Positions 1 through 49,976 of a stretch of DNA of 49,976 bases are shown one piece after another. Within the stretch, counting starts at the first letter, position 1. Each line of letters opens with the position of its first letter. The DNA comes from a virus. The notes under the pieces are model-generated. The model saw only the letters and a program-made list of their open reading frames with translations, had not been told where the DNA came from and did no database searches. The DNA is taken from positions 1-49,976 of IMG/VR virus record IMGVR_UViG_3300023174_000239; one strand, 5' to 3'. A program made the translations under genes and the position numbers.

Positions 1-1
1 A

Positions 2-127
2 GTAACAGTATTTCCTACTGCGTTTCCAAAAGCATATATGCATATTGAAGAAGGCAAGTCGTATAAATTTAGTTTTGGTAAAACCAAAGATGGCACGGTA
101 ATTATGGAGGATGTAAATGTCAGTTAA
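2..127 (+). CDS. C-terminal end of an upstream gene, possibly DnaE-type DNA polymerase III alpha (partial)
   Basis: An open frame enters from the left edge and ends in TAA at 125-127, giving about 41 residues. The pattern VFPTAFPKAY...EEGKSYKFSFGK resembles the OB-fold strand region near the C-terminus of bacterial DnaE-type polymerases, where a VFP-x-Y motif is common. The stop overlaps the start of the RecA-like gene (ATG at 117), so the two are probably translationally coupled in one replication operon. The polymerase assignment is inferred from a very short fragment; the open frame itself is clear. Confidence 0.5.
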   Translation, partial: VTVFPTAFPKAYMHIEEGKSYKFSFGKTKDGTVIMEDVNVS

Positions 128-1130
128 CATACAAGATGTACTATCGCAGTTAGACCCAAGAATTAGAAAACGTCTTGGAACAGGAGAGGGAATTACCTTT
201 GAGTATCAGCCAACTCCAAGTTTTGGTTTAAATCGTGCTCTAGGTGGTGGGTTACCGTATGGAAGACAAGTTCTTATATGGGGCAGCAAATCGTCCGCTA
301 AATCATCTATGTGTTTACAAATGATTGCTTTAGCACAAAAAGAAGGTAAGGTTTGTGCATGGATTGATTCTGAAATGTCTTACTCAGAAGATTGGGCAAA
401 ACAACTTGGGGTAGATCCAACAAAACTAATTTACTCGCAGGCACGAACTATTAGTGACATGGTGGATGTTGGTGTTGGGCTTATGAATGCTGGAGTTGAT
501 CTTATTGTAGTTGACTCAATTACATCAATGCTTCCTGCTATATATTTTGAAAAAGATTCAGATGAAATGAAGGCACTTGAAAATACAAAACAAATTGGTG
601 CAGAGTCTAGAGACTTTAGCAATGCTTGGAAAATGCTTAACTATGCTAACAACAAAGTGAAGCCTACGCTGCTTGTCCTTATTTCACAATCAAGAAATAA
701 TATTAATGCAATGTACACAAGCCAACAACCTTCTGGCGGACAGGCTACTAAATTTTATTCATCTTGTGTAATTAAATTGTTTTCTTCTGAGTCAGAAAAT
801 CAAGCACTTAAGGGTAAGATTAAGATTGGAGATAAATTAATTGAAGAAAAGATTGGTAGAAAGATTCGTTGGGAACTGCAGTTCTCTAAAACCTCTCCAG
901 GGTTCCAATCTGGTGAGTATGATTTTTATTTTAGAGGTGACGATATTGGTATTGATGCAATAGGAGATTTAGTTGATACCGCAGAATCAATGGGGCTAGT
1001 TAATAGAACTGGCGCATGGTATCAGTTAGATGATGGAACAAAAGTACAAGGCCGTGATGGTTTTATAGAACGTGTTAAAGAAGACTTAGTACTACAAGAA
1101 CAGATTCAGGCAAAAGTAATTAATGCTTGA
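117..1130 (+). CDS. RecA/Sak4-like recombinase ATPase with altered P-loop
   Basis: A 337-residue RecA-fold ATPase, expected to load on single-stranded DNA during phage recombination and replication. Walker A is at residues 56-64 (GSKSSAKSS), aligned with GPESSGKTT of RecA; the normally invariant Gly before Lys is Ala61. DSEM at 84-87 places a candidate catalytic Glu, Walker B is IVVDS at about 130-134, and ISQSRNN matches the L2 DNA-binding loop. The protein is close to RecA length, longer than typical Sak4 proteins. A GGAGG precedes ATG 117. It is followed by nuclease and resolvase genes, which fits a recombination module. Family membership is secure; normal ATP hydrolysis is not, because of the P-loop change. 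Confidence 0.9.
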   Translation: MSVNIQDVLSQLDPRIRKRLGTGEGITFEYQPTPSFGLNRALGGGLPYGRQVLIWGSKSSAKSSMCLQMIALAQKEGKVCAWIDSEMSYSEDWAKQLGVDPTKLIYSQARTISDMVDVGVGLMNAGVDLIVVDSITSMLPAIYFEKDSDEMKALENTKQIGAESRDFSNAWKMLNYANNKVKPTLLVLISQSRNNINAMYTSQQPSGGQATKFYSSCVIKLFSSESENQALKGKIKIGDKLIEEKIGRKIRWELQFSKTSPGFQSGEYDFYFRGDDIGIDAIGDLVDTAESMGLVNRTGAWYQLDDGTKVQGRDGFIERVKEDLVLQEQIQAKVINA

Positions 1131-1305
1131 GCAAAAATTTACCGTATATCCTGGCAAGTGGCCATGTAAAACTTGTGAAGAAATTGTTACATCTTTAAGA
1201 TATTGGAAGGAAACTGGGGATGCAACCTGGATGTGTACACAAAAACATATATCAAAGGTTGGATTAATTCCACAAAAGAAAAAGAAAAGGGATTACTTAA
1301 AATGA
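1123..1305 (+). CDS. Small Cys-containing protein (possible zinc ribbon)
   Basis: A 60-residue basic protein with a CKTC knuckle at residues 15-18 and a later C-x2-K-H pattern (WMCTQKH), which could form a small metal site. It ends in a lysine-rich tail. The start overlaps the recA-like gene by 8 bases and the stop overlaps the next ATG (ATGA at 1302-1305), so translation is coupled on both sides. Small Zn-knuckle proteins of this kind are common beside recombinase genes in actinophages. Function unknown. Confidence 0.7.
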   Translation: MLEQKFTVYPGKWPCKTCEEIVTSLRYWKETGDATWMCTQKHISKVGLIPQKKKKRDYLK

Positions 1306-1880
1306 AAAATAATAATAATGAAATTAATACTGGTTTTTATACTTTTATTAATAAAAATATTTTTGGACAAAGTTTAATACATTTAATCAATCTATATTTG
1401 CCTAAAGATTCTATAATCGTAGAAATTGGAGCGCTTGAAGCACAAACAAGTTGCATGATTGCACAAAATTGTTCAAATATTAAAAAAATATATACAATAG
1501 ATCAATATTTACCATATGAAAATAAATATGGTCCCTTTCCAATGGGTAAAAAAGAAATTGAATTTGCAAGAATGGTTGCAAAACACAATATTAATTTTTC
1601 TGGGTTTAAAGAAAAAATAGATTTAATAGAATCTGACTGTATTTCTTCATTAGATATGTTTGAAGATAATTCAATAGATTTAATTTTTTATGATATTAAT
1701 TTAGATTATAATACTTCCTTAAATCATATTTCTAAATGGTATAAAAAGTTAAAACCAAATGGAATATTTTCTGGACACTGCTGGGATGTTTTACAAAAAC
1801 CTATATTAGATTTTAAAAAAAATGTAAAAAACGAAAATACATTAAGTGTTCATGATAATGCTTGGGCTTGGATAAAGTAG
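1302..1880 (+). CDS. Class I SAM-dependent methyltransferase (Methyltransf_24 type)
   Basis: Protein of 192 residues. ATG 1302 forms an ATGA overlap with the preceding stop, so it is preferred over the in-frame start at 1203. The glycine-rich motif I is represented by IIVEIGALEAQTS, in which one usual Gly is replaced. A further strand reads IDLIFYDINLDY, followed by KLKPNGIFSGHCWD, matching the IDLIFIDG...LKPGG...GHDW pattern of Methyltransf_24 proteins that modify sugars or small molecules. It is markedly more AT-rich than its neighbours and sits as a single gene inside the recombination module, so it looks like a later insertion. Substrate unknown; the glycan-modification genes elsewhere suggest a saccharide. 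Confidence 0.75.
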   Translation: MKNNNNEINTGFYTFINKNIFGQSLIHLINLYLPKDSIIVEIGALEAQTSCMIAQNCSNIKKIYTIDQYLPYENKYGPFPMGKKEIEFARMVAKHNINFSGFKEKIDLIESDCISSLDMFEDNSIDLIFYDINLDYNTSLNHISKWYKKLKPNGIFSGHCWDVLQKPILDFKKNVKNENTLSVHDNAWAWIK

Positions 1881-2179
1881 TGACTGAAAAAAATGAATCA
1901 AAAAGAATTGGAGCCAAACAACACAAAAACTCTGGTCGCAATACTCAAAAAGGTGACGCAACTTGGAGAAATTTTGTAGTTGATTTTAAAGAAGCCAGTA
2001 AATCTTTTACATTAAACAAAGATGTATGGGCAAAGGCTGTTACTGATTCTATTCAAGCGGGTAAAGATAAGTCTCCAGCCATTATTGTAATTCTTGGAGA
2101 AGGTAACACAAAAGTAAGACTTGCTATAATTGAAATGAATATGCTAGAACAATTAACAGAGAAGGAATATAATGTCTGA
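1880..2179 (+). CDS. PD-(D/E)XK nuclease-like protein (Holliday-junction-resolvase-like)
   Basis: Small protein of 99 residues if read from GTG 1880, which overlaps the upstream TAG by one base (TAGTG); a TTG at 1862 would add six residues. The segment KRIGAKQHKNSGR, then KGDATW, then VVDFKEASKSF matches the core of small phage PD-(D/E)XK proteins annotated as Holliday-junction-resolvase-like: GD, D-x-K and a following helix. The C-terminal half (VILGEGNTKVRLAIIE) supplies the remaining strands. It lies between recA-like and Cas4-like nuclease genes, consistent with DNA processing. A second, unrelated resolvase (RuvC-like) lies at 3662. The nuclease fold is likely; the substrate is inferred. 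Confidence 0.65.
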   Translation: MTEKNESKRIGAKQHKNSGRNTQKGDATWRNFVVDFKEASKSFTLNKDVWAKAVTDSIQAGKDKSPAIIVILGEGNTKVRLAIIEMNMLEQLTEKEYNV

Positions 2180-2486
2180 AACAGGATCACAAAAAACAAC
2201 ACTTGATATGGTAAATGGTTTAACAGAGATTGCAGACTATATGCAAGACGAAGAGTTGACCGTTGCACTAACTATGATTGCAAAGATTATCATAAAGCCA
2301 GATATTCCCCTTCAGGCTGCTAGTCTTGAAATTGTGAGACTACAAGCCATTGCAGCAAAGATGTCCTTTAAAGCCACTTGGATGGCCAATGTTGACAAAT
2401 CCGACAGGGCAAAGAAAAACATATACTTTACAGCAGCACAAGCAATAAACGATTTGGTATCAGCGCTTAAATACATAATGCGCTAA
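2172..2486 (+). CDS. Unknown helical protein of the recombination operon
   Basis: A 104-residue protein with no recognised motif. Its sequence is predicted mostly helical, with repeated heptad-like hydrophobics (LTEIADYMQDEELTVALTMI, then LQAASLEIVRLQAIAA). It overlaps the end of the previous gene by 8 bases, with GAGAAGGAAT as a Shine-Dalgarno sequence just upstream. The position between two nuclease-type genes suggests an accessory to recombination or replication, but nothing in the sequence proves this. Confidence 0.75.
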   Translation: MSETGSQKTTLDMVNGLTEIADYMQDEELTVALTMIAKIIIKPDIPLQAASLEIVRLQAIAAKMSFKATWMANVDKSDRAKKNIYFTAAQAINDLVSALKYIMR

Positions 2487-2488
2487 CC

Positions 2489-2497
2489 TGCTATAAT
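2489..2497 (+). promoter_or_regulatory. Extended -10 promoter (TGCTATAAT)
   Basis: A perfect TATAAT preceded by TGC lies 21 bases upstream of ATG 2519, with AAAGGAT as ribosome-binding site. No good -35 box is visible at 16-18 bases. It gives the Cas4-like gene its own start within the operon. Confidence 0.5.
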
Positions 2498-2518
2498 TAA
2501 TATAAACAAAGGATAAAA

Positions 2519-3388
2519 ATGGCTAAAAATTTATTAGAACAGATTATGGTTAAAAATACCAAAAAGAAAAAAAGAAATAGCGAAGAAGATGAAAATTTTG
2601 TTGAAGGTTTGGCAACTGCTATAAATGCTGGTTACCTTACTAAAACAAAACCAAAGTTTACTAAGAAAACTAACTTCTCTGCATCCAACCTAACCTACGG
2701 CTCAGGAGAATGTCCAAGGTATTGGTATCTAGCATTTGATGGTCAAATATTTTATGATAACTCAGACGCAATTGGTGTAGCAAATAGAACACAGGGAAGT
2801 CTTGGACACGGAAGAATTCAAGAAGCAATAGAGGCTTCTGGCTTACTTGCAGAAGACTTAGAGTTTGATCCAATACCAAGAAAGTATAATCAACAAACTC
2901 ATCCAGCAATGGAGTTTAGAGTTAAGATTGATGACCCACCTTTTGATGGTTATGGCGATGTCATGATTGACTATAAAGGTGAAAGACTTGTTGGTGAAAT
3001 TAAAACAATAAGAAACGATGATTTTGAATATAAGAAAATAAGTAGAAAACCTAAAATGGGTCACTTAATGCAATTGTTAATGTATATGAAGGTTTGGAAA
3101 ATTCGTAAGGGTGTAATGATTTATGAAAATAAAAACAATCACGAATTACTTACTTTGCCAGTAGTTGTAAGCGAACATTATCGCAATTGGGTAGAGCAGG
3201 CCTTTGAGTGGATGAGAATGGTTTATAAAAATTGGCAAGATAAAGAGTTGCCACAGGTACCTTATCGCTCAAATTCAAAAATTTGTAAGGTATGTCCAAT
3301 CCAAAAAGCCTGCGCTGAAGCAGGTACTGGAACAATCAAGATCAAACCTCTGATATTATTAAAGGATGAAGAGGACCCGTTAATGTGA
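2519..3388 (+). CDS. Cas4/RecB-like PD-(D/E)XK exonuclease with Fe-S cluster motif
   Basis: Protein of 289 residues. The first cluster cysteine is C65 (GECPRYW) and the last three are C256, C259 and C265 (ICKVCPIQKAC), the spacing seen in Cas4/AddB-type 4Fe-4S nucleases. Catalytic candidates are H97 (GHGRIQE), D147 (GYGDVM), E160 and K162 (VGEIKT). It probably resects DNA ends to produce substrate for the RecA-like protein. The N-terminus is lysine-rich. The stop overlaps the next start (ATGTGA). All expected motifs are intact. This is a phage recombination nuclease rather than a CRISPR component; no repeat array is present in the window. Confidence 0.88.
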   Translation: MAKNLLEQIMVKNTKKKKRNSEEDENFVEGLATAINAGYLTKTKPKFTKKTNFSASNLTYGSGECPRYWYLAFDGQIFYDNSDAIGVANRTQGSLGHGRIQEAIEASGLLAEDLEFDPIPRKYNQQTHPAMEFRVKIDDPPFDGYGDVMIDYKGERLVGEIKTIRNDDFEYKKISRKPKMGHLMQLLMYMKVWKIRKGVMIYENKNNHELLTLPVVVSEHYRNWVEQAFEWMRMVYKNWQDKELPQVPYRSNSKICKVCPIQKACAEAGTGTIKIKPLILLKDEEDPLM

Positions 3389-3678
3389 AACTGTGTGAAA
3401 GATGCGAGACCCAGTTTAAACCAAAAGTAAGTTATCAGATTTATTGTGGAGATGCTTGTAGAGAAGAGTCCACCAAAATTAAGATAGCCGAAAGATATCA
3501 AATAACTCGTAAACAAAGAAGAATAGGGAAAAAAAGACTTTGTATTGGTGGTTGTGGAGAACAACTTTCAATATATAATGATTCTGGGTTTTGTCCTAAT
3601 TGTAATATAAATAAAAAAGAAGTAGATAAAATGTTAAAACAAATAAAGGGGTTTATTGATTATGAACAACAATGGTGA
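3385..3678 (+). CDS. Double zinc-finger protein
   Basis: A 97-residue protein starting at GTG 3385, overlapping the previous TGA. It contains C-x2-C (CERC) with a later C-x3-C (YCGDAC), then a second set C-x3-C (CIGGC) and C-x2-C (FCPNC), so two zinc-binding units are likely. Many Lys and Arg residues between them suggest nucleic-acid binding. The 3' end overlaps the RuvC-like gene. Similar two-knuckle proteins occur beside resolvases in actinophages; function unknown. Confidence 0.75.
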   Translation: MKLCERCETQFKPKVSYQIYCGDACREESTKIKIAERYQITRKQRRIGKKRLCIGGCGEQLSIYNDSGFCPNCNINKKEVDKMLKQIKGFIDYEQQW

Positions 3679-4237
3679 ACCTAAAACAATTTGTGCTATT
3701 GATGCAAGCACTACAAGTCTTGCCTTTGCATTATTTAACAATAAAAAACTTACCACAGTTGGAAAAATAAAATTTGAAGGAAATACAAACTATCAAAAGG
3801 TAATGGATGCGTGTGCAAAAACAAAAGCATTTTTTGAATACTCTGGTGGTTTTGAAGCAATTGTAATAGAGCATACAGTTTTTATGAATAGCCCAAAAAC
3901 TGCTGCTGATCTTGCACTTGTTCAAGGAGCGCTTTTAGGGGCAGCAGGCTTGACTGGAACAAAACAAATAGGAACAGTCGCACCAATTACTTGGCAAAAC
4001 TATTTAGGAAATAAAAGATTAACAAAAGAAGAACAAATAAATATTAGAGCAAAAAATCCAGGGAAGTCGGACTCTTGGTATAAGTCTTATGAAAGACAAA
4101 TTAGAAAGGAAAGGACGATTAAACTAATTGAAATCAACTATGATAAAAGTCTTGACGATAATGATGTTGCTGATGCTTGTGGTATCGGCCATTGGGCTAT
4201 TAATAACTGGAATAAAGCAATGAGAGTGGAGGAATAA
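3662..4237 (+). CDS. RuvC-like Holliday junction resolvase
   Basis: A 191-residue RNase-H-fold nuclease expected to cut branched DNA before packaging. Acidic residues occur in the family order: D14 (CAIDASTTS), E70 (AIVIEHT) and D168/D171 (DDNDVADACGIG). The GAAGLTGT and GTVAPITWQ segments fit the middle strands. ATG 3662 is chosen because GGGG at 3648-3651 lies about 10 bases upstream; TTG 3656 would add two residues. The gene overlaps the zinc-finger gene upstream by 17 bases and shares TAATG with the next gene. Confidence 0.85.
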   Translation: MNNNGEPKTICAIDASTTSLAFALFNNKKLTTVGKIKFEGNTNYQKVMDACAKTKAFFEYSGGFEAIVIEHTVFMNSPKTAADLALVQGALLGAAGLTGTKQIGTVAPITWQNYLGNKRLTKEEQINIRAKNPGKSDSWYKSYERQIRKERTIKLIEINYDKSLDDNDVADACGIGHWAINNWNKAMRVEE

Positions 4238-4881
4238 TGCCAGAGTTAAACGCTAACATACCACCAATTGAGTGTTATGTACGTGGTAATTTTTTAAGAG
4301 ATCAAGAAGATAGTCATGACAAATATTTTCCATGTGTAATTTTTGGTGTGTCTAGTATTAAAAGTAGAAGCCCTTTATTTCATTTCTTAATGGAAGATGG
4401 AGGAATTTGGTGGAGAATGCCAATCAATGCATTCTGCACAAAGCCAGGAGTTCCTGAAGAGCCAATCTACAACCTTGTGCTTTGGAACTCTTTTAGTCCA
4501 CACATAGCAGTTACAAAATTTGAAAACTTAAGTAACATGAGAATGTCTTACATAGACAGAAATAAAAATAATATTGGTGGAAAATATTTATTTACTTTGG
4601 ATTGGCATAATCCAGAAAGTAACATTCTGGATGATGGATATTCAGAAAGTCCAGGGCAACACAAATGTGGTCATGTTATTCAAAGAGATGATGGAAATTT
4701 TGCGGTACAGCCTAATAACCGTATTAGATTAAAAGAACCATCATTCGTAACCAAGAAAGATCTAGTAATACAAAGACTTATAAATACAAATAAATGGGAT
4801 GTTGAAAGTTACGATAAGTGGGTTTTAGAAGACTCAAACGCATACGACTACGACATCTCTGAAGCAGAAGTTGACAAATAA
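4237..4881 (+). CDS. Conserved phage protein of unknown function
   Basis: Protein of 214 residues beginning in a TAATG overlap with the resolvase gene. It is rich in aromatic residues (GGIWWRMPINAFC, YNLVLWNSFSPH) and ends in an acidic tail (EDSNAYDYDISEAEVDK). No signal peptide, membrane segment or catalytic motif is recognised. The position in the replication/recombination operon suggests DNA metabolism. Composition is like the neighbouring core genes, not the AT-rich cargo. Confidence 0.8.
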   Translation: MPELNANIPPIECYVRGNFLRDQEDSHDKYFPCVIFGVSSIKSRSPLFHFLMEDGGIWWRMPINAFCTKPGVPEEPIYNLVLWNSFSPHIAVTKFENLSNMRMSYIDRNKNNIGGKYLFTLDWHNPESNILDDGYSESPGQHKCGHVIQRDDGNFAVQPNNRIRLKEPSFVTKKDLVIQRLINTNKWDVESYDKWVLEDSNAYDYDISEAEVDK

Positions 4882-4885
4882 TACC

Positions 4886-5041
4886 ATGGCTGCTAAACTG
4901 TATACAAGCGAGGCTTGGCTCCGTAAAAGGTTTGTTATGGATAAAAAGTCTCCACAAGACATTGCTAAGGAGTGTGGAACTAGTGTTGAAACTATCTACG
5001 TATACCTTGCAAAATTTGGATTTAGAAAATCAAAACGATGA
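4886..5041 (+). CDS. Small helix-turn-helix protein
   Basis: A 51-residue protein from ATG 4886 to TGA 5041. SPQDIAKECGTSVETIYVYL is a good helix-turn-helix of the kind seen in resolvase or sigma-70 region 4 families, and the ends are basic (KLYTSEAWLRKRF, FRKSKR). The stop overlaps the next ATG at 5038 (ATGA). It could be a small DNA-binding regulator or a terminase-associated factor; the terminase genes follow 1 kb downstream. Coding is supported by the coupling overlap and the clean HTH pattern. Confidence 0.7.
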   Translation: MAAKLYTSEAWLRKRFVMDKKSPQDIAKECGTSVETIYVYLAKFGFRKSKR

Positions 5042-5718
5042 TACCTAAAATTATTTGGCAAACATATGAATCAGAATATAAAGACTTACCTCCACTAGCC
5101 TTGGAGTGTGCTAATTCTTGGCAAGAAAAAAATCCAGATTGGGAATATAAATACGTATCTGGAAAAGAAAGAGCAGATTTTGTTTTAAATAATTTTGGTA
5201 AAGAGTGGCTTACAATTTATAACTCTTATACTGTAAATGTTTTAAGATCAACACTTTGGAGATATATGTGCTTATATGTTAATGGTGGATTTTATGCAGA
5301 TCTTGACATATTTTGTAAAAAACCTTTAAAATCTTGGATTGATTTAGATTTAGACTTTGCAGTATCAAAAGAACCAGATAATCCTGGACTTACTCAAATG
5401 ATTTTTGCATCTTCTGAAAAAAATATATTTTTAGAAAACGTATTAAAACAAATTCAAGACATATACTATACTAATAAAATAGACAATATAACATATGAGA
5501 ATGTTATAGATTATTCAATATATCAAACAGGATATGTAACGTTTTCAAATTCAATTTTTAAAACTATTATGTCTTACGATGTAGATAACTTTATCATTTA
5601 TTCAGGAAAAGATGCAAAAAAAATACACAGTGAATCAATTTATAACTATAGAGCAGGAAAAGCAGAAAAAGTTTTTGGACCAAACTATATTGCATGGCAA
5701 ACAGAGGAACATAAATGA
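5038..5718 (+). CDS. GT32-type glycosyltransferase (DXD sugar-binding)
   Basis: Protein of 226 residues. IPKIIWQTY at the N-terminus and YVNGGFYADLDIFCKKPL with the DXD motif D88/D90 are characteristic of the Gly_transf_sug (GT32, OCH1-like) family, which transfers hexoses from nucleotide sugars using a metal. It is strongly AT-rich, joined by ATGA overlaps on both sides, and inserted between an HTH gene and a nucleotide-metabolism gene, so it looks like cargo. The acceptor cannot be read from the sequence; host or virion surface glycan is inferred. Confidence 0.85.
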   Translation: MIPKIIWQTYESEYKDLPPLALECANSWQEKNPDWEYKYVSGKERADFVLNNFGKEWLTIYNSYTVNVLRSTLWRYMCLYVNGGFYADLDIFCKKPLKSWIDLDLDFAVSKEPDNPGLTQMIFASSEKNIFLENVLKQIQDIYYTNKIDNITYENVIDYSIYQTGYVTFSNSIFKTIMSYDVDNFIIYSGKDAKKIHSESIYNYRAGKAEKVFGPNYIAWQTEEHK

Positions 5719-6050
5719 AACTAAAACCAGTATACAAAGATGTTAAAGATTTTAAGTGTAATGATCTTTACCTGCAATCAGTTAGGGCACCATCTGGTAA
5801 CGCAATTTGGCAAGCATGTCACTCTATAGCGCAAATACTTATAGAAAAAAATATAGCATATGGTGATTCTGCTCTTGATCCTGTAAGAATTTTTAGCAAG
5901 TCAGATCCAGCAGAACAACTTAAGGTTAGAATTGATGACAAACTAAGTCGTCTTATGAAAGGCACAGACTATCCTGGAGACAACGATATTGATGATCTAA
6001 TAGGGTATTTAGTTTTGTTAAAAATAGCAAAGGAAAAAAATGTCAACTGA
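5715..6050 (+). CDS. Nucleotide-modification-associated domain protein (DUF1599-like)
   Basis: Protein of 111 residues. The segment LIEKNIAYGDSAL, then EQLKVRIDDKLSRLMKG, then DNDIDDLIGYLVLL matches the domain long called DUF1599 (nucleotide modification associated domain 1), common in phages next to nucleotide-pool genes. It overlaps the GT gene upstream by 4 bases and the terminase small-subunit gene downstream by 11. The role is probably in modified-nucleotide or dNTP metabolism, but the biochemical activity is not established. Confidence 0.75.
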   Translation: MKLKPVYKDVKDFKCNDLYLQSVRAPSGNAIWQACHSIAQILIEKNIAYGDSALDPVRIFSKSDPAEQLKVRIDDKLSRLMKGTDYPGDNDIDDLIGYLVLLKIAKEKNVN

Positions 6051-6573
6051 AACAGAATTAATTGAACATCTTGATGAAATTAATAAGGTAGTTACAGAAT
6101 ACCTTAAAGGTCAAGATCCCACAAAAATTTCTAAAGAGTTAGACATTCCACGTACTCGTGTTGTTTCATTAATTAATGAGTGGAAAGTTATGGCATCTGC
6201 AAATGATGCAATTCGTGCTCGTGCTAAAGAAGCCCTTGCTGGTGCTGATACACACTATACTAAACTTATTACGAAGGCTTATGAAGTAATTGATGAATCA
6301 AGTATGACTAATAATCTTAGTGCAAAAACTCAAGCAATTAAATTAGTAATGGATATTGAAAAATCTAGAATTGAGATGTTACAAAAAGCAGGACTTTTAG
6401 AAAATAAAGAACTTGCAGAAGAAATGGTTGAAATAGAAAGACGACAAGAAGTTCTTGTTGAAATCTTAAGAGACATTGCCTCAACCCATCCAGAGGTTCG
6501 TGATTTAATTATGAGACGTCTTTCTCAGATTGCTAAAGAGGGAGAGGTAATTACAATTGTCCAAGATGTTTAA
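6040..6573 (+). CDS. Probable terminase small subunit
   Basis: A 177-residue protein with an N-terminal helix-turn-helix (YLKGQDPTKISKELDIPRTR), a long central helix and a helical C-terminal half, as expected for the DNA-recognition subunit of a packaging terminase. It lies directly upstream of, and overlaps by 17 bases, the large-terminase gene. Sequence similarity among small terminases is low, so the call rests on architecture and position. Confidence 0.7.
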   Translation: MSTETELIEHLDEINKVVTEYLKGQDPTKISKELDIPRTRVVSLINEWKVMASANDAIRARAKEALAGADTHYTKLITKAYEVIDESSMTNNLSAKTQAIKLVMDIEKSRIEMLQKAGLLENKELAEEMVEIERRQEVLVEILRDIASTHPEVRDLIMRRLSQIAKEGEVITIVQDV

Positions 6574-8341
6574 TGATTTTCTAGAAGTATTAAAAGAAAA
6601 CCAATTTGATGAAATTCCAGTAGACGCAAAAACATTTGTTGAGTCTGCTGATTATCTTGGCCAGCCAGAACTGTCTTCAATTCAATATGAAATTGTAGAA
6701 GCAATGAGTCAAATTTATCGTAAAGAAGAATTACAAGAAATATTTGGATCTGTTGTTGGCGCTCAATATTTTGATAAATACACTAAAAATGAAATTATTT
6801 TGCAACTTGGAAAAGGATCTGGAAAAGACTTTGTATCAACAGTAGCCTGTGCATATATAGTATATAAATTGTTATGTCTTAAAGATCCTGCCAGATATTA
6901 TGGAAAACCAAGCGGGGATGCAATTGATATCATCAACGTAGCCATTAACGCACAACAAGCAAAGAACGTATTCTTTAAAGGATTTAAAACTAAGATAGAA
7001 AAATCACCATGGTTTGCAGGAAAATACAATGCAAAGGCCGATAACATTGAGTTTGATAAATCAATTACAGTTTACTCTGGACATTCAGAAAGAGAATCAC
7101 ATGAAGGTTTAAATTTGTTGCTTGCAGTTCTTGATGAAATTTCTGGTTTTGCATCTGAGGTTGAAACTGGTAATGAACAAGGTAAAACTGCAGAAAATAT
7201 TTATAAAGCATTCCGTGGATCTGTAGACTCTCGTTTTCCAGATTTGGGGAAAGTAGTATTACTTTCGTTTCCTCGTTATCAAGGTGACTTTATTTCTAAA
7301 AGATACGAAGATGTTATTGCAGAAAAAGAAACTATTGAAAAAAAACATCTTTTTATTATGAACGAAGATCTGCCACATAATGATCCAAATAATCAATTTG
7401 AAATTACATGGGAAGAAGACACAATTATTTCTTACAAAGTTCCAAAAGTTTTAGCACTTAAAAAAACAACATGGGATGTAAACCCTACTAGAAAAATAAA
7501 TGATTTTAAATTAGCATTTTACACAGATCTTGGTGATGCCATGATGCGTTTTGCATGTACCCCAACATTTGCATCAGATGCATTTTTTAAACAAAAAGAT
7601 AAGTTAGAAAAATGTATGACATTAAGAAATCCAGTTGATAACTTTAGAAGGTTTGACGAATCATTTAAACCTGATCCAGAAAAAATGTATTATATTCATG
7701 CTGACCTTGCACAGAAACACGACAAGTGTGCTGTAGCAATTGCTCACGTAGACAAGTGGGTAAACATTCAAGTTATTAAAGATTATCAGCAAGTAGCGCC
7801 AATGGTTATTGTTGATGCAGTTGCTTGGTGGGAACCAAAAGCAGAAGGTCCAGTTAATTTGTCAGAAGTAAAACAATGGATCATTAATCTACGCAGACAA
7901 GGATTTAATATTGGAGTTGTTTCATTTGACCGTTGGCAATCATTTGATATTCAACAGGAATTAAAAGCGGTAGGCATAAAGACTGATACCGTTTCTGTTG
8001 CAAAAAAACACTACGAAGATTTAGCAATGATGATATATGAAGAGAGAGTTGCAATACCAAGAATTCCTTTGTTACTGGAAGAAATGTCAGAACTTAAAAT
8101 TATGAAAAATACTAGAGTTGATCATCCACGTAAAAAATCTAAGGACCTAGCAGATGCTGTATGTGGCGCTGTATTTGGAGCAATATCACATACACCTAAA
8201 GATTCTAACCATGAGATTGAGATACATACTTGGTCTACCTCTGCACGACTTGCAGAGAAACAGAAGGCTATGGTAGAATTAGATAACAAGGAAATGCCTA
8301 AAGATGTTAGAGATTTTCTTGATAAGTTAAATATCATATAG
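6557..8341 (+). CDS. terL: Terminase large subunit (TerL)
   Basis: Protein of 594 residues that drives DNA into the prohead and cuts it. Walker A is GKGSGKD at 85-91; Walker B is LLLAVLDE at 187-194 with D193/E194. The RNase-H-like nuclease acids are D383 (HADLAQ), D458 (VSFDRW) and D533 (KDLADAV). TTG 6557 has an AGAGG Shine-Dalgarno nine bases upstream; ATG 6566 is a possible alternative with poorer spacing. Both domains are intact. Unusually, no portal or capsid gene follows; exported surface-type proteins come next. Confidence 0.93.
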   Translation: MSKMFNDFLEVLKENQFDEIPVDAKTFVESADYLGQPELSSIQYEIVEAMSQIYRKEELQEIFGSVVGAQYFDKYTKNEIILQLGKGSGKDFVSTVACAYIVYKLLCLKDPARYYGKPSGDAIDIINVAINAQQAKNVFFKGFKTKIEKSPWFAGKYNAKADNIEFDKSITVYSGHSERESHEGLNLLLAVLDEISGFASEVETGNEQGKTAENIYKAFRGSVDSRFPDLGKVVLLSFPRYQGDFISKRYEDVIAEKETIEKKHLFIMNEDLPHNDPNNQFEITWEEDTIISYKVPKVLALKKTTWDVNPTRKINDFKLAFYTDLGDAMMRFACTPTFASDAFFKQKDKLEKCMTLRNPVDNFRRFDESFKPDPEKMYYIHADLAQKHDKCAVAIAHVDKWVNIQVIKDYQQVAPMVIVDAVAWWEPKAEGPVNLSEVKQWIINLRRQGFNIGVVSFDRWQSFDIQQELKAVGIKTDTVSVAKKHYEDLAMMIYEERVAIPRIPLLLEEMSELKIMKNTRVDHPRKKSKDLADAVCGAVFGAISHTPKDSNHEIEIHTWSTSARLAEKQKAMVELDNKEMPKDVRDFLDKLNII

Positions 8342-8362
8342 TACAAACAAACAAGGAGAAAA

Positions 8363-9967
8363 ATGAATTCATTTAAGAAAGTTGCTATTGTCATCGCTGC
8401 AGCCTTGACTAGCACCACACTTGTCGCTACGCCAGCAAACGCTGCTCCGACAATTGTAAATACAACAATGTACGATACCACAAACGGTGTTCAGGTTATT
8501 GGTGGTTTTGCAACTCTTACAATTAATACAGACACAAACACGGTAGCAACTGTTACTTTGTCTGGTGTAGGTTCAATTGTATCTGCATCTGCAGGATCAA
8601 ACACTACCCTGTTAACGCCAGTTAATGGTTATTATCAGATTACAACTAGCAACGTCGGCGCAGGAGTTTCAACTCTTATTATTTCAAGCCCTACTGCTGG
8701 TACATCTACAGTAACTGTTACTCCAATTACTGCTGGTACTGGAATTCCAGGAACACAAGTAATTAAAACAATTTCATGGACGACTTCTGGTACCTTATCA
8801 GTATCTCCGTCATATACAACAGTTTATTCTGCAGCAGGGGTTGCTGCACCAGATGCAACAACTAATTCTGTATCAATTGTTGCTCCAAAAACTGCACAGT
8901 CAGCAGCAGCAAATGCAGTTGCTAATATTCTTGTAGCGCCAAAAGATGGAAACAATAATGTTATTTCAAATGGAACATTAACAGTTACTGTTGCTGGTCC
9001 AGGAATGATTGGTCTTGGTACAACACAGGCTAGTGCAGCCTCACAAGGTCGTGCTGTTACAGGAACTGCTGGACAATATTTTGTAAACGTATTTGGAGAT
9101 GGAACATCAGGAACATCAACAATTACAATTTCAAGTGGTTCTACAGTTTTAGCAACTAAAACAGTTATTTTTGCTGGAGATGCTGCAACTTATGTTGCAA
9201 CAAAAGGTTTTTCAGTCTACCGTGTTGGATCTAACGGAACTGATGGATCTTCAACATCTTATGGTGTTGCAATTGCCGTAAAAGATGCAAATAATAATCC
9301 AGTATCTAACGGAACTACAGTTTATGCTACATCAGCATCTACATCTGTAGCAACAGTTTCTGCCTCAACAACAACAACTGGAGGAGTAGCATATTTTGCT
9401 ATTAATGGAGTTGCTACTGGAGACGTTGCAATTACATTTGCTAATGCAACAACAACTCCCACAGTTTCAACAAGTACAGTTGTTACAATTGGAAGTTCTG
9501 TGGCATCATCTGTTACTTTATCATTTGATAAAAAATCTTATATCAATGGAGAAAAGGTTCAACTTACTTTGAAAGCAGTAGATGCTTCAGGTAAGCCAAT
9601 CTCAGATATTGCTGCAAGTGGCGCTTCATATACTGATTTATTGTTAGCAGACCTAATTTCATCTACTCAACTAGGTGGAGCAACATTGGTTGGATCTAAG
9701 ACTCCAACATTTGTTGGTGGAGTTGCAACATGGAATCTATATGCTCCATTATCTGCTGGTCCATTTACAGTTACAGGTACAACTGGTACTGCTACTGGAC
9801 TTGCTTTATCAGCACAAAAGGTTGCATTATCAACAACAGCAAATGTATTAGATGCAAATGCTACTGCAAATGCAGCATTATTAACACAACTTGATGCATT
9901 AAATGCAAAAATCGTGGCTTTAAATGCTCTTATCGCTAAGATCATGAAGAAGTTAAAAATTAAGTAA
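8363..9967 (+). CDS. Exported Ig-like (Big_1-type) surface protein with coiled-coil C-terminus
   Basis: Protein of 534 residues. Residues 1-28 form a signal peptide (basic start, hydrophobic core, ATPANAA cleavage region). The body is Thr/Ser/Ala/Val-rich beta sequence with at least one good Big_1/invasin-like repeat (VAIAVKDANNNPVSNGT...TTGGVAYFAI, about 300-375) and another near 190-270. The last 30 residues are a Leu/Ala/Ile-rich coiled coil ending in KIMKKLKIK. GGAG precedes ATG 8363 and a strong terminator follows. A secretory signal is odd for a virion protein; it may be a host S-layer-like protein displayed on the cell, or a fibre-type protein. Confidence 0.8.
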   Translation: MNSFKKVAIVIAAALTSTTLVATPANAAPTIVNTTMYDTTNGVQVIGGFATLTINTDTNTVATVTLSGVGSIVSASAGSNTTLLTPVNGYYQITTSNVGAGVSTLIISSPTAGTSTVTVTPITAGTGIPGTQVIKTISWTTSGTLSVSPSYTTVYSAAGVAAPDATTNSVSIVAPKTAQSAAANAVANILVAPKDGNNNVISNGTLTVTVAGPGMIGLGTTQASAASQGRAVTGTAGQYFVNVFGDGTSGTSTITISSGSTVLATKTVIFAGDAATYVATKGFSVYRVGSNGTDGSSTSYGVAIAVKDANNNPVSNGTTVYATSASTSVATVSASTTTTGGVAYFAINGVATGDVAITFANATTTPTVSTSTVVTIGSSVASSVTLSFDKKSYINGEKVQLTLKAVDASGKPISDIAASGASYTDLLLADLISSTQLGGATLVGSKTPTFVGGVATWNLYAPLSAGPFTVTGTTGTATGLALSAQKVALSTTANVLDANATANAALLTQLDALNAKIVALNALIAKIMKKLKIK

Positions 9968-9984
9968 TAACTTAATTTAAATTA

Positions 9985-10015
9985 GAGGGTAGATTAATTT
10001 CTACCCTCTTTTTTT
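9985..10015 (+). terminator. Intrinsic terminator
   Basis: Perfect 8-bp stem GAGGGTAG (9985-9992) / CTACCCTC (10001-10008) with an 8-base loop and seven T residues. It ends transcription of the Ig-like protein gene and its upstream operon. Confidence 0.92.
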
Positions 10016-10027
10016 ATAATTAAAAAA

Positions 10028-10036
10028 TGATATAAT
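10028..10036 (+). promoter_or_regulatory. Extended -10 promoter (TGATATAAT)
   Basis: Lies just after the terminator and 35 bases before the TTG start of the 859-residue protein. No convincing -35. The same nine-base box recurs at 19735 and 22264, with TGATATACT at 14813 and 20259. Confidence 0.6.
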
Positions 10037-10071
10037 TCATAATATAATTACACATTGGAGTTAGCCCCTAA

Positions 10072-12651
10072 TTGATAAACCTTAAACGTAAACTTATAAT
10101 AGCCTTTGGGGTGGGTTTATGTGTCACAATTTTTGGAATAATGGCACCAGATCATGCTGGGGCTACAGAAAATCAAGAACAGGTTATTGTAAGTCCAGCA
10201 CAACAAGCAGTTAATACAGCCCTTGGAATAGCCACTACAGAGGTTCAAGAGGCTATTGCAGCCACTGATAGTGCTTTGGTAGAGGTAGGACAAGCACAAA
10301 CCGAATATTCCCAAGCCCAATCTGTAACGGCAGAAATAGCATCAAAAATATCTTTGGCTAATACAGAAATAAATAATGTTCAAACTGCTATTAATACTAT
10401 TAATAATATTGATTTATCTATTACTCCAATAGATCAAAGTTCTCAGGTAGTTCAAGATGCAAAGGCTACAGTAACTGTTGCAACTACCGCCATAAATAAT
10501 ATAACAACACAAATAACAGAGGCTCAAACAGCAATATCTGAAGCCGTTGCAGCAAAAACAGAAGCATCTACAGCACAAGCAACCGCTCAGACTGAATTAA
10601 CTCAAGCCAATATTGCAATTGATAATGCTCAAACAGCAGTCAACAACTTACAAGCAACTATTGGAACCAGTACAAATGTTTTGGCGGGAGTAGACGACGC
10701 TGGCGTTAAAATGAACCTTCCATTTGGTATGCAAATGGGCGGAACTGTATATAACAATGTATTTGTTGGATCTAATGCAACCATAACTTTTGGTGTAAAT
10801 GAAGGGGCAAATTATTATTCAACTCCAAATGCTCCATCTGTATCTATAGCAGGATGGGACTGGACAACCTGGAGCACAGGAACAGGTATTACTTATGCAA
10901 CAACTGGTACAAGTTTAGACATTGCCTGGGATCTTAGACCTTATCCACAACGGGATGCTTCAACGCAAATGGTTCAAGTAAGATTTAATGCTGATGTAAA
11001 CCCAAGTAATGGTGCATGGATTGCAGATGTAACTGCTAATGGACCAATTCCAAACCAAGCAAGATTTAATTACAGACAAACAACTGGTGGCGCAGTAATT
11101 AATATTACAGACACTAATTCTGGTGCTGGATTTGCTGGACAAATAAGTCAAGGTCCTGCTTTTACACCTTATGTAGATCCAAATACTTCAACAGTTCAGG
11201 CAGCAGTTGACGCAGCAAATGCAACTATTGCACAATTAAACTCAAGCCTTACCCCAGTTGTTGCTCAAAATACTACAAATACTTCTAACATAAATGCAAT
11301 TAACACAACATCTTTAACCAACACCGTAAACTCAGCGGTATCAACAAAAACCTCTCTTCAGTCAACATTAAATACTAAATCAAGTCAACTAGTTACTGCA
11401 ATTAATAACAACATTCCAACCCCTGCCCCAATAATTTCAACTCCAATCGTTGCAGGAACTACCGCAACTATTACACCATCCCTACCTGAAGGATATACAG
11501 CAAACACTTGGTTCTATCAAGTAATAACAGATGATCCAAATGCGGATAATCCATATGCTGGTGGAACATATAATACAAATGGTGCTCCTGCATCTATTCA
11601 GTTAAGTGGTTTAACAGAAGGTGCTACTTATACTGTTAGAGTTGCCAACTGGTCTGGACCTGTAAGTCAATATACTGAGACTATTATTTCTGTACCCGTA
11701 CCACAAGGCTCTAATTTAACTACTGGCGGCAATAGTTCCCCAATAGATACAACTCCAATAGATACAACTCCTGTTGACACAAACCCCGTAGATACAGAAC
11801 CAGTAGATACAACTCCAGTAGATACAGAGCCAGTAGATACAGATCCTGTGGATACGGATCCAGTAGATACAGATCCTGTTGATACTCCTGCAGAAGAAGT
11901 AGAGGCTGTATTTGAAGAAAGCGAAGTATCTATTGAAGAAATATCAGAAAGTAGTGCAAATCTTTCTGTAGAAGATATTCAAGACGTTGTTACTGATTTA
12001 ATTAGCGATAGTAGTTTAGATGCATCTGAGATTTCTGCCGTACTGGAAGCAATTGCTGAAGGTGGAGAAGTGTCTGCAGAAATTGCTGCTGAAGTATCTG
12101 AATCTTTATCAGAGGGCGGATTAACAGAAGCAGAAGCAGAATTTATTACAGAAATGCTTTCTGCAGATGGAGAAATAACAACTGCAGAAGTTGTTAATTT
12201 ATCTGAAGCCTTATCTGAAGACGGCAAATTTACTTTAGCAGAAAAAGATTTAGTTGCAGATGTATTGATAAAATCAGCAGAAGGAGCACCTGTAACTGCT
12301 GCCAACATAGAAGCAGCGGGACTTGAATATCGTGATCTTCCTCCAACAATTCCAGTAGAAGTAAGAGAAGATGCTAGCGGTAACCCTGTGGTTATTACTG
12401 CAGAGGTGGCTTCAGCGTTGCTTGTATTAGAAAGTCCAGCAGCATTGTTTGGTGCAGTTGCTACTTGTTTTAATCCAGATGAAGCAATTGAGGGTTTGAC
12501 AAAAGAGCAAAAATGTGAGTTAGGTAAAGCCTTGCTTAGCATAGGTGCTGATATGTCCATTCCAGAACGTGAAAAAGCAGAAGATATTGTGGTAGTAACA
12601 GTAATTGCTGGTCAATTAATTGTTGCTACTGCACCTAGAAGAAGGAGATAA
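10072..12651 (+). CDS. Large exported multidomain adhesin/fibre-like protein with PVDTx repeats
   Basis: Protein of 859 residues from TTG 10072 (TGGAG 12 bases upstream). In order: signal peptide (about 1-33), Ala/Gln/Thr-rich coiled coil (40-200), a Trp/Gly-rich beta domain (about 205-365, VYNNVFVGSNATITFG...WDLRPYPQ), a second coiled coil (370-440), an Fn3-like domain (about 450-545, GLTEGATYTVRVANWSG), ten PVDTx pentapeptides (557-606), then an acidic helical part with EF-hand-like SADGEITTAE and SEDGKFTLAE units, and a hydrophobic C-terminus ending RRRR. It may anchor at a membrane or wall, or form a fibre. Function inferred from architecture only. Confidence 0.8.
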   Translation: MINLKRKLIIAFGVGLCVTIFGIMAPDHAGATENQEQVIVSPAQQAVNTALGIATTEVQEAIAATDSALVEVGQAQTEYSQAQSVTAEIASKISLANTEINNVQTAINTINNIDLSITPIDQSSQVVQDAKATVTVATTAINNITTQITEAQTAISEAVAAKTEASTAQATAQTELTQANIAIDNAQTAVNNLQATIGTSTNVLAGVDDAGVKMNLPFGMQMGGTVYNNVFVGSNATITFGVNEGANYYSTPNAPSVSIAGWDWTTWSTGTGITYATTGTSLDIAWDLRPYPQRDASTQMVQVRFNADVNPSNGAWIADVTANGPIPNQARFNYRQTTGGAVINITDTNSGAGFAGQISQGPAFTPYVDPNTSTVQAAVDAANATIAQLNSSLTPVVAQNTTNTSNINAINTTSLTNTVNSAVSTKTSLQSTLNTKSSQLVTAINNNIPTPAPIISTPIVAGTTATITPSLPEGYTANTWFYQVITDDPNADNPYAGGTYNTNGAPASIQLSGLTEGATYTVRVANWSGPVSQYTETIISVPVPQGSNLTTGGNSSPIDTTPIDTTPVDTNPVDTEPVDTTPVDTEPVDTDPVDTDPVDTDPVDTPAEEVEAVFEESEVSIEEISESSANLSVEDIQDVVTDLISDSSLDASEISAVLEAIAEGGEVSAEIAAEVSESLSEGGLTEAEAEFITEMLSADGEITTAEVVNLSEALSEDGKFTLAEKDLVADVLIKSAEGAPVTAANIEAAGLEYRDLPPTIPVEVREDASGNPVVITAEVASALLVLESPAALFGAVATCFNPDEAIEGLTKEQKCELGKALLSIGADMSIPEREKAEDIVVVTVIAGQLIVATAPRRRR
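11740..11889 (+). repeat. Ten tandem 15-bp units encoding PVDTx
   Basis: In-frame direct repeats of the form CCAGTAGATACAGAT and variants, giving PIDTT, PIDTT, PVDTN, PVDTE, PVDTT, PVDTE, PVDTD three times, then PVDTP. Probably a flexible, acidic linker or stalk; copy number could vary by slippage. Confidence 0.95.
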
Positions 12652-12652
12652 A

Positions 12653-12826
12653 ATGAAAAAGTTAAAAGAATGGGGCATGGCAGCCCTAAATGAAAACTTT
12701 ACATTCCTGGGCTTCTTTGTAGCATGGGTGGTTTTAGAGGGTAGCGCAAAGACGGTAGTAGGGTATGTAACCCTAGTATCAGTAGCCATATGGTTTGCAA
12801 CCATAGGAATTCGTAAAGAAGATTAA
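12653..12826 (+). CDS. Small two-helix membrane protein
   Basis: Protein of 57 residues from ATG 12653, with AAGGAGAT as Shine-Dalgarno sequence. Two hydrophobic segments, FTFLGFFVAWVVLEG and VVGYVTLVSVAIWFATIGI, flanked by Lys, suggest a two-pass inner-membrane protein. The gene begins directly after the large adhesin gene and lies upstream of other membrane and lysis genes, so a holin-like role is possible but not demonstrated. Confidence 0.7.
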   Translation: MKKLKEWGMAALNENFTFLGFFVAWVVLEGSAKTVVGYVTLVSVAIWFATIGIRKED

Positions 12827-12869
12827 TAATCTTATTTAATAATACTATAATTCATTCTTTAATGTATAG

Positions 12870-12875
12870 TATAAT
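12870..12875 (+). promoter_or_regulatory. -10 box TATAAT, leaderless start
   Basis: TATAAT ends six bases before ATG 12882, so transcription should start at or next to the A of the ATG. There is no ribosome-binding site and no clear -35. Confidence 0.55.
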
Positions 12876-12881
12876 ATAAAT

Positions 12882-13076
12882 ATGAGAAAATTGATTTCAA
12901 CCCTACTTTGCGGTATACTTGTATTAAGTCTTTCAGGCTGTGGTATTTTAGAAAGTAAATATCGTTACAAGTGCCAAGATCCAGCAAATTGGAAAGACAA
13001 ATTGTGCATTCCGCCAACATGTGAAGCAAGCGGAGTATGTACAAAAGACTTAGTAAAGGAAACTGATAATGGGTAA
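12882..13076 (+). CDS. Small lipoprotein
   Basis: A 64-residue protein with a lipoprotein signal: basic n-region, hydrophobic TLLCGILVLSLSG, then lipobox LSGC with Cys20 as the lipidated residue. The mature part holds several further cysteines (KCQDPANW, LCIPPTC, VCTKDL). YKCQDPANWKDKLCIPPTC resembles small lipoproteins found near structural and lysis genes in cyanophages. It overlaps the next gene by 8 bases. It could be a superinfection-exclusion or envelope-associated protein; role unknown. Confidence 0.75.
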   Translation: MRKLISTLLCGILVLSLSGCGILESKYRYKCQDPANWKDKLCIPPTCEASGVCTKDLVKETDNG

Positions 13077-13473
13077 AAGAAGAACGCAAGCAGAACTAGA
13101 TGGTTTATTAAAGTTTGTTTTAGGTCTTACTTTAGGGGCAATTTTATTTTTTACAACAATGGGTATTTTATATGCCTTAGTTTTTGTTGAGCAACCATTA
13201 ACTGGTCAATCTGAAAACGATAAAATGTTTTTTAATGTTCTTGGTAGTGTAGCAACATTTATTACTGGAACACTTGCAGGTATTTTAATTGGTCAGTCTG
13301 GTGCAAAAGATATTATGGATGCACAGTTGTCTAACAAAGAAATGGATTCTAAAAATACATTAGCAGATAAAAAACTTGAATCAGAAATTGATGAAGCAAA
13401 AGCACGGAGATTAAACAAGCCTGATGGCGCAATGCCAGAGGAACAACCTGTTGATGCAAATTGGGATAAATAA
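13069..13473 (+). CDS. Two-pass membrane protein, holin-like
   Basis: Protein of 134 residues. Basic N-terminus (GKRRTQ), first membrane segment about 15-40 (LLKFVLGLTLGAILFFTTMG and onward), second about 62-82 (VLGSVATFITGTLAGILIGQ), then a charged cytoplasmic helix. It precedes and shares one base with the endolysin gene (TAATGG), a usual holin position, although the long charged tail is not specific. A second holin candidate lies at 29030. Confidence 0.7.
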   Translation: MGKRRTQAELDGLLKFVLGLTLGAILFFTTMGILYALVFVEQPLTGQSENDKMFFNVLGSVATFITGTLAGILIGQSGAKDIMDAQLSNKEMDSKNTLADKKLESEIDEAKARRLNKPDGAMPEEQPVDANWDK

Positions 13474-14048
13474 TGGCGGAGCAAGGTACAGCAGCCCGTC
13501 TTATTGAAGTTGCTACTGCAGAAGTAGGAACTGTTGAAGGTCCTAAAGACAATGAAACCAAGTATGGTAAGTTTACTAAAGCAGATTTTCAACCATGGTG
13601 TGGTTCATTTGTAAATTGGTGTGCTAATGAAGCAGGAGTAAAAATTCCAAATACTGTTTACACTCCTGGTGGCGCACAAGCATTTAAAAAAGCAAACTCA
13701 TGGATTGACGGTGACTTAGCAGATCCAGAGCCAGGAGATATTGCATACTTTGATTTTCCATCTGACGGGGTAGACAGAATTAGTCACGTAGCAATAGTAG
13801 TAGCAGACAATGGAGATGGAACAGTCTGGTGTATTGAAGGAAATACTTCAGGAGATCCAAAGGGTAGTCAACGTAATGGTGGAGAGGTTTGTAAAAAACT
13901 TCGTGCCTTTAAAAAAAACAAAAAAGGAATTATGGTTTCAATTGTAGGGTTTGGCAGACCGAAGTTTGGCTCTGCTCCTGCAACTACTGCTAAAAAGAGT
14001 GCTGCTAAGTCTAAAACATGCTCAGCATGCGGTCAAACTATTAAATAA
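13473..14048 (+). CDS. CHAP-domain endolysin with C-terminal Zn-knuckle
   Basis: Protein of 191 residues. A CHAP/NlpC-like cysteine amidase/peptidase domain covers about 5-160: Cys43 (PWCGSF), His105 (ISHVAIVV) and an EGNT segment near 122 form the catalytic set. After a Lys/Ala-rich linker the protein ends in KTCSACGQTIK, a single CxxC pair that may bind metal or the wall. It probably cleaves peptidoglycan cross-bridges at lysis. No signal peptide, so holin-dependent release is expected. The sulfotransferase gene follows with a one-base gap. Confidence 0.88.
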   Translation: MAEQGTAARLIEVATAEVGTVEGPKDNETKYGKFTKADFQPWCGSFVNWCANEAGVKIPNTVYTPGGAQAFKKANSWIDGDLADPEPGDIAYFDFPSDGVDRISHVAIVVADNGDGTVWCIEGNTSGDPKGSQRNGGEVCKKLRAFKKNKKGIMVSIVGFGRPKFGSAPATTAKKSAAKSKTCSACGQTIK

Positions 14049-14049
14049 A

Positions 14050-14784
14050 GTGATTCCAATTTTTATTGGAGGAAGTCCAAGAAGTGGAACAACAATAACC
14101 TTAGAATTATTAGGTAAACATTCAAAATTTTATTCAAGTGTTCCAGATGAAATAAAAATCTTAACAAAAGAAAATGGATTATTAGATTTATTTGACAATA
14201 AAAAAATTACTAATGAACAAGTAAAAAAACAACACCTTAATTTTTTTAAAAATCAAATTGAATTTAAAAAAAATGCAACATACTTAGGAGATTCCACTCC
14301 TAATAACGTAATAAATATATCAAGAATTAGCAATATTTTTTTAGATGCAAAATTTATAAATTTAATAAGAGATGGTAGAGATACAGCATACTCTTTATAT
14401 TTGCATACTAAAAAATATCCTGGAGGCTTTAAAATATTTTCTAGACCTCAAACAGAAATTGAACTTTTATGTTGGTGGGAAAAAAGAATTATCAAATCTT
14501 TTAATGAATTAAAAATAACAAATAATAATAAATATTTATCTTTAAGATTTGAAGATCTTGCTATAAATGATAAACAAAATTCTTTTTTAAAAATTTTAAA
14601 TTTTTTGAATATAGAAAATGAAACAAAATGTCAAAGTTTTTTAAATAATGAAATAAATATTAATAAAGTTTCTATTGGAGTTTGGAAAGATAATATTAAA
14701 GAATGGAAAAATTTTAACAAAAAATATGATGAAATTCTTTTAAATTTAAAAAAACAAGACATTTTTATAGAAAAATACTATTAA
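14050..14784 (+). CDS. PAPS-dependent sulfotransferase
   Basis: Protein of 244 residues from GTG 14050, two bases after the endolysin stop; this start places the PAPS 5'-phosphosulfate loop GGSPRSGTT at residues 7-15, as in Sulfotransfer_3 proteins. The 3'-phosphate motif is LIRDGRDTAYSLYLH. The rest is Lys/Asn/Ile-rich and extremely AT-rich, unlike the endolysin and the following hydrolase. It should transfer sulfate from PAPS to a sugar or protein hydroxyl. With a second sulfotransferase at 25744 and a probable PAPS-forming enzyme at 26489 it suggests a sulfation pathway. Confidence 0.85.
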   Translation: MIPIFIGGSPRSGTTITLELLGKHSKFYSSVPDEIKILTKENGLLDLFDNKKITNEQVKKQHLNFFKNQIEFKKNATYLGDSTPNNVINISRISNIFLDAKFINLIRDGRDTAYSLYLHTKKYPGGFKIFSRPQTEIELLCWWEKRIIKSFNELKITNNNKYLSLRFEDLAINDKQNSFLKILNFLNIENETKCQSFLNNEININKVSIGVWKDNIKEWKNFNKKYDEILLNLKKQDIFIEKYY

Positions 14785-14812
14785 TAAGCGTAATTAGTTT
14801 ATTTAATTTTTA

Positions 14813-14821
14813 TGATATACT
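14813..14821 (+). promoter_or_regulatory. Extended -10 promoter (TGATATACT)
   Basis: Lies 27 bases before the ATG of the Ntn-hydrolase gene, which has AAAGGGGGA as a strong ribosome-binding site. -35 not convincing. Confidence 0.55.
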
Positions 14822-14848
14822 TAATTTTATAGTATAAAGGGGGATCTT

Positions 14849-15379
14849 ATGACCGTACTTGCCGTTGTGCGTGATCAATTAACCAATAAAATATATATGG
14901 CTGGTGATCGTGGTGCCTCAGATGATAATACAATTCTTCCACTAACATCTCCAAAAGTTTGGAAACTTGGTCCATATTTAATTGGATATGCTGGATCTTT
15001 AGATGGTGAGCGCATTCGTTATAATTTTAATCCTTATGTTCCAGATATAAAAGATTTAGATAAGTTTATGCAAACTAAATTTATTAAACAACTTAGAAAT
15101 TTTTATGAAGATTGGTGGGTAGATACAACCAAAGAAGGAGATTTAGGTCTTATTATTTGCATCAAAGGTCAAATATATGAACATAATGCTATTGATATGT
15201 CATTATCAAAATATAATTTAGATTATTTAGCAATGGGTTCAGGAGCAGAATATGCTTATGGATATTTATCTGCTACAGAAAAATCTAAAAATCCACGCAA
15301 TCGCGTTGTTGGAGCAATTAGTGCAGCAATAAAATTTAGCCCCACCTGTATGGGTCCAATTGATGTAGTAAGTATATGA
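14849..15379 (+). CDS. Proteasome-beta/HslV-like N-terminal-nucleophile hydrolase
   Basis: Protein of 176 residues. After removal of Met1, Thr2 becomes the N-terminal nucleophile (MTVLAVVRD). AGDRGASD places Asp20/Arg21 and SPKVWKL places Lys36, matching T1, D17 and K33 of proteasome beta and HslV subunits with a two-residue shift. YLIGYAGSLDGERI and AMGSGAEYAYGYL match later core strands, including the GSG motif. No ATPase or activator gene lies nearby. Likely an intracellular peptidase, possibly for prohead or scaffold processing, or acting with host unfoldases. The fold is well supported; the role is inferred. Confidence 0.85.
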   Translation: MTVLAVVRDQLTNKIYMAGDRGASDDNTILPLTSPKVWKLGPYLIGYAGSLDGERIRYNFNPYVPDIKDLDKFMQTKFIKQLRNFYEDWWVDTTKEGDLGLIICIKGQIYEHNAIDMSLSKYNLDYLAMGSGAEYAYGYLSATEKSKNPRNRVVGAISAAIKFSPTCMGPIDVVSI

Positions 15380-15462
15380 AAAGTATTATATATAAAATTA
15401 AAAAATATTTTTATATTAAAAAAATAAAAAAACAAGAAAGAAAAAGAAAGTATGTCTACTGA
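15376..15462 (+). CDS. Possible 28-residue basic peptide
   Basis: An ATGA overlap with the Ntn-hydrolase stop opens a 28-residue frame rich in Lys, Ile and Tyr (MKSIIYKIKKYF, ending KRKYVY). It overlaps the next ATG at 15452. The coupling overlap favours coding, but the AT-rich composition means it could be chance. Confidence 0.3.
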   Translation: MKSIIYKIKKYFYIKKIKKQERKRKYVY

Positions 15463-16252
15463 TAATTTTAATTGGTGGCACTCAATACAAGGATTTTCTG
15501 AAGAACTTGACATAAGAGAAGTACCAATAAGAGATGGCTCAGACTACAAGGTAAACTCTAATAACTACCGTTGTGATGAATTCCTAACAAATCATAAAGG
15601 CAAGCATGTGCTTTTTTCTGGATGCTCTAATACCTATGGAATTGGTTTAAAAAAAGAAGAAATCTGGGCTTATAAAGTTTATAATGAAATAAATAAAATA
15701 GAAAGTTCTTCTGGATATTTTAATATTGGTTTAAATGGAAATAATATTATTAACTCTATTTTAAACATTTTTAAATATTGTAAAAAATTTGGAAATCCAG
15801 ATACAATTTTTATTAATTTACCATGTCATTCAAGATTTTTTGATTTTGAAAAAAATGATATGACTTATAAAATAAAATCATATAATAATTTTTATGAAAA
15901 TTATTACATAAATAGATTAACAATCTATAATTATTATTTTATGCTTGAACAATATTGTAAAACAAATAATATACAATTATTATCTTTTACATGGAACTTG
16001 TATGACAATTATCATTTTAATAGAAATAAAAAAATTTTTATTAAATCAACAAATGATACTTTTAAAGAATATAATTTTGAAACATTTTATTATATAGAAA
16101 AAAAAACGTTAGATAATGATTTATTTTTATTAAAACAAAAACATGATAATTTATTTTTTGATATAGCAAGAGATAATAAGCATAGAGGAAATGGAATACA
16201 TTTGTATTGGTCAAATTTTATTTATAATAAATATTTAGAAAAAAATAAATGA
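15452..16252 (+). CDS. SGNH/GDSL-hydrolase-like protein
   Basis: Protein of 266 residues. HVLFSGCSNTYGIGL resembles block I of SGNH hydrolases (GDSxxxG, with the catalytic Ser), FNIGLNGNNI resembles the Asn block, and ARDNKHRGNGIH near the C-terminus fits the D-x-x-H pair. Such enzymes deacylate or acylate sugars. The gene is very AT-rich and ends in a 4-base overlap with the carbamoyltransferase, so the two probably act on the same glycan. Substrate unknown. The motif match is moderate because the first Asp of block I is replaced by Cys. Confidence 0.6.
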   Translation: MSTDNFNWWHSIQGFSEELDIREVPIRDGSDYKVNSNNYRCDEFLTNHKGKHVLFSGCSNTYGIGLKKEEIWAYKVYNEINKIESSSGYFNIGLNGNNIINSILNIFKYCKKFGNPDTIFINLPCHSRFFDFEKNDMTYKIKSYNNFYENYYINRLTIYNYYFMLEQYCKTNNIQLLSFTWNLYDNYHFNRNKKIFIKSTNDTFKEYNFETFYYIEKKTLDNDLFLLKQKHDNLFFDIARDNKHRGNGIHLYWSNFIYNKYLEKNK

Positions 16253-17673
16253 TTATTCTTGGTATTAATGAAACCTCTCACGATGCATCAATCTCATTAA
16301 TTAAAAATGGAAAGATACTATTTGCAGGACATGCAGAAAGATATAGCAAAAAGAAAAATGATTGGTACGTTAATGATAATCTAATCCAGGATGCATTGCA
16401 ATATGGTAAACCAGACTATGTTGCATATTACGAAAAACCATTATTAAAAAAATCAAGACTTTTTTTTAGTGGTGGCTCAGGAGACTGGCTTCCAAAATTT
16501 AAAATAGATAACATTCCAAGAAAATCATTTAAGCATCATTACTCTCATGCCTGTGCTGGGTACTTTACAAGCAAGTTTGATGATGCAGCAATTGTAGTTA
16601 TTGACGCAATAGGAGAATATAACACTTCAACAATTTGGGTTGGCGAAAGTGAAAAAATTAAACTTAGGTATAAACAAAACTATCCAGTTAGTTTTGGATT
16701 ATTTTATTCTGCTTTTACACAACTAATTGGACTTATGCCTAACCAGGAAGAATATATTATGATGGGCATGGCAGCCTATGGAGACTGGACAAGATATTAT
16801 AAACAGGTAGATAAGTACTTTCCAAAATATAATAAACAAAAATATAATTTTCACAAAGGAATTAATGACTGGGGAATGCAAATAACTGAACAAGATAGGT
16901 TTGATATTGCTGCTGCAGTTCAGGTTGTTTACGAACAAAGGCTAAATGATTTTATGTGTATGGCTTATAACCTAACTGGCAAAGAGAATCTTGTATTTAT
17001 GGGTGGTTGCGCTTTAAACTCTTCTGCCAATACATTGTTATGGAATATATTTAGTGATGTTTGGATTATGCCCAACCCAGGAGATGCTGGAAGTTCTTTG
17101 GGAGCAGCAGCAGCCCTGTATGGAAAACATATTGAATGGAAAGATCCGTACCTAGGTCACGATTTAGGCGGAGAATATCCAGTTGATAAAATAATTGACG
17201 GTATATTAAAAAATGGAATAGTAGCAGTGGCAACTGGAAGAGCAGAATATGGACCAAGAGCATTAGGAAATAGAAGCATTCTTGCTGATCCAAGAGACCC
17301 AAATATAAAAAATAAAGTTAATTTAATTAAAGAAAGAGAAATATTTAGGCCATTTGCCCCTGTAGTCATGGAAGAATATGCAAATAAATGGTTTGATATG
17401 AATTTTAATTCTCCGTATATGCAATATACAGTAAAATGTTTACAGCCAGAAAAAATACCATCCGTTGTCCATGCTGACGGAACATCTAGAGTTCAAACTG
17501 TAAATAAAGATCAACACTTAGGGCTTTGGACCGTTCTTGAAAAATTTTATAAAATAACTGGAATTCCTGTTTTACTTAATACTAGTTTAAACATTAAGGG
17601 ACAACCATTGTTAAATGATAAAAATGATATTTTTTTGTGGGAAAAAAAGTACAATAACAACATTATTAGATGA
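16249..17673 (+). CDS. O-carbamoyltransferase (NodU/CmcH/TobZ family)
   Basis: Protein of 474 residues. The N-terminal Kae1-like domain starts ILGINETSHDASISL and contains HHYSHACAGYFTS (metal-binding His), VVIDAIGEYNTSTIW and MGGCALNSSAN. The C-terminal YrdC-like region has GRAEYGPRALGNRSILADPR and IREREIFRPFAPVV-type sequence. The family makes carbamoyl-adenylate and transfers the carbamoyl group to sugar hydroxyls (Nod factors, tobramycin, glycans). The last residues (NDIFLWEKKYNNNIIR) look unusual and another frame continues with family-like sequence, so a small frameshift is possible. It overlaps the SGNH-like gene by 4 bases. Confidence 0.9.
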   Translation: MIILGINETSHDASISLIKNGKILFAGHAERYSKKKNDWYVNDNLIQDALQYGKPDYVAYYEKPLLKKSRLFFSGGSGDWLPKFKIDNIPRKSFKHHYSHACAGYFTSKFDDAAIVVIDAIGEYNTSTIWVGESEKIKLRYKQNYPVSFGLFYSAFTQLIGLMPNQEEYIMMGMAAYGDWTRYYKQVDKYFPKYNKQKYNFHKGINDWGMQITEQDRFDIAAAVQVVYEQRLNDFMCMAYNLTGKENLVFMGGCALNSSANTLLWNIFSDVWIMPNPGDAGSSLGAAAALYGKHIEWKDPYLGHDLGGEYPVDKIIDGILKNGIVAVATGRAEYGPRALGNRSILADPRDPNIKNKVNLIKEREIFRPFAPVVMEEYANKWFDMNFNSPYMQYTVKCLQPEKIPSVVHADGTSRVQTVNKDQHLGLWTVLEKFYKITGIPVLLNTSLNIKGQPLLNDKNDIFLWEKKYNNNIIR

Positions 17674-17677
17674 TTAT

Positions 17678-17706
17678 TTGACAATGGGAAGCCAATGATG
17701 TATAAT
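17678..17706 (+). promoter_or_regulatory. Consensus sigma-70/SigA promoter
   Basis: TTGACA (17678-17683), exactly 17 bases, then TATAAT (17701-17706): a perfect match at both boxes. It drives the DUF6065-like gene at 17751 after a leader of about 40 bases with AAAGGAAA before the ATG. Confidence 0.9.
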
Positions 17707-17750
17707 TTTTATATAACAACTATTAAGTGTGATAAAAACAAAGGAAAATA

Positions 17751-18536
17751 ATGATAATTAATCAAGGTGATGGAGTTGTTGTTCCAGATAAAACTATTGC
17801 ATTTTTTCCAATAATTCCTGCAAATGGCTTGGAGCCATTCAATTTAAAGGATATAGGTTTATTTTTAAAACCACTAAATACAAATAACAAAAGAGATTGG
17901 TTTAATGCACATTTTTACAAATGCTTGCCATTAGCAATTGGAAATATGCAAGGATTTATTTTTAGTTTACCATACACAATCAAACTTTTATGGAATGGTA
18001 GCAATCACACAGATGGTTTAACAATTTCTTATACAGAAGATTTTAAAAAATATAAAAACATTAATTTTATACATCCGTCTTCAGAGTTTGGTCATGGTAT
18101 TTTAACAATTCATTTTCCATTAACGTTAAAAACTCCTCCAGGAATAAATTTAATGACAATTGCTCCACCTAATTTTCCACTCGCTGGCTTAAGTCCAATG
18201 ACTGGCGTTGTAGAATCAGATAATCTTAGATTTTCATTTACGTTAAACATAAAAATAAATCTTTCAAATACAAATATTATAATAGAAAAAGATACACCAT
18301 TAGTAGGTTTATTGCCAATCCCAAGATATTTTTGTGATTCTTTTGAATTAAAAAATGCATATGATGTATTTAATAAAGAAGTCGTAGAAGAAGAAATAAG
18401 GATAGTTAATAAACATAATAAACAAAGAGAAATAAACAATAAAAATAATGGAAAAAGTGATAGATTATATTATTCTGGCAAAGATATTGAAGAAAATAAG
18501 TTTATAGATCATCAACTTCCTAAAAATAAAACTTGA
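17751..18536 (+). CDS. DUF6065-like phage protein
   Basis: Protein of 261 residues sharing a pattern with the minus-strand gene at 38191-38895: a segment around PPGINLMTIAPPN, then GVVESD, a strand FTLNIKIN, then EKDTPLVGLLPIPR. That layout resembles the phage family called DUF6065, probably a beta-barrel. The C-terminal 60 residues are charged and repetitive (VVEEEIRIVNKHNKQREINN). It is transcribed from the consensus promoter just upstream and its stop overlaps the -35 of the next gene. Function unknown; some homologues occur near modification genes. Confidence 0.7.
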   Translation: MIINQGDGVVVPDKTIAFFPIIPANGLEPFNLKDIGLFLKPLNTNNKRDWFNAHFYKCLPLAIGNMQGFIFSLPYTIKLLWNGSNHTDGLTISYTEDFKKYKNINFIHPSSEFGHGILTIHFPLTLKTPPGINLMTIAPPNFPLAGLSPMTGVVESDNLRFSFTLNIKINLSNTNIIIEKDTPLVGLLPIPRYFCDSFELKNAYDVFNKEVVEEEIRIVNKHNKQREINNKNNGKSDRLYYSGKDIEENKFIDHQLPKNKT

Positions 18537-18561
18537 CTTTTAGATTAGAATATGTTATTAT
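18533..18561 (+). promoter_or_regulatory. SigA-type promoter for a leaderless gene
   Basis: TTGACT (18533-18538), 17 bases, TATTAT (18556-18561), then six bases and ATG 18568. The -35 overlaps the stop codon of the preceding gene. Confidence 0.8.
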
Positions 18562-18567
18562 TTATAT

Positions 18568-18786
18568 ATGAAAAATTTAAATAAAATATTAAAAAAAATT
18601 AAATACAAAAAATCAAAAGATAAAAAGTTTGAGATTTGGCTTGAAAATGGAATTGAACAGAAATGGATAACAAACCCGTTCTGTAATACTCATGACGGAG
18701 ATCCGTATATGAGTGAAGAAGAAGCACAAGAGTGGGAAAAGGGCGGAGACCCTTGTCAAGTAGTAATAAAAATAATAACTAACTAA
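18568..18786 (+). CDS. Small conserved actinophage-type protein
   Basis: Protein of 72 residues with a Lys-rich first third (NKILKKIKYKKSKDKK) and a conserved-looking second half (WITNPFCNTHDGDPYMSEEE, WEKGGDPCQVVIKI). It begins exactly six bases after a -10 box and has no Shine-Dalgarno sequence, so it is probably translated from a leaderless mRNA. The HDG-DP-E pattern could bind a metal, but no known family is recognised. Confidence 0.75.
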   Translation: MKNLNKILKKIKYKKSKDKKFEIWLENGIEQKWITNPFCNTHDGDPYMSEEEAQEWEKGGDPCQVVIKIITN

Positions 18787-18794
18787 GGGGTAAA

Positions 18795-19571
18795 ATGAAA
18801 AAAATATTGAGCATTTTTTTGTTAGCAATAACAATGTCAAGTTTTACAATAAATCTTGCTAGCGCAAGCGAAACAATTTATCATTATGGTGACGGCACCT
18901 CTGGCACAACACCTCCAACACAAGCACAATCTGCAGTTGGTGGTTTTGCGGTAGTAAATCCTGAAACAGGAGTTGTTCATGGTGTGATCGTGGGAAGTGT
19001 TGCATACTTTGGTGGCAACAATAGAACTATGGGGCATGAATATATGGGCTGCCCTGCAGGTTGTTTAATAGTTCAACAATCAACTTCAGATCAAAATGGC
19101 AATGTTGCAGGTATTCATGGACCAAATGTGACATATAAAGATAACCGTAATGTCTTCCAAGTTGCCGAATCAAATACAACTCAAAGCCAAACAGTTACTG
19201 AATCTGCTTCAAACACATCTGCGATTGAAACTGAAGTTTCAGTATCACGCTCAGTAAGAAATTATGAGTTTGGAGTTCAAGACCTCACAAATACAAATGG
19301 ATCATTTCAAATGACTGAGGTTGCTCCTGCTCAAAACACAAGCGCACAGGTATCTACAAGCACTAAACAATTTACTTGCGAAGAGTCATCAACAGTTTGT
19401 TCAAAAAAAGTAAGTAACATTTTAACTACATTAAATGAAGAAGTTACATCATTTACTGAGCGCAAAACAAATGAACAAGTTTTAGCACAAATAGTTGAAG
19501 AGTCTAAAACAAAAATAAGAGAGCAAATAAGTCTTATTCTTTCTATGTTAGGAAGATGGGTTCTTAACTAA
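18795..19571 (+). CDS. Secreted protein of unknown function
   Basis: Protein of 258 residues. A signal peptide (KKILSIFLLAITMSSFTINLASA) ends near residue 24. The mature part starts with a Gly-rich stretch, has a paired-Cys region (YMGCPAGCLIVQQ), a Ser/Thr/Gln/Asn-rich middle and a charged C-terminal helix (TTLNEEVTSFTERKTNEQ). GGGG precedes ATG 18795, nine bases after the previous stop. It is the last protein gene before the tRNA pair. It may be exported to the cell surface; no domain recognised. Confidence 0.75.
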   Translation: MKKILSIFLLAITMSSFTINLASASETIYHYGDGTSGTTPPTQAQSAVGGFAVVNPETGVVHGVIVGSVAYFGGNNRTMGHEYMGCPAGCLIVQQSTSDQNGNVAGIHGPNVTYKDNRNVFQVAESNTTQSQTVTESASNTSAIETEVSVSRSVRNYEFGVQDLTNTNGSFQMTEVAPAQNTSAQVSTSTKQFTCEESSTVCSKKVSNILTTLNEEVTSFTERKTNEQVLAQIVEESKTKIREQISLILSMLGRWVLN

Positions 19572-19578
19572 AGTTGTT

Positions 19579-19653
19579 GCGGAAGTAACTCAATGGTAGA
19601 GTACTACCTTGCCAAGGTAGATGTTGCGAGTTCAAATCTCGTCTTCCGCTCCA
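19579..19653 (+). tRNA. tRNA-Gly(GCC)
   Basis: Full cloverleaf: acceptor GCGGAAG/CTTCCGC, anticodon stem CTACC/GGTAG around TTGCCAA, T-arm GCGAG-TTCAAAT-CTCGT, discriminator T, and an encoded CCA (19651-19653). It starts 7 bases after the secreted-protein stop. Confidence 0.95.
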
Positions 19654-19654
19654 A

Positions 19655-19726
19655 GGCCCTATCTTCTAGTGGTCAGGATACCAGGCTTTCATCTTGGTGA
19701 GCAGAGTTCAATTCTCTGTAGGGCTA
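19655..19726 (+). tRNA. tRNA-Glu(TTC)
   Basis: Acceptor GGCCCTA/TAGGGCT (one G-U pair), anticodon loop CTTTCAT with TTC in stem CCAGG/CTTGG, T-arm CAGAG-TTCAATT-CTCTG, discriminator A. CCA is not encoded. It lies two bases after tRNA-Gly, so the pair should be co-transcribed. Confidence 0.93.
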
Positions 19727-19734
19727 CAAAATTC

Positions 19735-19743
19735 TGATATAAT
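19735..19743 (+). promoter_or_regulatory. Extended -10 promoter (TGATATAAT) with structured leader
   Basis: Nine-base box following tRNA-Glu. The 59-base leader before the Hsp20 ATG contains ATACC near 19750 and GGTAT near 19770, which could pair, and GAAAGGGGA as ribosome-binding site. Confidence 0.55.
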
Positions 19744-19802
19744 AGTTGTATACCTGCCCATTAGGGGGGTATATTAACTTATTCGCTTGAAAGGGGAATA
19801 AA

Positions 19803-20219
19803 ATGGTAACACAGTTCGCAATGGATCTATTCAATGATCCTTTTTTTATTGGCTTTAACAGAGAGTTAGGCCGTTTAAATACAGCACATAAAGTAAATTC
19901 ACAATCATATCCTCCATATGATCTTCTTAAACTAGACGAAGACACATATCGTTTATCAATTGCAATTGCAGGGTTTACAAAAGATGATATTGATGTTTCA
20001 GTAGACAATGGAACTCTTGTGATTAAGGGTGAAATTACAGAAGTTACAGATGCTGAAGTTGTTCACAAAGGAATTGCTGGTCGTAAATTTGTACGATCAT
20101 TTGCTCTTGGTGAATATATGGAGGTCACTGGCGCAGACCTTAAGGACGGTATGCTTAACATAAGTATTGACCGTGTTGTTCCTGAAGAAAAAAAGCCAAA
20201 AGTAATTAAAATAAAATAA
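19803..20219 (+). CDS. Small heat-shock protein (Hsp20/alpha-crystallin)
   Basis: Protein of 138 residues. PPYDLLKLDEDTYRLSIAIAGF is the start of the alpha-crystallin domain, DDIDVSVDNGTLVIKGE is the central strand pair, and LKDGMLNISIDRVVPEE is the family A-x-x-x-n-GvL signature region. The C-terminal KPKVIKIK carries the I-x-I oligomer-contact motif. ATP-independent holdase; Hsp20 genes are known in several phages, where a role in virion assembly or stress is proposed. It has its own extended -10 promoter. Confidence 0.92.
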   Translation: MVTQFAMDLFNDPFFIGFNRELGRLNTAHKVNSQSYPPYDLLKLDEDTYRLSIAIAGFTKDDIDVSVDNGTLVIKGEITEVTDAEVVHKGIAGRKFVRSFALGEYMEVTGADLKDGMLNISIDRVVPEEKKPKVIKIK

Positions 20220-20238
20220 AAATAACAACCTGGGCATG

Positions 20239-20267
20239 TTGTAAAACTGCCTATTATTTGATATACT
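20239..20267 (+). promoter_or_regulatory. Promoter TTGTAA / extended -10 TGATATACT
   Basis: TTGTAA (20239-20244), 17 bases to TATACT (20262-20267), with TG one base before the -10. AAAGGAG precedes ATG 20293. Confidence 0.6.
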
Positions 20268-20292
20268 AATAGTACAACTTAAAGGAGAGTTT

Positions 20293-20466
20293 ATGCCTAG
20301 ATATGACTACAAATGCTCTATCTGTTCTTCACAAATTGAGTTTGAAAAAAAATTTGATGAAGAAAGACTTCCAGTGTGTTGTAATCAGTCTATGCAAAGG
20401 CTTTGGAGTGTTCCTAGTGCAATTTTTAACGGTTCGGGTTTTTATTCCACAGACAACAGAAAGTAG
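20293..20466 (+). CDS. FmdB-type zinc-ribbon protein
   Basis: A 57-residue protein beginning MPRYDYKCSICSSQIEFE, the typical opening of FmdB/Zn-ribbon 8 proteins, with CxxC at 8-11 and a second Cys pair (PVCCNQSMQRLW), then a flexible tail ending GSGFYSTDNR, also typical of the family. Good AAAGGAG ribosome-binding site. Likely a small zinc protein of regulatory or folding role. Confidence 0.8.
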   Translation: MPRYDYKCSICSSQIEFEKKFDEERLPVCCNQSMQRLWSVPSAIFNGSGFYSTDNRK

Positions 20467-20469
20467 ATG

Positions 20470-20475
20470 TATAAT
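20470..20475 (+). promoter_or_regulatory. -10 box TATAAT, leaderless start
   Basis: TATAAT ends six bases before ATG 20482. This spacing suggests the start at 20482 rather than the in-frame ATG at 20467, which lies upstream of the -10. Confidence 0.5.
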
Positions 20476-20481
20476 CATACT

Positions 20482-20721
20482 ATGACTAACATTGTTCAAG
20501 AACATCCAAGTTTTACAGAAAAAAACTGGAAAATTAGTGGTTTAGATCGTTGTGATTTATGTTTATCACAGGCCTTTATAAAAGCAGAAGGAAAAAATGG
20601 GTCACTTTATTTTTGTGGACATCATTATAATAAAGTTATATCAAAACCTTCTGGGTATGCAAATTTAATGCTTTTTGCTCACAACATAGTTGACGAACGA
20701 GAAAAACTAAAGGAAAAATAA
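20482..20721 (+). CDS. DUF7455-type zinc protein
   Basis: Protein of 79 residues. CDLCLSQAF at the front and YFCGHHYNKV later form a C-x2-C ... C-x-H-H metal site characteristic of the DUF7455 family, found widely in actinobacteria and actinophages. The in-frame ATG at 20467 is disfavoured because a -10 box lies between the two. The stop is followed directly by the nuclease gene. Biochemical role unknown; its presence supports an actinobacterial host. Confidence 0.8.
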   Translation: MTNIVQEHPSFTEKNWKISGLDRCDLCLSQAFIKAEGKNGSLYFCGHHYNKVISKPSGYANLMLFAHNIVDEREKLKEK

Positions 20722-20722
20722 T

Positions 20723-21130
20723 ATGTATGAATATTTTGTAAAAGAAGTAAATAACGTTGTTGATGGAGACACCATTGACGTAATTATTGACTTAGGGTTT
20801 GATATTTTATTTTCATCCCGTGTTCGCCTTGCTGGTATTGATACACCAGAATCACGTACAACCAATAAGGCTGAAAAGGCTTTAGGTGTTGAGGCTAAAG
20901 AATATTTAAAAAAACAACTTAAAGATGCTAAGTCTGTAGTTATTCGTACAGAAAAAATGGATTCATCAGAAAAGTATGGTCGTATTCTTGGTTGGGTATA
21001 TGTTAATGGAGAATCAGAATCAGTTAATAATAAAATGATTAATGACGGATATGCCTGGGGATATCTTGGCGATACAAAAATCAAAGATTTTGATGTATTA
21101 AAAAAAGCCAGAATAAAATCTGGAAAATAA
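20723..21130 (+). CDS. Thermonuclease (SNase)-like nuclease
   Basis: Protein of 135 residues, an almost complete staphylococcal-nuclease fold: NNVVDGDTIDVIIDLG, VRLAGIDTPESR (Arg and Asp of the active site), a helix with AKEYLKKQL, then SEKYGRILGWVYV with the second Arg. No signal peptide, so it acts in the cytoplasm, perhaps in host DNA degradation or nucleotide recycling. GGAAAAATA lies upstream of ATG 20723. Confidence 0.9.
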   Translation: MYEYFVKEVNNVVDGDTIDVIIDLGFDILFSSRVRLAGIDTPESRTTNKAEKALGVEAKEYLKKQLKDAKSVVIRTEKMDSSEKYGRILGWVYVNGESESVNNKMINDGYAWGYLGDTKIKDFDVLKKARIKSGK

Positions 21131-21131
21131 A

Positions 21132-21911
21132 ATGATTGATAAGGTTTTTGGAAACATTGAGTGGCATGAAGAACATAAAAATTTTACTGGGCTGCCAAGA
21201 CCATTTGCAAAAGTTTTACCAATAAACCGTAAAAGACATAAACTTTCTGCAAAGGTTCCAATTCCATGGCAGTCTGGAGCAAAAAACGATCAAGAAAGAT
21301 TTTTAAAAATAATACAAGAAAATGAAGATATTATTTATTATAAAGATTTATGCTCATATTGCGGAATAAAAATAAATAATAATGAAGAAGTTGTTAAGTG
21401 GAAAAATCCAAAAAGTGATCAAATAAAAAATGGTGAATCTTTTGTTTTTTCTGATATTCATCCAATACATTTAGAATGTATGAGACAAACTAGAATTTAT
21501 TGTCCAAGAATGAAAAAAAGAAAAGAAGAAGAATTTGAGTATGGCTTATATTTAAATTTAAAAAAAATTTCAGAAAAAGAAAGAAGAGACATCATAGATA
21601 AAAATATATTAACATCCGTAAATCTTTTTTATTTTACAGCAGATTGGTGCCAACCATGTAAAAATATTAAACCAATAGTACAAGAAATAAATAGAGATAA
21701 AACTGGATTAAAATTTCATATGATTGATGCAGATATAGAACAAGAATTGGTTCAAAGATTTAAGATTCAATCTTTGCCAACTTTTATAATTATTAGTCAA
21801 GGTAAAGAAATAACAAGGTTGATTGGAATGCAAACAAAAGAAAAATTACAAGAGTTTTTATCTTTTGCTGAAAGAGGACAATATGAAGAAATTATTCAAA
21901 AGGATCTTTAA
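21132..21911 (+). CDS. Zn-binding domain fused to thioredoxin
   Basis: Protein of 259 residues with two parts. Residues 1-130 hold C74/C77 (LCSYCGIK), H110/H113 (HPIHLEC), C116 and C124, so a structural zinc site is likely. Residues 160-255 are a thioredoxin fold: strand VNLFYFTADWCQPC with redox Cys173/Cys176, then MIDADIEQELVQRF and cis-Pro216 (SLPTFIII). I do not know this fusion as a standard architecture. The N-terminal part may choose the target of disulfide reduction. It overlaps the next gene by 29 bases. Confidence 0.8.
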   Translation: MIDKVFGNIEWHEEHKNFTGLPRPFAKVLPINRKRHKLSAKVPIPWQSGAKNDQERFLKIIQENEDIIYYKDLCSYCGIKINNNEEVVKWKNPKSDQIKNGESFVFSDIHPIHLECMRQTRIYCPRMKKRKEEEFEYGLYLNLKKISEKERRDIIDKNILTSVNLFYFTADWCQPCKNIKPIVQEINRDKTGLKFHMIDADIEQELVQRFKIQSLPTFIIISQGKEITRLIGMQTKEKLQEFLSFAERGQYEEIIQKDL

Positions 21912-22260
21912 TCCAGATGGGAAAAGTATGACTTTAGACGAAAACGAAATGATTGAAAAGTTAATTCTTGAAGGAGCCCTTGAGGTTGCTGGTGTTGATT
22001 CTGAAGATGGGTCACTGCTATATTCATTTACCTCCAAAATTCAGCAGGTAATGCCAGAACTTTATCATGACCATCTTAACAGAGTCAATGCTGAAATACT
22101 TTCATTATGGGAAAGAGGCTATGTAGACATAGACTTCTTGGCAAAAGAGCCAGTAGTGACAATAACAAATAAGTCTTTTGATCCTGTAGAAATGTCAAAA
22201 CTACGCAAGCAAGATGTTTGGGCTATAGAAGAACTTAAACGCCTAACTCGTAAAAAATAA
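21883..22260 (+). CDS. Conserved phage protein of unknown function
   Basis: Protein of 125 residues from ATG 21883 (AGAGGA seven bases upstream), which lies inside the end of the thioredoxin gene. It is mostly helical; EMIEKLILEGALEVAGVDSEDGSLLYSF and MPELYHDHLNRVNAEILSLWERGYVDIDF look like well-conserved globular sequence. No motif with known function. An in-frame start at 21823 has no ribosome-binding site. Confidence 0.78.
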   Translation: MKKLFKRIFNPDGKSMTLDENEMIEKLILEGALEVAGVDSEDGSLLYSFTSKIQQVMPELYHDHLNRVNAEILSLWERGYVDIDFLAKEPVVTITNKSFDPVEMSKLRKQDVWAIEELKRLTRKK

Positions 22261-22263
22261 GTC

Positions 22264-22272
22264 TGATATAAT
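22264..22272 (+). promoter_or_regulatory. Extended -10 promoter (TGATATAAT)
   Basis: Box 25 bases before ATG 22298, with AGGAGG as a perfect ribosome-binding site. -35 region (TAACTC) poor. Confidence 0.6.
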
Positions 22273-22297
22273 CAACATATAAACTAGGAGGTTTGAC

Positions 22298-23704
22298 ATG
22301 CCAGTAGGCGGAAAAGGAAAGCCAACGGGGGGATACCGTGCAGGAGCAAAAGGCTCTTATGGATGCGATGGATATCCAACAGTAAGTGCAGATGGAACAG
22401 TTCATGGATGTCATCCAACAAAGGCTAAAGCAGCAGCACAGGCTCGTGCTATTTATGCTAGTACTGCACAAAAATTTATTTCTATTATAGAAAAATCAAT
22501 GCCAAAAGAAGGTGATTTTGTTATTGCATCTGGTGAAGATGAAGTTTATGTTGGAATTATTCAATATGTAATGACAGATGGTATGTTTGGAATAGAGTAT
22601 TCTGATTATTCTTTAAAAGCCTCAACAGAAGAACCAGTAGTTTTAGTTCGTATTCTTGAGTTTGAAGAAGGTTATGGATGGGATGAAACTGAAAATTTAA
22701 TTGGTGTAAATGCTTCTATGATAACAAAAATTAAACCATTATTTATTCCAGATCTTCAAAATAATAGTGCTATAAATTCAGAAGTTGCCATGACAATGAA
22801 TGATACTCAAGTAGGAAAATCTTATCACTCAGATAATCAAGATGAAGATAAATGGGACAATATGACAAAAAAGTGTTGGGTTGGATATGAACAACAAGGA
22901 ATGAAAAATAAAGGTGGACGCATGGTTCCTAATTGTGTTCCTGTTGAAAAAACATATGATATGGAAGATGATATGGAAAAAGCAAAATCAGTTTCTGTTG
23001 GAGATCATGTAACATTTGGAGTTCCAAAACCACCAGATAAAACAGAATCTGCACACGGAGTTGTAGAAAGAGTTGAACATTCTGGAACTGTAAACATTGC
23101 AGGTACTAATGAAAAAGTAGAAGCATCCGCAGATAATCCTGTAGCAGTTATAAGAGTTTATGCAACAGATGAAAAAGGCAAAAGAACAAAGACAGATAGA
23201 CGTGTTGCAAAACCAGTTAAATCCTTAAGAGTTTCTTCTGAACCAATTGATAATGAAAAAATGTATGAAATGGATAATGAGATGGAAAAGGTTTCTTCAG
23301 CAAGACTACAAGAATTGGCAGATGCATATAATAAAAATAAAGAAGGCGACAGTAGAATTACAGTAGGAGCATTAAGACAGGTATATAATCGTGGAATTGG
23401 AGCGTATAGAACTAATCCCTCATCAGTACGTGGCAGTGTTTCTAGCGCAGAACAATGGGCAATGGGCAGAGTAAATGCATTTATGGCTGGGCTGCGTGGA
23501 AGATTCCCAAGAAAACCATTTGACTTAGATTTATTTCCAAAAGGACATTCAAGGTCAACAAAGAAATCATTGTTTGAAGACTTTGCAAAAAGCGTAGAAA
23601 AACCAAAAAGAGTGGTAAACCTTTTTCCTGAGTCTAATACAATTAACAAACAAGCAGAGGGCTGGAGCGGATCTATATTTGATTTAAATCCGTTTAAAAA
23701 ATAA
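22298..23704 (+). CDS. Multidomain phage protein, possibly head/packaging-associated
   Basis: Protein of 468 residues. Residues 15-50 contain GSYGCDGYPTVSADGTVHGC followed by a helix, a Cys-His unit seen in phage maturation or head proteins. Residues 60-150 look like a beta domain, 190-230 contain CWVGYEQQGMKNKGGRMVPN, and 340-430 a helical domain with SSAEQWAMGRVNAFMAGLRG and DLDLFPKGH, also recurrent in phage multidomain proteins. The C-terminus (GWSGSIFDLNPFKK) could be a tail peptide. The combination suggests a virion or assembly role; no catalytic site is visible. It heads a run of small coupled genes. Confidence 0.7.
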   Translation: MPVGGKGKPTGGYRAGAKGSYGCDGYPTVSADGTVHGCHPTKAKAAAQARAIYASTAQKFISIIEKSMPKEGDFVIASGEDEVYVGIIQYVMTDGMFGIEYSDYSLKASTEEPVVLVRILEFEEGYGWDETENLIGVNASMITKIKPLFIPDLQNNSAINSEVAMTMNDTQVGKSYHSDNQDEDKWDNMTKKCWVGYEQQGMKNKGGRMVPNCVPVEKTYDMEDDMEKAKSVSVGDHVTFGVPKPPDKTESAHGVVERVEHSGTVNIAGTNEKVEASADNPVAVIRVYATDEKGKRTKTDRRVAKPVKSLRVSSEPIDNEKMYEMDNEMEKVSSARLQELADAYNKNKEGDSRITVGALRQVYNRGIGAYRTNPSSVRGSVSSAEQWAMGRVNAFMAGLRGRFPRKPFDLDLFPKGHSRSTKKSLFEDFAKSVEKPKRVVNLFPESNTINKQAEGWSGSIFDLNPFKK

Positions 23705-23862
23705 TGTCTAAAAAATCTTCAGGATCTTTTTTTAAAAACTATGCGTTTAATCCATTACAAATAAAAAATGGAAGAATAGTTCGTTTAAGAAAAGACGGTA
23801 GTATTAAAGCGGATCTTGGTCCGTATCCAAAAATAAAAAAGGGGGCTAGCAATGGCAAATAA
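23704..23862 (+). CDS. Small basic protein
   Basis: A 52-residue protein (SKKSSGSFFKNYAFNPLQIK...) starting in a TAATG overlap and ending inside the next gene. Lys/Arg-rich with a GPYPKIKKG tail. Coding is supported by the overlaps on both sides. Function unknown. Confidence 0.6.
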   Translation: MSKKSSGSFFKNYAFNPLQIKNGRIVRLRKDGSIKADLGPYPKIKKGASNGK

Positions 23863-23962
23863 AGAACAAAAAGGTAATGCTAATAAAAAGAAAGAGCCAA
23901 AGATGACTCTTAAAGAAAAACGTGCTATTAAACAACAAAAAAAAGATAAGAAAAATGGCTGA
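23852..23962 (+). CDS. Very small Lys-rich protein
   Basis: A 36-residue protein composed mainly of Lys, Asn, Gln and Glu (MANKEQKGNANKKKEPKMTL and onward), preceded by a strong AAAGGGGG ribosome-binding site and overlapping the next gene by 8 bases. Tiny Lys-rich proteins with the TLKEKR motif recur in phages. Possibly nucleic-acid binding. Confidence 0.6.
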   Translation: MANKEQKGNANKKKEPKMTLKEKRAIKQQKKDKKNG

Positions 23963-24323
23963 TACATACACTCCTACATCTGGTATGAAGGCTGCTGCTC
24001 GTCGTGCTTTAAAATGGAAAGCAGATGGCAAAGCCAAGGGAGCAGGAACTCCAGTAGGTTGGGGTCGTGCAACTGATATTGTAAATGGATCAGCAATGTC
24101 TCTTAGTACTGTTAAAAGAATGTATTCTTTTTTCTCACGTCATGAAGTAGATAAAAAAGGCAAAGGTTTTTATGATGGTCCAGAGTTTCCCTCCAATGGA
24201 AGAATTATGTGGGATGCTTGGGGTGGAGATGCAGGGTTTTCATGGAGCCGTGCAATTGTAGAAAGAGAAAAGAAAAAACTAGAAAAAATGTGGCATGGAA
24301 CTGCCTTTGATCTAAGAAAGTAG
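23955..24323 (+). CDS. Conserved phage domain protein
   Basis: Protein of 122 residues from ATG 23955. The pattern AAARRALKWKADG, then GWGRATDIVNGSAMSLSTVK, RMYSFFSRHEVDKKGKGF, then SNGRIMWDAWGGDAGFSW is a domain widespread in phages, often fused to portal or maturation proteins, whose function is not established. It is basic and probably binds DNA or a virion protein. A longer start (23922) would overlap the previous gene more and lacks a ribosome-binding site. Confidence 0.75.
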   Translation: MADTYTPTSGMKAAARRALKWKADGKAKGAGTPVGWGRATDIVNGSAMSLSTVKRMYSFFSRHEVDKKGKGFYDGPEFPSNGRIMWDAWGGDAGFSWSRAIVEREKKKLEKMWHGTAFDLRK

Positions 24324-24329
24324 GGGGTA

Positions 24330-24491
24330 ATGGAAAATTTAGAAAAAAATGAACTAATTCAGTTAGTAGGATTTTATAAACAAAAACTATCTGACGTAGA
24401 ATTAGAGTTATTAAAACTACAACTTGAGGTTAATAAACTTAACTCTATGGTTTTAAGTTTAAGCCAAGAACCAGTTAAAAAAACTAAATAA
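24330..24491 (+). CDS. Short coiled-coil protein
   Basis: A 53-residue protein with a clear heptad pattern (LIQLVGFYKQKLSDVELELL, then KLQLEVNKLNSMVL). GGGGG lies directly upstream of ATG 24330. Probably a small oligomeric accessory protein; no family recognised. Confidence 0.65.
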   Translation: MENLEKNELIQLVGFYKQKLSDVELELLKLQLEVNKLNSMVLSLSQEPVKKTK

Positions 24492-24492
24492 T

Positions 24493-24921
24493 ATGGAATA
24501 TTTATTAGTTATAGGCTTGACATTGCTGTCTTATTGGTCTATAATTAAAATATCAAACAAAAAAAGAATGGCATTTTTAAACAAAAATAAGTATAGACAA
24601 AGTTCTATCTATGAAATGGTTAAAGATATTGTTCCAAAGCAAAGGTTTGATAAGCCTAAAGTTATAACGCAATCTCAAAGACATATTCAAAAAAATATGC
24701 TAAGGGTCGTAATAGCAGACGGAAGTGCATACTGGATATTAAATAATGTTTTTTATACTGCAAATGCCATAAATGGCAGGGTAGATGAAGAGACAATACA
24801 ACCATTAGATATTGAAAATATGTCAACAAAAGAATTAGATAAGATGTTATCAATACTTGATGACTTAAAACAAGGGGTAGGACCAAATGATAGTAGCAGT
24901 ACAGGGAACAAAGGAATTTAA
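24493..24921 (+). CDS. Membrane-anchored conserved phage protein
   Basis: Protein of 142 residues. An N-terminal transmembrane helix (YLLVIGLTLLSYWSIIKI) is followed by a basic segment and a soluble domain with AYWILNNVFYTANAINGRVD and a helical end MSTKELDKMLSILDDLKQG. The domain pattern resembles conserved hypothetical proteins of actinophages and cyanophages. It overlaps the next gene by 35 bases. Inner-face membrane location expected. Confidence 0.7.
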   Translation: MEYLLVIGLTLLSYWSIIKISNKKRMAFLNKNKYRQSSIYEMVKDIVPKQRFDKPKVITQSQRHIQKNMLRVVIADGSAYWILNNVFYTANAINGRVDEETIQPLDIENMSTKELDKMLSILDDLKQGVGPNDSSSTGNKGI

Positions 24922-25237
24922 CGACTATAACGTATTCCTTCGTGCTATGAGCGTTGCGTTATCTGGTATGAAAGATGGAGATAATGATTTTATTATCTAT
25001 TCTGCTGGTCCATCAAGAATAAATCACTTTGTTTCAGAATTTTCTAATTTATCAGAACGAGGAATGAAAGCAAGAGGCAAGAAGATTAAATTTTATAATG
25101 CTGCACCAATATGGTTAAGCGAAAATATAAATCAAATTAATTATTTTGTTTTTTTAAGTCGTCCAAAAGAATCAAAATCAAAATTAGTTTTAATTGCAGA
25201 AGCCAACAACATTGATGTTGGTCTTTTTAGGTATTAG
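24887..25237 (+). CDS. Possible SLOG/YspA-like protein
   Basis: Protein of 116 residues. It starts with a strand then a Gly-Thr turn (IVAVQGTKEFNDYNVFLRAM) and has a second strand-turn FIIYSAGPSRINHF, reminiscent of Rossmann-like SLOG nucleotide-binding proteins such as YspA (DUF2493). The match is loose. It overlaps the preceding membrane-protein gene. Confidence 0.65.
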   Translation: MIVAVQGTKEFNDYNVFLRAMSVALSGMKDGDNDFIIYSAGPSRINHFVSEFSNLSERGMKARGKKIKFYNAAPIWLSENINQINYFVFLSRPKESKSKLVLIAEANNIDVGLFRY

Positions 25238-25246
25238 GAGAATAGA

Positions 25247-25456
25247 ATGATTATTAGAAGTTTAAATACAATGGAAAAAATTATAAATAAAAATAAAAAT
25301 TTGTTATGGAATGGTTGGGATGTCATTGATCTAAAAGAATCAGACGTTGCAAAAACATCTCCTATGGGTATTAGAATAAAAGATAAATGGTATTTACATA
25401 GAATTTATAAGCCTGGTCGTAATGGTTGGGATATACCAAATAAGTATAAGGATTAA
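25247..25456 (+). CDS. Small conserved protein
   Basis: A 69-residue protein with conserved-looking aromatic motifs (LLWNGWDVIDLKESD, IKDKWYLHRIYKPGRNGWDI). GGAGAA precedes ATG 25247 and the WhiB-like gene follows after two bases. No known domain; the WYLHRIYKPG stretch suggests a beta-rich nucleic-acid or peptide binder. Confidence 0.65.
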   Translation: MIIRSLNTMEKIINKNKNLLWNGWDVIDLKESDVAKTSPMGIRIKDKWYLHRIYKPGRNGWDIPNKYKD

Positions 25457-25458
25457 TC

Positions 25459-25740
25459 TTGAAGCAACATTTGTGGAAAGACGAAGCCTTGTGTTTGGGA
25501 ATGGAAAACAATTCATTTTTTGATAAATATGAAGATCATGAAAAATCTAGAAAAAGTGTTGATGCACTTTGCAAACAATGTCCAGTAAAAAAAGTATGCT
25601 TTGCAAATGGCATATCTGGAAAAGAATGGGGTGTCTGGGGTGGAGTTTATTTAGAGGGTGGAGAAGTTTCAAGAGAATTTAACAAACATAAAACAAAACA
25701 AGACTGGTCAATTACTTGGCAAGCCTTAACAATGGAATAG
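25459..25740 (+). CDS. WhiB-like Fe-S transcription regulator
   Basis: Protein of 93 residues from TTG 25459 (AAGGAT upstream). The four cluster cysteines have WhiB spacing: C12 (ALCLG), C38, C41 and C47 (CKQCPVKKVC), followed by the beta-turn GVWGG and a basic tail. WhiB proteins are restricted to actinobacteria and their phages and bind the sigma-A region 4 / promoter complex. It probably modulates host or phage SigA promoters, many of which appear in this window. Strong evidence for an actinobacterial host. Confidence 0.92.
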   Translation: MKQHLWKDEALCLGMENNSFFDKYEDHEKSRKSVDALCKQCPVKKVCFANGISGKEWGVWGGVYLEGGEVSREFNKHKTKQDWSITWQALTME

Positions 25741-25743
25741 AGT

Positions 25744-26472
25744 ATGGAAAATAAATTATTAAATAACTTAAATTTAATTTCTATCTCTGGCTGTGGTCAT
25801 TCTGGAACTACATTAACAGCAACTGTTTTGGGTGCACATAAAAATTTATTATTAATTCCAATTGAAACAAAGATGTTCCTTGATGAATCATATGATATTA
25901 ATAATTTTATTTTTAATAACTATTCAAATAAAGAAACTATGATTATAGAAAAAACGCCAAATCATATATATGTTTTAGATAAAATAAAAAAAGAATATCC
26001 AAATGCTAAGTTTATATTAAATATAAGAGACCCAAGAGATATAGCATCATCACTTTATAACAGATTTGAAGACTGGAATAAATCAATTAATAGGCTTAAA
26101 AAAGATTTTGATTACATAAAAAGGTTTTATTCATTTGGTCATTTAGTTAAATATGAAGATATTGTTAATAACTTTGAAAATACTTTTATTGATATTTGTA
26201 AGTATATAGATATAGATTTTGATGAAAATATGTTAGAATATTATAAGCATGCTCCAAACTGGTATGGAGTAGAAAATCCTAAAGATACTGATGGAAAAGA
26301 TAAATACTATAAAAATAACATTAGTAATCACAAAATAAGAAGATCTTGGCAAGTAAAACAACCACTTTTTGACGGTACTGATAGATGGAAAAAAGAATTA
26401 AGCAGTAGTCAGATAAACGATGTAGTAAAAAATGTTGGAGAAGTAGCCAACCTCTTTGGATATGCTATATAA
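25744..26472 (+). CDS. Second sulfotransferase
   Basis: Protein of 242 residues. PAPS loop ISGCGHSGTT at about 13-22 and 3'-phosphate motif LNIRDPRDIASSLYNR at about 95-110, both typical of Sulfotransfer_3. A conserved YEDIV stretch and a C-terminal helix complete the fold. It is AT-rich and lies between WhiB and the APS-kinase fusion gene, which it overlaps if the latter is read from 26456. It is not a recent duplicate of the gene at 14050: the two share motifs but little else. Confidence 0.85.
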   Translation: MENKLLNNLNLISISGCGHSGTTLTATVLGAHKNLLLIPIETKMFLDESYDINNFIFNNYSNKETMIIEKTPNHIYVLDKIKKEYPNAKFILNIRDPRDIASSLYNRFEDWNKSINRLKKDFDYIKRFYSFGHLVKYEDIVNNFENTFIDICKYIDIDFDENMLEYYKHAPNWYGVENPKDTDGKDKYYKNNISNHKIRRSWQVKQPLFDGTDRWKKELSSSQINDVVKNVGEVANLFGYAI

Positions 26473-26488
26473 TGGTTATGGAGAAAAA

Positions 26489-27250
26489 ATGATTATACAA
26501 ATAATTGGACTACCTGGCTCTGGTAAGACAGAACTAGCAAAAGCCCTTAAAGAGCGGATCAATGCTATTCATCTTAATGCAGATGAGGTACGTGCTACAG
26601 TTAATTCTGATCTTGGATTTACCCTTGAAGATCGCATAGAGCAGGCAAGACGTATGGGGGCTATGGCAAGACTTATTGTTAATCAAGGAGTTGCTCCAGT
26701 TATTGTAGATTTTGTTTGCCCAACAGATGCGACAAGGGAAGCATTTGGTAAACCAGATATTCTAATTTTTATGGATACAATTAAAGAAGGCAGATTTAAA
26801 GATACAAATAAGATGTTTGTAGCACCAAAAGAATTTGACTTTATGTTTTCTGATCATGAAAAAAATTCATACGAAAAAGCAAGTTTAATTATTTCTTTGT
26901 TTAAACTACATGATTGGTCTGCACCAACAACACTTATGCTTGGTCGTTATCAACCATGGCATGAGGGGCATCACGCTTTATATAAAGAAGCGGGTAAGCG
27001 AACTAATCAAGTATTGCTTGGAGTCCGAAATACATACAATACAAGTGAAAAAGATCCACTTAAGTTTGATCAGGTAAAAGAATATATTGCTAAGGATAAG
27101 TTTATGGATGAATCAATGGTACTTAGACTTCCAAACATTACAAACATTGTTTATGGTCGTGACGTAGGATACAAAATTGAGCAAGTAGATTTGGGGGCAG
27201 ACATTCATGCTATTTCGGCTACTGAAAAACGTAAAGAACTGGGTATCTAA
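26489..27250 (+). CDS. APS kinase-like / nucleotidyltransferase fusion
   Basis: Protein of 253 residues from ATG 26489 with GGAG upstream; an earlier in-frame start at 26456 lacks support. Residues 1-90 match adenylylsulfate kinase: P-loop GLPGSGKT (7-14), LNADEVR and DRIEQARRMGAMARLI. Residues 145-253 are a HxGH nucleotidyltransferase: GRYQPWHEGH (HEGH 158-161) and ISATEKRKE. ATP sulfurylase is also a HxGH enzyme, so the fusion could mimic PAPS synthetase, but an NMN/CTP-transferase type second domain is equally possible. The upstream neighbour is a sulfotransferase. Confidence 0.82.
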   Translation: MIIQIIGLPGSGKTELAKALKERINAIHLNADEVRATVNSDLGFTLEDRIEQARRMGAMARLIVNQGVAPVIVDFVCPTDATREAFGKPDILIFMDTIKEGRFKDTNKMFVAPKEFDFMFSDHEKNSYEKASLIISLFKLHDWSAPTTLMLGRYQPWHEGHHALYKEAGKRTNQVLLGVRNTYNTSEKDPLKFDQVKEYIAKDKFMDESMVLRLPNITNIVYGRDVGYKIEQVDLGADIHAISATEKRKELGI

Positions 27251-27332
27251 TTTTGGTCAAGGTATTGCAGATGCAGAAGATAGATTTGTTAGAAATATGT
27301 TTGAAGAAGATATAGATAATGAAAGTAACTAA
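27207..27332 (+). CDS. Overlapping small protein
   Basis: A 41-residue frame (MLFRLLKNVKNWVSNFGQGI, ending EEDIDNESN) overlapping the end of the kinase fusion by 44 bases and the start of DUF2061 by 14. KNWVSNFGQGIADAEDRFV resembles small amphipathic phage proteins. Without it, a gap of about 70 bases would be empty. No ribosome-binding site is seen at the ATG, so coupling is needed. Confidence 0.4.
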   Translation: MLFRLLKNVKNWVSNFGQGIADAEDRFVRNMFEEDIDNESN

Positions 27333-27522
27333 ATCTAGATCTTTTGTAAAGGCATTAAGTTATCGCATATGGGGAACGCTTTCTTCTGTTGTTGTTGCTT
27401 ATGTTATAACAAAGAATGCTTCACTATCTATAACAATTGCATTTTGGGAAACAGTAGTTAAAGTATTTATTTACTACGCACATGAACGTGGTTGGAATAA
27501 AATTCAATGGGGTAGAAAGTGA
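27319..27522 (+). CDS. DUF2061 membrane protein
   Basis: Protein of 67 residues. SRSFVKALSYRIWGTLSS, a membrane span about 18-40, then AFWETVVKVFIYYAHERGWN with the characteristic YAHER-W and GR end, matching DUF2061. From memory this family often neighbours or is fused to sulfate-activation (CysC/CysN) proteins, which fits the adjacent APS-kinase-like gene. Function not established. Confidence 0.85.
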   Translation: MKVTKSRSFVKALSYRIWGTLSSVVVAYVITKNASLSITIAFWETVVKVFIYYAHERGWNKIQWGRK

Positions 27523-27752
27523 TGTATACGAATGAAATGCGTAGGGCCGTACACTCAATTACACCGCCTAAAGGGTTTGGCATAGAGATTATTGACAATG
27601 AGCACTTCCTTACAGTAAAATTAGATGAGTATAAATTTCTAAAAATGTTACATGATGAAAAAATAGAAGCACTAAAGTATGTTGTTCAAATAAAAAAGGC
27701 TTTAGAAATAAATGGAGCAATTGTGTTAGTAACCAGAGAGGCAGTAAAATGA
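27522..27752 (+). CDS. Small conserved protein
   Basis: Protein of 76 residues from ATG 27522 (TGATG overlap); GTG 27519 would add one residue. ITPPKGFGIEIIDNEHFLTVKL and a helical end (KYVVQIKKALEINGAIVL). No domain recognised; coupled to genes on both sides. Confidence 0.65.
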   Translation: MYTNEMRRAVHSITPPKGFGIEIIDNEHFLTVKLDEYKFLKMLHDEKIEALKYVVQIKKALEINGAIVLVTREAVK

Positions 27753-27880
27753 TAAAACAGATTGGATTGTTTTTTATTTGTAAAATTAAATCACATAACC
27801 TTGTTGACGCTGGCTCTTGTCCATTTACTGGTAAAAGTTATTCAGCCTGTCTAAGATGTGGAGTAACAGTAACAAAATGA
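27749..27880 (+). CDS. Small Cys-containing protein
   Basis: A 43-residue protein (CKIKSHNLVDAGSCPFTGKS, then YSACLRCGVTVTK) with ATGA overlaps to both neighbours. The C/H arrangement, with K-S-H-N-L and CxxC near the end, resembles small phage zinc ribbons containing a DAGSCPFTG motif. Confidence 0.65.
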   Translation: MIKQIGLFFICKIKSHNLVDAGSCPFTGKSYSACLRCGVTVTK

Positions 27881-28005
27881 AAAAGAAAATAATTATATTA
27901 ATACTGTCAGCAATATCTATTTTTATTGCAATTAATTTATTCTTTGCTTCAAGGCTTAGTCAATTATCAGACTTAGATTTATTTGACATTGAAGAAGAAG
28001 AATAG
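27877..28005 (+). CDS. Single-pass membrane peptide
   Basis: A 42-residue protein: Lys start, one transmembrane helix (IIILILSAISIFIAINLFF), then an acidic cytoplasmic end (DLDLFDIEEEE). ATGA overlap upstream; TAG shares its last base with GTG of the next gene. Function unknown. Confidence 0.6.
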   Translation: MKKKIIILILSAISIFIAINLFFASRLSQLSDLDLFDIEEEE

Positions 28006-28493
28006 TGCAAACCTTTTTACCATACAAAGATTTTGATCAATGCGCTGAGACTCTTGATAATAAGCGTTTAAATAAACAAATACTAGAGTCTTATCAGATA
28101 CTTAAGGTTTTATCTGGTCAATCCTCTTCAGGTGCATGGCGTAATCACCCAGCGGTACTGATGTGGAAGAATGCTGAAAAATCATTACTAACGTATACAA
28201 GAGCCATGATTAAAGAGGCTAGCCTTAGAGGTATTAAGACAGACAAGAATGAGGCCAACATAGAGGCTCTGAAGGCCGTTTCTGGGCATCTGTGGGGTAC
28301 TGATAAGCCAGTCTGGAGTAAGGCATCTCATGTAAATCGTGTCAATATTACCCATAGAGCCAACCTTTATCGTAAAGATTATATTTATTATGCAGAGTTT
28401 TATAAAGATACTCAGAGTGAATATAACAAACCTTGTTGCGATAAGTGTTTATACTATTGGACAACTCACGTCATTAGGGATAGAGTACAATAG
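28005..28493 (+). CDS. Pyrimidine-dimer DNA glycosylase-like (Pyr_excise family)
   Basis: Protein of 162 residues from GTG 28005. MQTFLPYKDFDQCAETLDNK, RLNKQILESYQIL, then WRNHPAVLMWKNAEKSLLTY are the hallmark segments of the Pyr_excise family related to T4 endonuclease V, which cuts the glycosyl bond at UV-induced dimers. The C-terminus has a Cys cluster (PCCDKC). Repair of UV damage makes sense for a phage of sunlit surface water. Family call strong; activity inferred. Confidence 0.85.
   Translation: MQTFLPYKDFDQCAETLDNKRLNKQILESYQILKVLSGQSSSGAWRNHPAVLMWKNAEKSLLTYTRAMIKEASLRGIKTDKNEANIEALKAVSGHLWGTDKPVWSKASHVNRVNITHRANLYRKDYIYYAEFYKDTQSEYNKPCCDKCLYYWTTHVIRDRVQ
28486..28491 (+). promoter_or_regulatory. 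-10 box TACAAT, leaderless start
   Basis: TACAAT ends seven bases before ATG 28499. It overlaps the end of the glycosylase gene. -35 unclear. Confidence 0.4.
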
Positions 28494-28498
28494 ATATT

Positions 28499-28861
28499 AT
28501 GGAAATGATGTTTTTGATATTTTTTGCTACCCTGTCTTTTTCCTTTGGGCTATCCTATTGGGCTACCTTTGATAAACTAAAAAAGTCTAACCTATTGTTG
28601 GCTGAACTTTTTATAAAAACCAGGGCACTTGAAGAGTTAAACTCTCAAATAGATAACGGCATCAGTATGTCTGACGACACAATACATAAAGAAAACTTTA
28701 TAAAGTTTCTATCTGACTCAAGAGATTGGGCTTTTGAGTATATTGAAAGGTCACAGCAAACCATTAAAGAAGTTTCAGATGAATTAAGGGTAAAAGGTTT
28801 GAATAACTATTCCGAAAAACTTTTAGCCCTTTTACCAGAGATGGGTCAAGAAAAAAGATAA
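28499..28861 (+). CDS. Membrane-anchored phage protein
   Basis: Protein of 120 residues: N-terminal membrane segment (MMFLIFFATLSFSFGLSYWA), then a helical cytoplasmic domain with ENFIKFLSDSRDWAFEYIER and a coiled C-terminal part. Similar membrane-anchored proteins with a FLSDSRDWAF-type motif occur in other phages. Role unknown. Confidence 0.7.
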   Translation: MEMMFLIFFATLSFSFGLSYWATFDKLKKSNLLLAELFIKTRALEELNSQIDNGISMSDDTIHKENFIKFLSDSRDWAFEYIERSQQTIKEVSDELRVKGLNNYSEKLLALLPEMGQEKR

Positions 28862-28862
28862 T

Positions 28863-29021
28863 ATGAGAGACATTTTATTATCAACTATTACAGGTTTTGG
28901 ATGTGGTGTTGTATTTGCTGCATTCAAATTACCAGTCCCAGCACCACCAGTTTTTGCGGGAATCGCAGGAATTATTGGTTTATGGATTGGTTTTACAACA
29001 ATAACAAAAGTTATATCCTAG
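28863..29021 (+). CDS. XapX/DUF1427-like small membrane protein
   Basis: A 52-residue protein of two hydrophobic segments around LPVPAPPVFAGI, the P-x-PAPP motif of the XapX (DUF1427) family: GFGCGVVFAAFKLPVPAPPV, then AGIIGLWIGFTTI. It sits directly after the previous stop and before the holin-like gene, and may act with it in the membrane. Confidence 0.7.
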   Translation: MRDILLSTITGFGCGVVFAAFKLPVPAPPVFAGIAGIIGLWIGFTTITKVIS

Positions 29022-29029
29022 GAGGAATA

Positions 29030-29308
29030 ATGAATAACCTATTAAACGATAAGACAAAGGCAATGCTTGCATCATACGGACGATCTGTCCTTGGTTCAGT
29101 AATTGCACTTTACATGGCTGGCGTAACAGATCCAAAGGATCTATGGGCTGCACTAGTTGCTGCTTTAGCGCCTGTTGCATTAAGAGCGCTTAATCCTAAT
29201 GACAAGGCATTTGGCGTACTGCCAAACACAGGAGCAATTTCAGATGCTCTTGGCAAGATTGTGCCTGTCAAAAGCGCACCAAAGAAAAAGGCTGCTAAGA
29301 AAAAGTAG
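29030..29308 (+). CDS. Probable holin-like membrane protein
   Basis: Protein of 92 residues from ATG 29030 (GGAGG upstream). One or two hydrophobic helices (SYGRSVLGSVIALYMAGV, LWAALVAALAPVALRAL), NPNDKAFG, and a very Lys-rich C-terminus (KSAPKKKAAKKK). The layout is that of holin-type proteins of actinophages. It is the last gene before a terminator, so it could be expressed late, though it is far from the endolysin at 13473. Confidence 0.6.
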   Translation: MNNLLNDKTKAMLASYGRSVLGSVIALYMAGVTDPKDLWAALVAALAPVALRALNPNDKAFGVLPNTGAISDALGKIVPVKSAPKKKAAKKK

Positions 29309-29321
29309 TTTAATCTTAGGA

Positions 29322-29354
29322 AATGGGTCTGGTATTATTCTAGGCCCATTTTTT
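29322..29354 (+). terminator. Intrinsic terminator
   Basis: Stem AATGGGTCT (29322-29330) / AGGCCCATT (29342-29350) with one G-U pair, 11-base loop and a T run. Ends the long plus-strand operon. Confidence 0.85.
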
Positions 29355-29369
29355 AATTAAGGAATTATT

Positions 29370-30086
29370 GTGAAAAAATTATTAGTTATTATGCCATTGT
29401 ATAATGATGAACTATATGTTGAAAGAGCAATTGATAGCATACTAAATCAAACCTTTAAAAATTTTGAATTATGTATAATTAACGACTGTTCAACAGATAA
29501 TTCTTTAAACAAAATAGAAAAATACTTATCTAACTCCAAAGTTAGATTGATTAATAATGATAAAAATATGGGCGCTTATTATTCTAGAAATACTGGATTG
29601 CAGTTATTAGAAAAAGAAAATTTTGATATATACACCATTCACGATGCAGATGATTTTTCTGATTCTACTAGATTTGAAAAAATAATTAAATTTTTTAATA
29701 ATGATAATTTACTTGGTCTGGAAGATTTACAATTAAAAATTGGAGGTATGCCACCAAGTTGGTTAATAGAGTTAGGAAAAACAATGCCAAATCACGCTCA
29801 TGCTTTTTTTAATAAAAAAGTTTTTAACATATTAGGTTATTTTGATAATTCTAAATTTGGAGCAGACACAGAATATTGGCACAGATTGTTAAGATATATA
29901 AGAATAAACGCAGGTGGATCTGTTTTTGGATTTAATGAATTATTATACTATGCACAAATTACAGAAGACAACTTAATAATTCAATATCAAGAAGACGAAA
30001 GAGATTTATACTTTAAAAAAAATATGGAAGGAATTAATAAAATGGTAGATGTTAAAGATTTCTATAAACCATTTTTTATAAATTAA
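29370..30086 (+). CDS. GT2-family glycosyltransferase
   Basis: Protein of 238 residues from GTG 29370 (AAGGAA upstream). VIMPLYNDELYVERAIDSIL, INDCSTDNSL and DADDFSDSTR form the GT-A fold of family 2 with the DXD-type metal site HDADD near 92. The C-terminal half is family-specific. AT-rich. First gene of the glycan region after the terminator. Confidence 0.9.
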   Translation: MKKLLVIMPLYNDELYVERAIDSILNQTFKNFELCIINDCSTDNSLNKIEKYLSNSKVRLINNDKNMGAYYSRNTGLQLLEKENFDIYTIHDADDFSDSTRFEKIIKFFNNDNLLGLEDLQLKIGGMPPSWLIELGKTMPNHAHAFFNKKVFNILGYFDNSKFGADTEYWHRLLRYIRINAGGSVFGFNELLYYAQITEDNLIIQYQEDERDLYFKKNMEGINKMVDVKDFYKPFFIN

Positions 30087-30090
30087 CTAA

Positions 30091-30783
30091 ATGGATTTTG
30101 TTTATATTTGCAAAGAAGGTATTAACGAAGAATTAAAATATTCAATTAGATCTGTCGTTGAAAGTTTTCCAGAAGCAAATATATGGGTTGTTGGTGGCAA
30201 GCCTGACTGGTATATAGGAAATTATATAGAAGTAGAACAAAAAGAATCAAAATATAAAAATGCTGTAAAAAATTTACAAACAATTTGTTTTTCACAAGAA
30301 ATATCAGAATCGTTTATTTTAATGAATGATGACTTTTATATTATTAAAAAAATAAATAAGATAGAAAATTTTCATAGTGGATTACTGTTAGATAAGATAA
30401 ACTTATATCAAAAACTTAATGGTAACTCTCAGTACACCAGAAAACTCTCAGGCACATATAAAAAACTTAAAGCGTTGGGATTTGAGAACCCCTTAGACTA
30501 TGAACTCCACGTCCCCATGATTATGGAAAAAGAAAAATTAAAGGTAGTTTTAGAACTTTTAGATCAATTTTTATGGAGATCTATATATGGAAACAAGTTT
30601 GATGTCGGTGGCACACAGATGGAGGACGTTAAAGTTTACAATTCTGGACCATTAGTTCTTAAGTCTTATAATTTAAACATAAATGATCATACTTATTTGT
30701 CTAGTGCCGACAGTTCATTTAATAATATATTTAATAAAATACTTAAGATCAAGTTTGATAAAAAAACTAAATTTGAGAAATAA
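30091..30783 (+). CDS. Stealth/GT-like protein
   Basis: Protein of 230 residues. DFVYICKEGINEELKYSIRS and ANIWVVGGKPDWY at the start, followed by ESFILMNDDFYI, resemble conserved region 2 of Stealth proteins (bacterial capsule hexose-1-phosphotransferases: D-V-Y-x-W-V-N-G and FNDDMF). It would transfer a sugar phosphate. The C-terminal part has HVPMIMEKEKL. AT-rich; its end overlaps the opposite-strand glycosyltransferase by 17 bases. Assignment moderate. Confidence 0.65.
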   Translation: MDFVYICKEGINEELKYSIRSVVESFPEANIWVVGGKPDWYIGNYIEVEQKESKYKNAVKNLQTICFSQEISESFILMNDDFYIIKKINKIENFHSGLLLDKINLYQKLNGNSQYTRKLSGTYKKLKALGFENPLDYELHVPMIMEKEKLKVVLELLDQFLWRSIYGNKFDVGGTQMEDVKVYNSGPLVLKSYNLNINDHTYLSSADSSFNNIFNKILKIKFDKKTKFEK

Positions 30784-31804
30784 GTTCTAAATATTTGTCT
30801 TTAAGTATTGTTGGTGCAAAATTGTTAAATCCTAAATCATAGGCCTGTTGTTTATAATTAGTTTTATCATTGATAGACATATACTTATCAATTGTTTGTG
30901 CTAACAAAACATTGTTTGCTTCAAATAAATTAATTCTAACCTTTGTTCTAATTGTTCCTATAGAATCTGACTCAATTAACCAATCTTGTGGCAAGATCTG
31001 ATTATTAGGTGAAACATTTGTCATAAAAACGGGAAGACCAGAAAGCAGAGCCTCATTCATTGGCAAACACAGTCCCGCATATCGTCTTGGTAATACCATA
31101 GCATCAAAGCCGTTATACATATCTTCCCTGTTTTCTGGGTTACCAATTTCAATCTTTAACCTTGAATCTGTTACATTAGTTGTTATTTCGCTTTGACTTT
31201 TAATAACTAATTCATAATCTGCTTTGGAGTGCTTTAACATATTTATTACGGTTTCAGTACCGTTTCTATCTTTCGCTGCTTTCTTTCCAGCAATGTGTAA
31301 TAGTCTATTGTGCGATTTAAAAATATTATTGTTTTTTGCAGTTGCAAACAACTCAGGAGTAGTTGGGGGTGGAAGATGAATTACCTTTGTTCTATCTCCA
31401 AACATACTTTGAATTGTTTCAATTTGCCATAAACTAGGAGATAGCAAGATAGTTGGTAGTGGTAGTTCTGGGTTTGTTAAGTGGCCAAACAATTCATAAT
31501 TATACTGAAGAATAGTTTTTACCCCACGCCTATTTGCAAACCTTATAAAGTTTTGATCGTAAAAGGTTTCGCAACTTAATACAACATCTACATCTCCTAA
31601 AAACATTTTTATTTGTTGAATAGATGGAAAACCTTGTGTTTTAATACAACTATACTTGTCATACCATTCTGGGTGTTGTTTGTTTTTATTAAACGGGGTA
31701 GAGTCAATTAAAAGAATCTTATCAGGATTAAGCATATTAACTAACTCTCTAGTCTGATTACCAAGGCCAGTGTTGTCTGATCTTGCTATGATTCCTAGTC
31801 TCAT
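30767..31804 (-). CDS. GT4-like glycosyltransferase (GT-B)
   Basis: Protein of 345 residues. MRLGIIARSDNTGLGNQTRE is an N-terminal Rossmann start with the GLGNQT loop; RRYAGLCLPMNEALLSGLPV is the C-terminal E-x7-E nucleotide-sugar site of GT4 enzymes. It is the last gene of the minus-strand operon and its stop lies inside the plus-strand gene. Likely extends a surface polysaccharide. Confidence 0.85.
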   Translation of the reverse strand: MRLGIIARSDNTGLGNQTRELVNMLNPDKILLIDSTPFNKNKQHPEWYDKYSCIKTQGFPSIQQIKMFLGDVDVVLSCETFYDQNFIRFANRRGVKTILQYNYELFGHLTNPELPLPTILLSPSLWQIETIQSMFGDRTKVIHLPPPTTPELFATAKNNNIFKSHNRLLHIAGKKAAKDRNGTETVINMLKHSKADYELVIKSQSEITTNVTDSRLKIEIGNPENREDMYNGFDAMVLPRRYAGLCLPMNEALLSGLPVFMTNVSPNNQILPQDWLIESDSIGTIRTKVRINLFEANNVLLAQTIDKYMSINDKTNYKQQAYDLGFNNFAPTILKDKYLELISQI

Positions 31805-32562
31805 TCTTTATACCCCCAAGCATCATCATCCTTAGTATATTTTCTTGTACCCTGACGACCATCTAAATGGTAAGAACGTTTGATCTGTCCTTCTGGGTGA
31901 TAAATCCAAAGTTTGTGTGTATCCCATCCTTTTTGACTAAAAGCATTATAAGGAAAAATATCATCTTGAACCTTGCCGTGAAAGTTATCCTCAATAAAGG
32001 TTTTTTCATCAGAGAATGGTAAAACTATATCTTTATAATATTTTACAGTACTTAAGTGTGGTCTCTGACTCCACTGTGCTGTTTTCATAAAGCCATTCTC
32101 TAACCCTATCATAAGGTGTTTATGTGGCTCTGGAATTTCTGATTCGTGATGGAAACGAATAGTATTGGCATGACCAAGTTCTAACATGTCTAAACACTTT
32201 TGCCAATTAATTTCATAATCTGTAACTAAAGGTGCATCACCTTCAACATAAAGCATTGCTGAAGTATCTATAAGTTTAATAGTTTTTTTCATCATTGTGG
32301 TTTGATGGCTATGTTCATCAAAAATTATTGGTAGTATATTTTTATATTGGTGTAGGCATTTCCACAATATGCGGTTTTTATATTCATCGTAATCTTTTTT
32401 ACGATTAAATTGTTCATCTCTTAATCCATCTATTTGCATAATTATTTCATTGTCTGGAAAATGAAATCGTATATCATTAATAGTTTGTTCTATCATTGCA
32501 GTATTAGGATGATCTGGAATTACAGATGTTGCAATAATTATAGTTATATCTCTTTTATGCAT
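31801..32562 (-). CDS. GT-A-type glycosyltransferase-like protein
   Basis: Protein of 253 residues. DITIIIATSVIPDHPNTAMI is a typical first strand-helix, LYVEGDAPLVTDYEINW contains an acidic EGDAP triplet in the DXD position, and the end holds HPEGQIKRSYHLDGRQG. It overlaps the downstream GT4-like gene by four bases and the upstream gene by eight. The family is not a standard GT2 match; glycan-related by context. Confidence 0.65.
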   Translation of the reverse strand: MHKRDITIIIATSVIPDHPNTAMIEQTINDIRFHFPDNEIIMQIDGLRDEQFNRKKDYDEYKNRILWKCLHQYKNILPIIFDEHSHQTTMMKKTIKLIDTSAMLYVEGDAPLVTDYEINWQKCLDMLELGHANTIRFHHESEIPEPHKHLMIGLENGFMKTAQWSQRPHLSTVKYYKDIVLPFSDEKTFIEDNFHGKVQDDIFPYNAFSQKGWDTHKLWIYHPEGQIKRSYHLDGRQGTRKYTKDDDAWGYKE

Positions 32563-33403
32563 TTATTTGCCTCATTAATTTAATGCTAAGATCTCTTTTG
32601 TATTTTATCCACCAACAAACTACTTGATGCATATTTTGTGGATAGTTTTCAAGCAATCCAGGAATTATTTTTTTTAAATTATGCCAATTATCTGTAACCT
32701 GTATTGGAAAATCCGTACCAAAAACAAGAGTAAAGAAGTTTGTTTCTTGCATTTTTGAGTCTAACTTATCTCCTACTGGCAAACAAAGCATTTCTATAGC
32801 CTCATAAAATCTAAAAGAATCTATTACCTCTGCACCACTTGGACACGGAATAATTTTACTAATGAGCATTTTGTCATAATACACTTTAGGAACTAAGCCT
32901 TGTGCAAACCCAGTAGTTGGTTCATAAATAGAGTTTGGTATTGATGGCATGACTTCTGCTAACTCTTTTCTTCTTACATGAGTTATTTGTCCCGCAAAAA
33001 ATGCATCATAAGATTTATCTTGATACTCTGGTAAATTTTTACTTAGGTGCTGTGGAACACCAAGGGCCAACCTATTATATTTTTTATGTTTATTGTGAGG
33101 GCATGCAATCCATATCTCAATATTGTTATGTTTAATCTTATCTACATCAAAAGATCCACTTTCATCACCAGTAATAAACAAGACTACTCTGCCTATTTTA
33201 TTTAACTCATCTGATATTAGTTCCTCATGACCTATATTTTGTGGTCCAGGCACAACGACAAAGGCTCTATCTTTAGGAAATAATGCTGTAACTCTTTCTG
33301 GAATAATTTTATTTTTATCAAAAAACTCTTTTAGTAATCCGTAGTCCCACTTATCAGCAGCACAATCTTCTTCTTTAACTGAATAAAGATATGCGTTAAT
33401 CAT
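32555..33403 (-). CDS. Exostosin-like (GT47-type) glycosyltransferase
   Basis: Protein of 282 residues from ATG 33403, chosen because GGAGA lies upstream and the longer frame runs into the preceding gene. AFFAGQITHVRRKELAEV and IIPCPSGAEVIDSFRFYEAI match the exostosin pattern (G-x-R...RR, CP-G...S-R-YEA). It probably adds a sugar to a growing chain. It overlaps the deacetylase gene upstream by eight bases. Confidence 0.75.
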   Translation of the reverse strand: MINAYLYSVKEEDCAADKWDYGLLKEFFDKNKIIPERVTALFPKDRAFVVVPGPQNIGHEELISDELNKIGRVVLFITGDESGSFDVDKIKHNNIEIWIACPHNKHKKYNRLALGVPQHLSKNLPEYQDKSYDAFFAGQITHVRRKELAEVMPSIPNSIYEPTTGFAQGLVPKVYYDKMLISKIIPCPSGAEVIDSFRFYEAIEMLCLPVGDKLDSKMQETNFFTLVFGTDFPIQVTDNWHNLKKIIPGLLENYPQNMHQVVCWWIKYKRDLSIKLMRQINA

Positions 33404-34037
33404 TTTTAATTCTCCATATTTTTTCTTCTGCAATAAGTTTTCCAATTAATTCTTCATTTATATATGATGGATTATCTACATACGCTATTTGCGAGTTATA
33501 TTTTTTTATTGCATCAATCTTATGTTGTGTAAAATTAACACTAAGACTCTCTAAATTATAAATTGAATTAATCTTTTCTAACCTTGATTTATATAGTTCT
33601 GGATACGCTAACCGATATGGTAGTTCTGCATAAACAAAGAATGTACAGTTATACTGGCTTATAATTTCAAATAAACAATCACTTAGTAGTATGTGATCTG
33701 GGTGATGTATTCCAAGTGGAATAAAGACATTCAGATTAGTAACTTCTTTTACATCGTGTTTAACAATAATTTCTTTAATCCAACTAATCAATAAAGATTC
33801 ATCTTGTTTTCCATAAACATCATCTAACAAATCTCCATTAATACTTTTAGCATTTATCATAGAGCAGGCTTCATCATGCTCTTTTCTTAATGTTATGTGT
33901 TTTTTATATCCAATATCATCTGTTGGTATGCCAGCAAAAGCAGCAGCAATTGTGAAAATATTATCATTATCAATAATATAATCACCTAATGAAAAGATTG
34001 CATCATCTGTGTGTGCACAAAATATTAGATTATTCAT
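33396..34037 (-). CDS. PIG-L/LmbE-type N-deacetylase
   Basis: Protein of 213 residues from ATG 34037 (GAGG 11 bases upstream). Zinc and catalytic residues: CAHTDDAIFSLG (family AHPDDE), RKEHDEACSMI and LGIHHPDHILLSD with H-x-x-D-H. These enzymes remove N-acetyl groups from amino sugars (mycothiol, teichoic or lipid precursors). Intact motifs except Glu to Ala in HPDDE. It fits a surface-sugar modification operon. Confidence 0.85.
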   Translation of the reverse strand: MNNLIFCAHTDDAIFSLGDYIIDNDNIFTIAAAFAGIPTDDIGYKKHITLRKEHDEACSMINAKSINGDLLDDVYGKQDESLLISWIKEIIVKHDVKEVTNLNVFIPLGIHHPDHILLSDCLFEIISQYNCTFFVYAELPYRLAYPELYKSRLEKINSIYNLESLSVNFTQHKIDAIKKYNSQIAYVDNPSYINEELIGKLIAEEKIWRIKND

Positions 34038-34737
34038 AAAATAAATGTACCTCATGTTGATAATCTAAAAGAGTTTCTTTATACCCAAACCCCTTTATCC
34101 ATTGTCTAAGATTATATAAAGATTCATTCCATTGTTGTAGCATAAACTCAGGGTGTCCAGATAACCAAATCTTAGGTTTGTACTCTCTAATAGCCCTCTC
34201 AGCCCCTTTTAGGACCTTCCATTCGCTACCCTCTACGTCCAAGCAAATGGCGGTAGGCGGTTTAATCAATAAATTATAAACGCAATTATCTATAGTTGTT
34301 TGACCATAATTATCTCCTTCAAGATACAACTCTTTGAATCCATGTGCTGCTTCAATTTCACTATCAGCCTCTGGTGGCCATTCATTATAATAAAAACGTG
34401 CAAGATCATTTGTTTTATCAGAAGCAAATCCAGGAATACAAGTCATTGGCAATTTTAATTTATTTGCAGACCAAGTTTCTGGAAGATGAGACCAAACCTT
34501 TGGATTTGGTTCAAAGAGTACAACCTCTGCTCCCCACATTTGACATAATGCTGGAAACTCTCCTTCTTCTGCACCAACATAATAAACAATATCTTTTTTA
34601 CCAATATGTTTATTCATTGATTTAAGTCTTAACTTTTCCCAACCTGCTTCACTATGCCATTCTGGTCTATATGCACGGTGTTTTGGAAGCACAATTTCAA
34701 ACTCTCCATTTAAAATTGTTTTAATCATCTCTATCAT
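34030..34737 (-). CDS. FkbM-family methyltransferase
   Basis: Protein of 235 residues. DIVYYVGAEEGEFPALCQMW is the SAM site, VVLFEPNPKVW the second motif, TTIDNCV and AICLDVEGSEWKVLKGAERA the FkbM signature. FkbM enzymes O-methylate sugars or polyketides. It overlaps both neighbours by a few bases. Confidence 0.88.
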   Translation of the reverse strand: MIEMIKTILNGEFEIVLPKHRAYRPEWHSEAGWEKLRLKSMNKHIGKKDIVYYVGAEEGEFPALCQMWGAEVVLFEPNPKVWSHLPETWSANKLKLPMTCIPGFASDKTNDLARFYYNEWPPEADSEIEAAHGFKELYLEGDNYGQTTIDNCVYNLLIKPPTAICLDVEGSEWKVLKGAERAIREYKPKIWLSGHPEFMLQQWNESLYNLRQWIKGFGYKETLLDYQHEVHLFYE

Positions 34738-35243
34738 TTCATTGCCTCCACAAAATAAAATTCATGCTCTCTTGTGTCAAGTTCATATATTTTTTCATTT
34801 GAATATTTTGTTTGTTTAAATTGTGTTTCAGCAAGGTCATTAAAACCAACAGCCTGCAGTTTATATTGCAATGCTTTACTTGTTAACAATGATGCCGATT
34901 GTGAATACCAAGTTAGCCATGCAGAAAATCTTTTATCTAAGTCATCTTCTGAATTAGGAAAAAAGTTAATGTTGTTATTTTTATATGCATCAAATCCAGA
35001 CACGATATCTGGAAGACTAATTCTTACAACTCCATTTGGCTTTAAGACTCTATAAAATTCTGACAACACCTTTTCAATATCATGATACTTAACACAACAA
35101 ATTATTGCATGACAAACAAGAGTATCGCAAGAGTTGTCAGGGATTAAACTTAAATCTTTATATTCAGTTTTAAACTCTGGATCAAGATCTATGTTGGTCC
35201 AATTGGAAGGCTGAATGCTTCCACATCCAAAGTTTATATTCAC
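34734..35243 (-). CDS. SAM-dependent methyltransferase (Methyltransf_11 type)
   Basis: Protein of 169 residues. MNINFGCGSIQPSNWTNIDL is the glycine-rich motif I with the acidic partner, SLIPDNSCDTLVCHAIICCV the post-II region and VLSEFYRVLKPNGVVRISLP motif III. Short but complete. Two methyltransferases in tandem suggest two methylation sites on the same glycan. Confidence 0.85.
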   Translation of the reverse strand: MNINFGCGSIQPSNWTNIDLDPEFKTEYKDLSLIPDNSCDTLVCHAIICCVKYHDIEKVLSEFYRVLKPNGVVRISLPDIVSGFDAYKNNNINFFPNSEDDLDKRFSAWLTWYSQSASLLTSKALQYKLQAVGFNDLAETQFKQTKYSNEKIYELDTREHEFYFVEAMK

Positions 35244-36169
35244 TTACTGTCCATGTAAAAATCAACAATTTCTTTCATGCTATCTTTCATAGTATGACTT
35301 GGCTTCCAATTAGTTTTTTCTTGTAGCAAGGACGAATTCATAAACTGTTTCTTAATCTCAAATCCATCACTCTTAATTATTTCATGTTTAATTTCTTTAC
35401 CAATTACACCTTTAATAATGTTAAATACTTCAAGCGTGGAATATCTTTCTCCAGACGATATATTAAATGATGGAATGTTGTTTGTTTCTTCTCCGTATGC
35501 AAGAATACTAGCGTATGCTGAAACAACATCTTTAACATTAATGTATTCTCTAATATCTCTTCCATCATTTCTTATTGTAAATAATGCATTTTCTTTGTAT
35601 GCTTTTACAACTCCAGGAATTAATCTTTGTGTATTGTTATCGCCAGTTCCATAAATGTTGCAGGCGCGGGTAGTAACAATTGGCATACTATAAGTATTTC
35701 TATATGAGTTACACATAATATCTGTAATAGACTTAGATGCATCGTAAGGATATATTCCATTAAGAATGTGGTCTTCAAAGTATTCATCATTAGTTAACTC
35801 ACCATAGGCTTTGTCGCTAGAAGCAACAATAATTGACTTGCACTCTTTATATTCCCTTAATGATTCAAGCACATTTAAGGTACCAACAGCGTTTGTATAA
35901 AATGTATTGTATGGGTATTTGATTGAATCATAAGCCTGTGTCTGTGCTGCAAGGTGAATAAAATAATCTGGTCTTGATTTTTCTATAAAGAAATCAACAT
36001 CTGTTTTATTATTAATACTTCCATATACTCTGTTTACATCTTTAGAGAGTTCTGTGCGACTATGCTCATCTTTTAGCAGTACAAATACGTTATAACCTAT
36101 TGATAGGTAGTGGTTTGATAGGTGAGATCCAAGTAGTCCTGTGGCACCAGTTATTGCTATATTTTTCAT
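35240..36169 (-). CDS. NAD-dependent sugar epimerase/4,6-dehydratase (SDR)
   Basis: Protein of 309 residues. MKNIAITGATGLLGSHLSNH carries the GxxGxxG loop, FIHLAAQT the nucleotide contact, VASSDKAYGE the catalytic Ser-Asp pair and YDASKSI the YxxxK motif; RACNIYGTGDNNTQRLIPGV is the substrate-side signature of CDP-glucose or GDP-mannose 4,6-dehydratases. It makes or epimerises a nucleotide-activated deoxy-sugar. It overlaps its neighbours by four bases on each side. Confidence 0.88.
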   Translation of the reverse strand: MKNIAITGATGLLGSHLSNHYLSIGYNVFVLLKDEHSRTELSKDVNRVYGSINNKTDVDFFIEKSRPDYFIHLAAQTQAYDSIKYPYNTFYTNAVGTLNVLESLREYKECKSIIVASSDKAYGELTNDEYFEDHILNGIYPYDASKSITDIMCNSYRNTYSMPIVTTRACNIYGTGDNNTQRLIPGVVKAYKENALFTIRNDGRDIREYINVKDVVSAYASILAYGEETNNIPSFNISSGERYSTLEVFNIIKGVIGKEIKHEIIKSDGFEIKKQFMNSSLLQEKTNWKPSHTMKDSMKEIVDFYMDSK

Positions 36170-37125
36170 TTTACCCCTAGTTCACTTATAATTGTACCCC
36201 ATCTATGAACATAAGTGTGCTCTTTCTTTGTTCTTTCGTGTCCGTTAAGTCTGATGGCTTCTCTTGATACCCCGTCCAACAAATACTTGTCTATCTTATT
36301 TTTTAGATCTTCAAGGTTGCCATGTTCATAAAATACAATTTCATTTTCGTCTTTGAAGTATTCTTCAAGCCCTTTAATGCGAGGGTAGATGGTAAACCCA
36401 CCACGACCAGTACTCTCAAACAACCTATCACTAGTGTAGTAAGGATAGTTAAAATTAATATTTAAACTATCACCTATCGCTACTTTGCTTCTTGCATAGA
36501 TACGGTTTAACGCATCACCACGTACAGTTCCAGTGTCGCCATCTCCACCAACGTGTAGAAATCTTTTGCCGTATGTCTTTCTTAAAAAGTCTATCAATTC
36601 TGGACGGTATTTATGTTCATGATGATAACCCTTACTACCAACAAAGATAATATCGTTTTCAAAGTTATGTGGATCATACTCTTCATGGATATAACATTCT
36701 TTATCATATACTCCAGCAGGTAAGAAGTGTCCTTTGACCTGTGTGTTTTCATTAAACCAATCACACATTAACTTATCTGTAGCAAAGAAGTGACCAATGT
36801 TTGTATAGAAGTCATCATTCTTTAAATCTTTTTCGCGTTCAATCCCAAACCATAAATCTAAATGATAGGTCATGGTCGGTATACCAGCAGACTTTAATTC
36901 TTTTAATACATCCGTCATTGTTTTAGATCCTGGGGTTTGCCATTTATGTGTGTGTACCCATATGAATAGATCAGAGTTTAATGATGTATTTAATATTTCT
37001 TCGCTTGTTGCTTTCTTTTCCTGCAATTTTTGCACGGTATGGCCAAGAGACTCTAAAGACTTAGCATGATGATTCTCACTACTATAAGATACTTCAAAGT
37101 TACCAAGAAAAACTATATTAGCCAT
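36166..37125 (-). CDS. Glycosyltransferase with Glyco_trans_1_2/CgeB-like C-terminus
   Basis: Protein of 319 residues. ANIVFLGNFEVSYSSENHHA is a Rossmann start; the C-terminal SDRLFESTGRGGFTIYPRIK with FKDENEIVFYEHGNLEDL matches the nucleotide-sugar half of Glyco_trans_1_2 (CgeB) GT-B enzymes. It adds the first or an early sugar of the operon's glycan by position. Confidence 0.78.
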   Translation of the reverse strand: MANIVFLGNFEVSYSSENHHAKSLESLGHTVQKLQEKKATSEEILNTSLNSDLFIWVHTHKWQTPGSKTMTDVLKELKSAGIPTMTYHLDLWFGIEREKDLKNDDFYTNIGHFFATDKLMCDWFNENTQVKGHFLPAGVYDKECYIHEEYDPHNFENDIIFVGSKGYHHEHKYRPELIDFLRKTYGKRFLHVGGDGDTGTVRGDALNRIYARSKVAIGDSLNINFNYPYYTSDRLFESTGRGGFTIYPRIKGLEEYFKDENEIVFYEHGNLEDLKNKIDKYLLDGVSREAIRLNGHERTKKEHTYVHRWGTIISELGVK

Positions 37126-37339
37126 CTATTTGTTCGTTCTGCCCTCTAGCAATTGCAGCAGATGCTTCAAACGCTCTTTGTGTTCTACGAGATTTCAAAA
37201 AACCTTTTGATTTCCAAAGTGGAATTGTTGCTTCAATATCTTTGGCTATCTGTTCCCTTATTTCTTTAACAGTAAAAACAACAAAGTTCCAGACATCTTC
37301 TTTTTGTTTATCGTTAAGTTCTTCAGTCCAGTTAGTCAT
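37118..37339 (-). CDS. Small helical protein of the glycan operon
   Basis: Protein of 73 residues from ATG 37339; AGGAAG precedes it. Mostly helical and amphipathic: WTEELNDKQKEDVWNFVVFT, AKDIEATIPLWKS and RTQRAFEASAAI. No domain recognised. It overlaps the first glycosyltransferase gene by 8 bases. Confidence 0.65.
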   Translation of the reverse strand: MTNWTEELNDKQKEDVWNFVVFTVKEIREQIAKDIEATIPLWKSKGFLKSRRTQRAFEASAAIARGQNEQIDG

Positions 37340-37433
37340 CTTCTTCCTCAAATTCTCTTAAAGCAGCAGAGTTGGTATAACAATTGGAGCAGTCACCATT
37401 AATAAGTTTGCCACCACAACTCTCACAAAACAT
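37332..37433 (-). CDS. Tiny zinc-ribbon protein
   Basis: A 33-residue protein with CESCGG at the start and CSNC in the middle, then an acidic end (REFEEEDD): a minimal C4 zinc ribbon. It starts six bases after a -10-like TATCAT and its end overlaps the next ATG. Confidence 0.55.
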   Translation of the reverse strand: MFCESCGGKLINGDCSNCYTNSAALREFEEEDD

Positions 37434-37453
37434 ACTTCTATGATACCAGATAG

Positions 37454-37527
37454 TACACTAGGTAGGACTTGAACCTACGATATCCGAATTATGAGTTTGG
37501 GGCCTTAACCAACTTGGCTACTAGTGT
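37454..37527 (-). tRNA. tRNA with CAT anticodon (Met, or Ile2 if modified)
   Basis: Minus-strand cloverleaf: acceptor ACACTAG/CTAGTGT, D-stem GCC/GGC, anticodon loop CTCATAA, T-arm GTAGG-TTCAAGT-CCTAC, discriminator A, no CCA encoded. The anticodon stem CCAAA/TTCGG has one A-C mismatch in the middle. Identity between Met and lysidine-type Ile cannot be settled from sequence alone. Confidence 0.8.
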
Positions 37528-37554
37528 TTGTTAAAATACTTATACTTTTATATG

Positions 37555-37953
37555 TTATTTTTCTATTGACTTACACAATTTGTCAAAATTGGTAATTGAA
37601 GAAATTTTTAAATTCATCGCATCAGTAATTAATTTAACATTTTTATCCATTAAAGCAATTTTTGTATTTTTTTCTGCTGTAATCCAAGAGGCAATGGTTG
37701 TTTTAATTTTACCAGTTGTAGATTTTTGTTTTGCAGTAAGCATGGCTATGTTTAAATCTATTTCTTTTAACACATCTTGATCACTTGCTAAGCCATTAGA
37801 CCACTTAGACATTACATCTGACTCATACTTTGTTTTAATGTTTTTACAAGAAACCTTATTGGCTTTAGTGTTTAATGACTTTGTTGCAGCCTGAGCAGAT
37901 GTAGTAGGAATTAACAGCGATATTAATAAAAAAGTTATGATTATTTTTTTCAT
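37555..37953 (-). CDS. Secreted helical protein
   Basis: Protein of 132 residues. A signal peptide (KKIIITFLLISLLIPTTSAQAA) is followed by a mostly helical mature part with Cys in VSCKNIKTKYESD and near the end (KLCKSIEK), which could form one disulfide. The start is six bases after a -10 box, so it is leaderless. Function unknown. Confidence 0.75.
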   Translation of the reverse strand: MKKIIITFLLISLLIPTTSAQAATKSLNTKANKVSCKNIKTKYESDVMSKWSNGLASDQDVLKEIDLNIAMLTAKQKSTTGKIKTTIASWITAEKNTKIALMDKNVKLITDAMNLKISSITNFDKLCKSIEK

Positions 37954-37959
37954 ATTATA

Positions 37960-37988
37960 AGTATATCCTATTCAGATTGTTTTGTAAA
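37960..37988 (-). promoter_or_regulatory. SigA-type promoter for the leaderless secreted-protein gene
   Basis: On the minus strand: TTTACA, 17 bases, TATACT, six bases, ATG 37953. The -35 lies inside the end of the next upstream gene. Confidence 0.8.
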
Positions 37989-38159
37989 GTTATGGTTATC
38001 CTTAATAATTGGATCAAGTCTATTCCAGTACCCCGCAGAACTTCCTTGATATATTTCTCCAGTTTCTCTATCTATAAGCAACCACTTATCTGGACATTTT
38101 GTATGAACAACTAAATCAACAGGCTTATCAAACTCTTTAAATTTTTTTATTTTTTTCAT
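37968..38159 (-). CDS. Small conserved phage protein
   Basis: A 63-residue protein, Lys-rich N-terminus then KCPDKWLLIDRETGEIYQGS, a motif (KWLLIDR.TGE.Y.G) that recurs in unrelated phage hypothetical proteins. No function known. Confidence 0.7.
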   Translation of the reverse strand: MKKIKKFKEFDKPVDLVVHTKCPDKWLLIDRETGEIYQGSSAGYWNRLDPIIKDNHNFTKQSE

Positions 38160-38190
38160 TATTTTATAAATTTTTTAACTATTTATATTA

Positions 38191-38895
38191 TTATAAATAT
38201 TCTTTTTTTTGCCAAAATGTTTTTTTATACCATCCAGAAATTAAAGACTGGGTCATTGTAAGGTGTTTATTAGATTTTTCAATTAATCCACTTGTTTGTT
38301 TAGACTTCCAATTTTCTTGACGAAATGGTATTAACTGTGCTATTGGAGTTCCTTGAGAAATTATTCCTTCAAATTCTTTTTTGATATAAAATGGAATATT
38401 GCCAGTAGGACCCATTACAAGTCCACCATCAACAATTCCACTTAGTGTTGTAAATGGAAGATCGTGTCTATTCAATGGATGTGTTATTAAAAGACTGTAT
38501 CCAAGAGGAACAGTATTTGCAATAGATGTATGCCATTCATATTCTATTGAATAATGGCCAGCAGGTACTAAATTTGGTTCTGAGACTTCTTTTCTCCAAG
38601 TTGGTGGAAATTTAACTCCACCTTCACGCCAAGTTAGATATGGTTCACCATTGTTATTCTTAACATAAAGATCATGTGGCAAAACAATCATATATCCAGT
38701 TAAAAAAGTGTCTAAGAATGGGACGCAGCGTTTAAGAGATCCATCAAATCCTGTTTCAAAATTAAAGATTTCATTATTTTTCCATTTAGTTACTTTTTTA
38801 TACCATTGTGGTATATGATCTTTTGCTGGGGTTATGATATTAGGATAAACATCTACTCCAGACTCATACTCTAATATTGGTTTTTTTCTCATCAT
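38191..38895 (-). CDS. DUF6065-like phage protein, paralogue of 17751
   Basis: Protein of 234 residues from ATG 38895, placed seven bases after a -10 box; an upstream in-frame ATG (38931) lies before that promoter. GYSLLITHPLNRHDLPFTTL, GIVDGG, IPFYIKKEFEGII and QGTPIAQLIPFRQENW match the DUF6065 pattern, and the order parallels the plus-strand protein at 17751. Possibly a cupin-like barrel. Function unknown. Confidence 0.75.
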   Translation of the reverse strand: MMRKKPILEYESGVDVYPNIITPAKDHIPQWYKKVTKWKNNEIFNFETGFDGSLKRCVPFLDTFLTGYMIVLPHDLYVKNNNGEPYLTWREGGVKFPPTWRKEVSEPNLVPAGHYSIEYEWHTSIANTVPLGYSLLITHPLNRHDLPFTTLSGIVDGGLVMGPTGNIPFYIKKEFEGIISQGTPIAQLIPFRQENWKSKQTSGLIEKSNKHLTMTQSLISGWYKKTFWQKKEYL

Positions 38896-38902
38896 TCTTA
38901 TT

Positions 38903-38931
38903 ATTGTAGCAGAAAGTATTTTTTTATGCAA
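38903..38931 (-). promoter_or_regulatory. SigA-type promoter, leaderless
   Basis: Minus strand: TTGCAT, 17 bases, TGC-TACAAT (extended -10), seven bases, ATG 38895. Confidence 0.8.
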
Positions 38932-38940
38932 TATGTATCC

Positions 38941-39066
38941 TTATTTATTAATATCTTCTAGTTTTGTTAGTATCCTTTGTTTCATTAACTCACGTTCTTT
39001 TAAGGGCAATTCCGTGCCTGTGTCTATCTCTGTCATTGTAATTGCTAATTGAACAAGATTTTCCAT
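38941..39066 (-). CDS. Small helical protein
   Basis: A 41-residue protein (MENLVQLAITMTEIDTGTEL, then PLKERELMKQRILTKLEDINK), amphipathic and probably helical. It begins six bases after TATACT on the minus strand, though AAAGGA could also serve as ribosome-binding site. Confidence 0.6.
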   Translation of the reverse strand: MENLVQLAITMTEIDTGTELPLKERELMKQRILTKLEDINK

Positions 39067-39072
39067 TCCTTT

Positions 39073-39116
39073 AGTATACCCCTAACTTGACCTTTATATC
39101 AACTGTAGGCTATAAT
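39073..39116. promoter_or_regulatory. Divergent, interleaved promoter pair
   Basis: Plus: TTGACC (39087-39092), 18 bases, TATAAT (39111-39116), ATG 39125. Minus: TTGATA (39097-39102), 18 bases, TATACT (39073-39078), ATG 39066. The two promoters interleave in 44 bp, so polymerase cannot easily occupy both. Confidence 0.75.
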
Positions 39117-39124
39117 AGGTGAGT

Positions 39125-39463
39125 ATGAGTATTAAAATTAAAACTATTATCTGGGTTCAAACCACCTTAATCCTAATCCTTGGTTTGTCTATGTTATTTA
39201 TTGGCGGGGATCTAAAACAGACTCGTAAGATGACTTTAGATCAAAGTAACTTTTGTATAAAATACACAAGTGATATTATTGCTAGTAGTCGTCTTGATTT
39301 AATAAAAGAGCAAGATGCCCATGTTCGGACGGTAGATAAAGCAAATTCTGTAATTGATGACATTATCAATAGATATAACTTACTTGTGGCACGGTATAAC
39401 AAAAGCACTGGTGGAACCAACTATGATCCCCTTAACACATACTCATATAGGATAAGACCTTGA
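39125..39463 (+). CDS. Membrane-anchored protein
   Basis: Protein of 112 residues. One transmembrane helix (IIWVQTTLILILGLSMLFIG) then a soluble helical region (CIKYTSDIIASSRLDLIKE). The start is 8 bases after TATAAT; an in-frame GTG at 39119 is too close to the box. No ribosome-binding site. Confidence 0.65.
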   Translation: MSIKIKTIIWVQTTLILILGLSMLFIGGDLKQTRKMTLDQSNFCIKYTSDIIASSRLDLIKEQDAHVRTVDKANSVIDDIINRYNLLVARYNKSTGGTNYDPLNTYSYRIRP

Positions 39464-39464
39464 T

Positions 39465-39641
39465 ATGTGTCCACATTGCAATACCCCGTTAATCCCAATA
39501 TTATACGGATACGCTAACCCTAAATATTTAGATATGCATAAGCAAGGTTTGATATTTTTAGTATCCACTACTTATCATACTAAACATGACCCTACTTCAT
39601 ACTGTAAGAAATGTGAAGAAAGTTTTGATATTAAACTTTAG
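39465..39641 (+). CDS. Zinc-ribbon protein
   Basis: A 58-residue protein: CPHC at the start, then PLIPILYGYANPKYLDM and CKKC near the end, a C-x2-C ... C-x2-C ribbon like small actinobacterial proteins with an LIP-x-LYGYP motif. Its stop lies four bases inside the opposite-strand gene at 39638. Confidence 0.7.
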   Translation: MCPHCNTPLIPILYGYANPKYLDMHKQGLIFLVSTTYHTKHDPTSYCKKCEESFDIKL

Positions 39642-39790
39642 TATGCCTGATTTAAAAACTCATCTGCCCAAAAAGCAGCGAGTGATTCATTTCCAATATC
39701 ATTAAAGTAATACCTATTTTTTTCAGGGCTATATGTCCAGCCCTTCCAAAGGTTAACTTCTTCTTCTGCCCAAGTAAGGTTTGTATCCAT
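39638..39790 (-). CDS. Small conserved protein
   Basis: A 50-residue protein with several Trp and Tyr (NLTWAEEEVNLWKGWTYSPE, then RYYFNDIGN), starting in a TAATG overlap with the next gene. Globular but unknown. Confidence 0.65.
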   Translation of the reverse strand: MDTNLTWAEEEVNLWKGWTYSPEKNRYYFNDIGNESLAAFWADEFLNQAY

Positions 39791-39927
39791 TAGTTATCCA
39801 ATGTATCTATATCACGATAAGGACAAGAGGTAGTTGCTAATTGACATCCTGGTTTATGGTTTGGATCACAGACCTTGCAGACTTTAGGATCTTCCAAGAT
39901 GTTCCAAATCTTCCATACAGGGTTCAC
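39790..39927 (-). CDS. Small Cys-rich protein
   Basis: A 45-residue protein from GTG 39927: PVWKIWNILEDPKVCKVCDP, then KPGCQLATTSCPYRDI, a C4 set likely to bind zinc. It overlaps the neighbouring genes on both sides, favouring coding. Confidence 0.6.
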   Translation of the reverse strand: MNPVWKIWNILEDPKVCKVCDPNHKPGCQLATTSCPYRDIDTLDN

Positions 39928-39973
39928 ATTCACAATCTAATAAATCTGTTTCAACGCTAGTCATCTCAGTCAT
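39884..39973 (-). CDS. Tiny Cys-containing protein
   Basis: A 29-residue protein with CECEPC, six bases after a -10 box (TATGAT). It overlaps the start of the next gene by 44 bases. Plausible because the promoter position is exact; function unknown. Confidence 0.45.
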   Translation of the reverse strand: MTEMTSVETDLLDCECEPCMEDLEHLGRS

Positions 39974-39979
39974 ATACTA

Positions 39980-40008
39980 ATCATATCAAGTTTCGGCAAA
40001 AAAAGCAA
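39980..40008 (-). promoter_or_regulatory. SigA-type promoter, leaderless
   Basis: Minus strand: TTGCTT, 17 bases, TATGAT, six bases, ATG 39973. Confidence 0.7.
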
Positions 40009-40052
40009 GGCGCAAAATAGAATAGCAAACCTTCCAATGCCCTAAGAGGGCA

Positions 40053-40160
40053 CTAGCGGTGAGTGTCCTTCATATGCCTAGCCAATGAGTCGTGAGCAAA
40101 GATAGCCCATCTAAGTTCCCACTCCTTGTTACAGATAGGACAGATAACTGTTCTTGACAT
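40053..40160 (-). CDS. C2H2 zinc-finger mini-protein
   Basis: A 35-residue protein: VICPICNKEWE, then SLARHMKDTHR, a single C2H2 finger of the eukaryote-like Ros type. It begins exactly six bases after a near-consensus promoter. Single fingers of this kind in phages may bind DNA, possibly near the adjacent repeats. Confidence 0.7.
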   Translation of the reverse strand: MSRTVICPICNKEWELRWAIFAHDSLARHMKDTHR

Positions 40161-40166
40161 GATTCT

Positions 40167-40195
40167 ATTATCTCAGATTTTCGCGGGGAAGTCAA
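40167..40195 (-). promoter_or_regulatory. SigA-type promoter, leaderless
   Basis: Minus strand: TTGACT, 17 bases starting TCCCC, GATAAT, six bases, ATG 40160. Confidence 0.82.
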
Positions 40196-41008
40196 AAGTA
40201 TCCTTATAACCCCCAGTGTAATAACAAACCTTATATTCCAGATATGCCTGATATCCCCATATAAAGGTTTGGTAGGTATGTCCAATTACACTGGTTTGAT
40301 ATGGACAATATGAAGCCAGGGCGATGGTTTGATACCCGCTTATTTAAGGCTTGGAAGGCTTTTAAATGCTATCTAAAGTGGTTTGGTAATAGAAATAAAT
40401 CTTACTGATATTTTTTAATTATAGTTAAAAGGGAGGAAAGTGGAGGATAGTGGGTGATTGAGCGATTTTATAGATGGCGTCGTAATCCTCTGGCGGCCAA
40501 ACCTCCCTATCCCAAACCTTCCAAACCTTTCTATCCTGCATATCTGGCATGCATTATACCCCCAAAACCATGGTTTGTCAAACCTTTATAGCCTAAAAAA
40601 ATGCCCCAAAAATATAGCAAAATCTTTTAAAACACCAGGAAAAAATCTAGAAAGGTTTGATAACTATGGTAAAAGTTTTAAATAATTCGCAATTTAAATT
40701 CCCGCTTCGTAATGTCTATTTATACTAGGACTCAGCGCCCCGCGGGGACGCAAAATCGGCGGGGATAAAAAGATATACCAATACTCCTAGTAGTATACAA
40801 ACCATATCTTCTGGATAGAAAGGTTTGGCAGATATGAGGTTTGAAGGTTTGAGATTGGAAGGTTTGAAGGTTTGGTATGAATCTGGAAAATTCTACAGAT
40901 TACGTAATCTCCCACGATCTGGGATTTTTTTGAAAAGGTTCTTAATGTCTTTTAGAGAAATCTATGTCCGTTTTGGGTGGTTTGATATAGTTTACCCGAG
41001 GCGCAGGG

Positions 41009-41275
41009 CTATGCCTGGTCGCCAAGCAACTCGTCAAGGCTTGTCCACTTTTTATCCTCAACACCAAGAGAAGCAACAAATAGATTATATGTTTCATCAA
41101 TGTAGATCTCTGACTGACTTGTTGGCAAAACAATTTCGTTCATTAAGAAATAAGCAAGTGGCAAACCTAAATCGTTATACTCTACAAAATCTTGTAAGTC
41201 CTCATCATCACGATAGTTCATCCACAACTCAGCAAGGATAGTTATTTTGTTTTCAAAAGTATTACCGCCTGCCAT
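41009..41275 (-). CDS. Conserved actinophage protein
   Basis: Protein of 88 residues from ATG 41275 with GAGGAG upstream. KITILAELWMNYRDDEDLQD, LPLAYFLMNEI and IDETYNLFVASLGV look like a conserved helical domain known from actinophage hypothetical proteins. Last gene of its cassette, next to the repeat region. It overlaps the upstream gene by 14 bases. Confidence 0.75.
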   Translation of the reverse strand: MAGGNTFENKITILAELWMNYRDDEDLQDFVEYNDLGLPLAYFLMNEIVLPTSQSEIYIDETYNLFVASLGVEDKKWTSLDELLGDQA

Positions 41276-41495
41276 TGTAAACTCCTCTATCTAATTGATC
41301 AACTTCTTTATTATACTGCATGGCTTCTAAAACCTCATTAGCCCTAGTATAAATAATATGGGGAGAACCCTTTGCTAAATAAAATCCTATGGCTTCTAAG
41401 TCAAGAGTAAAGTCAGATAGCAAAGTAGTTATTCTACCTGCGACCTTTTCCTCTTTACTTATTCCAAGCCTAATAGACCTACGCATAAATCCCAT
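41262..41495 (-). CDS. Small conserved protein
   Basis: Protein of 77 residues: basic start (GFMRRSIRLGISKEEK), then SDFTLDLEAIGFYLAKGSPH and a helical end. ATG 41495 lies six bases after TAGAAT, so leaderless; an internal ATG four codons on is possible. Function unknown. Confidence 0.7.
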   Translation of the reverse strand: MGFMRRSIRLGISKEEKVAGRITTLLSDFTLDLEAIGFYLAKGSPHIIYTRANEVLEAMQYNKEVDQLDRGVYNGRR

Positions 41496-41501
41496 ACCCC
41501 A

Positions 41502-41530
41502 ATTCTATCAAAAAGTGTGGGGAAGCACAA
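41502..41530 (-). promoter_or_regulatory. Promoter overlapping a terminator hairpin, leaderless
   Basis: Minus strand: TTGTGC, 17 bases starting TTCCCC, TGA-TAGAAT, six bases, ATG 41495. The -35 is the 3' arm of the terminator stem. Confidence 0.6.
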
Positions 41531-41555
41531 GCCCACCACAAACCTGTGCCTCCCC
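41510..41555 (-). terminator. Hairpin terminator of the upstream minus-strand cassette
   Basis: Minus strand stem GGGGAGGCACA / TGTGCTTCCCC (41555-41545 and 41529-41519, one G-U pair), then ACAC and five T. A second smaller hairpin (AGCG-GAGGT...ACCTC-CGCT) lies at 41564-41589. Confidence 0.7.
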
Positions 41556-41597
41556 CTATCTATAGCGAGAGGTGACCCCTACCTCCGCTTATGATGC

Positions 41598-41960
41598 CTA
41601 CACAACGGAAAGGACGTCGCTAGGCAAATTATATTTAATAAAACTATCAATGCTCTTATGGTCTACACCATCATGACTAATAGTATTATCTGTAAGGTCA
41701 ATTAATATTGGATGGTCCATAAAACCTAGGTCATTAGGATCGCAGGCATAGATGCCAAACCCTGTCTCATCCAGAACAGAGTCTTGCATCAAGTAACTAA
41801 TGGCCATACGGACGTAGTATTCTTTATCCCCGCTGCGTGGCTTAGCATGCTGCAGGGCCTGAGCAAGATCTTGATACATACTGTCTTCGCCCCAGTGGCT
41901 GTACAGCGCTACTGCTAGATCCTCTGACTGTTTAAAAACGAATGTGCAACGTGCTCCCAT
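41598..41960 (-). CDS. Conserved actinophage protein
   Basis: Protein of 120 residues starting MGARCTFVFKQSEDLAVALY and followed by SHWGE, a start seen in other actinophage proteins. Middle section YYVRMAISYLMQDSVLDETG, C-terminus acidic. GAGGAAG precedes the ATG and TAATG links it to the next gene. Unknown function; alpha/beta globular. Confidence 0.75.
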   Translation of the reverse strand: MGARCTFVFKQSEDLAVALYSHWGEDSMYQDLAQALQHAKPRSGDKEYYVRMAISYLMQDSVLDETGFGIYACDPNDLGFMDHPILIDLTDNTISHDGVDHKSIDSFIKYNLPSDVLSVV

Positions 41961-42118
41961 TACTCTTCCTCATTCTTCTCAATTAGATTTGGTACGATTG
42001 ATAGTTGGTTAGATATCTCATTAAAGATGCTGTCTTCATCTTCATTGTCAGTCTCATACTCAAAATTCATGTAATCGCCTGTGGGCTCAAATATTACTTC
42101 AACTTCCCATTTGGCCAT
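41960..42118 (-). CDS. Small acidic protein
   Basis: A 52-residue protein: beta start (KWEVEVIFEPTGDYMNFEYE) then Asp/Glu-rich (TDNEDEDSIFNEI). TAATG overlaps on both sides; clearly part of the operon. Function unknown. Confidence 0.65.
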   Translation of the reverse strand: MAKWEVEVIFEPTGDYMNFEYETDNEDEDSIFNEISNQLSIVPNLIEKNEEE

Positions 42119-42309
42119 TACTTGGTCTCCTTAGATTCTACTGGTCCAATTAGGTCCCATGCAATTCCTAAACCATCTGCACTGGTTGGAGCGTATTCAT
42201 CTAAGAATTGTCCTAGTGCAGTTTCTTTAGCATCTTCTTCATTATCAGCATCTTCAATAATGAAATCTCTTGCAATTTGTCCTACGATTTTAATTTCGTA
42301 AGTTGGCAT
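42118..42309 (-). CDS. Small conserved protein
   Basis: A 63-residue acidic protein: PTYEIKIVGQIARDFIIEDA then DADNEEDAKETALGQFLDEY, a strand-rich first half and helical second half, as in small ferredoxin-like phage proteins. Function unknown. Confidence 0.68.
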   Translation of the reverse strand: MPTYEIKIVGQIARDFIIEDADNEEDAKETALGQFLDEYAPTSADGLGIAWDLIGPVESKETK

Positions 42310-42757
42310 CGTGGGTCTCCATTTCTTCTAGTTCTTTGATTTCTTCTATTGTAGCGCAACCAGCACATTTTTCCAAATCCTCAAATTTGTCATAATGTAA
42401 GGCTGCTGCTTCATCTTCCCATATCTCATTACAGTTAGGACATTCGTAAACATCATCACTGCTAATCTGTATCTGATAGGCTTTGTTAGCATCAAAGGGC
42501 ACGGTAGTTACAAAGTACCCAATTCTATTAACTATACGCATACCCTCAAATATATAGGTACCCCTATCGTCTCCGTCACAATAAGTCCATATCCTATTAG
42601 GCTCCTGAGACTTAACAAAGTCTAACTCTTCACCATAGGTTTCAAACATGTAGCCGTTGTCCCCGTCACTGAATGAGGCATTGTCGTCTATATGGTTTGG
42701 GATTGGCTTGAATTTATCAAACCACTCTTCCTCTGTAATTTCTATAAAGTCATTCAT
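42290..42757 (-). CDS. Conserved zinc-binding protein
   Basis: Protein of 155 residues. Acidic N-terminal half (ITEEEWFDKFKPIPNHIDDN); C-terminal part with CPNCNEIW and CAGC, so a C4 zinc ribbon near residues 112-140. It overlaps the next gene by 20 bases. Typical of actinophage early regions; function unknown. Confidence 0.75.
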   Translation of the reverse strand: MNDFIEITEEEWFDKFKPIPNHIDDNASFSDGDNGYMFETYGEELDFVKSQEPNRIWTYCDGDDRGTYIFEGMRIVNRIGYFVTTVPFDANKAYQIQISSDDVYECPNCNEIWEDEAAALHYDKFEDLEKCAGCATIEEIKELEEMETHDANLRN

Positions 42758-42765
42758 GGCTCTCC

Positions 42766-43302
42766 TTAGAAGTGGAAGTCTACAGGTACTAGATAGTGTA
42801 GCGCAGCCTCTTCAGGTTTGTCAAGGCGCTCTTCAAGATAGTGCAGGCTAGATGTGAATTCATTATGGTCAAAGAATGCACTGTCACAGGTCCAATGACT
42901 ATTAAGCATATCTATGGCTTCTTTGATTTCCCAGCGAGAAAAATCAAACTGTCTCTTATCATCTAGTTTGCAATCATTGCTAATATAATCAACAACATCT
43001 GACTTAAGGTTGTCAAAGGCATTATCAAGTTTGATAAGTTTATCGTTCATGTAGTTAATGCGATAGCGCTTGATGTCCTCTATTGTTTTCTTGAACTCAT
43101 CAGGCTTTTCAGCATATGAAATAATCATGTCAGAAGAATTTTCATAGGCACTCTCTGACCAGCGGCCACCACCTACAACATGCCAGTCTGACCAGTCAGC
43201 CATACGGTTTCCGTCTTCGTTTGGCATAAGACTAACAGTGACAATGTCAAAGGCTTCTTGTCTATCTTTTGCTTTTGTTGCTATCCAATGGAGCGTGTGC
43301 AT
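42766..43302 (-). CDS. Conserved phage protein
   Basis: Protein of 178 residues: HTLHWIATKAKDRQEAFDIV, then DWSDWHVVGGGRWSESAYEN, a helical centre and a C-terminal ALHYLVPVDFHF. First gene of its cassette: a promoter (43334-43362) and a CRP-like site lie just upstream, and AGAAAGAGA precedes the ATG. Function unknown. Confidence 0.72.
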   Translation of the reverse strand: MHTLHWIATKAKDRQEAFDIVTVSLMPNEDGNRMADWSDWHVVGGGRWSESAYENSSDMIISYAEKPDEFKKTIEDIKRYRINYMNDKLIKLDNAFDNLKSDVVDYISNDCKLDDKRQFDFSRWEIKEAIDMLNSHWTCDSAFFDHNEFTSSLHYLEERLDKPEEAALHYLVPVDFHF

Positions 43303-43333
43303 TGTGGGTCTCTTTCTCTAGGTTCTTAATACA

Positions 43334-43362
43334 ATTTTACTGTACCCTGCAGAATTTTGCAA
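43334..43362 (-). promoter_or_regulatory. SigA-type promoter
   Basis: Minus strand: TTGCAA, 17 bases, TAAAAT; about 31 bases to ATG 43302. The CRP-like palindrome is centred about 53 bases before the predicted start. Confidence 0.65.
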
Positions 43363-43371
43363 GGTATATCA

Positions 43372-43389
43372 GTGTGATCTTAATCACAC
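43372..43389. promoter_or_regulatory. CRP/GlxR-type operator, perfect palindrome
   Basis: GTGTGAT-CTTA-ATCACAC: a perfect 7-bp inverted repeat containing TGTGA-N6-TCACA, the consensus of CRP-family regulators (CRP, GlxR, mycobacterial Crp). It overlaps the stop codon of the gene at 43384. Confidence 0.7.
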
Positions 43390-43581
43390 ATGGTCAAAGT
43401 ATCCCTCTGCCCATAGACCATCTAAGAGTCCTTGTGCTATTAGTAATCCATCCTTAGCCAAACCTCTAATGTTTTGAATGTCTTCTTTTGCATATTTGGC
43501 AGGGGAATCAGAGAGAGCCTCTAACGCTAATCTAACTCCATATGAAGCATTATCTAAATCTTCCTTAGTATAACCTAACAT
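43384..43581 (-). CDS. Small helical protein
   Basis: A 65-residue protein (YTKEDLDNASYGVRLALEAL, then YAKEDIQNIRGLAKDGLLIA), two amphipathic helices. TAATG-type overlap with its upstream gene. Function unknown. Confidence 0.68.
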   Translation of the reverse strand: MLGYTKEDLDNASYGVRLALEALSDSPAKYAKEDIQNIRGLAKDGLLIAQGLLDGLWAEGYFDHV

Positions 43582-43742
43582 TACTCACCCCAATATCTAA
43601 TAATAGTATTAAGAGTCATATGTAGATTACAATCACAATCACCAGCATTCATCTCATCTATATACTCAAAATGTTCTAGGTTTTGCTCATAGATGGTTTG
43701 GACAAGTTCGTCTATTGTGTAAGGTTTATACTGCGTATTCAT
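43581..43742 (-). CDS. Small conserved protein
   Basis: A 53-residue protein from ATG 43742 (AAGGAG seven bases upstream): YKPYTIDELVQTIYEQNLEH and a Cys pair in GDCDCNLHMTL. The longer in-frame start at 43781 lacks a ribosome-binding site. Confidence 0.65.
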   Translation of the reverse strand: MNTQYKPYTIDELVQTIYEQNLEHFEYIDEMNAGDCDCNLHMTLNTIIRYWGE

Positions 43743-43950
43743 CTGCAAACTCCTTAAAGTACCAGTTGAGGGATTTAACATTTAAGTTTAACTCATGGTT
43801 TGGATATTTGTCAAGTACGTGTTGTAGTGCTTCCCCTGCGGTAGCAAAGCCAGTGGTACACAATTCATCATCAGTAGATACTTCCCAGCAATTAACTCCA
43901 CCAGGAGAGCATGAGTAATCCATTTCATATATTTCTACATTTAGGGTCAT
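43726..43950 (-). CDS. Small Cys-containing protein
   Basis: A 74-residue protein: TLNVEIYEMDYSCSPGGVNC, WEVSTDDELCTTGF, then a helix (GEALQHVLDKYP). Start six bases after a consensus-like promoter; leaderless. Unknown. Confidence 0.68.
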   Translation of the reverse strand: MTLNVEIYEMDYSCSPGGVNCWEVSTDDELCTTGFATAGEALQHVLDKYPNHELNLNVKSLNWYFKEFADEYAV

Positions 43951-43956
43951 GTATTT

Positions 43957-43985
43957 ATTATCCTACAAAATGGGAAAAAAGTCAA
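43957..43985 (-). promoter_or_regulatory. SigA-type promoter, leaderless
   Basis: Minus strand: TTGACT, 17 bases starting TTTTTCCC, GATAAT, six bases, ATG 43950. The 13-mer TTTTTCCCATTTT recurs about 35 bases further upstream. Confidence 0.85.
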
Positions 43986-44064
43986 CTATCCGTAATGAGA
44001 AAATGGGAAAAATGTTATGTCAACGTAATAGAATTATAACAAAAATGTTACACTCGGGCACTTG

Positions 44065-44138
44065 CGATCCCAACGGGACTTGAACCCGTAGCCTTTACCG
44101 TGACAGGGTAACGATCTAACCAATTGATCTATGGGACC
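44065..44138 (-). tRNA. tRNA-Asp(GTC)
   Basis: Minus-strand cloverleaf: acceptor GGTCCCA/TGGGATC, anticodon stem TTACC/GGTAA with loop CTGTCAC, T-arm ACGGG-TTCAAGT-CCCGT, discriminator G as expected for Asp. CCA not encoded. Confidence 0.95.
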
Positions 44139-44142
44139 AGCG

Positions 44143-44167
44143 GAGCAGTTTTAAATCATGCTCAGGA
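44143..44167. repeat. TGAGCA/TGCTCA-type inverted element, copy 1
   Basis: GAGCA, 11-base loop, TGCTC, then AGGA. It lies just after the DUF932 gene stop and five bases before the 5' end of tRNA-Asp (minus strand). Same element at 46249, 47120 and 49572. No T-run terminator is formed. Confidence 0.7.
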
Positions 44168-44175
44168 TTTTTTTA

Positions 44176-45192
44176 CTAAACTAGTTGCAAAGTATTTTGC
44201 ACAATAGTTAGCAAACGATTTTTTTCTGCGTTAGTTGCAGGGTCAAATCCACTAGCAGCAGCAAACATGCTTTCGCCATTACCAGTACGAGCAGTACGAT
44301 ACCAGTCAAGGCGTTCAGTAAGAGCGTTAAATGCTCCCCACGCATTGCCAGCAATCATGCCATTATATTCGCCAGTATAGATATCGTTAATCATATCTAC
44401 TTTGTTTTCCCACTTCTTTACAGAACCCTTAGCATCAGTTTCAGGCTTAGGATATGCAGCAAGAATAATGTTATTGAAATCTTGTGCGGTGATTTCTTTT
44501 GTTATCATAGCATGAGCCATTTTATCAAATGCGTCCATGTATGAGTTAGCCATGCCTAATGCTTGACGAGCAACAGCAACCTTGCCCTGAGCAGTTTGGG
44601 TATGACGGATTTTGAAAGATTGCTTGACGCCATCTTTTTTGCGTGTGCGATTAAGTGCAACATTGAGAGTATTAGCACACACAACACGAACAGGTGTAAT
44701 GCTTGCTTGAATTGCAATAGAGCCATCATGTGATGTGTTAATGAGTAAATAAGTCTTTACAACATCAGCAACACCATTAGGGTCTAACACAGTTTCACGC
44801 TCTAATGCAAGAGAGCCAAATACTACACGCCCACCACTAATTGAGCCAGCAGTTTCCCAACGCCCACCACCATCAAGAATGTTATCGCCAAAAGCAAATA
44901 ACTCTTCATTTTGTAATGGAACATAACGCTCACCAACAATTCCCAAAACATCAGTTTGAGATTTGTCAGTAGGATTTGTGCGAACTACATATTGGTAGTT
45001 TTTGTCAGATGTCATGTTAGATGGAATTGTTAATTCTTCTAACCTAACATTCCAATTATTAAGATTAGCAGCAACAAGCATTTCACTTGTATTTTTCTCA
45101 GTATCAAATACGGTACCAAGATTATGCCATGCAGGCTCTCTAAATGATGCAAAAGATGCAACACCATTTTGAGTTTCTAAATCATGAGCCAT
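44176..45192 (-). CDS. DUF932 phage/plasmid-type protein
   Basis: Protein of 338 residues. PAWHNLGTVFDTE and YQYVVRTNPTDKSQTDVLGI, VGERYVPLQNEELFAFGDNI, then VRVVCANTLNVAL are the recurrent blocks of the DUF932 family (TIGR03299). Found on phages and plasmids, function not established; some members lie near DNA-replication genes. Strong promoter upstream and GAAAGGA ribosome-binding site; it seems to be expressed as a single gene. Confidence 0.9.
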   Translation of the reverse strand: MAHDLETQNGVASFASFREPAWHNLGTVFDTEKNTSEMLVAANLNNWNVRLEELTIPSNMTSDKNYQYVVRTNPTDKSQTDVLGIVGERYVPLQNEELFAFGDNILDGGGRWETAGSISGGRVVFGSLALERETVLDPNGVADVVKTYLLINTSHDGSIAIQASITPVRVVCANTLNVALNRTRKKDGVKQSFKIRHTQTAQGKVAVARQALGMANSYMDAFDKMAHAMITKEITAQDFNNIILAAYPKPETDAKGSVKKWENKVDMINDIYTGEYNGMIAGNAWGAFNALTERLDWYRTARTGNGESMFAAASGFDPATNAEKNRLLTIVQNTLQLV

Positions 45193-45218
45193 TTTTATCC
45201 TTTCGGTTGTTTTAATTA

Positions 45219-45247
45219 AGTTTAGCAGTAATGGCAGACAATGTCAA
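45219..45247 (-). promoter_or_regulatory. SigA-type promoter for DUF932
   Basis: Minus strand: TTGACA, 17 bases, TGC-TAAACT (extended -10), about 26-base leader with AAAGGA before ATG 45192. Confidence 0.85.
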
Positions 45248-45286
45248 TTAAGACTGGGGAAAATGGGATAAGGTTCTTAAATCGTA

Positions 45287-45380
45287 ACAAATCGGACATT
45301 TCAGGCGCCCCGAGTTTTTTACAGAAATATAAAGCCTTTTTAGGACGTGCTCAGGTCCGTTTTGATAGCCCCCTATCAAA
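45287..45380. promoter_or_regulatory. Intergenic module: ACAAATCGGACA repeat and hairpins
   Basis: ACAAATCGGACA (45287-45298, identical at 48334), a GC-rich GCGCCCCGAG followed by a T run, the palindrome GGAC-GTGCTCAG-GTCC (45343-45358) and a perfect 8-bp hairpin TTTGATAG-CCCC-CTATCAAA (45361-45380) beginning one base after the stop of the upstream minus-strand gene. The hairpin may act as a terminator although no T run follows on the minus strand. Confidence 0.5.
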
Positions 45381-45381
45381 T

Positions 45382-45858
45382 TTAGTAGTGGTCTTCCAAA
45401 GACACTTCGTCCACATTAAGATCTGCGTCATACTCATATGAGTTTAGATCAACATCAATCGTTACATTGCTTAGGTCAAAGCCATCCAATTCAGACACTG
45501 GAACATTAATTGTTCCGCTGAATGAAACAGTACCTTGTACCTCAATCTGTTTTGTAGGATTAAGTTTGAAGCGCTCTGCAAGTTGTTGTAGTACATCTTC
45601 TTTAGAATAGTTAGGGTCATACCATTCAGCAATTTGATCTTCAAGCCATGAAATATCACTACGACGCTCTGCAGCAATATCTGCATACTGTCTTGACTTA
45701 TGTAGTTGCCATTCAATATCCGTGACTTTATCAGTCATGAATGTAGGAGACTCTGGCGCTGCAAAGGTCTCTGGAACATACTTATAAGTAACGAGCAGGT
45801 TGGGGTTATACGAAACAGTTAACTGCTCCTGTGTTAATACTTCACTCACTGGTGACAT
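45382..45858 (-). CDS. Conserved actinophage protein
   Basis: Protein of 158 residues. N-terminal beta region (VSYNPNLLVTYKYVPE), a long helix (KVTDIEWQLHKSRQYADIAA, ending WLEDQIAEWYDP), then a beta C-terminus with QGTVSFSGTINVPVSELDGF and an acidic end. It overlaps the previous gene by 17 bases. Function unknown. Confidence 0.72.
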   Translation of the reverse strand: MSPVSEVLTQEQLTVSYNPNLLVTYKYVPETFAAPESPTFMTDKVTDIEWQLHKSRQYADIAAERRSDISWLEDQIAEWYDPNYSKEDVLQQLAERFKLNPTKQIEVQGTVSFSGTINVPVSELDGFDLSNVTIDVDLNSYEYDADLNVDEVSLEDHY

Positions 45859-46111
45859 CCTTTCCTAGGGCTTCCATTTCCTTGATAGTATCTATCATCT
45901 CATTTAATTGAGATTTTGTCAAACAGGCTTCCATTACCAAGGTAGCAGTAAGTGCAGAAAGATGAGCAGAGTAATTGAACATAGCGTGTGCAAATTGTTC
46001 TGTATCCATAGTATCTTTATTTTCGTACATATCTTTTGCAAAGTATAGTGTTAAACTATCCATTACTGCTTCTTTAGTGGCATCTTGTATTTTTAGTGCG
46101 GTGGCTATCAT
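45842..46111 (-). CDS. Small helical protein
   Basis: Protein of 89 residues from ATG 46111 (AAGGAG upstream). Helical: KIQDATKEAVMDSLTLYFAK, then DTEQFAHAMFNYSAHLSALT. The in-frame start at 46165 lies inside the promoter and is rejected. Function unknown. Confidence 0.7.
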   Translation of the reverse strand: MIATALKIQDATKEAVMDSLTLYFAKDMYENKDTMDTEQFAHAMFNYSAHLSALTATLVMEACLTKSQLNEMIDTIKEMEALGKDVTSE

Positions 46112-46136
46112 TTTTCTCCTTTTGCTTATTAGTATA

Positions 46137-46165
46137 ATCTTACATGAATACCCTGACATTTTCAA
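46137..46165 (-). promoter_or_regulatory. SigA-type promoter
   Basis: Minus strand: TTGAAA, 17 bases, TAAGAT. A CRP-like site is centred about 74 bases before the predicted start. Confidence 0.55.
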
Positions 46166-46181
46166 GTTGGGTCTTAAAGTG

Positions 46182-46212
46182 TCTCACATAATGAGATGTG
46201 ATTTAGATCACG
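46182..46212. promoter_or_regulatory. Composite operator: TCTCA-N5-TGAGA next to TGTGA-N6-TCACG
   Basis: TCTCACATAATGAGA (46182-46196) is followed without a gap by TGTGATTTAGATCACG (46197-46212), a CRP-like site with one mismatch. The same pair of motifs recurs at 47412-47451. Confidence 0.6.
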
Positions 46213-46248
46213 CCCACTCGGGGGATTTTTGCAGGGGCAATTAAAAGA

Positions 46249-46275
46249 TGAGCAGTTTAGAACTCATGCTCAGGA
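46249..46275. repeat. TGAGCA/TGCTCA inverted element, copy 2
   Basis: TGAGCA, 12 bases, TGCTCA, then GGA. Lies between the 56-residue gene at 46385 and the composite operator. Confidence 0.7.
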
Positions 46276-46333
46276 GTCTTATCTCAGGAATAACTTAGCA
46301 ATTAAGCCAAGTGCTTATCAGAGATAAATATGG

Positions 46334-46378
46334 TTGGGGTGGGGACTTAAGTGATTACACGTTACAAACCCACCCCAA
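46334..46378. other. Long-loop GC hairpin after a stop codon
   Basis: TTGGGGTGGG / CCCACCCCAA, perfect 10-bp stem with a 25-base loop, six bases beyond the stop of the 46385 gene. It may act as terminator or mRNA stabiliser; no T run follows. Confidence 0.5.
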
Positions 46379-46384
46379 GATTAT

Positions 46385-46555
46385 TTATTTAGTTGTGCTT
46401 ACCATAGCAAGGCGTTGTGCGCCATTTGCTAACTTTAGAGATACTCTAGTAAGTTTAGAGTTAATTGGTGAGAACTTTACAATTCTACCAGTTACGCCTG
46501 TTTTACTAGTGGTGAATAAATCACCGATTTGATATGTGTATCCGCCTAGTGTCAT
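46385..46555 (-). CDS. Small SH3-like protein, paralogue of 47169
   Basis: A 56-residue protein: TLGGYTYQIGDLFTTSKTGV, TGRIVKFSP, then VSLKLANGAQRLAMV. It shares the pattern Y-x-I/V-G-D-x-(F/Y)-T-x3-(K/T)...TG-V/I...NGA-x-R with the 54-residue protein at 47169, along with a copied promoter. Beta-rich, probably an SH3-like barrel. AAAAGGAAAA upstream. Confidence 0.72.
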   Translation of the reverse strand: MTLGGYTYQIGDLFTTSKTGVTGRIVKFSPINSKLTRVSLKLANGAQRLAMVSTTK

Positions 46556-46593
46556 GATTTTCCTTTTCTGTTGTGGTGGTTGCTTACTTACTT

Positions 46594-46622
46594 AGTCTAA
46601 CATTTTTTGGGGGGGAAGTCAA
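46594..46622 (-). promoter_or_regulatory. SigA-type promoter (copy of that at 47367)
   Basis: Minus strand: TTGACT, 17 bases ending CAAAAAATGT, TAGACT. The CAAAAAATGTTAGACT part is repeated at 47367. Confidence 0.8.
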
Positions 46623-46648
46623 ATACCCTTCCCCACCTAATTATCTAA

Positions 46649-47071
46649 TTAAAGATAACGAGCAATAGCGTTATATGTGCTAGTGCTAACTGTTTCCTCA
46701 TCTGTCATTTTAAGGATACGGATAGCGTTTTCCATTTCCTCTTTTTGCTCACGATAGGTATGAGCAGGGAGTTGCTCAAACTCTCTTGTTGGCTCAGCAG
46801 GGAACTCATTTTCCTTAACTGTTAAATCAAAATCAACATTAAGGTTGTTTGACCATTGACGATAACTAGTTCGCACATTTTGAGCCTTATCTATATTAGC
46901 GATAGCAAAAGCAAATAGTTCTTTTTTCCAAGCGTCTATTGCGGTTTGGAACTTTGCTTCGTTCTCGTCTTGTGTTTTATAGTTAGCCTCTAATTCTGCT
47001 AACCTATTTTCTAAGGCGGTAATAACCTTAGCAGTAGCGATTTTTACGCTGATGGGTTTGCTTCTTGCCAT
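46649..47071 (-). CDS. Helical phage protein
   Basis: Protein of 140 residues: VKIATAKVITALENRLAELE, a coiled coil, then TKFQTAIDAWKKELFAFAIA-like helices and EQLPAHTYREQKEEMENAIR. Position between two paralogous SH3-like genes. Function unknown; possibly a structural or binding accessory. Confidence 0.72.
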   Translation of the reverse strand: MARSKPISVKIATAKVITALENRLAELEANYKTQDENEAKFQTAIDAWKKELFAFAIANIDKAQNVRTSYRQWSNNLNVDFDLTVKENEFPAEPTREFEQLPAHTYREQKEEMENAIRILKMTDEETVSTSTYNAIARYL

Positions 47072-47119
47072 TTGTTTTATTTCCGTTTCTGTTTGGTGGG
47101 TTTGATGGGGGTATTAAGT

Positions 47120-47147
47120 TGAGCAGTTTTAGTTGTCATGCTCAGGA
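47120..47147. repeat. TGAGCA/TGCTCA inverted element, copy 3
   Basis: TGAGCA, 13 bases, TGCTCA, then GGA, in the 97-base gap between the minus-strand genes at 47169 and 46649. A short hairpin TTAGCC-ACTA-GGCTAA (47154-47169) precedes it. Confidence 0.7.
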
Positions 47148-47168
47148 CATTTAGCCACTAGGCTAAGA

Positions 47169-47333
47169 TTACTTTGCTGTCCAAGTTGTCCAGCGAGTTG
47201 CGCCATTAACATCTAATTTAACACGAACATTACCATTTGCTTGTGGCACGATTTCTTTGATAACGCCTGTTGCTTTTGACTTTTGGCTTGTGTAGGTATC
47301 GCCTACTTTGTATATTGCGTTTGCTACGGACAT
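47169..47333 (-). CDS. Small SH3-like protein, paralogue of 46385
   Basis: A 54-residue protein: SVANAIYKVGDTYTSQKSKA, TGVIKEIVPQANG, then VRVKLDVNGATRWTTW. Shares fold pattern and promoter with the gene at 46385. GGAGAACC upstream. No known function. Confidence 0.72.
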   Translation of the reverse strand: MSVANAIYKVGDTYTSQKSKATGVIKEIVPQANGNVRVKLDVNGATRWTTWTAK

Positions 47334-47366
47334 GGTTCTCCTTTGGTTGGTTTTACTTACTGTTTA

Positions 47367-47395
47367 AGTCTAACATTTTTTGGATAAAAATACAA
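47367..47395 (-). promoter_or_regulatory. SigA-type promoter
   Basis: Minus strand: TTGTAT, 17 bases ending CAAAAAATGT, TAGACT; 33 bases to ATG 47333. A CRP-like site is centred about 83 bases before the predicted start. Confidence 0.65.
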
Positions 47396-47411
47396 ATCCA
47401 TTTTTTAGATT

Positions 47412-47451
47412 TCTCATATTTTGAGATATGGTATCTGTGATGTATCTCACA
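47412..47451. promoter_or_regulatory. Composite operator: TCTCA-N5-TGAGA and TGTGA-N6-TCACA
   Basis: TCTCATATTTTGAGA (47412-47426), nine bases, then TGTGATGTATCTCACA (47436-47451), a perfect CRP consensus. Between them GATATGGTATC forms a further small palindrome. Two tandem ACGGACA boxes follow at 47465-47480. Confidence 0.65.
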
Positions 47452-47480
47452 CCACCATACCGAAACGGACAAAACGGACA

Positions 47481-47546
47481 TTACTTATGCCCAAGACCTG
47501 CGAATAAAACAATGATAAATAAGATAGTTAGAATTGCTAGTTCCAC
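47481..47546 (-). CDS. 21-residue membrane peptide
   Basis: GTG 47546 to TAA: almost entirely one transmembrane helix (LAILTILFIIVLFAGLG), with AGGGGT upstream. Plausible micro-protein directly after the GP88-type gene. Confidence 0.4.
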   Translation of the reverse strand: MELAILTILFIIVLFAGLGHK

Positions 47547-47554
47547 GATTACCC

Positions 47555-48283
47555 CTATTTTTTAGACGATGAGAAAACTATATCGCTCTTAGAGTATACA
47601 CACAATCCGCATGATACGCAAGCGGAGCCATTAGTTGAGATAAGCGGAATAGACTTTAAGTTTTCAGGACACTTAGCACCAGGTTTATTGAATAACTCTT
47701 TCATATCTGCTTGACCTATGGCAAAATTCTTTGCAAGGTATGCAAGGCGCACACCATGATCTTTCTTTAAACTAACACCTATCTCTTTATTCTCACTATC
47801 TGTGGAATAGTATAAAGATAGATTAGGTATACCCTTAAGCATTACCGCTGCAGAGTGTACTCTAGTGTATACCCAAAACTTTATATCTGTATTATTAAGG
47901 ATGATATATTGCCATGCTCTAGTGTACTTATCATTAAAGAAGTCACCGTCCCAATGAATGCGGAATAGCAATGGCGCATTTTTCTTTTCACAATCTTTTT
48001 TAAAATCAGCAATCATGTTTTCTAATAGATCAACCATGGTAGGTTCATCAGCGTCTTTTAGTAACTCCCAATTATGTAGGAGATTAGTCTTTACTCCCTT
48101 GAATAACTTTTCAAGTTTTCCTGCGTAGCAAACACTTTCACAAACACTAGTGGCACCAGGGCATGAGTAATTTTTTCCAGCAGGGAGACCGAACGTGTTT
48201 GCAATGGCGGCTTGCTTTCCATTTTTTGTAACAAGATTAGCGACCTTTCTGTCAAACGATCTTTTTAACTGTGGTGGTGTCAT
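47555..48283 (-). CDS. GP88-family Cys-rich protein
   Basis: Protein of 242 residues. FGLPAGKNYSCPGATSVCES, CYAGKLEKLFKGVKTNLLHN, then FRIHWDGDFFNDKYTRAWQY and FWVYTRVHSA match the gene-product-88 family of actinophages. Three cysteines near 41-52 and a second group at the end (KCPENL, ACVSCGLCVY) suggest Zn or Fe-S. Function not established. ATG 48283 is six bases after TAGAAT, so leaderless. Confidence 0.82.
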   Translation of the reverse strand: MTPPQLKRSFDRKVANLVTKNGKQAAIANTFGLPAGKNYSCPGATSVCESVCYAGKLEKLFKGVKTNLLHNWELLKDADEPTMVDLLENMIADFKKDCEKKNAPLLFRIHWDGDFFNDKYTRAWQYIILNNTDIKFWVYTRVHSAAVMLKGIPNLSLYYSTDSENKEIGVSLKKDHGVRLAYLAKNFAIGQADMKELFNKPGAKCPENLKSIPLISTNGSACVSCGLCVYSKSDIVFSSSKK

Positions 48284-48289
48284 ATAAAA

Positions 48290-48318
48290 ATTCTAGCAGA
48301 ATATGGGAAAAATATCAA
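48290..48318 (-). promoter_or_regulatory. SigA-type promoter, leaderless
   Basis: Minus strand: TTGATA, 17 bases starting TTTTTCCCAT, TGC-TAGAAT, six bases, ATG 48283. ACAAATCGGACA lies 16 bases upstream of the -35 (48334-48345). Confidence 0.85.
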
Positions 48319-48366
48319 GTCGCCTTAATTAGTACAAATCGGACAAATCGCCCGAGCCCCCGCTTT

Positions 48367-48606
48367 TTACTGCAACATCATTAAATCAAATTGATCATAT
48401 TCGCCAACTTGAATTATTTCTCTTTCACCAAAATCATTTACAATTTCTAAAGTATATCCATCAGGTAGTGAAACTATATCTACAATAGACACAACCTCAT
48501 CAGCAATTAAGATATTATCATCAATCTCTAATTGCCCTGAAGTTAGCATATCAACTTTTACATATTCCACAATCTGAATAGTATCATCATTTTCTAGATC
48601 AATCAT
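48367..48606 (-). CDS. Small acidic protein
   Basis: A 79-residue, strand-rich acidic protein from ATG 48606 (GAGGAAG upstream): IQIVEYVKVDMLTSGQLEID, then VVSIVDIVSLPDGYTLEIVN. Probably a beta barrel. Unknown. Last gene of a cassette of five or more coupled genes. Confidence 0.65.
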   Translation of the reverse strand: MIDLENDDTIQIVEYVKVDMLTSGQLEIDDNILIADEVVSIVDIVSLPDGYTLEIVNDFGEREIIQVGEYDQFDLMMLQ

Positions 48607-48895
48607 TTTCTTCCTCATCTACTGGGTTAATAAACCACTCTAAGTGGTGCTGACTTACAATTGCGCTTGCTGGTGCTTGCTTACTACCTTTGTAAGTAAT
48701 CTGAAAATCACCAACCATTGGCATATCTATCATGCGTGACCAATCTTTATCATAGTATGCGTCAATTGCTTCAATGCAAGGCTTAACCATTTCTGCAGGT
48801 ACTGGTGGATAGTGATTACCACGCAAGTGATAAAGTAATTGTGTTTCTAAGTCTAGCGTTGTGTCTGCTAATCCAATTGCGGTTACGCTTCCCAT
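48599..48895 (-). CDS. Conserved actinophage protein
   Basis: Protein of 98 residues: LADTTLDLETQLLYHLRGNH, YPPVPAEMVKPCIEAIDAYY, then FQITYKGSKQAPASAIVSQH. Similar proteins occur in actinophage early regions. TAATG overlap with its upstream gene. Unknown function. Confidence 0.73.
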   Translation of the reverse strand: MGSVTAIGLADTTLDLETQLLYHLRGNHYPPVPAEMVKPCIEAIDAYYDKDWSRMIDMPMVGDFQITYKGSKQAPASAIVSQHHLEWFINPVDEEEND

Positions 48896-49104
48896 TATTT
48901 AATTACGACCTCTCCGTTAGTGTAGAAGGTTTTAGTATACATTTTACCTGTTGGGTCAGACAAATTATAGGTTGCGTATTCTTTAGCAAAGCCATAGTCC
49001 ACGCATTTATCCCAAGCCCTAACTGCTTCTAGCATATCGCTAACTCGCAGGGTATTGATTAACTCTCCATCATATGAAGTAGTAAGTGAATAAGTATATT
49101 CCAT
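48895..49104 (-). CDS. Small conserved protein
   Basis: A 69-residue protein: EYTYSLTTSYDGELINTLRV, VRAWDKCVDYGFAKEYATY, then TFYTNGEVVIK. Beta-alpha-beta layout. TAATG overlaps on both sides. Confidence 0.68.
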   Translation of the reverse strand: MEYTYSLTTSYDGELINTLRVSDMLEAVRAWDKCVDYGFAKEYATYNLSDPTGKMYTKTFYTNGEVVIK

Positions 49105-49289
49105 TATGCGTTCTCCTTAGTTTTGAATAATTGGTGGTATTCCTGTATTTCATCAGCAGGGATATTGTAAGGATTACACTCACACGCCCATACATCATAG
49201 TCTATCGCATTACCTGTAAATTGCCAACCTGCCCCATAGCACTCATCATGAGCAAGTATTTCCATTAAGGTATTTTTGAATTTTCCCAT
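49104..49289 (-). CDS. Small conserved protein
   Basis: A 61-residue protein from ATG 49289 (TAATG overlap): KNTLMEILAHDECYGAGWQF, then DVWACECNPYNIPADEIQEY, with a C-x-C pair. A longer start at 49301 lacks support. Confidence 0.65.
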   Translation of the reverse strand: MGKFKNTLMEILAHDECYGAGWQFTGNAIDYDVWACECNPYNIPADEIQEYHQLFKTKENA

Positions 49290-49417
49290 TAGCAATACCA
49301 ATCCTCTCCTAAAGCCTTTTCAGCACACCAATCAGTATAGTGCTTATCGCACATAGTTTCAACACTAGCGTCTATCATGTTGATATTATTTTTTGTAGCG
49401 TAACAAATATTACACAT
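49289..49417 (-). CDS. Small Cys-rich protein
   Basis: A 42-residue protein: CNICYATKNN, then MCDKHYTDWC and WYC, possible C-x2-C ... C-x2-H zinc site. AAAGGAAAA ribosome-binding site; first gene of this cassette. Confidence 0.65.
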   Translation of the reverse strand: MCNICYATKNNINMIDASVETMCDKHYTDWCAEKALGEDWYC

Positions 49418-49440
49418 AGTTTTCCTTTCGTTATATCTTT

Positions 49441-49470
49441 ATCTTATCAGACTGGACTGACAAAATCCAA
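49441..49470 (-). promoter_or_regulatory. SigA-type promoter
   Basis: Minus strand: TTGGAT, 18 bases, TGA-TAAGAT. CRP-like site centred about 73 bases before the predicted start. Confidence 0.55.
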
Positions 49471-49499
49471 TCAGACGCCCTAATCTGGACAATCTGGAG

Positions 49500-49515
49500 T
49501 GTGATCTTAACCACA
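49500..49515. promoter_or_regulatory. CRP/GlxR-type operator, one mismatch
   Basis: TGTGATCTTAACCACA; differs from the site at 43373 by one base, including an identical centre (TCTTAA). Confidence 0.6.
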
Positions 49516-49571
49516 TAATCGCCCTGTGGATAAACCTGTGGAAAACGCCTCGGGCTTTTAGAACAAATGTT

Positions 49572-49597
49572 TGAGCAGTTTTTATTCTTGCTCAGGA
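49572..49597. repeat. TGAGCA/TGCTCA inverted element, copy 4
   Basis: TGAGCA, 11 bases, TGCTCA, then GGA; 13 bases beyond the stop of the minus-strand gene at 49610. Confidence 0.7.
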
Positions 49598-49609
49598 ATT
49601 TTTATTTTA

Positions 49610-49798
49610 TTAGTTTTTAATAAAACCAATTTCATCAACACCGCAAGCCTTTTCAAATCTTGCAAAGTCAAAGTTTTCATTATCTGCTTTGAACCAATCA
49701 GCAAAAGTATCTACTAAATCCTCATAAATAGTTTGCGGAATATCTTGTGCAAAACTTTTTAAGATATTAGCGGTTTGTATGTAGTCTTTTCTAGTCAT
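49610..49798 (-). CDS. Small conserved phage protein
   Basis: A 62-residue helical protein: TRKDYIQTANILKSFAQDIP, then DTFADWFKADNENFDFARFE. The TRKDY start is common in small phage proteins of unknown function. TAATG overlap upstream. Confidence 0.7.
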   Translation of the reverse strand: MTRKDYIQTANILKSFAQDIPQTIYEDLVDTFADWFKADNENFDFARFEKACGVDEIGFIKN

Positions 49799-49947
49799 TA
49801 GTTAGCCTCTCCGCTAGTAAATAAATTACCTATTGCAAAATTATTACAATCGCATTTTTCTACATCATAGTCAAGGTCATTACCCCAAAAGATAAGACCT
49901 TGCCCATTACACTCATCACAATTAAAAGCCATTACGGAGTTTATCAT
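49798..49947 (-). CDS. DnaJ-like zinc-finger mini-protein
   Basis: A 49-residue protein from 49947 (AGAGGAAAGG upstream); CDECNGQGLIFW, then KCDCNN, a C-x2-C-x-G-x-G / C-x-C pattern. ATG 49932 is an alternative. Confidence 0.6.
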   Translation of the reverse strand: MINSVMAFNCDECNGQGLIFWGNDLDYDVEKCDCNNFAIGNLFTSGEAN

Positions 49948-49976
49948 TATGCTAATGCCTTTCCTCTAAGTGTGCC
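49947..49976 (-). CDS. C-terminal end of an upstream gene (partial)
   Basis: Ten codons entering from the right edge and ending in TAA (GTLRGKALA). The stop overlaps the next ATG. Too short to assign. Confidence 0.4.
   Translation of the reverse strand, partial: GTLRGKALA

Follow-up and report, generated by a model that had tools for sequence, protein, structure and literature searches.

What might a virus do with 19 copies of one hexamer crowded into about 1 kb of its DNA? The stretch analysed here, hereafter the window, is a virus fragment of 49,976 bases, and a preliminary description made from its letters alone had pointed to GGTTTG sites on both strands, far above chance, in a candidate replication origin. 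Counts and shuffles agree on the excess, as the 19 sites in 40026-40984 are to be set against a mean of 0.54 and a maximum of 4 in 2,000 dinucleotide shuffles of the same stretch, and 1-kb windows outside the cluster have at most four each. The GC palindrome described is also there, at 40738. However, the context given as usual, AAGGTTTG-(A/G)-TA, was overstated: AAGGTTTG is 5′ of 11 of the 19 sites and (A/G)TA 3′ of seven, with both present in three. That description did not include a promoter, MraZ-type repeats, a DnaA/trio core or the strict orientation of the repeats, all of which are considered below (Table 1).

Table 1. Coordinates of features in and beside the GGTTTG region of the window
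Feature	Position	Strand	Remark
Whole region, 19 GGTTTG sites	40026..40984	both	~850 bp without conserved genes; flanked by the 88-aa gene (ends 41009) on one side and variable small ORFs on the other
35-aa C2H2-like ORF	40053..40160	-	not fixed at the locus
GGTTTG block C	40225..40385		beyond core; mostly CAAACC in transcription direction
Place of relatives' tandem DnaA boxes	40373..40393	-	window has TCTATTACCAAACCACTTTAG, CAAACC, in their stead
AT-rich putative unwinding element	40389..40431	-	~84% AT; invariant CAGTAA in ATCAGTAA (40402-40409 minus)
DnaA-trio-like tract, six N-A-N triplets	40399..40416	-	from relatives; same frame read in window
MraZ-box-like array GGAGGAAAGTGGAGGATAGTGG	40432..40453	+	AAAGTGG-3-ATAGTGG, third unit degenerate
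TCGTAAT/ATTACGA	40480..40486	+	nearly invariant, just before core
GGTTTG block B	40498..40527	-	three sites between promoter and core; GGTTTG in transcription direction
Perfect sigma70 promoter TTGACA-17-TATAAT	40581-40553	-	points at core
Palindrome GGTTTGtCAAACC	40572..40584		overlaps promoter -35; palindromic GGTTTG site
TTCGTAAT, second repeated motif of region	40706..40713	+	
GC-rich element with CCCCGCGGGG (40738-40747)	40717..40800		hairpin z -2.4 in window
GGTTTG block A	40822..40874	+	five sites tiled at 8-16 bp; CAAACC in minus-strand reading direction
88-aa acidic helical protein	41009..41275	-	most constant neighbour, 79/80 loci
77-aa helical protein	41262..41495	-	conserved neighbour, 75/80 loci

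From what sort of virus does this DNA come? Its terminase is ~53% identical to the terminases of 131-kb Streptomyces phages, and whiB is present in 7/7 long relatives; on this kinship and the whiB of the relatives the window is taken to be from an actinobacterial phage, probably a freshwater one (compare PMC6802176). Elsewhere in the window a plus-strand block has a Nol-like carbamoyltransferase gene (16249-17673; phrog_1601), and 30767-37125 has glycosyltransferase- and methyltransferase-type genes. When IMG/VR was scanned with the protein encoded at 41598-41960, 80 relatives came up, and in most of them, as in the window, the densest GGTTTG window is 0.4-1.3 kb beyond that gene and has 9-24 sites. 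The cluster stays syntenic even in relatives whose protein identity is as low as 65% and, for long relatives, is the densest GGTTTG window of the contig in five of six, the exception being the GGTTTG-poor G004. Absence of the repeats from close relatives was to count against an origin; instead, the cluster is kept in place there. In distant relatives the repeat unit drifts (to ATGGTTTG or TGTTTGA, with a few loci lacking any), which looks like a site tracking a changing protein. In the syntenic regions of L360, L067, L278, L072 and L272 it is TGTTTG that replaces GGTTTG as the commonest repeat, while L242, L288, L306 and others have no repeat, yet keep the core and DnaA boxes. Among GenBank phages there was no DNA match to the window region or to L063, and DSL-LC01, a distant protein relative, has no such cluster. 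Across the loci compared, conservation indicates that the GGTTTG cluster belongs to a DNA control region shared by a large family of freshwater actinobacterial phages.

Which protein could read the repeats? The tiny C2H2 finger gene that had been spotted in the repeat stretch is indeed there, and its product had been proposed as their binder. Homologues, however, are found in just 40 of the 80 relatives, between +1.5 and +5.8 kb, and the full-cluster close relatives L004, L005, L007, L008, L023 and L041 have none in their locus DNA. As it is not fixed at the locus, the C2H2 protein is unlikely to be the binder. Nor, in terms of transcription, does the main early block begin just beyond the cluster, as had been supposed, since its genes are on the minus strand and the block ends there. 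The 88-aa neighbour was considered as a DNA-binding initiator and set aside, a confident helical model yielding no significant fold match in the PDB; the model of the 77-aa protein is less certain. The phages encode a DnaB-like helicase, a DnaG-like primase and PolIII alpha, and no known initiator was found among the genes scanned. A small ORF (ILYIIYHPNYNAIKIGIGDITGKRF...) recurs in 26 of 97 loci on the opposite strand right after the core, and is GIY-YIG-like by eye with no Pfam match, and a 58-aa zinc-ribbon-like ORF (CPHC...CKKC), beside the cluster at 39465-39641 on the plus strand, has variable places in 28 loci.

Read along the minus strand, the direction of transcription, the control region has the order block A (CAAACC), GC-rich element, promoter, block B (GGTTTG), ATTACGA, 22-bp repeat, AT tract with CAGTAA, DnaA boxes (in relatives only) and block C (CAAACC). 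In the relatives' loci the 100 bp before the core hold 210 GGTTTG and 0 CAAACC, whereas orientation is reversed past it, with 75 CAAACC and 4 GGTTTG in the bins from +50 to +200. Same-strand spacings of the sites peak at 8, 15-16 and 31-33 bp, and in block A the degenerate units AGATATG and AGATTGG stand between sites. TCGTAAT/ATTACGA, the second repeated motif (40480, 40707), is enriched in all the relatives' groups. The promoter is the only perfect match on the window's minus strand; of 166 distinct loci, 125 have it in perfect form and 162 have the 17-nt spacer, and the core (40453-40393) is ~100 bp downstream of it. An RNA element was considered and rejected, there being no consensus fold, no Rfam match and no fold better than that of shuffles, and the place of the GC-rich element in relatives has a weak mean hairpin signal. 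No conserved ORF was found downstream of the core in the relatives' loci.

It was unbiased motif counting in the relatives that brought up TTATCCACA, a DnaA box. Counts of DnaA boxes, trios and MraZ-type repeats were made on loci retrieved with a protein, with the GGTTTG repeats or with the MraZ-type repeat as query; loci fetched by a DnaA-containing pattern were excluded because that scan was biased by construction, and 106 dereplicated relatives' loci are thus independent of it. In 63 of these 106 a DnaA box, TGTGGATAA, follows the core and trios; in 60 of the 63 it begins 16 nt past the first base of ATCAGTAA, and in 54 a second box comes 11-12 bp further on. In most of the loci, of 4-12 kb, there is no exact box (TTATCCACA or TTGTCCACA) elsewhere. 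The AT tract adjoins the repeat array, like the A+T-rich opening region of an iteron-type origin, and is conserved in the alignment, with CAGTAA in 42 of 42 aligned sequences. Beside the boxes it repeats an A with a period of three over six or seven triplets, and both the strand and the side are those on which DnaA-trios would be expected; on that strand three or more A-centred trios are present within 16 bp. The mean run in relatives, 6.6 triplets with a spacer of 5, compares with 2.8 for shuffled sequence and 1.9 for the other strand, though with three trio centres inside the ATCAGTAA alignment anchor only the flanking centres are independent evidence. Tandem box, spacer and trio make up the basal unwinding rule, and the relatives' tract matches it (PMC8287927).

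What of the window itself? Tandem boxes are present in most box-bearing relatives and missing in the window and its clade of 30, and three changes in total are required on the tree built from the neighbouring protein. CAAACC is at the box place in 22 of 43 box-less loci versus 4 of 63 box-bearing ones. The window's clade has lost its DnaA boxes. The box-less loci, the window included, keep a trio-like tract (run 6.0), so that the tract may serve another protein, a point against the origin reading. At 49525-49545, between early genes, is TGTGGATAAaccTGTGGAAAA, a DnaA-box pair with one exact member, and comparable trio-less pairs are present in long relatives at ~8-12 kb from the core. Such second sites, ~10 kb off, were considered as alternative origins and rejected, as no trios are beside them.

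The other host-type signal is the 22-bp repeat. Known MraZ sites are direct repeats of 7 nt, of the AAAGTG[T/G] type, which in Burkholderia stand 3 nt apart (PMC8475190, PMC7761207), and direct GTG-core heptamers at 10-bp steps are what the phage loci have. When 84,980 prokaryote genomes were compared with the 22-bp repeat there were only two exact matches, each immediately upstream of an mraZ gene. Two or more GTGG units spaced at 10-bp steps occur in 104 of the 106 phage loci, and three in 84, a count partly biased by the loci fetched with the MraZ-type repeat and by how the core was located. In the window there are two strict GTGG units, its only GTGG pair at a 10-bp step, and in six long relatives triple GTGG chains are at this core only. 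For comparison, two or more GTGG at such steps were counted in 48 of 59 regions upstream of mraZ, versus 88 of 1220 windows taken at random from those mraZ loci, and 34 of the 59 have three. No recognisable dnaA or mraZ gene was found in the phages (eight records), which makes host DnaA and host MraZ the likely readers of the phage sites. Could their binding be an end in itself, the cluster being a sponge that titrates two host cell-cycle regulators and stops host replication and division? Several host-type sites at one place, in a phage encoding neither regulator, would suit that, but with only 2-4 boxes per genome copy, a fixed geometry beside the AT tract and loss of the boxes in a whole clade, we regard it as highly improbable.

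Are these instead the parts of a transcription switch? GGTTTG would then be the operator of a phage repressor or activator, with DnaA and MraZ as factors acting on the promoter and the genes downstream. The palindromic GGTTTG site over the -35 of a perfect promoter fits this, trio-less DnaA boxes also occur ~10 kb off in an early-gene intergenic region, and DnaA and MraZ are both known transcription factors, their boxes acting also as transcription signals, which counts against an origin. However, a switch would have no conserved ORF after the core to control, its MraZ-like repeats would be ~100 bp downstream of the promoter and not at the start site, and regulation would not need AT tract, trios and boxes to be spaced as for unwinding; we consider it rather unlikely. 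In part as there is neither a conserved ORF after the core nor a conserved RNA structure, and in part as AT tract, trios and boxes keep a fixed register, an origin fits better than a promoter region alone. Repeated sites above chance at a conserved place, as in iteron-type origins, are what the loci have, and the earlier idea of an origin with iterons gains from the conserved array and from the paired DnaA boxes beside a trio-type AT tract in distant relatives, while its C2H2 binder falls away. The GC-skew check that went with that idea gave no inflection at the cluster, skew following gene direction. Could the region, finally, be a site for packaging (pac) or for partition? Both kinds of site can have iteron-like arrays and AT tracts. 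Nevertheless, the terminase gene is ~33 kb away, the contigs of many relatives run straight through the region, which is therefore not a genome end, and the DnaA boxes would be left unexplained, so that we give such a site scant probability. The reading we favour, and hold to be probable, is of a composite phage replication origin at which host DnaA (ancestrally), host MraZ, transcription and a phage repeat-binder would all take part.

How might such an origin fire? A phage initiator would bind the GGTTTG sites, and the AT tract may be opened with the help of transcription that starts at the promoter and crosses the core, or of the resulting supercoiling. Host DnaA, in box-bearing relatives, would load on the tandem boxes and spread on the trios, as at bacterial oriC, and host MraZ, bound to the GTGG repeats, could time transcription or opening, after which the phage DnaB-like helicase, DnaG-like primase and polymerase would take over. 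In the window's clade, which no longer has DnaA boxes and often has a GGTTTG site in their place, the phage initiator probably assumed the loading role of DnaA. More tentatively, at slightly less than even chances in our estimation, the origin would link the phage's own repeat-binding initiator with both host replication (DnaA boxes and trios) and host division control (MraZ boxes), and one clade, in swapping DnaA boxes for phage repeats, would have taken a natural step from host- to phage-dependent initiation.

To our knowledge, the replication origins of uncultured freshwater actinophages are essentially unmapped. In the literature searched, coverage of which is incomplete, neither a DnaA-trio unit in a virus nor MraZ-type repeats at an origin was found. 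If the reading is right, phage replication is tied to the host cell cycle via two conserved host proteins, the origin of this phage family has a sequence tag, and the box-bearing and box-less phages form a natural series for testing how an origin changes its initiator.

How does the region compare with known systems? The mraZ promoters (PMC8475190, PMC7761207) share with it AAAGTGG-type heptamers with 3-nt spacers, and the phage core, with its MraZ-type repeat AAAGTGGAGG, has 22 bp in exact agreement with the DNA upstream of mraZ in two bacteria; the phage repeats are, however, intergenic and ~100 bp downstream of a promoter, with no mraZ in the phage. Phage lambda ori has iterons, an A+T-rich region, transcriptional activation, for which it is the phage precedent, and DnaA-box-like sites near a promoter (PMC3985674, PMC5043065). 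In contrast, the present region is outside an initiator gene, has other repeats and no O/P homologue found, there being no conserved reading frame over the cluster and no O homologue among the genes scanned. With the basal unwinding system of bacterial oriC (PMC8287927) it has in common tandem DnaA boxes (in most box-bearing relatives), a short spacer and A-centred triplets in an AT tract, but it belongs to a phage without dnaA, is embedded in phage repeats and has lost the boxes in the window's clade. Iteron plasmid origins with DnaA sites (P1 oriR, F, pSC101; PMC5043065), where P1 gives precedent for combining the two, share repeated putative initiator sites, DnaA boxes (in box-bearing relatives) and an A+T-rich opening region. 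Against these, the phage region has no adjacent rep gene recognised, its units are of 6-8 bp in strand-specific blocks on both sides of a core, and MraZ-type repeats and a perfect inward promoter are added. The main interest would be its use of two host cell-cycle signals, one of them lost in the window's clade; otherwise it would be a variant of the iteron/DnaA origin.
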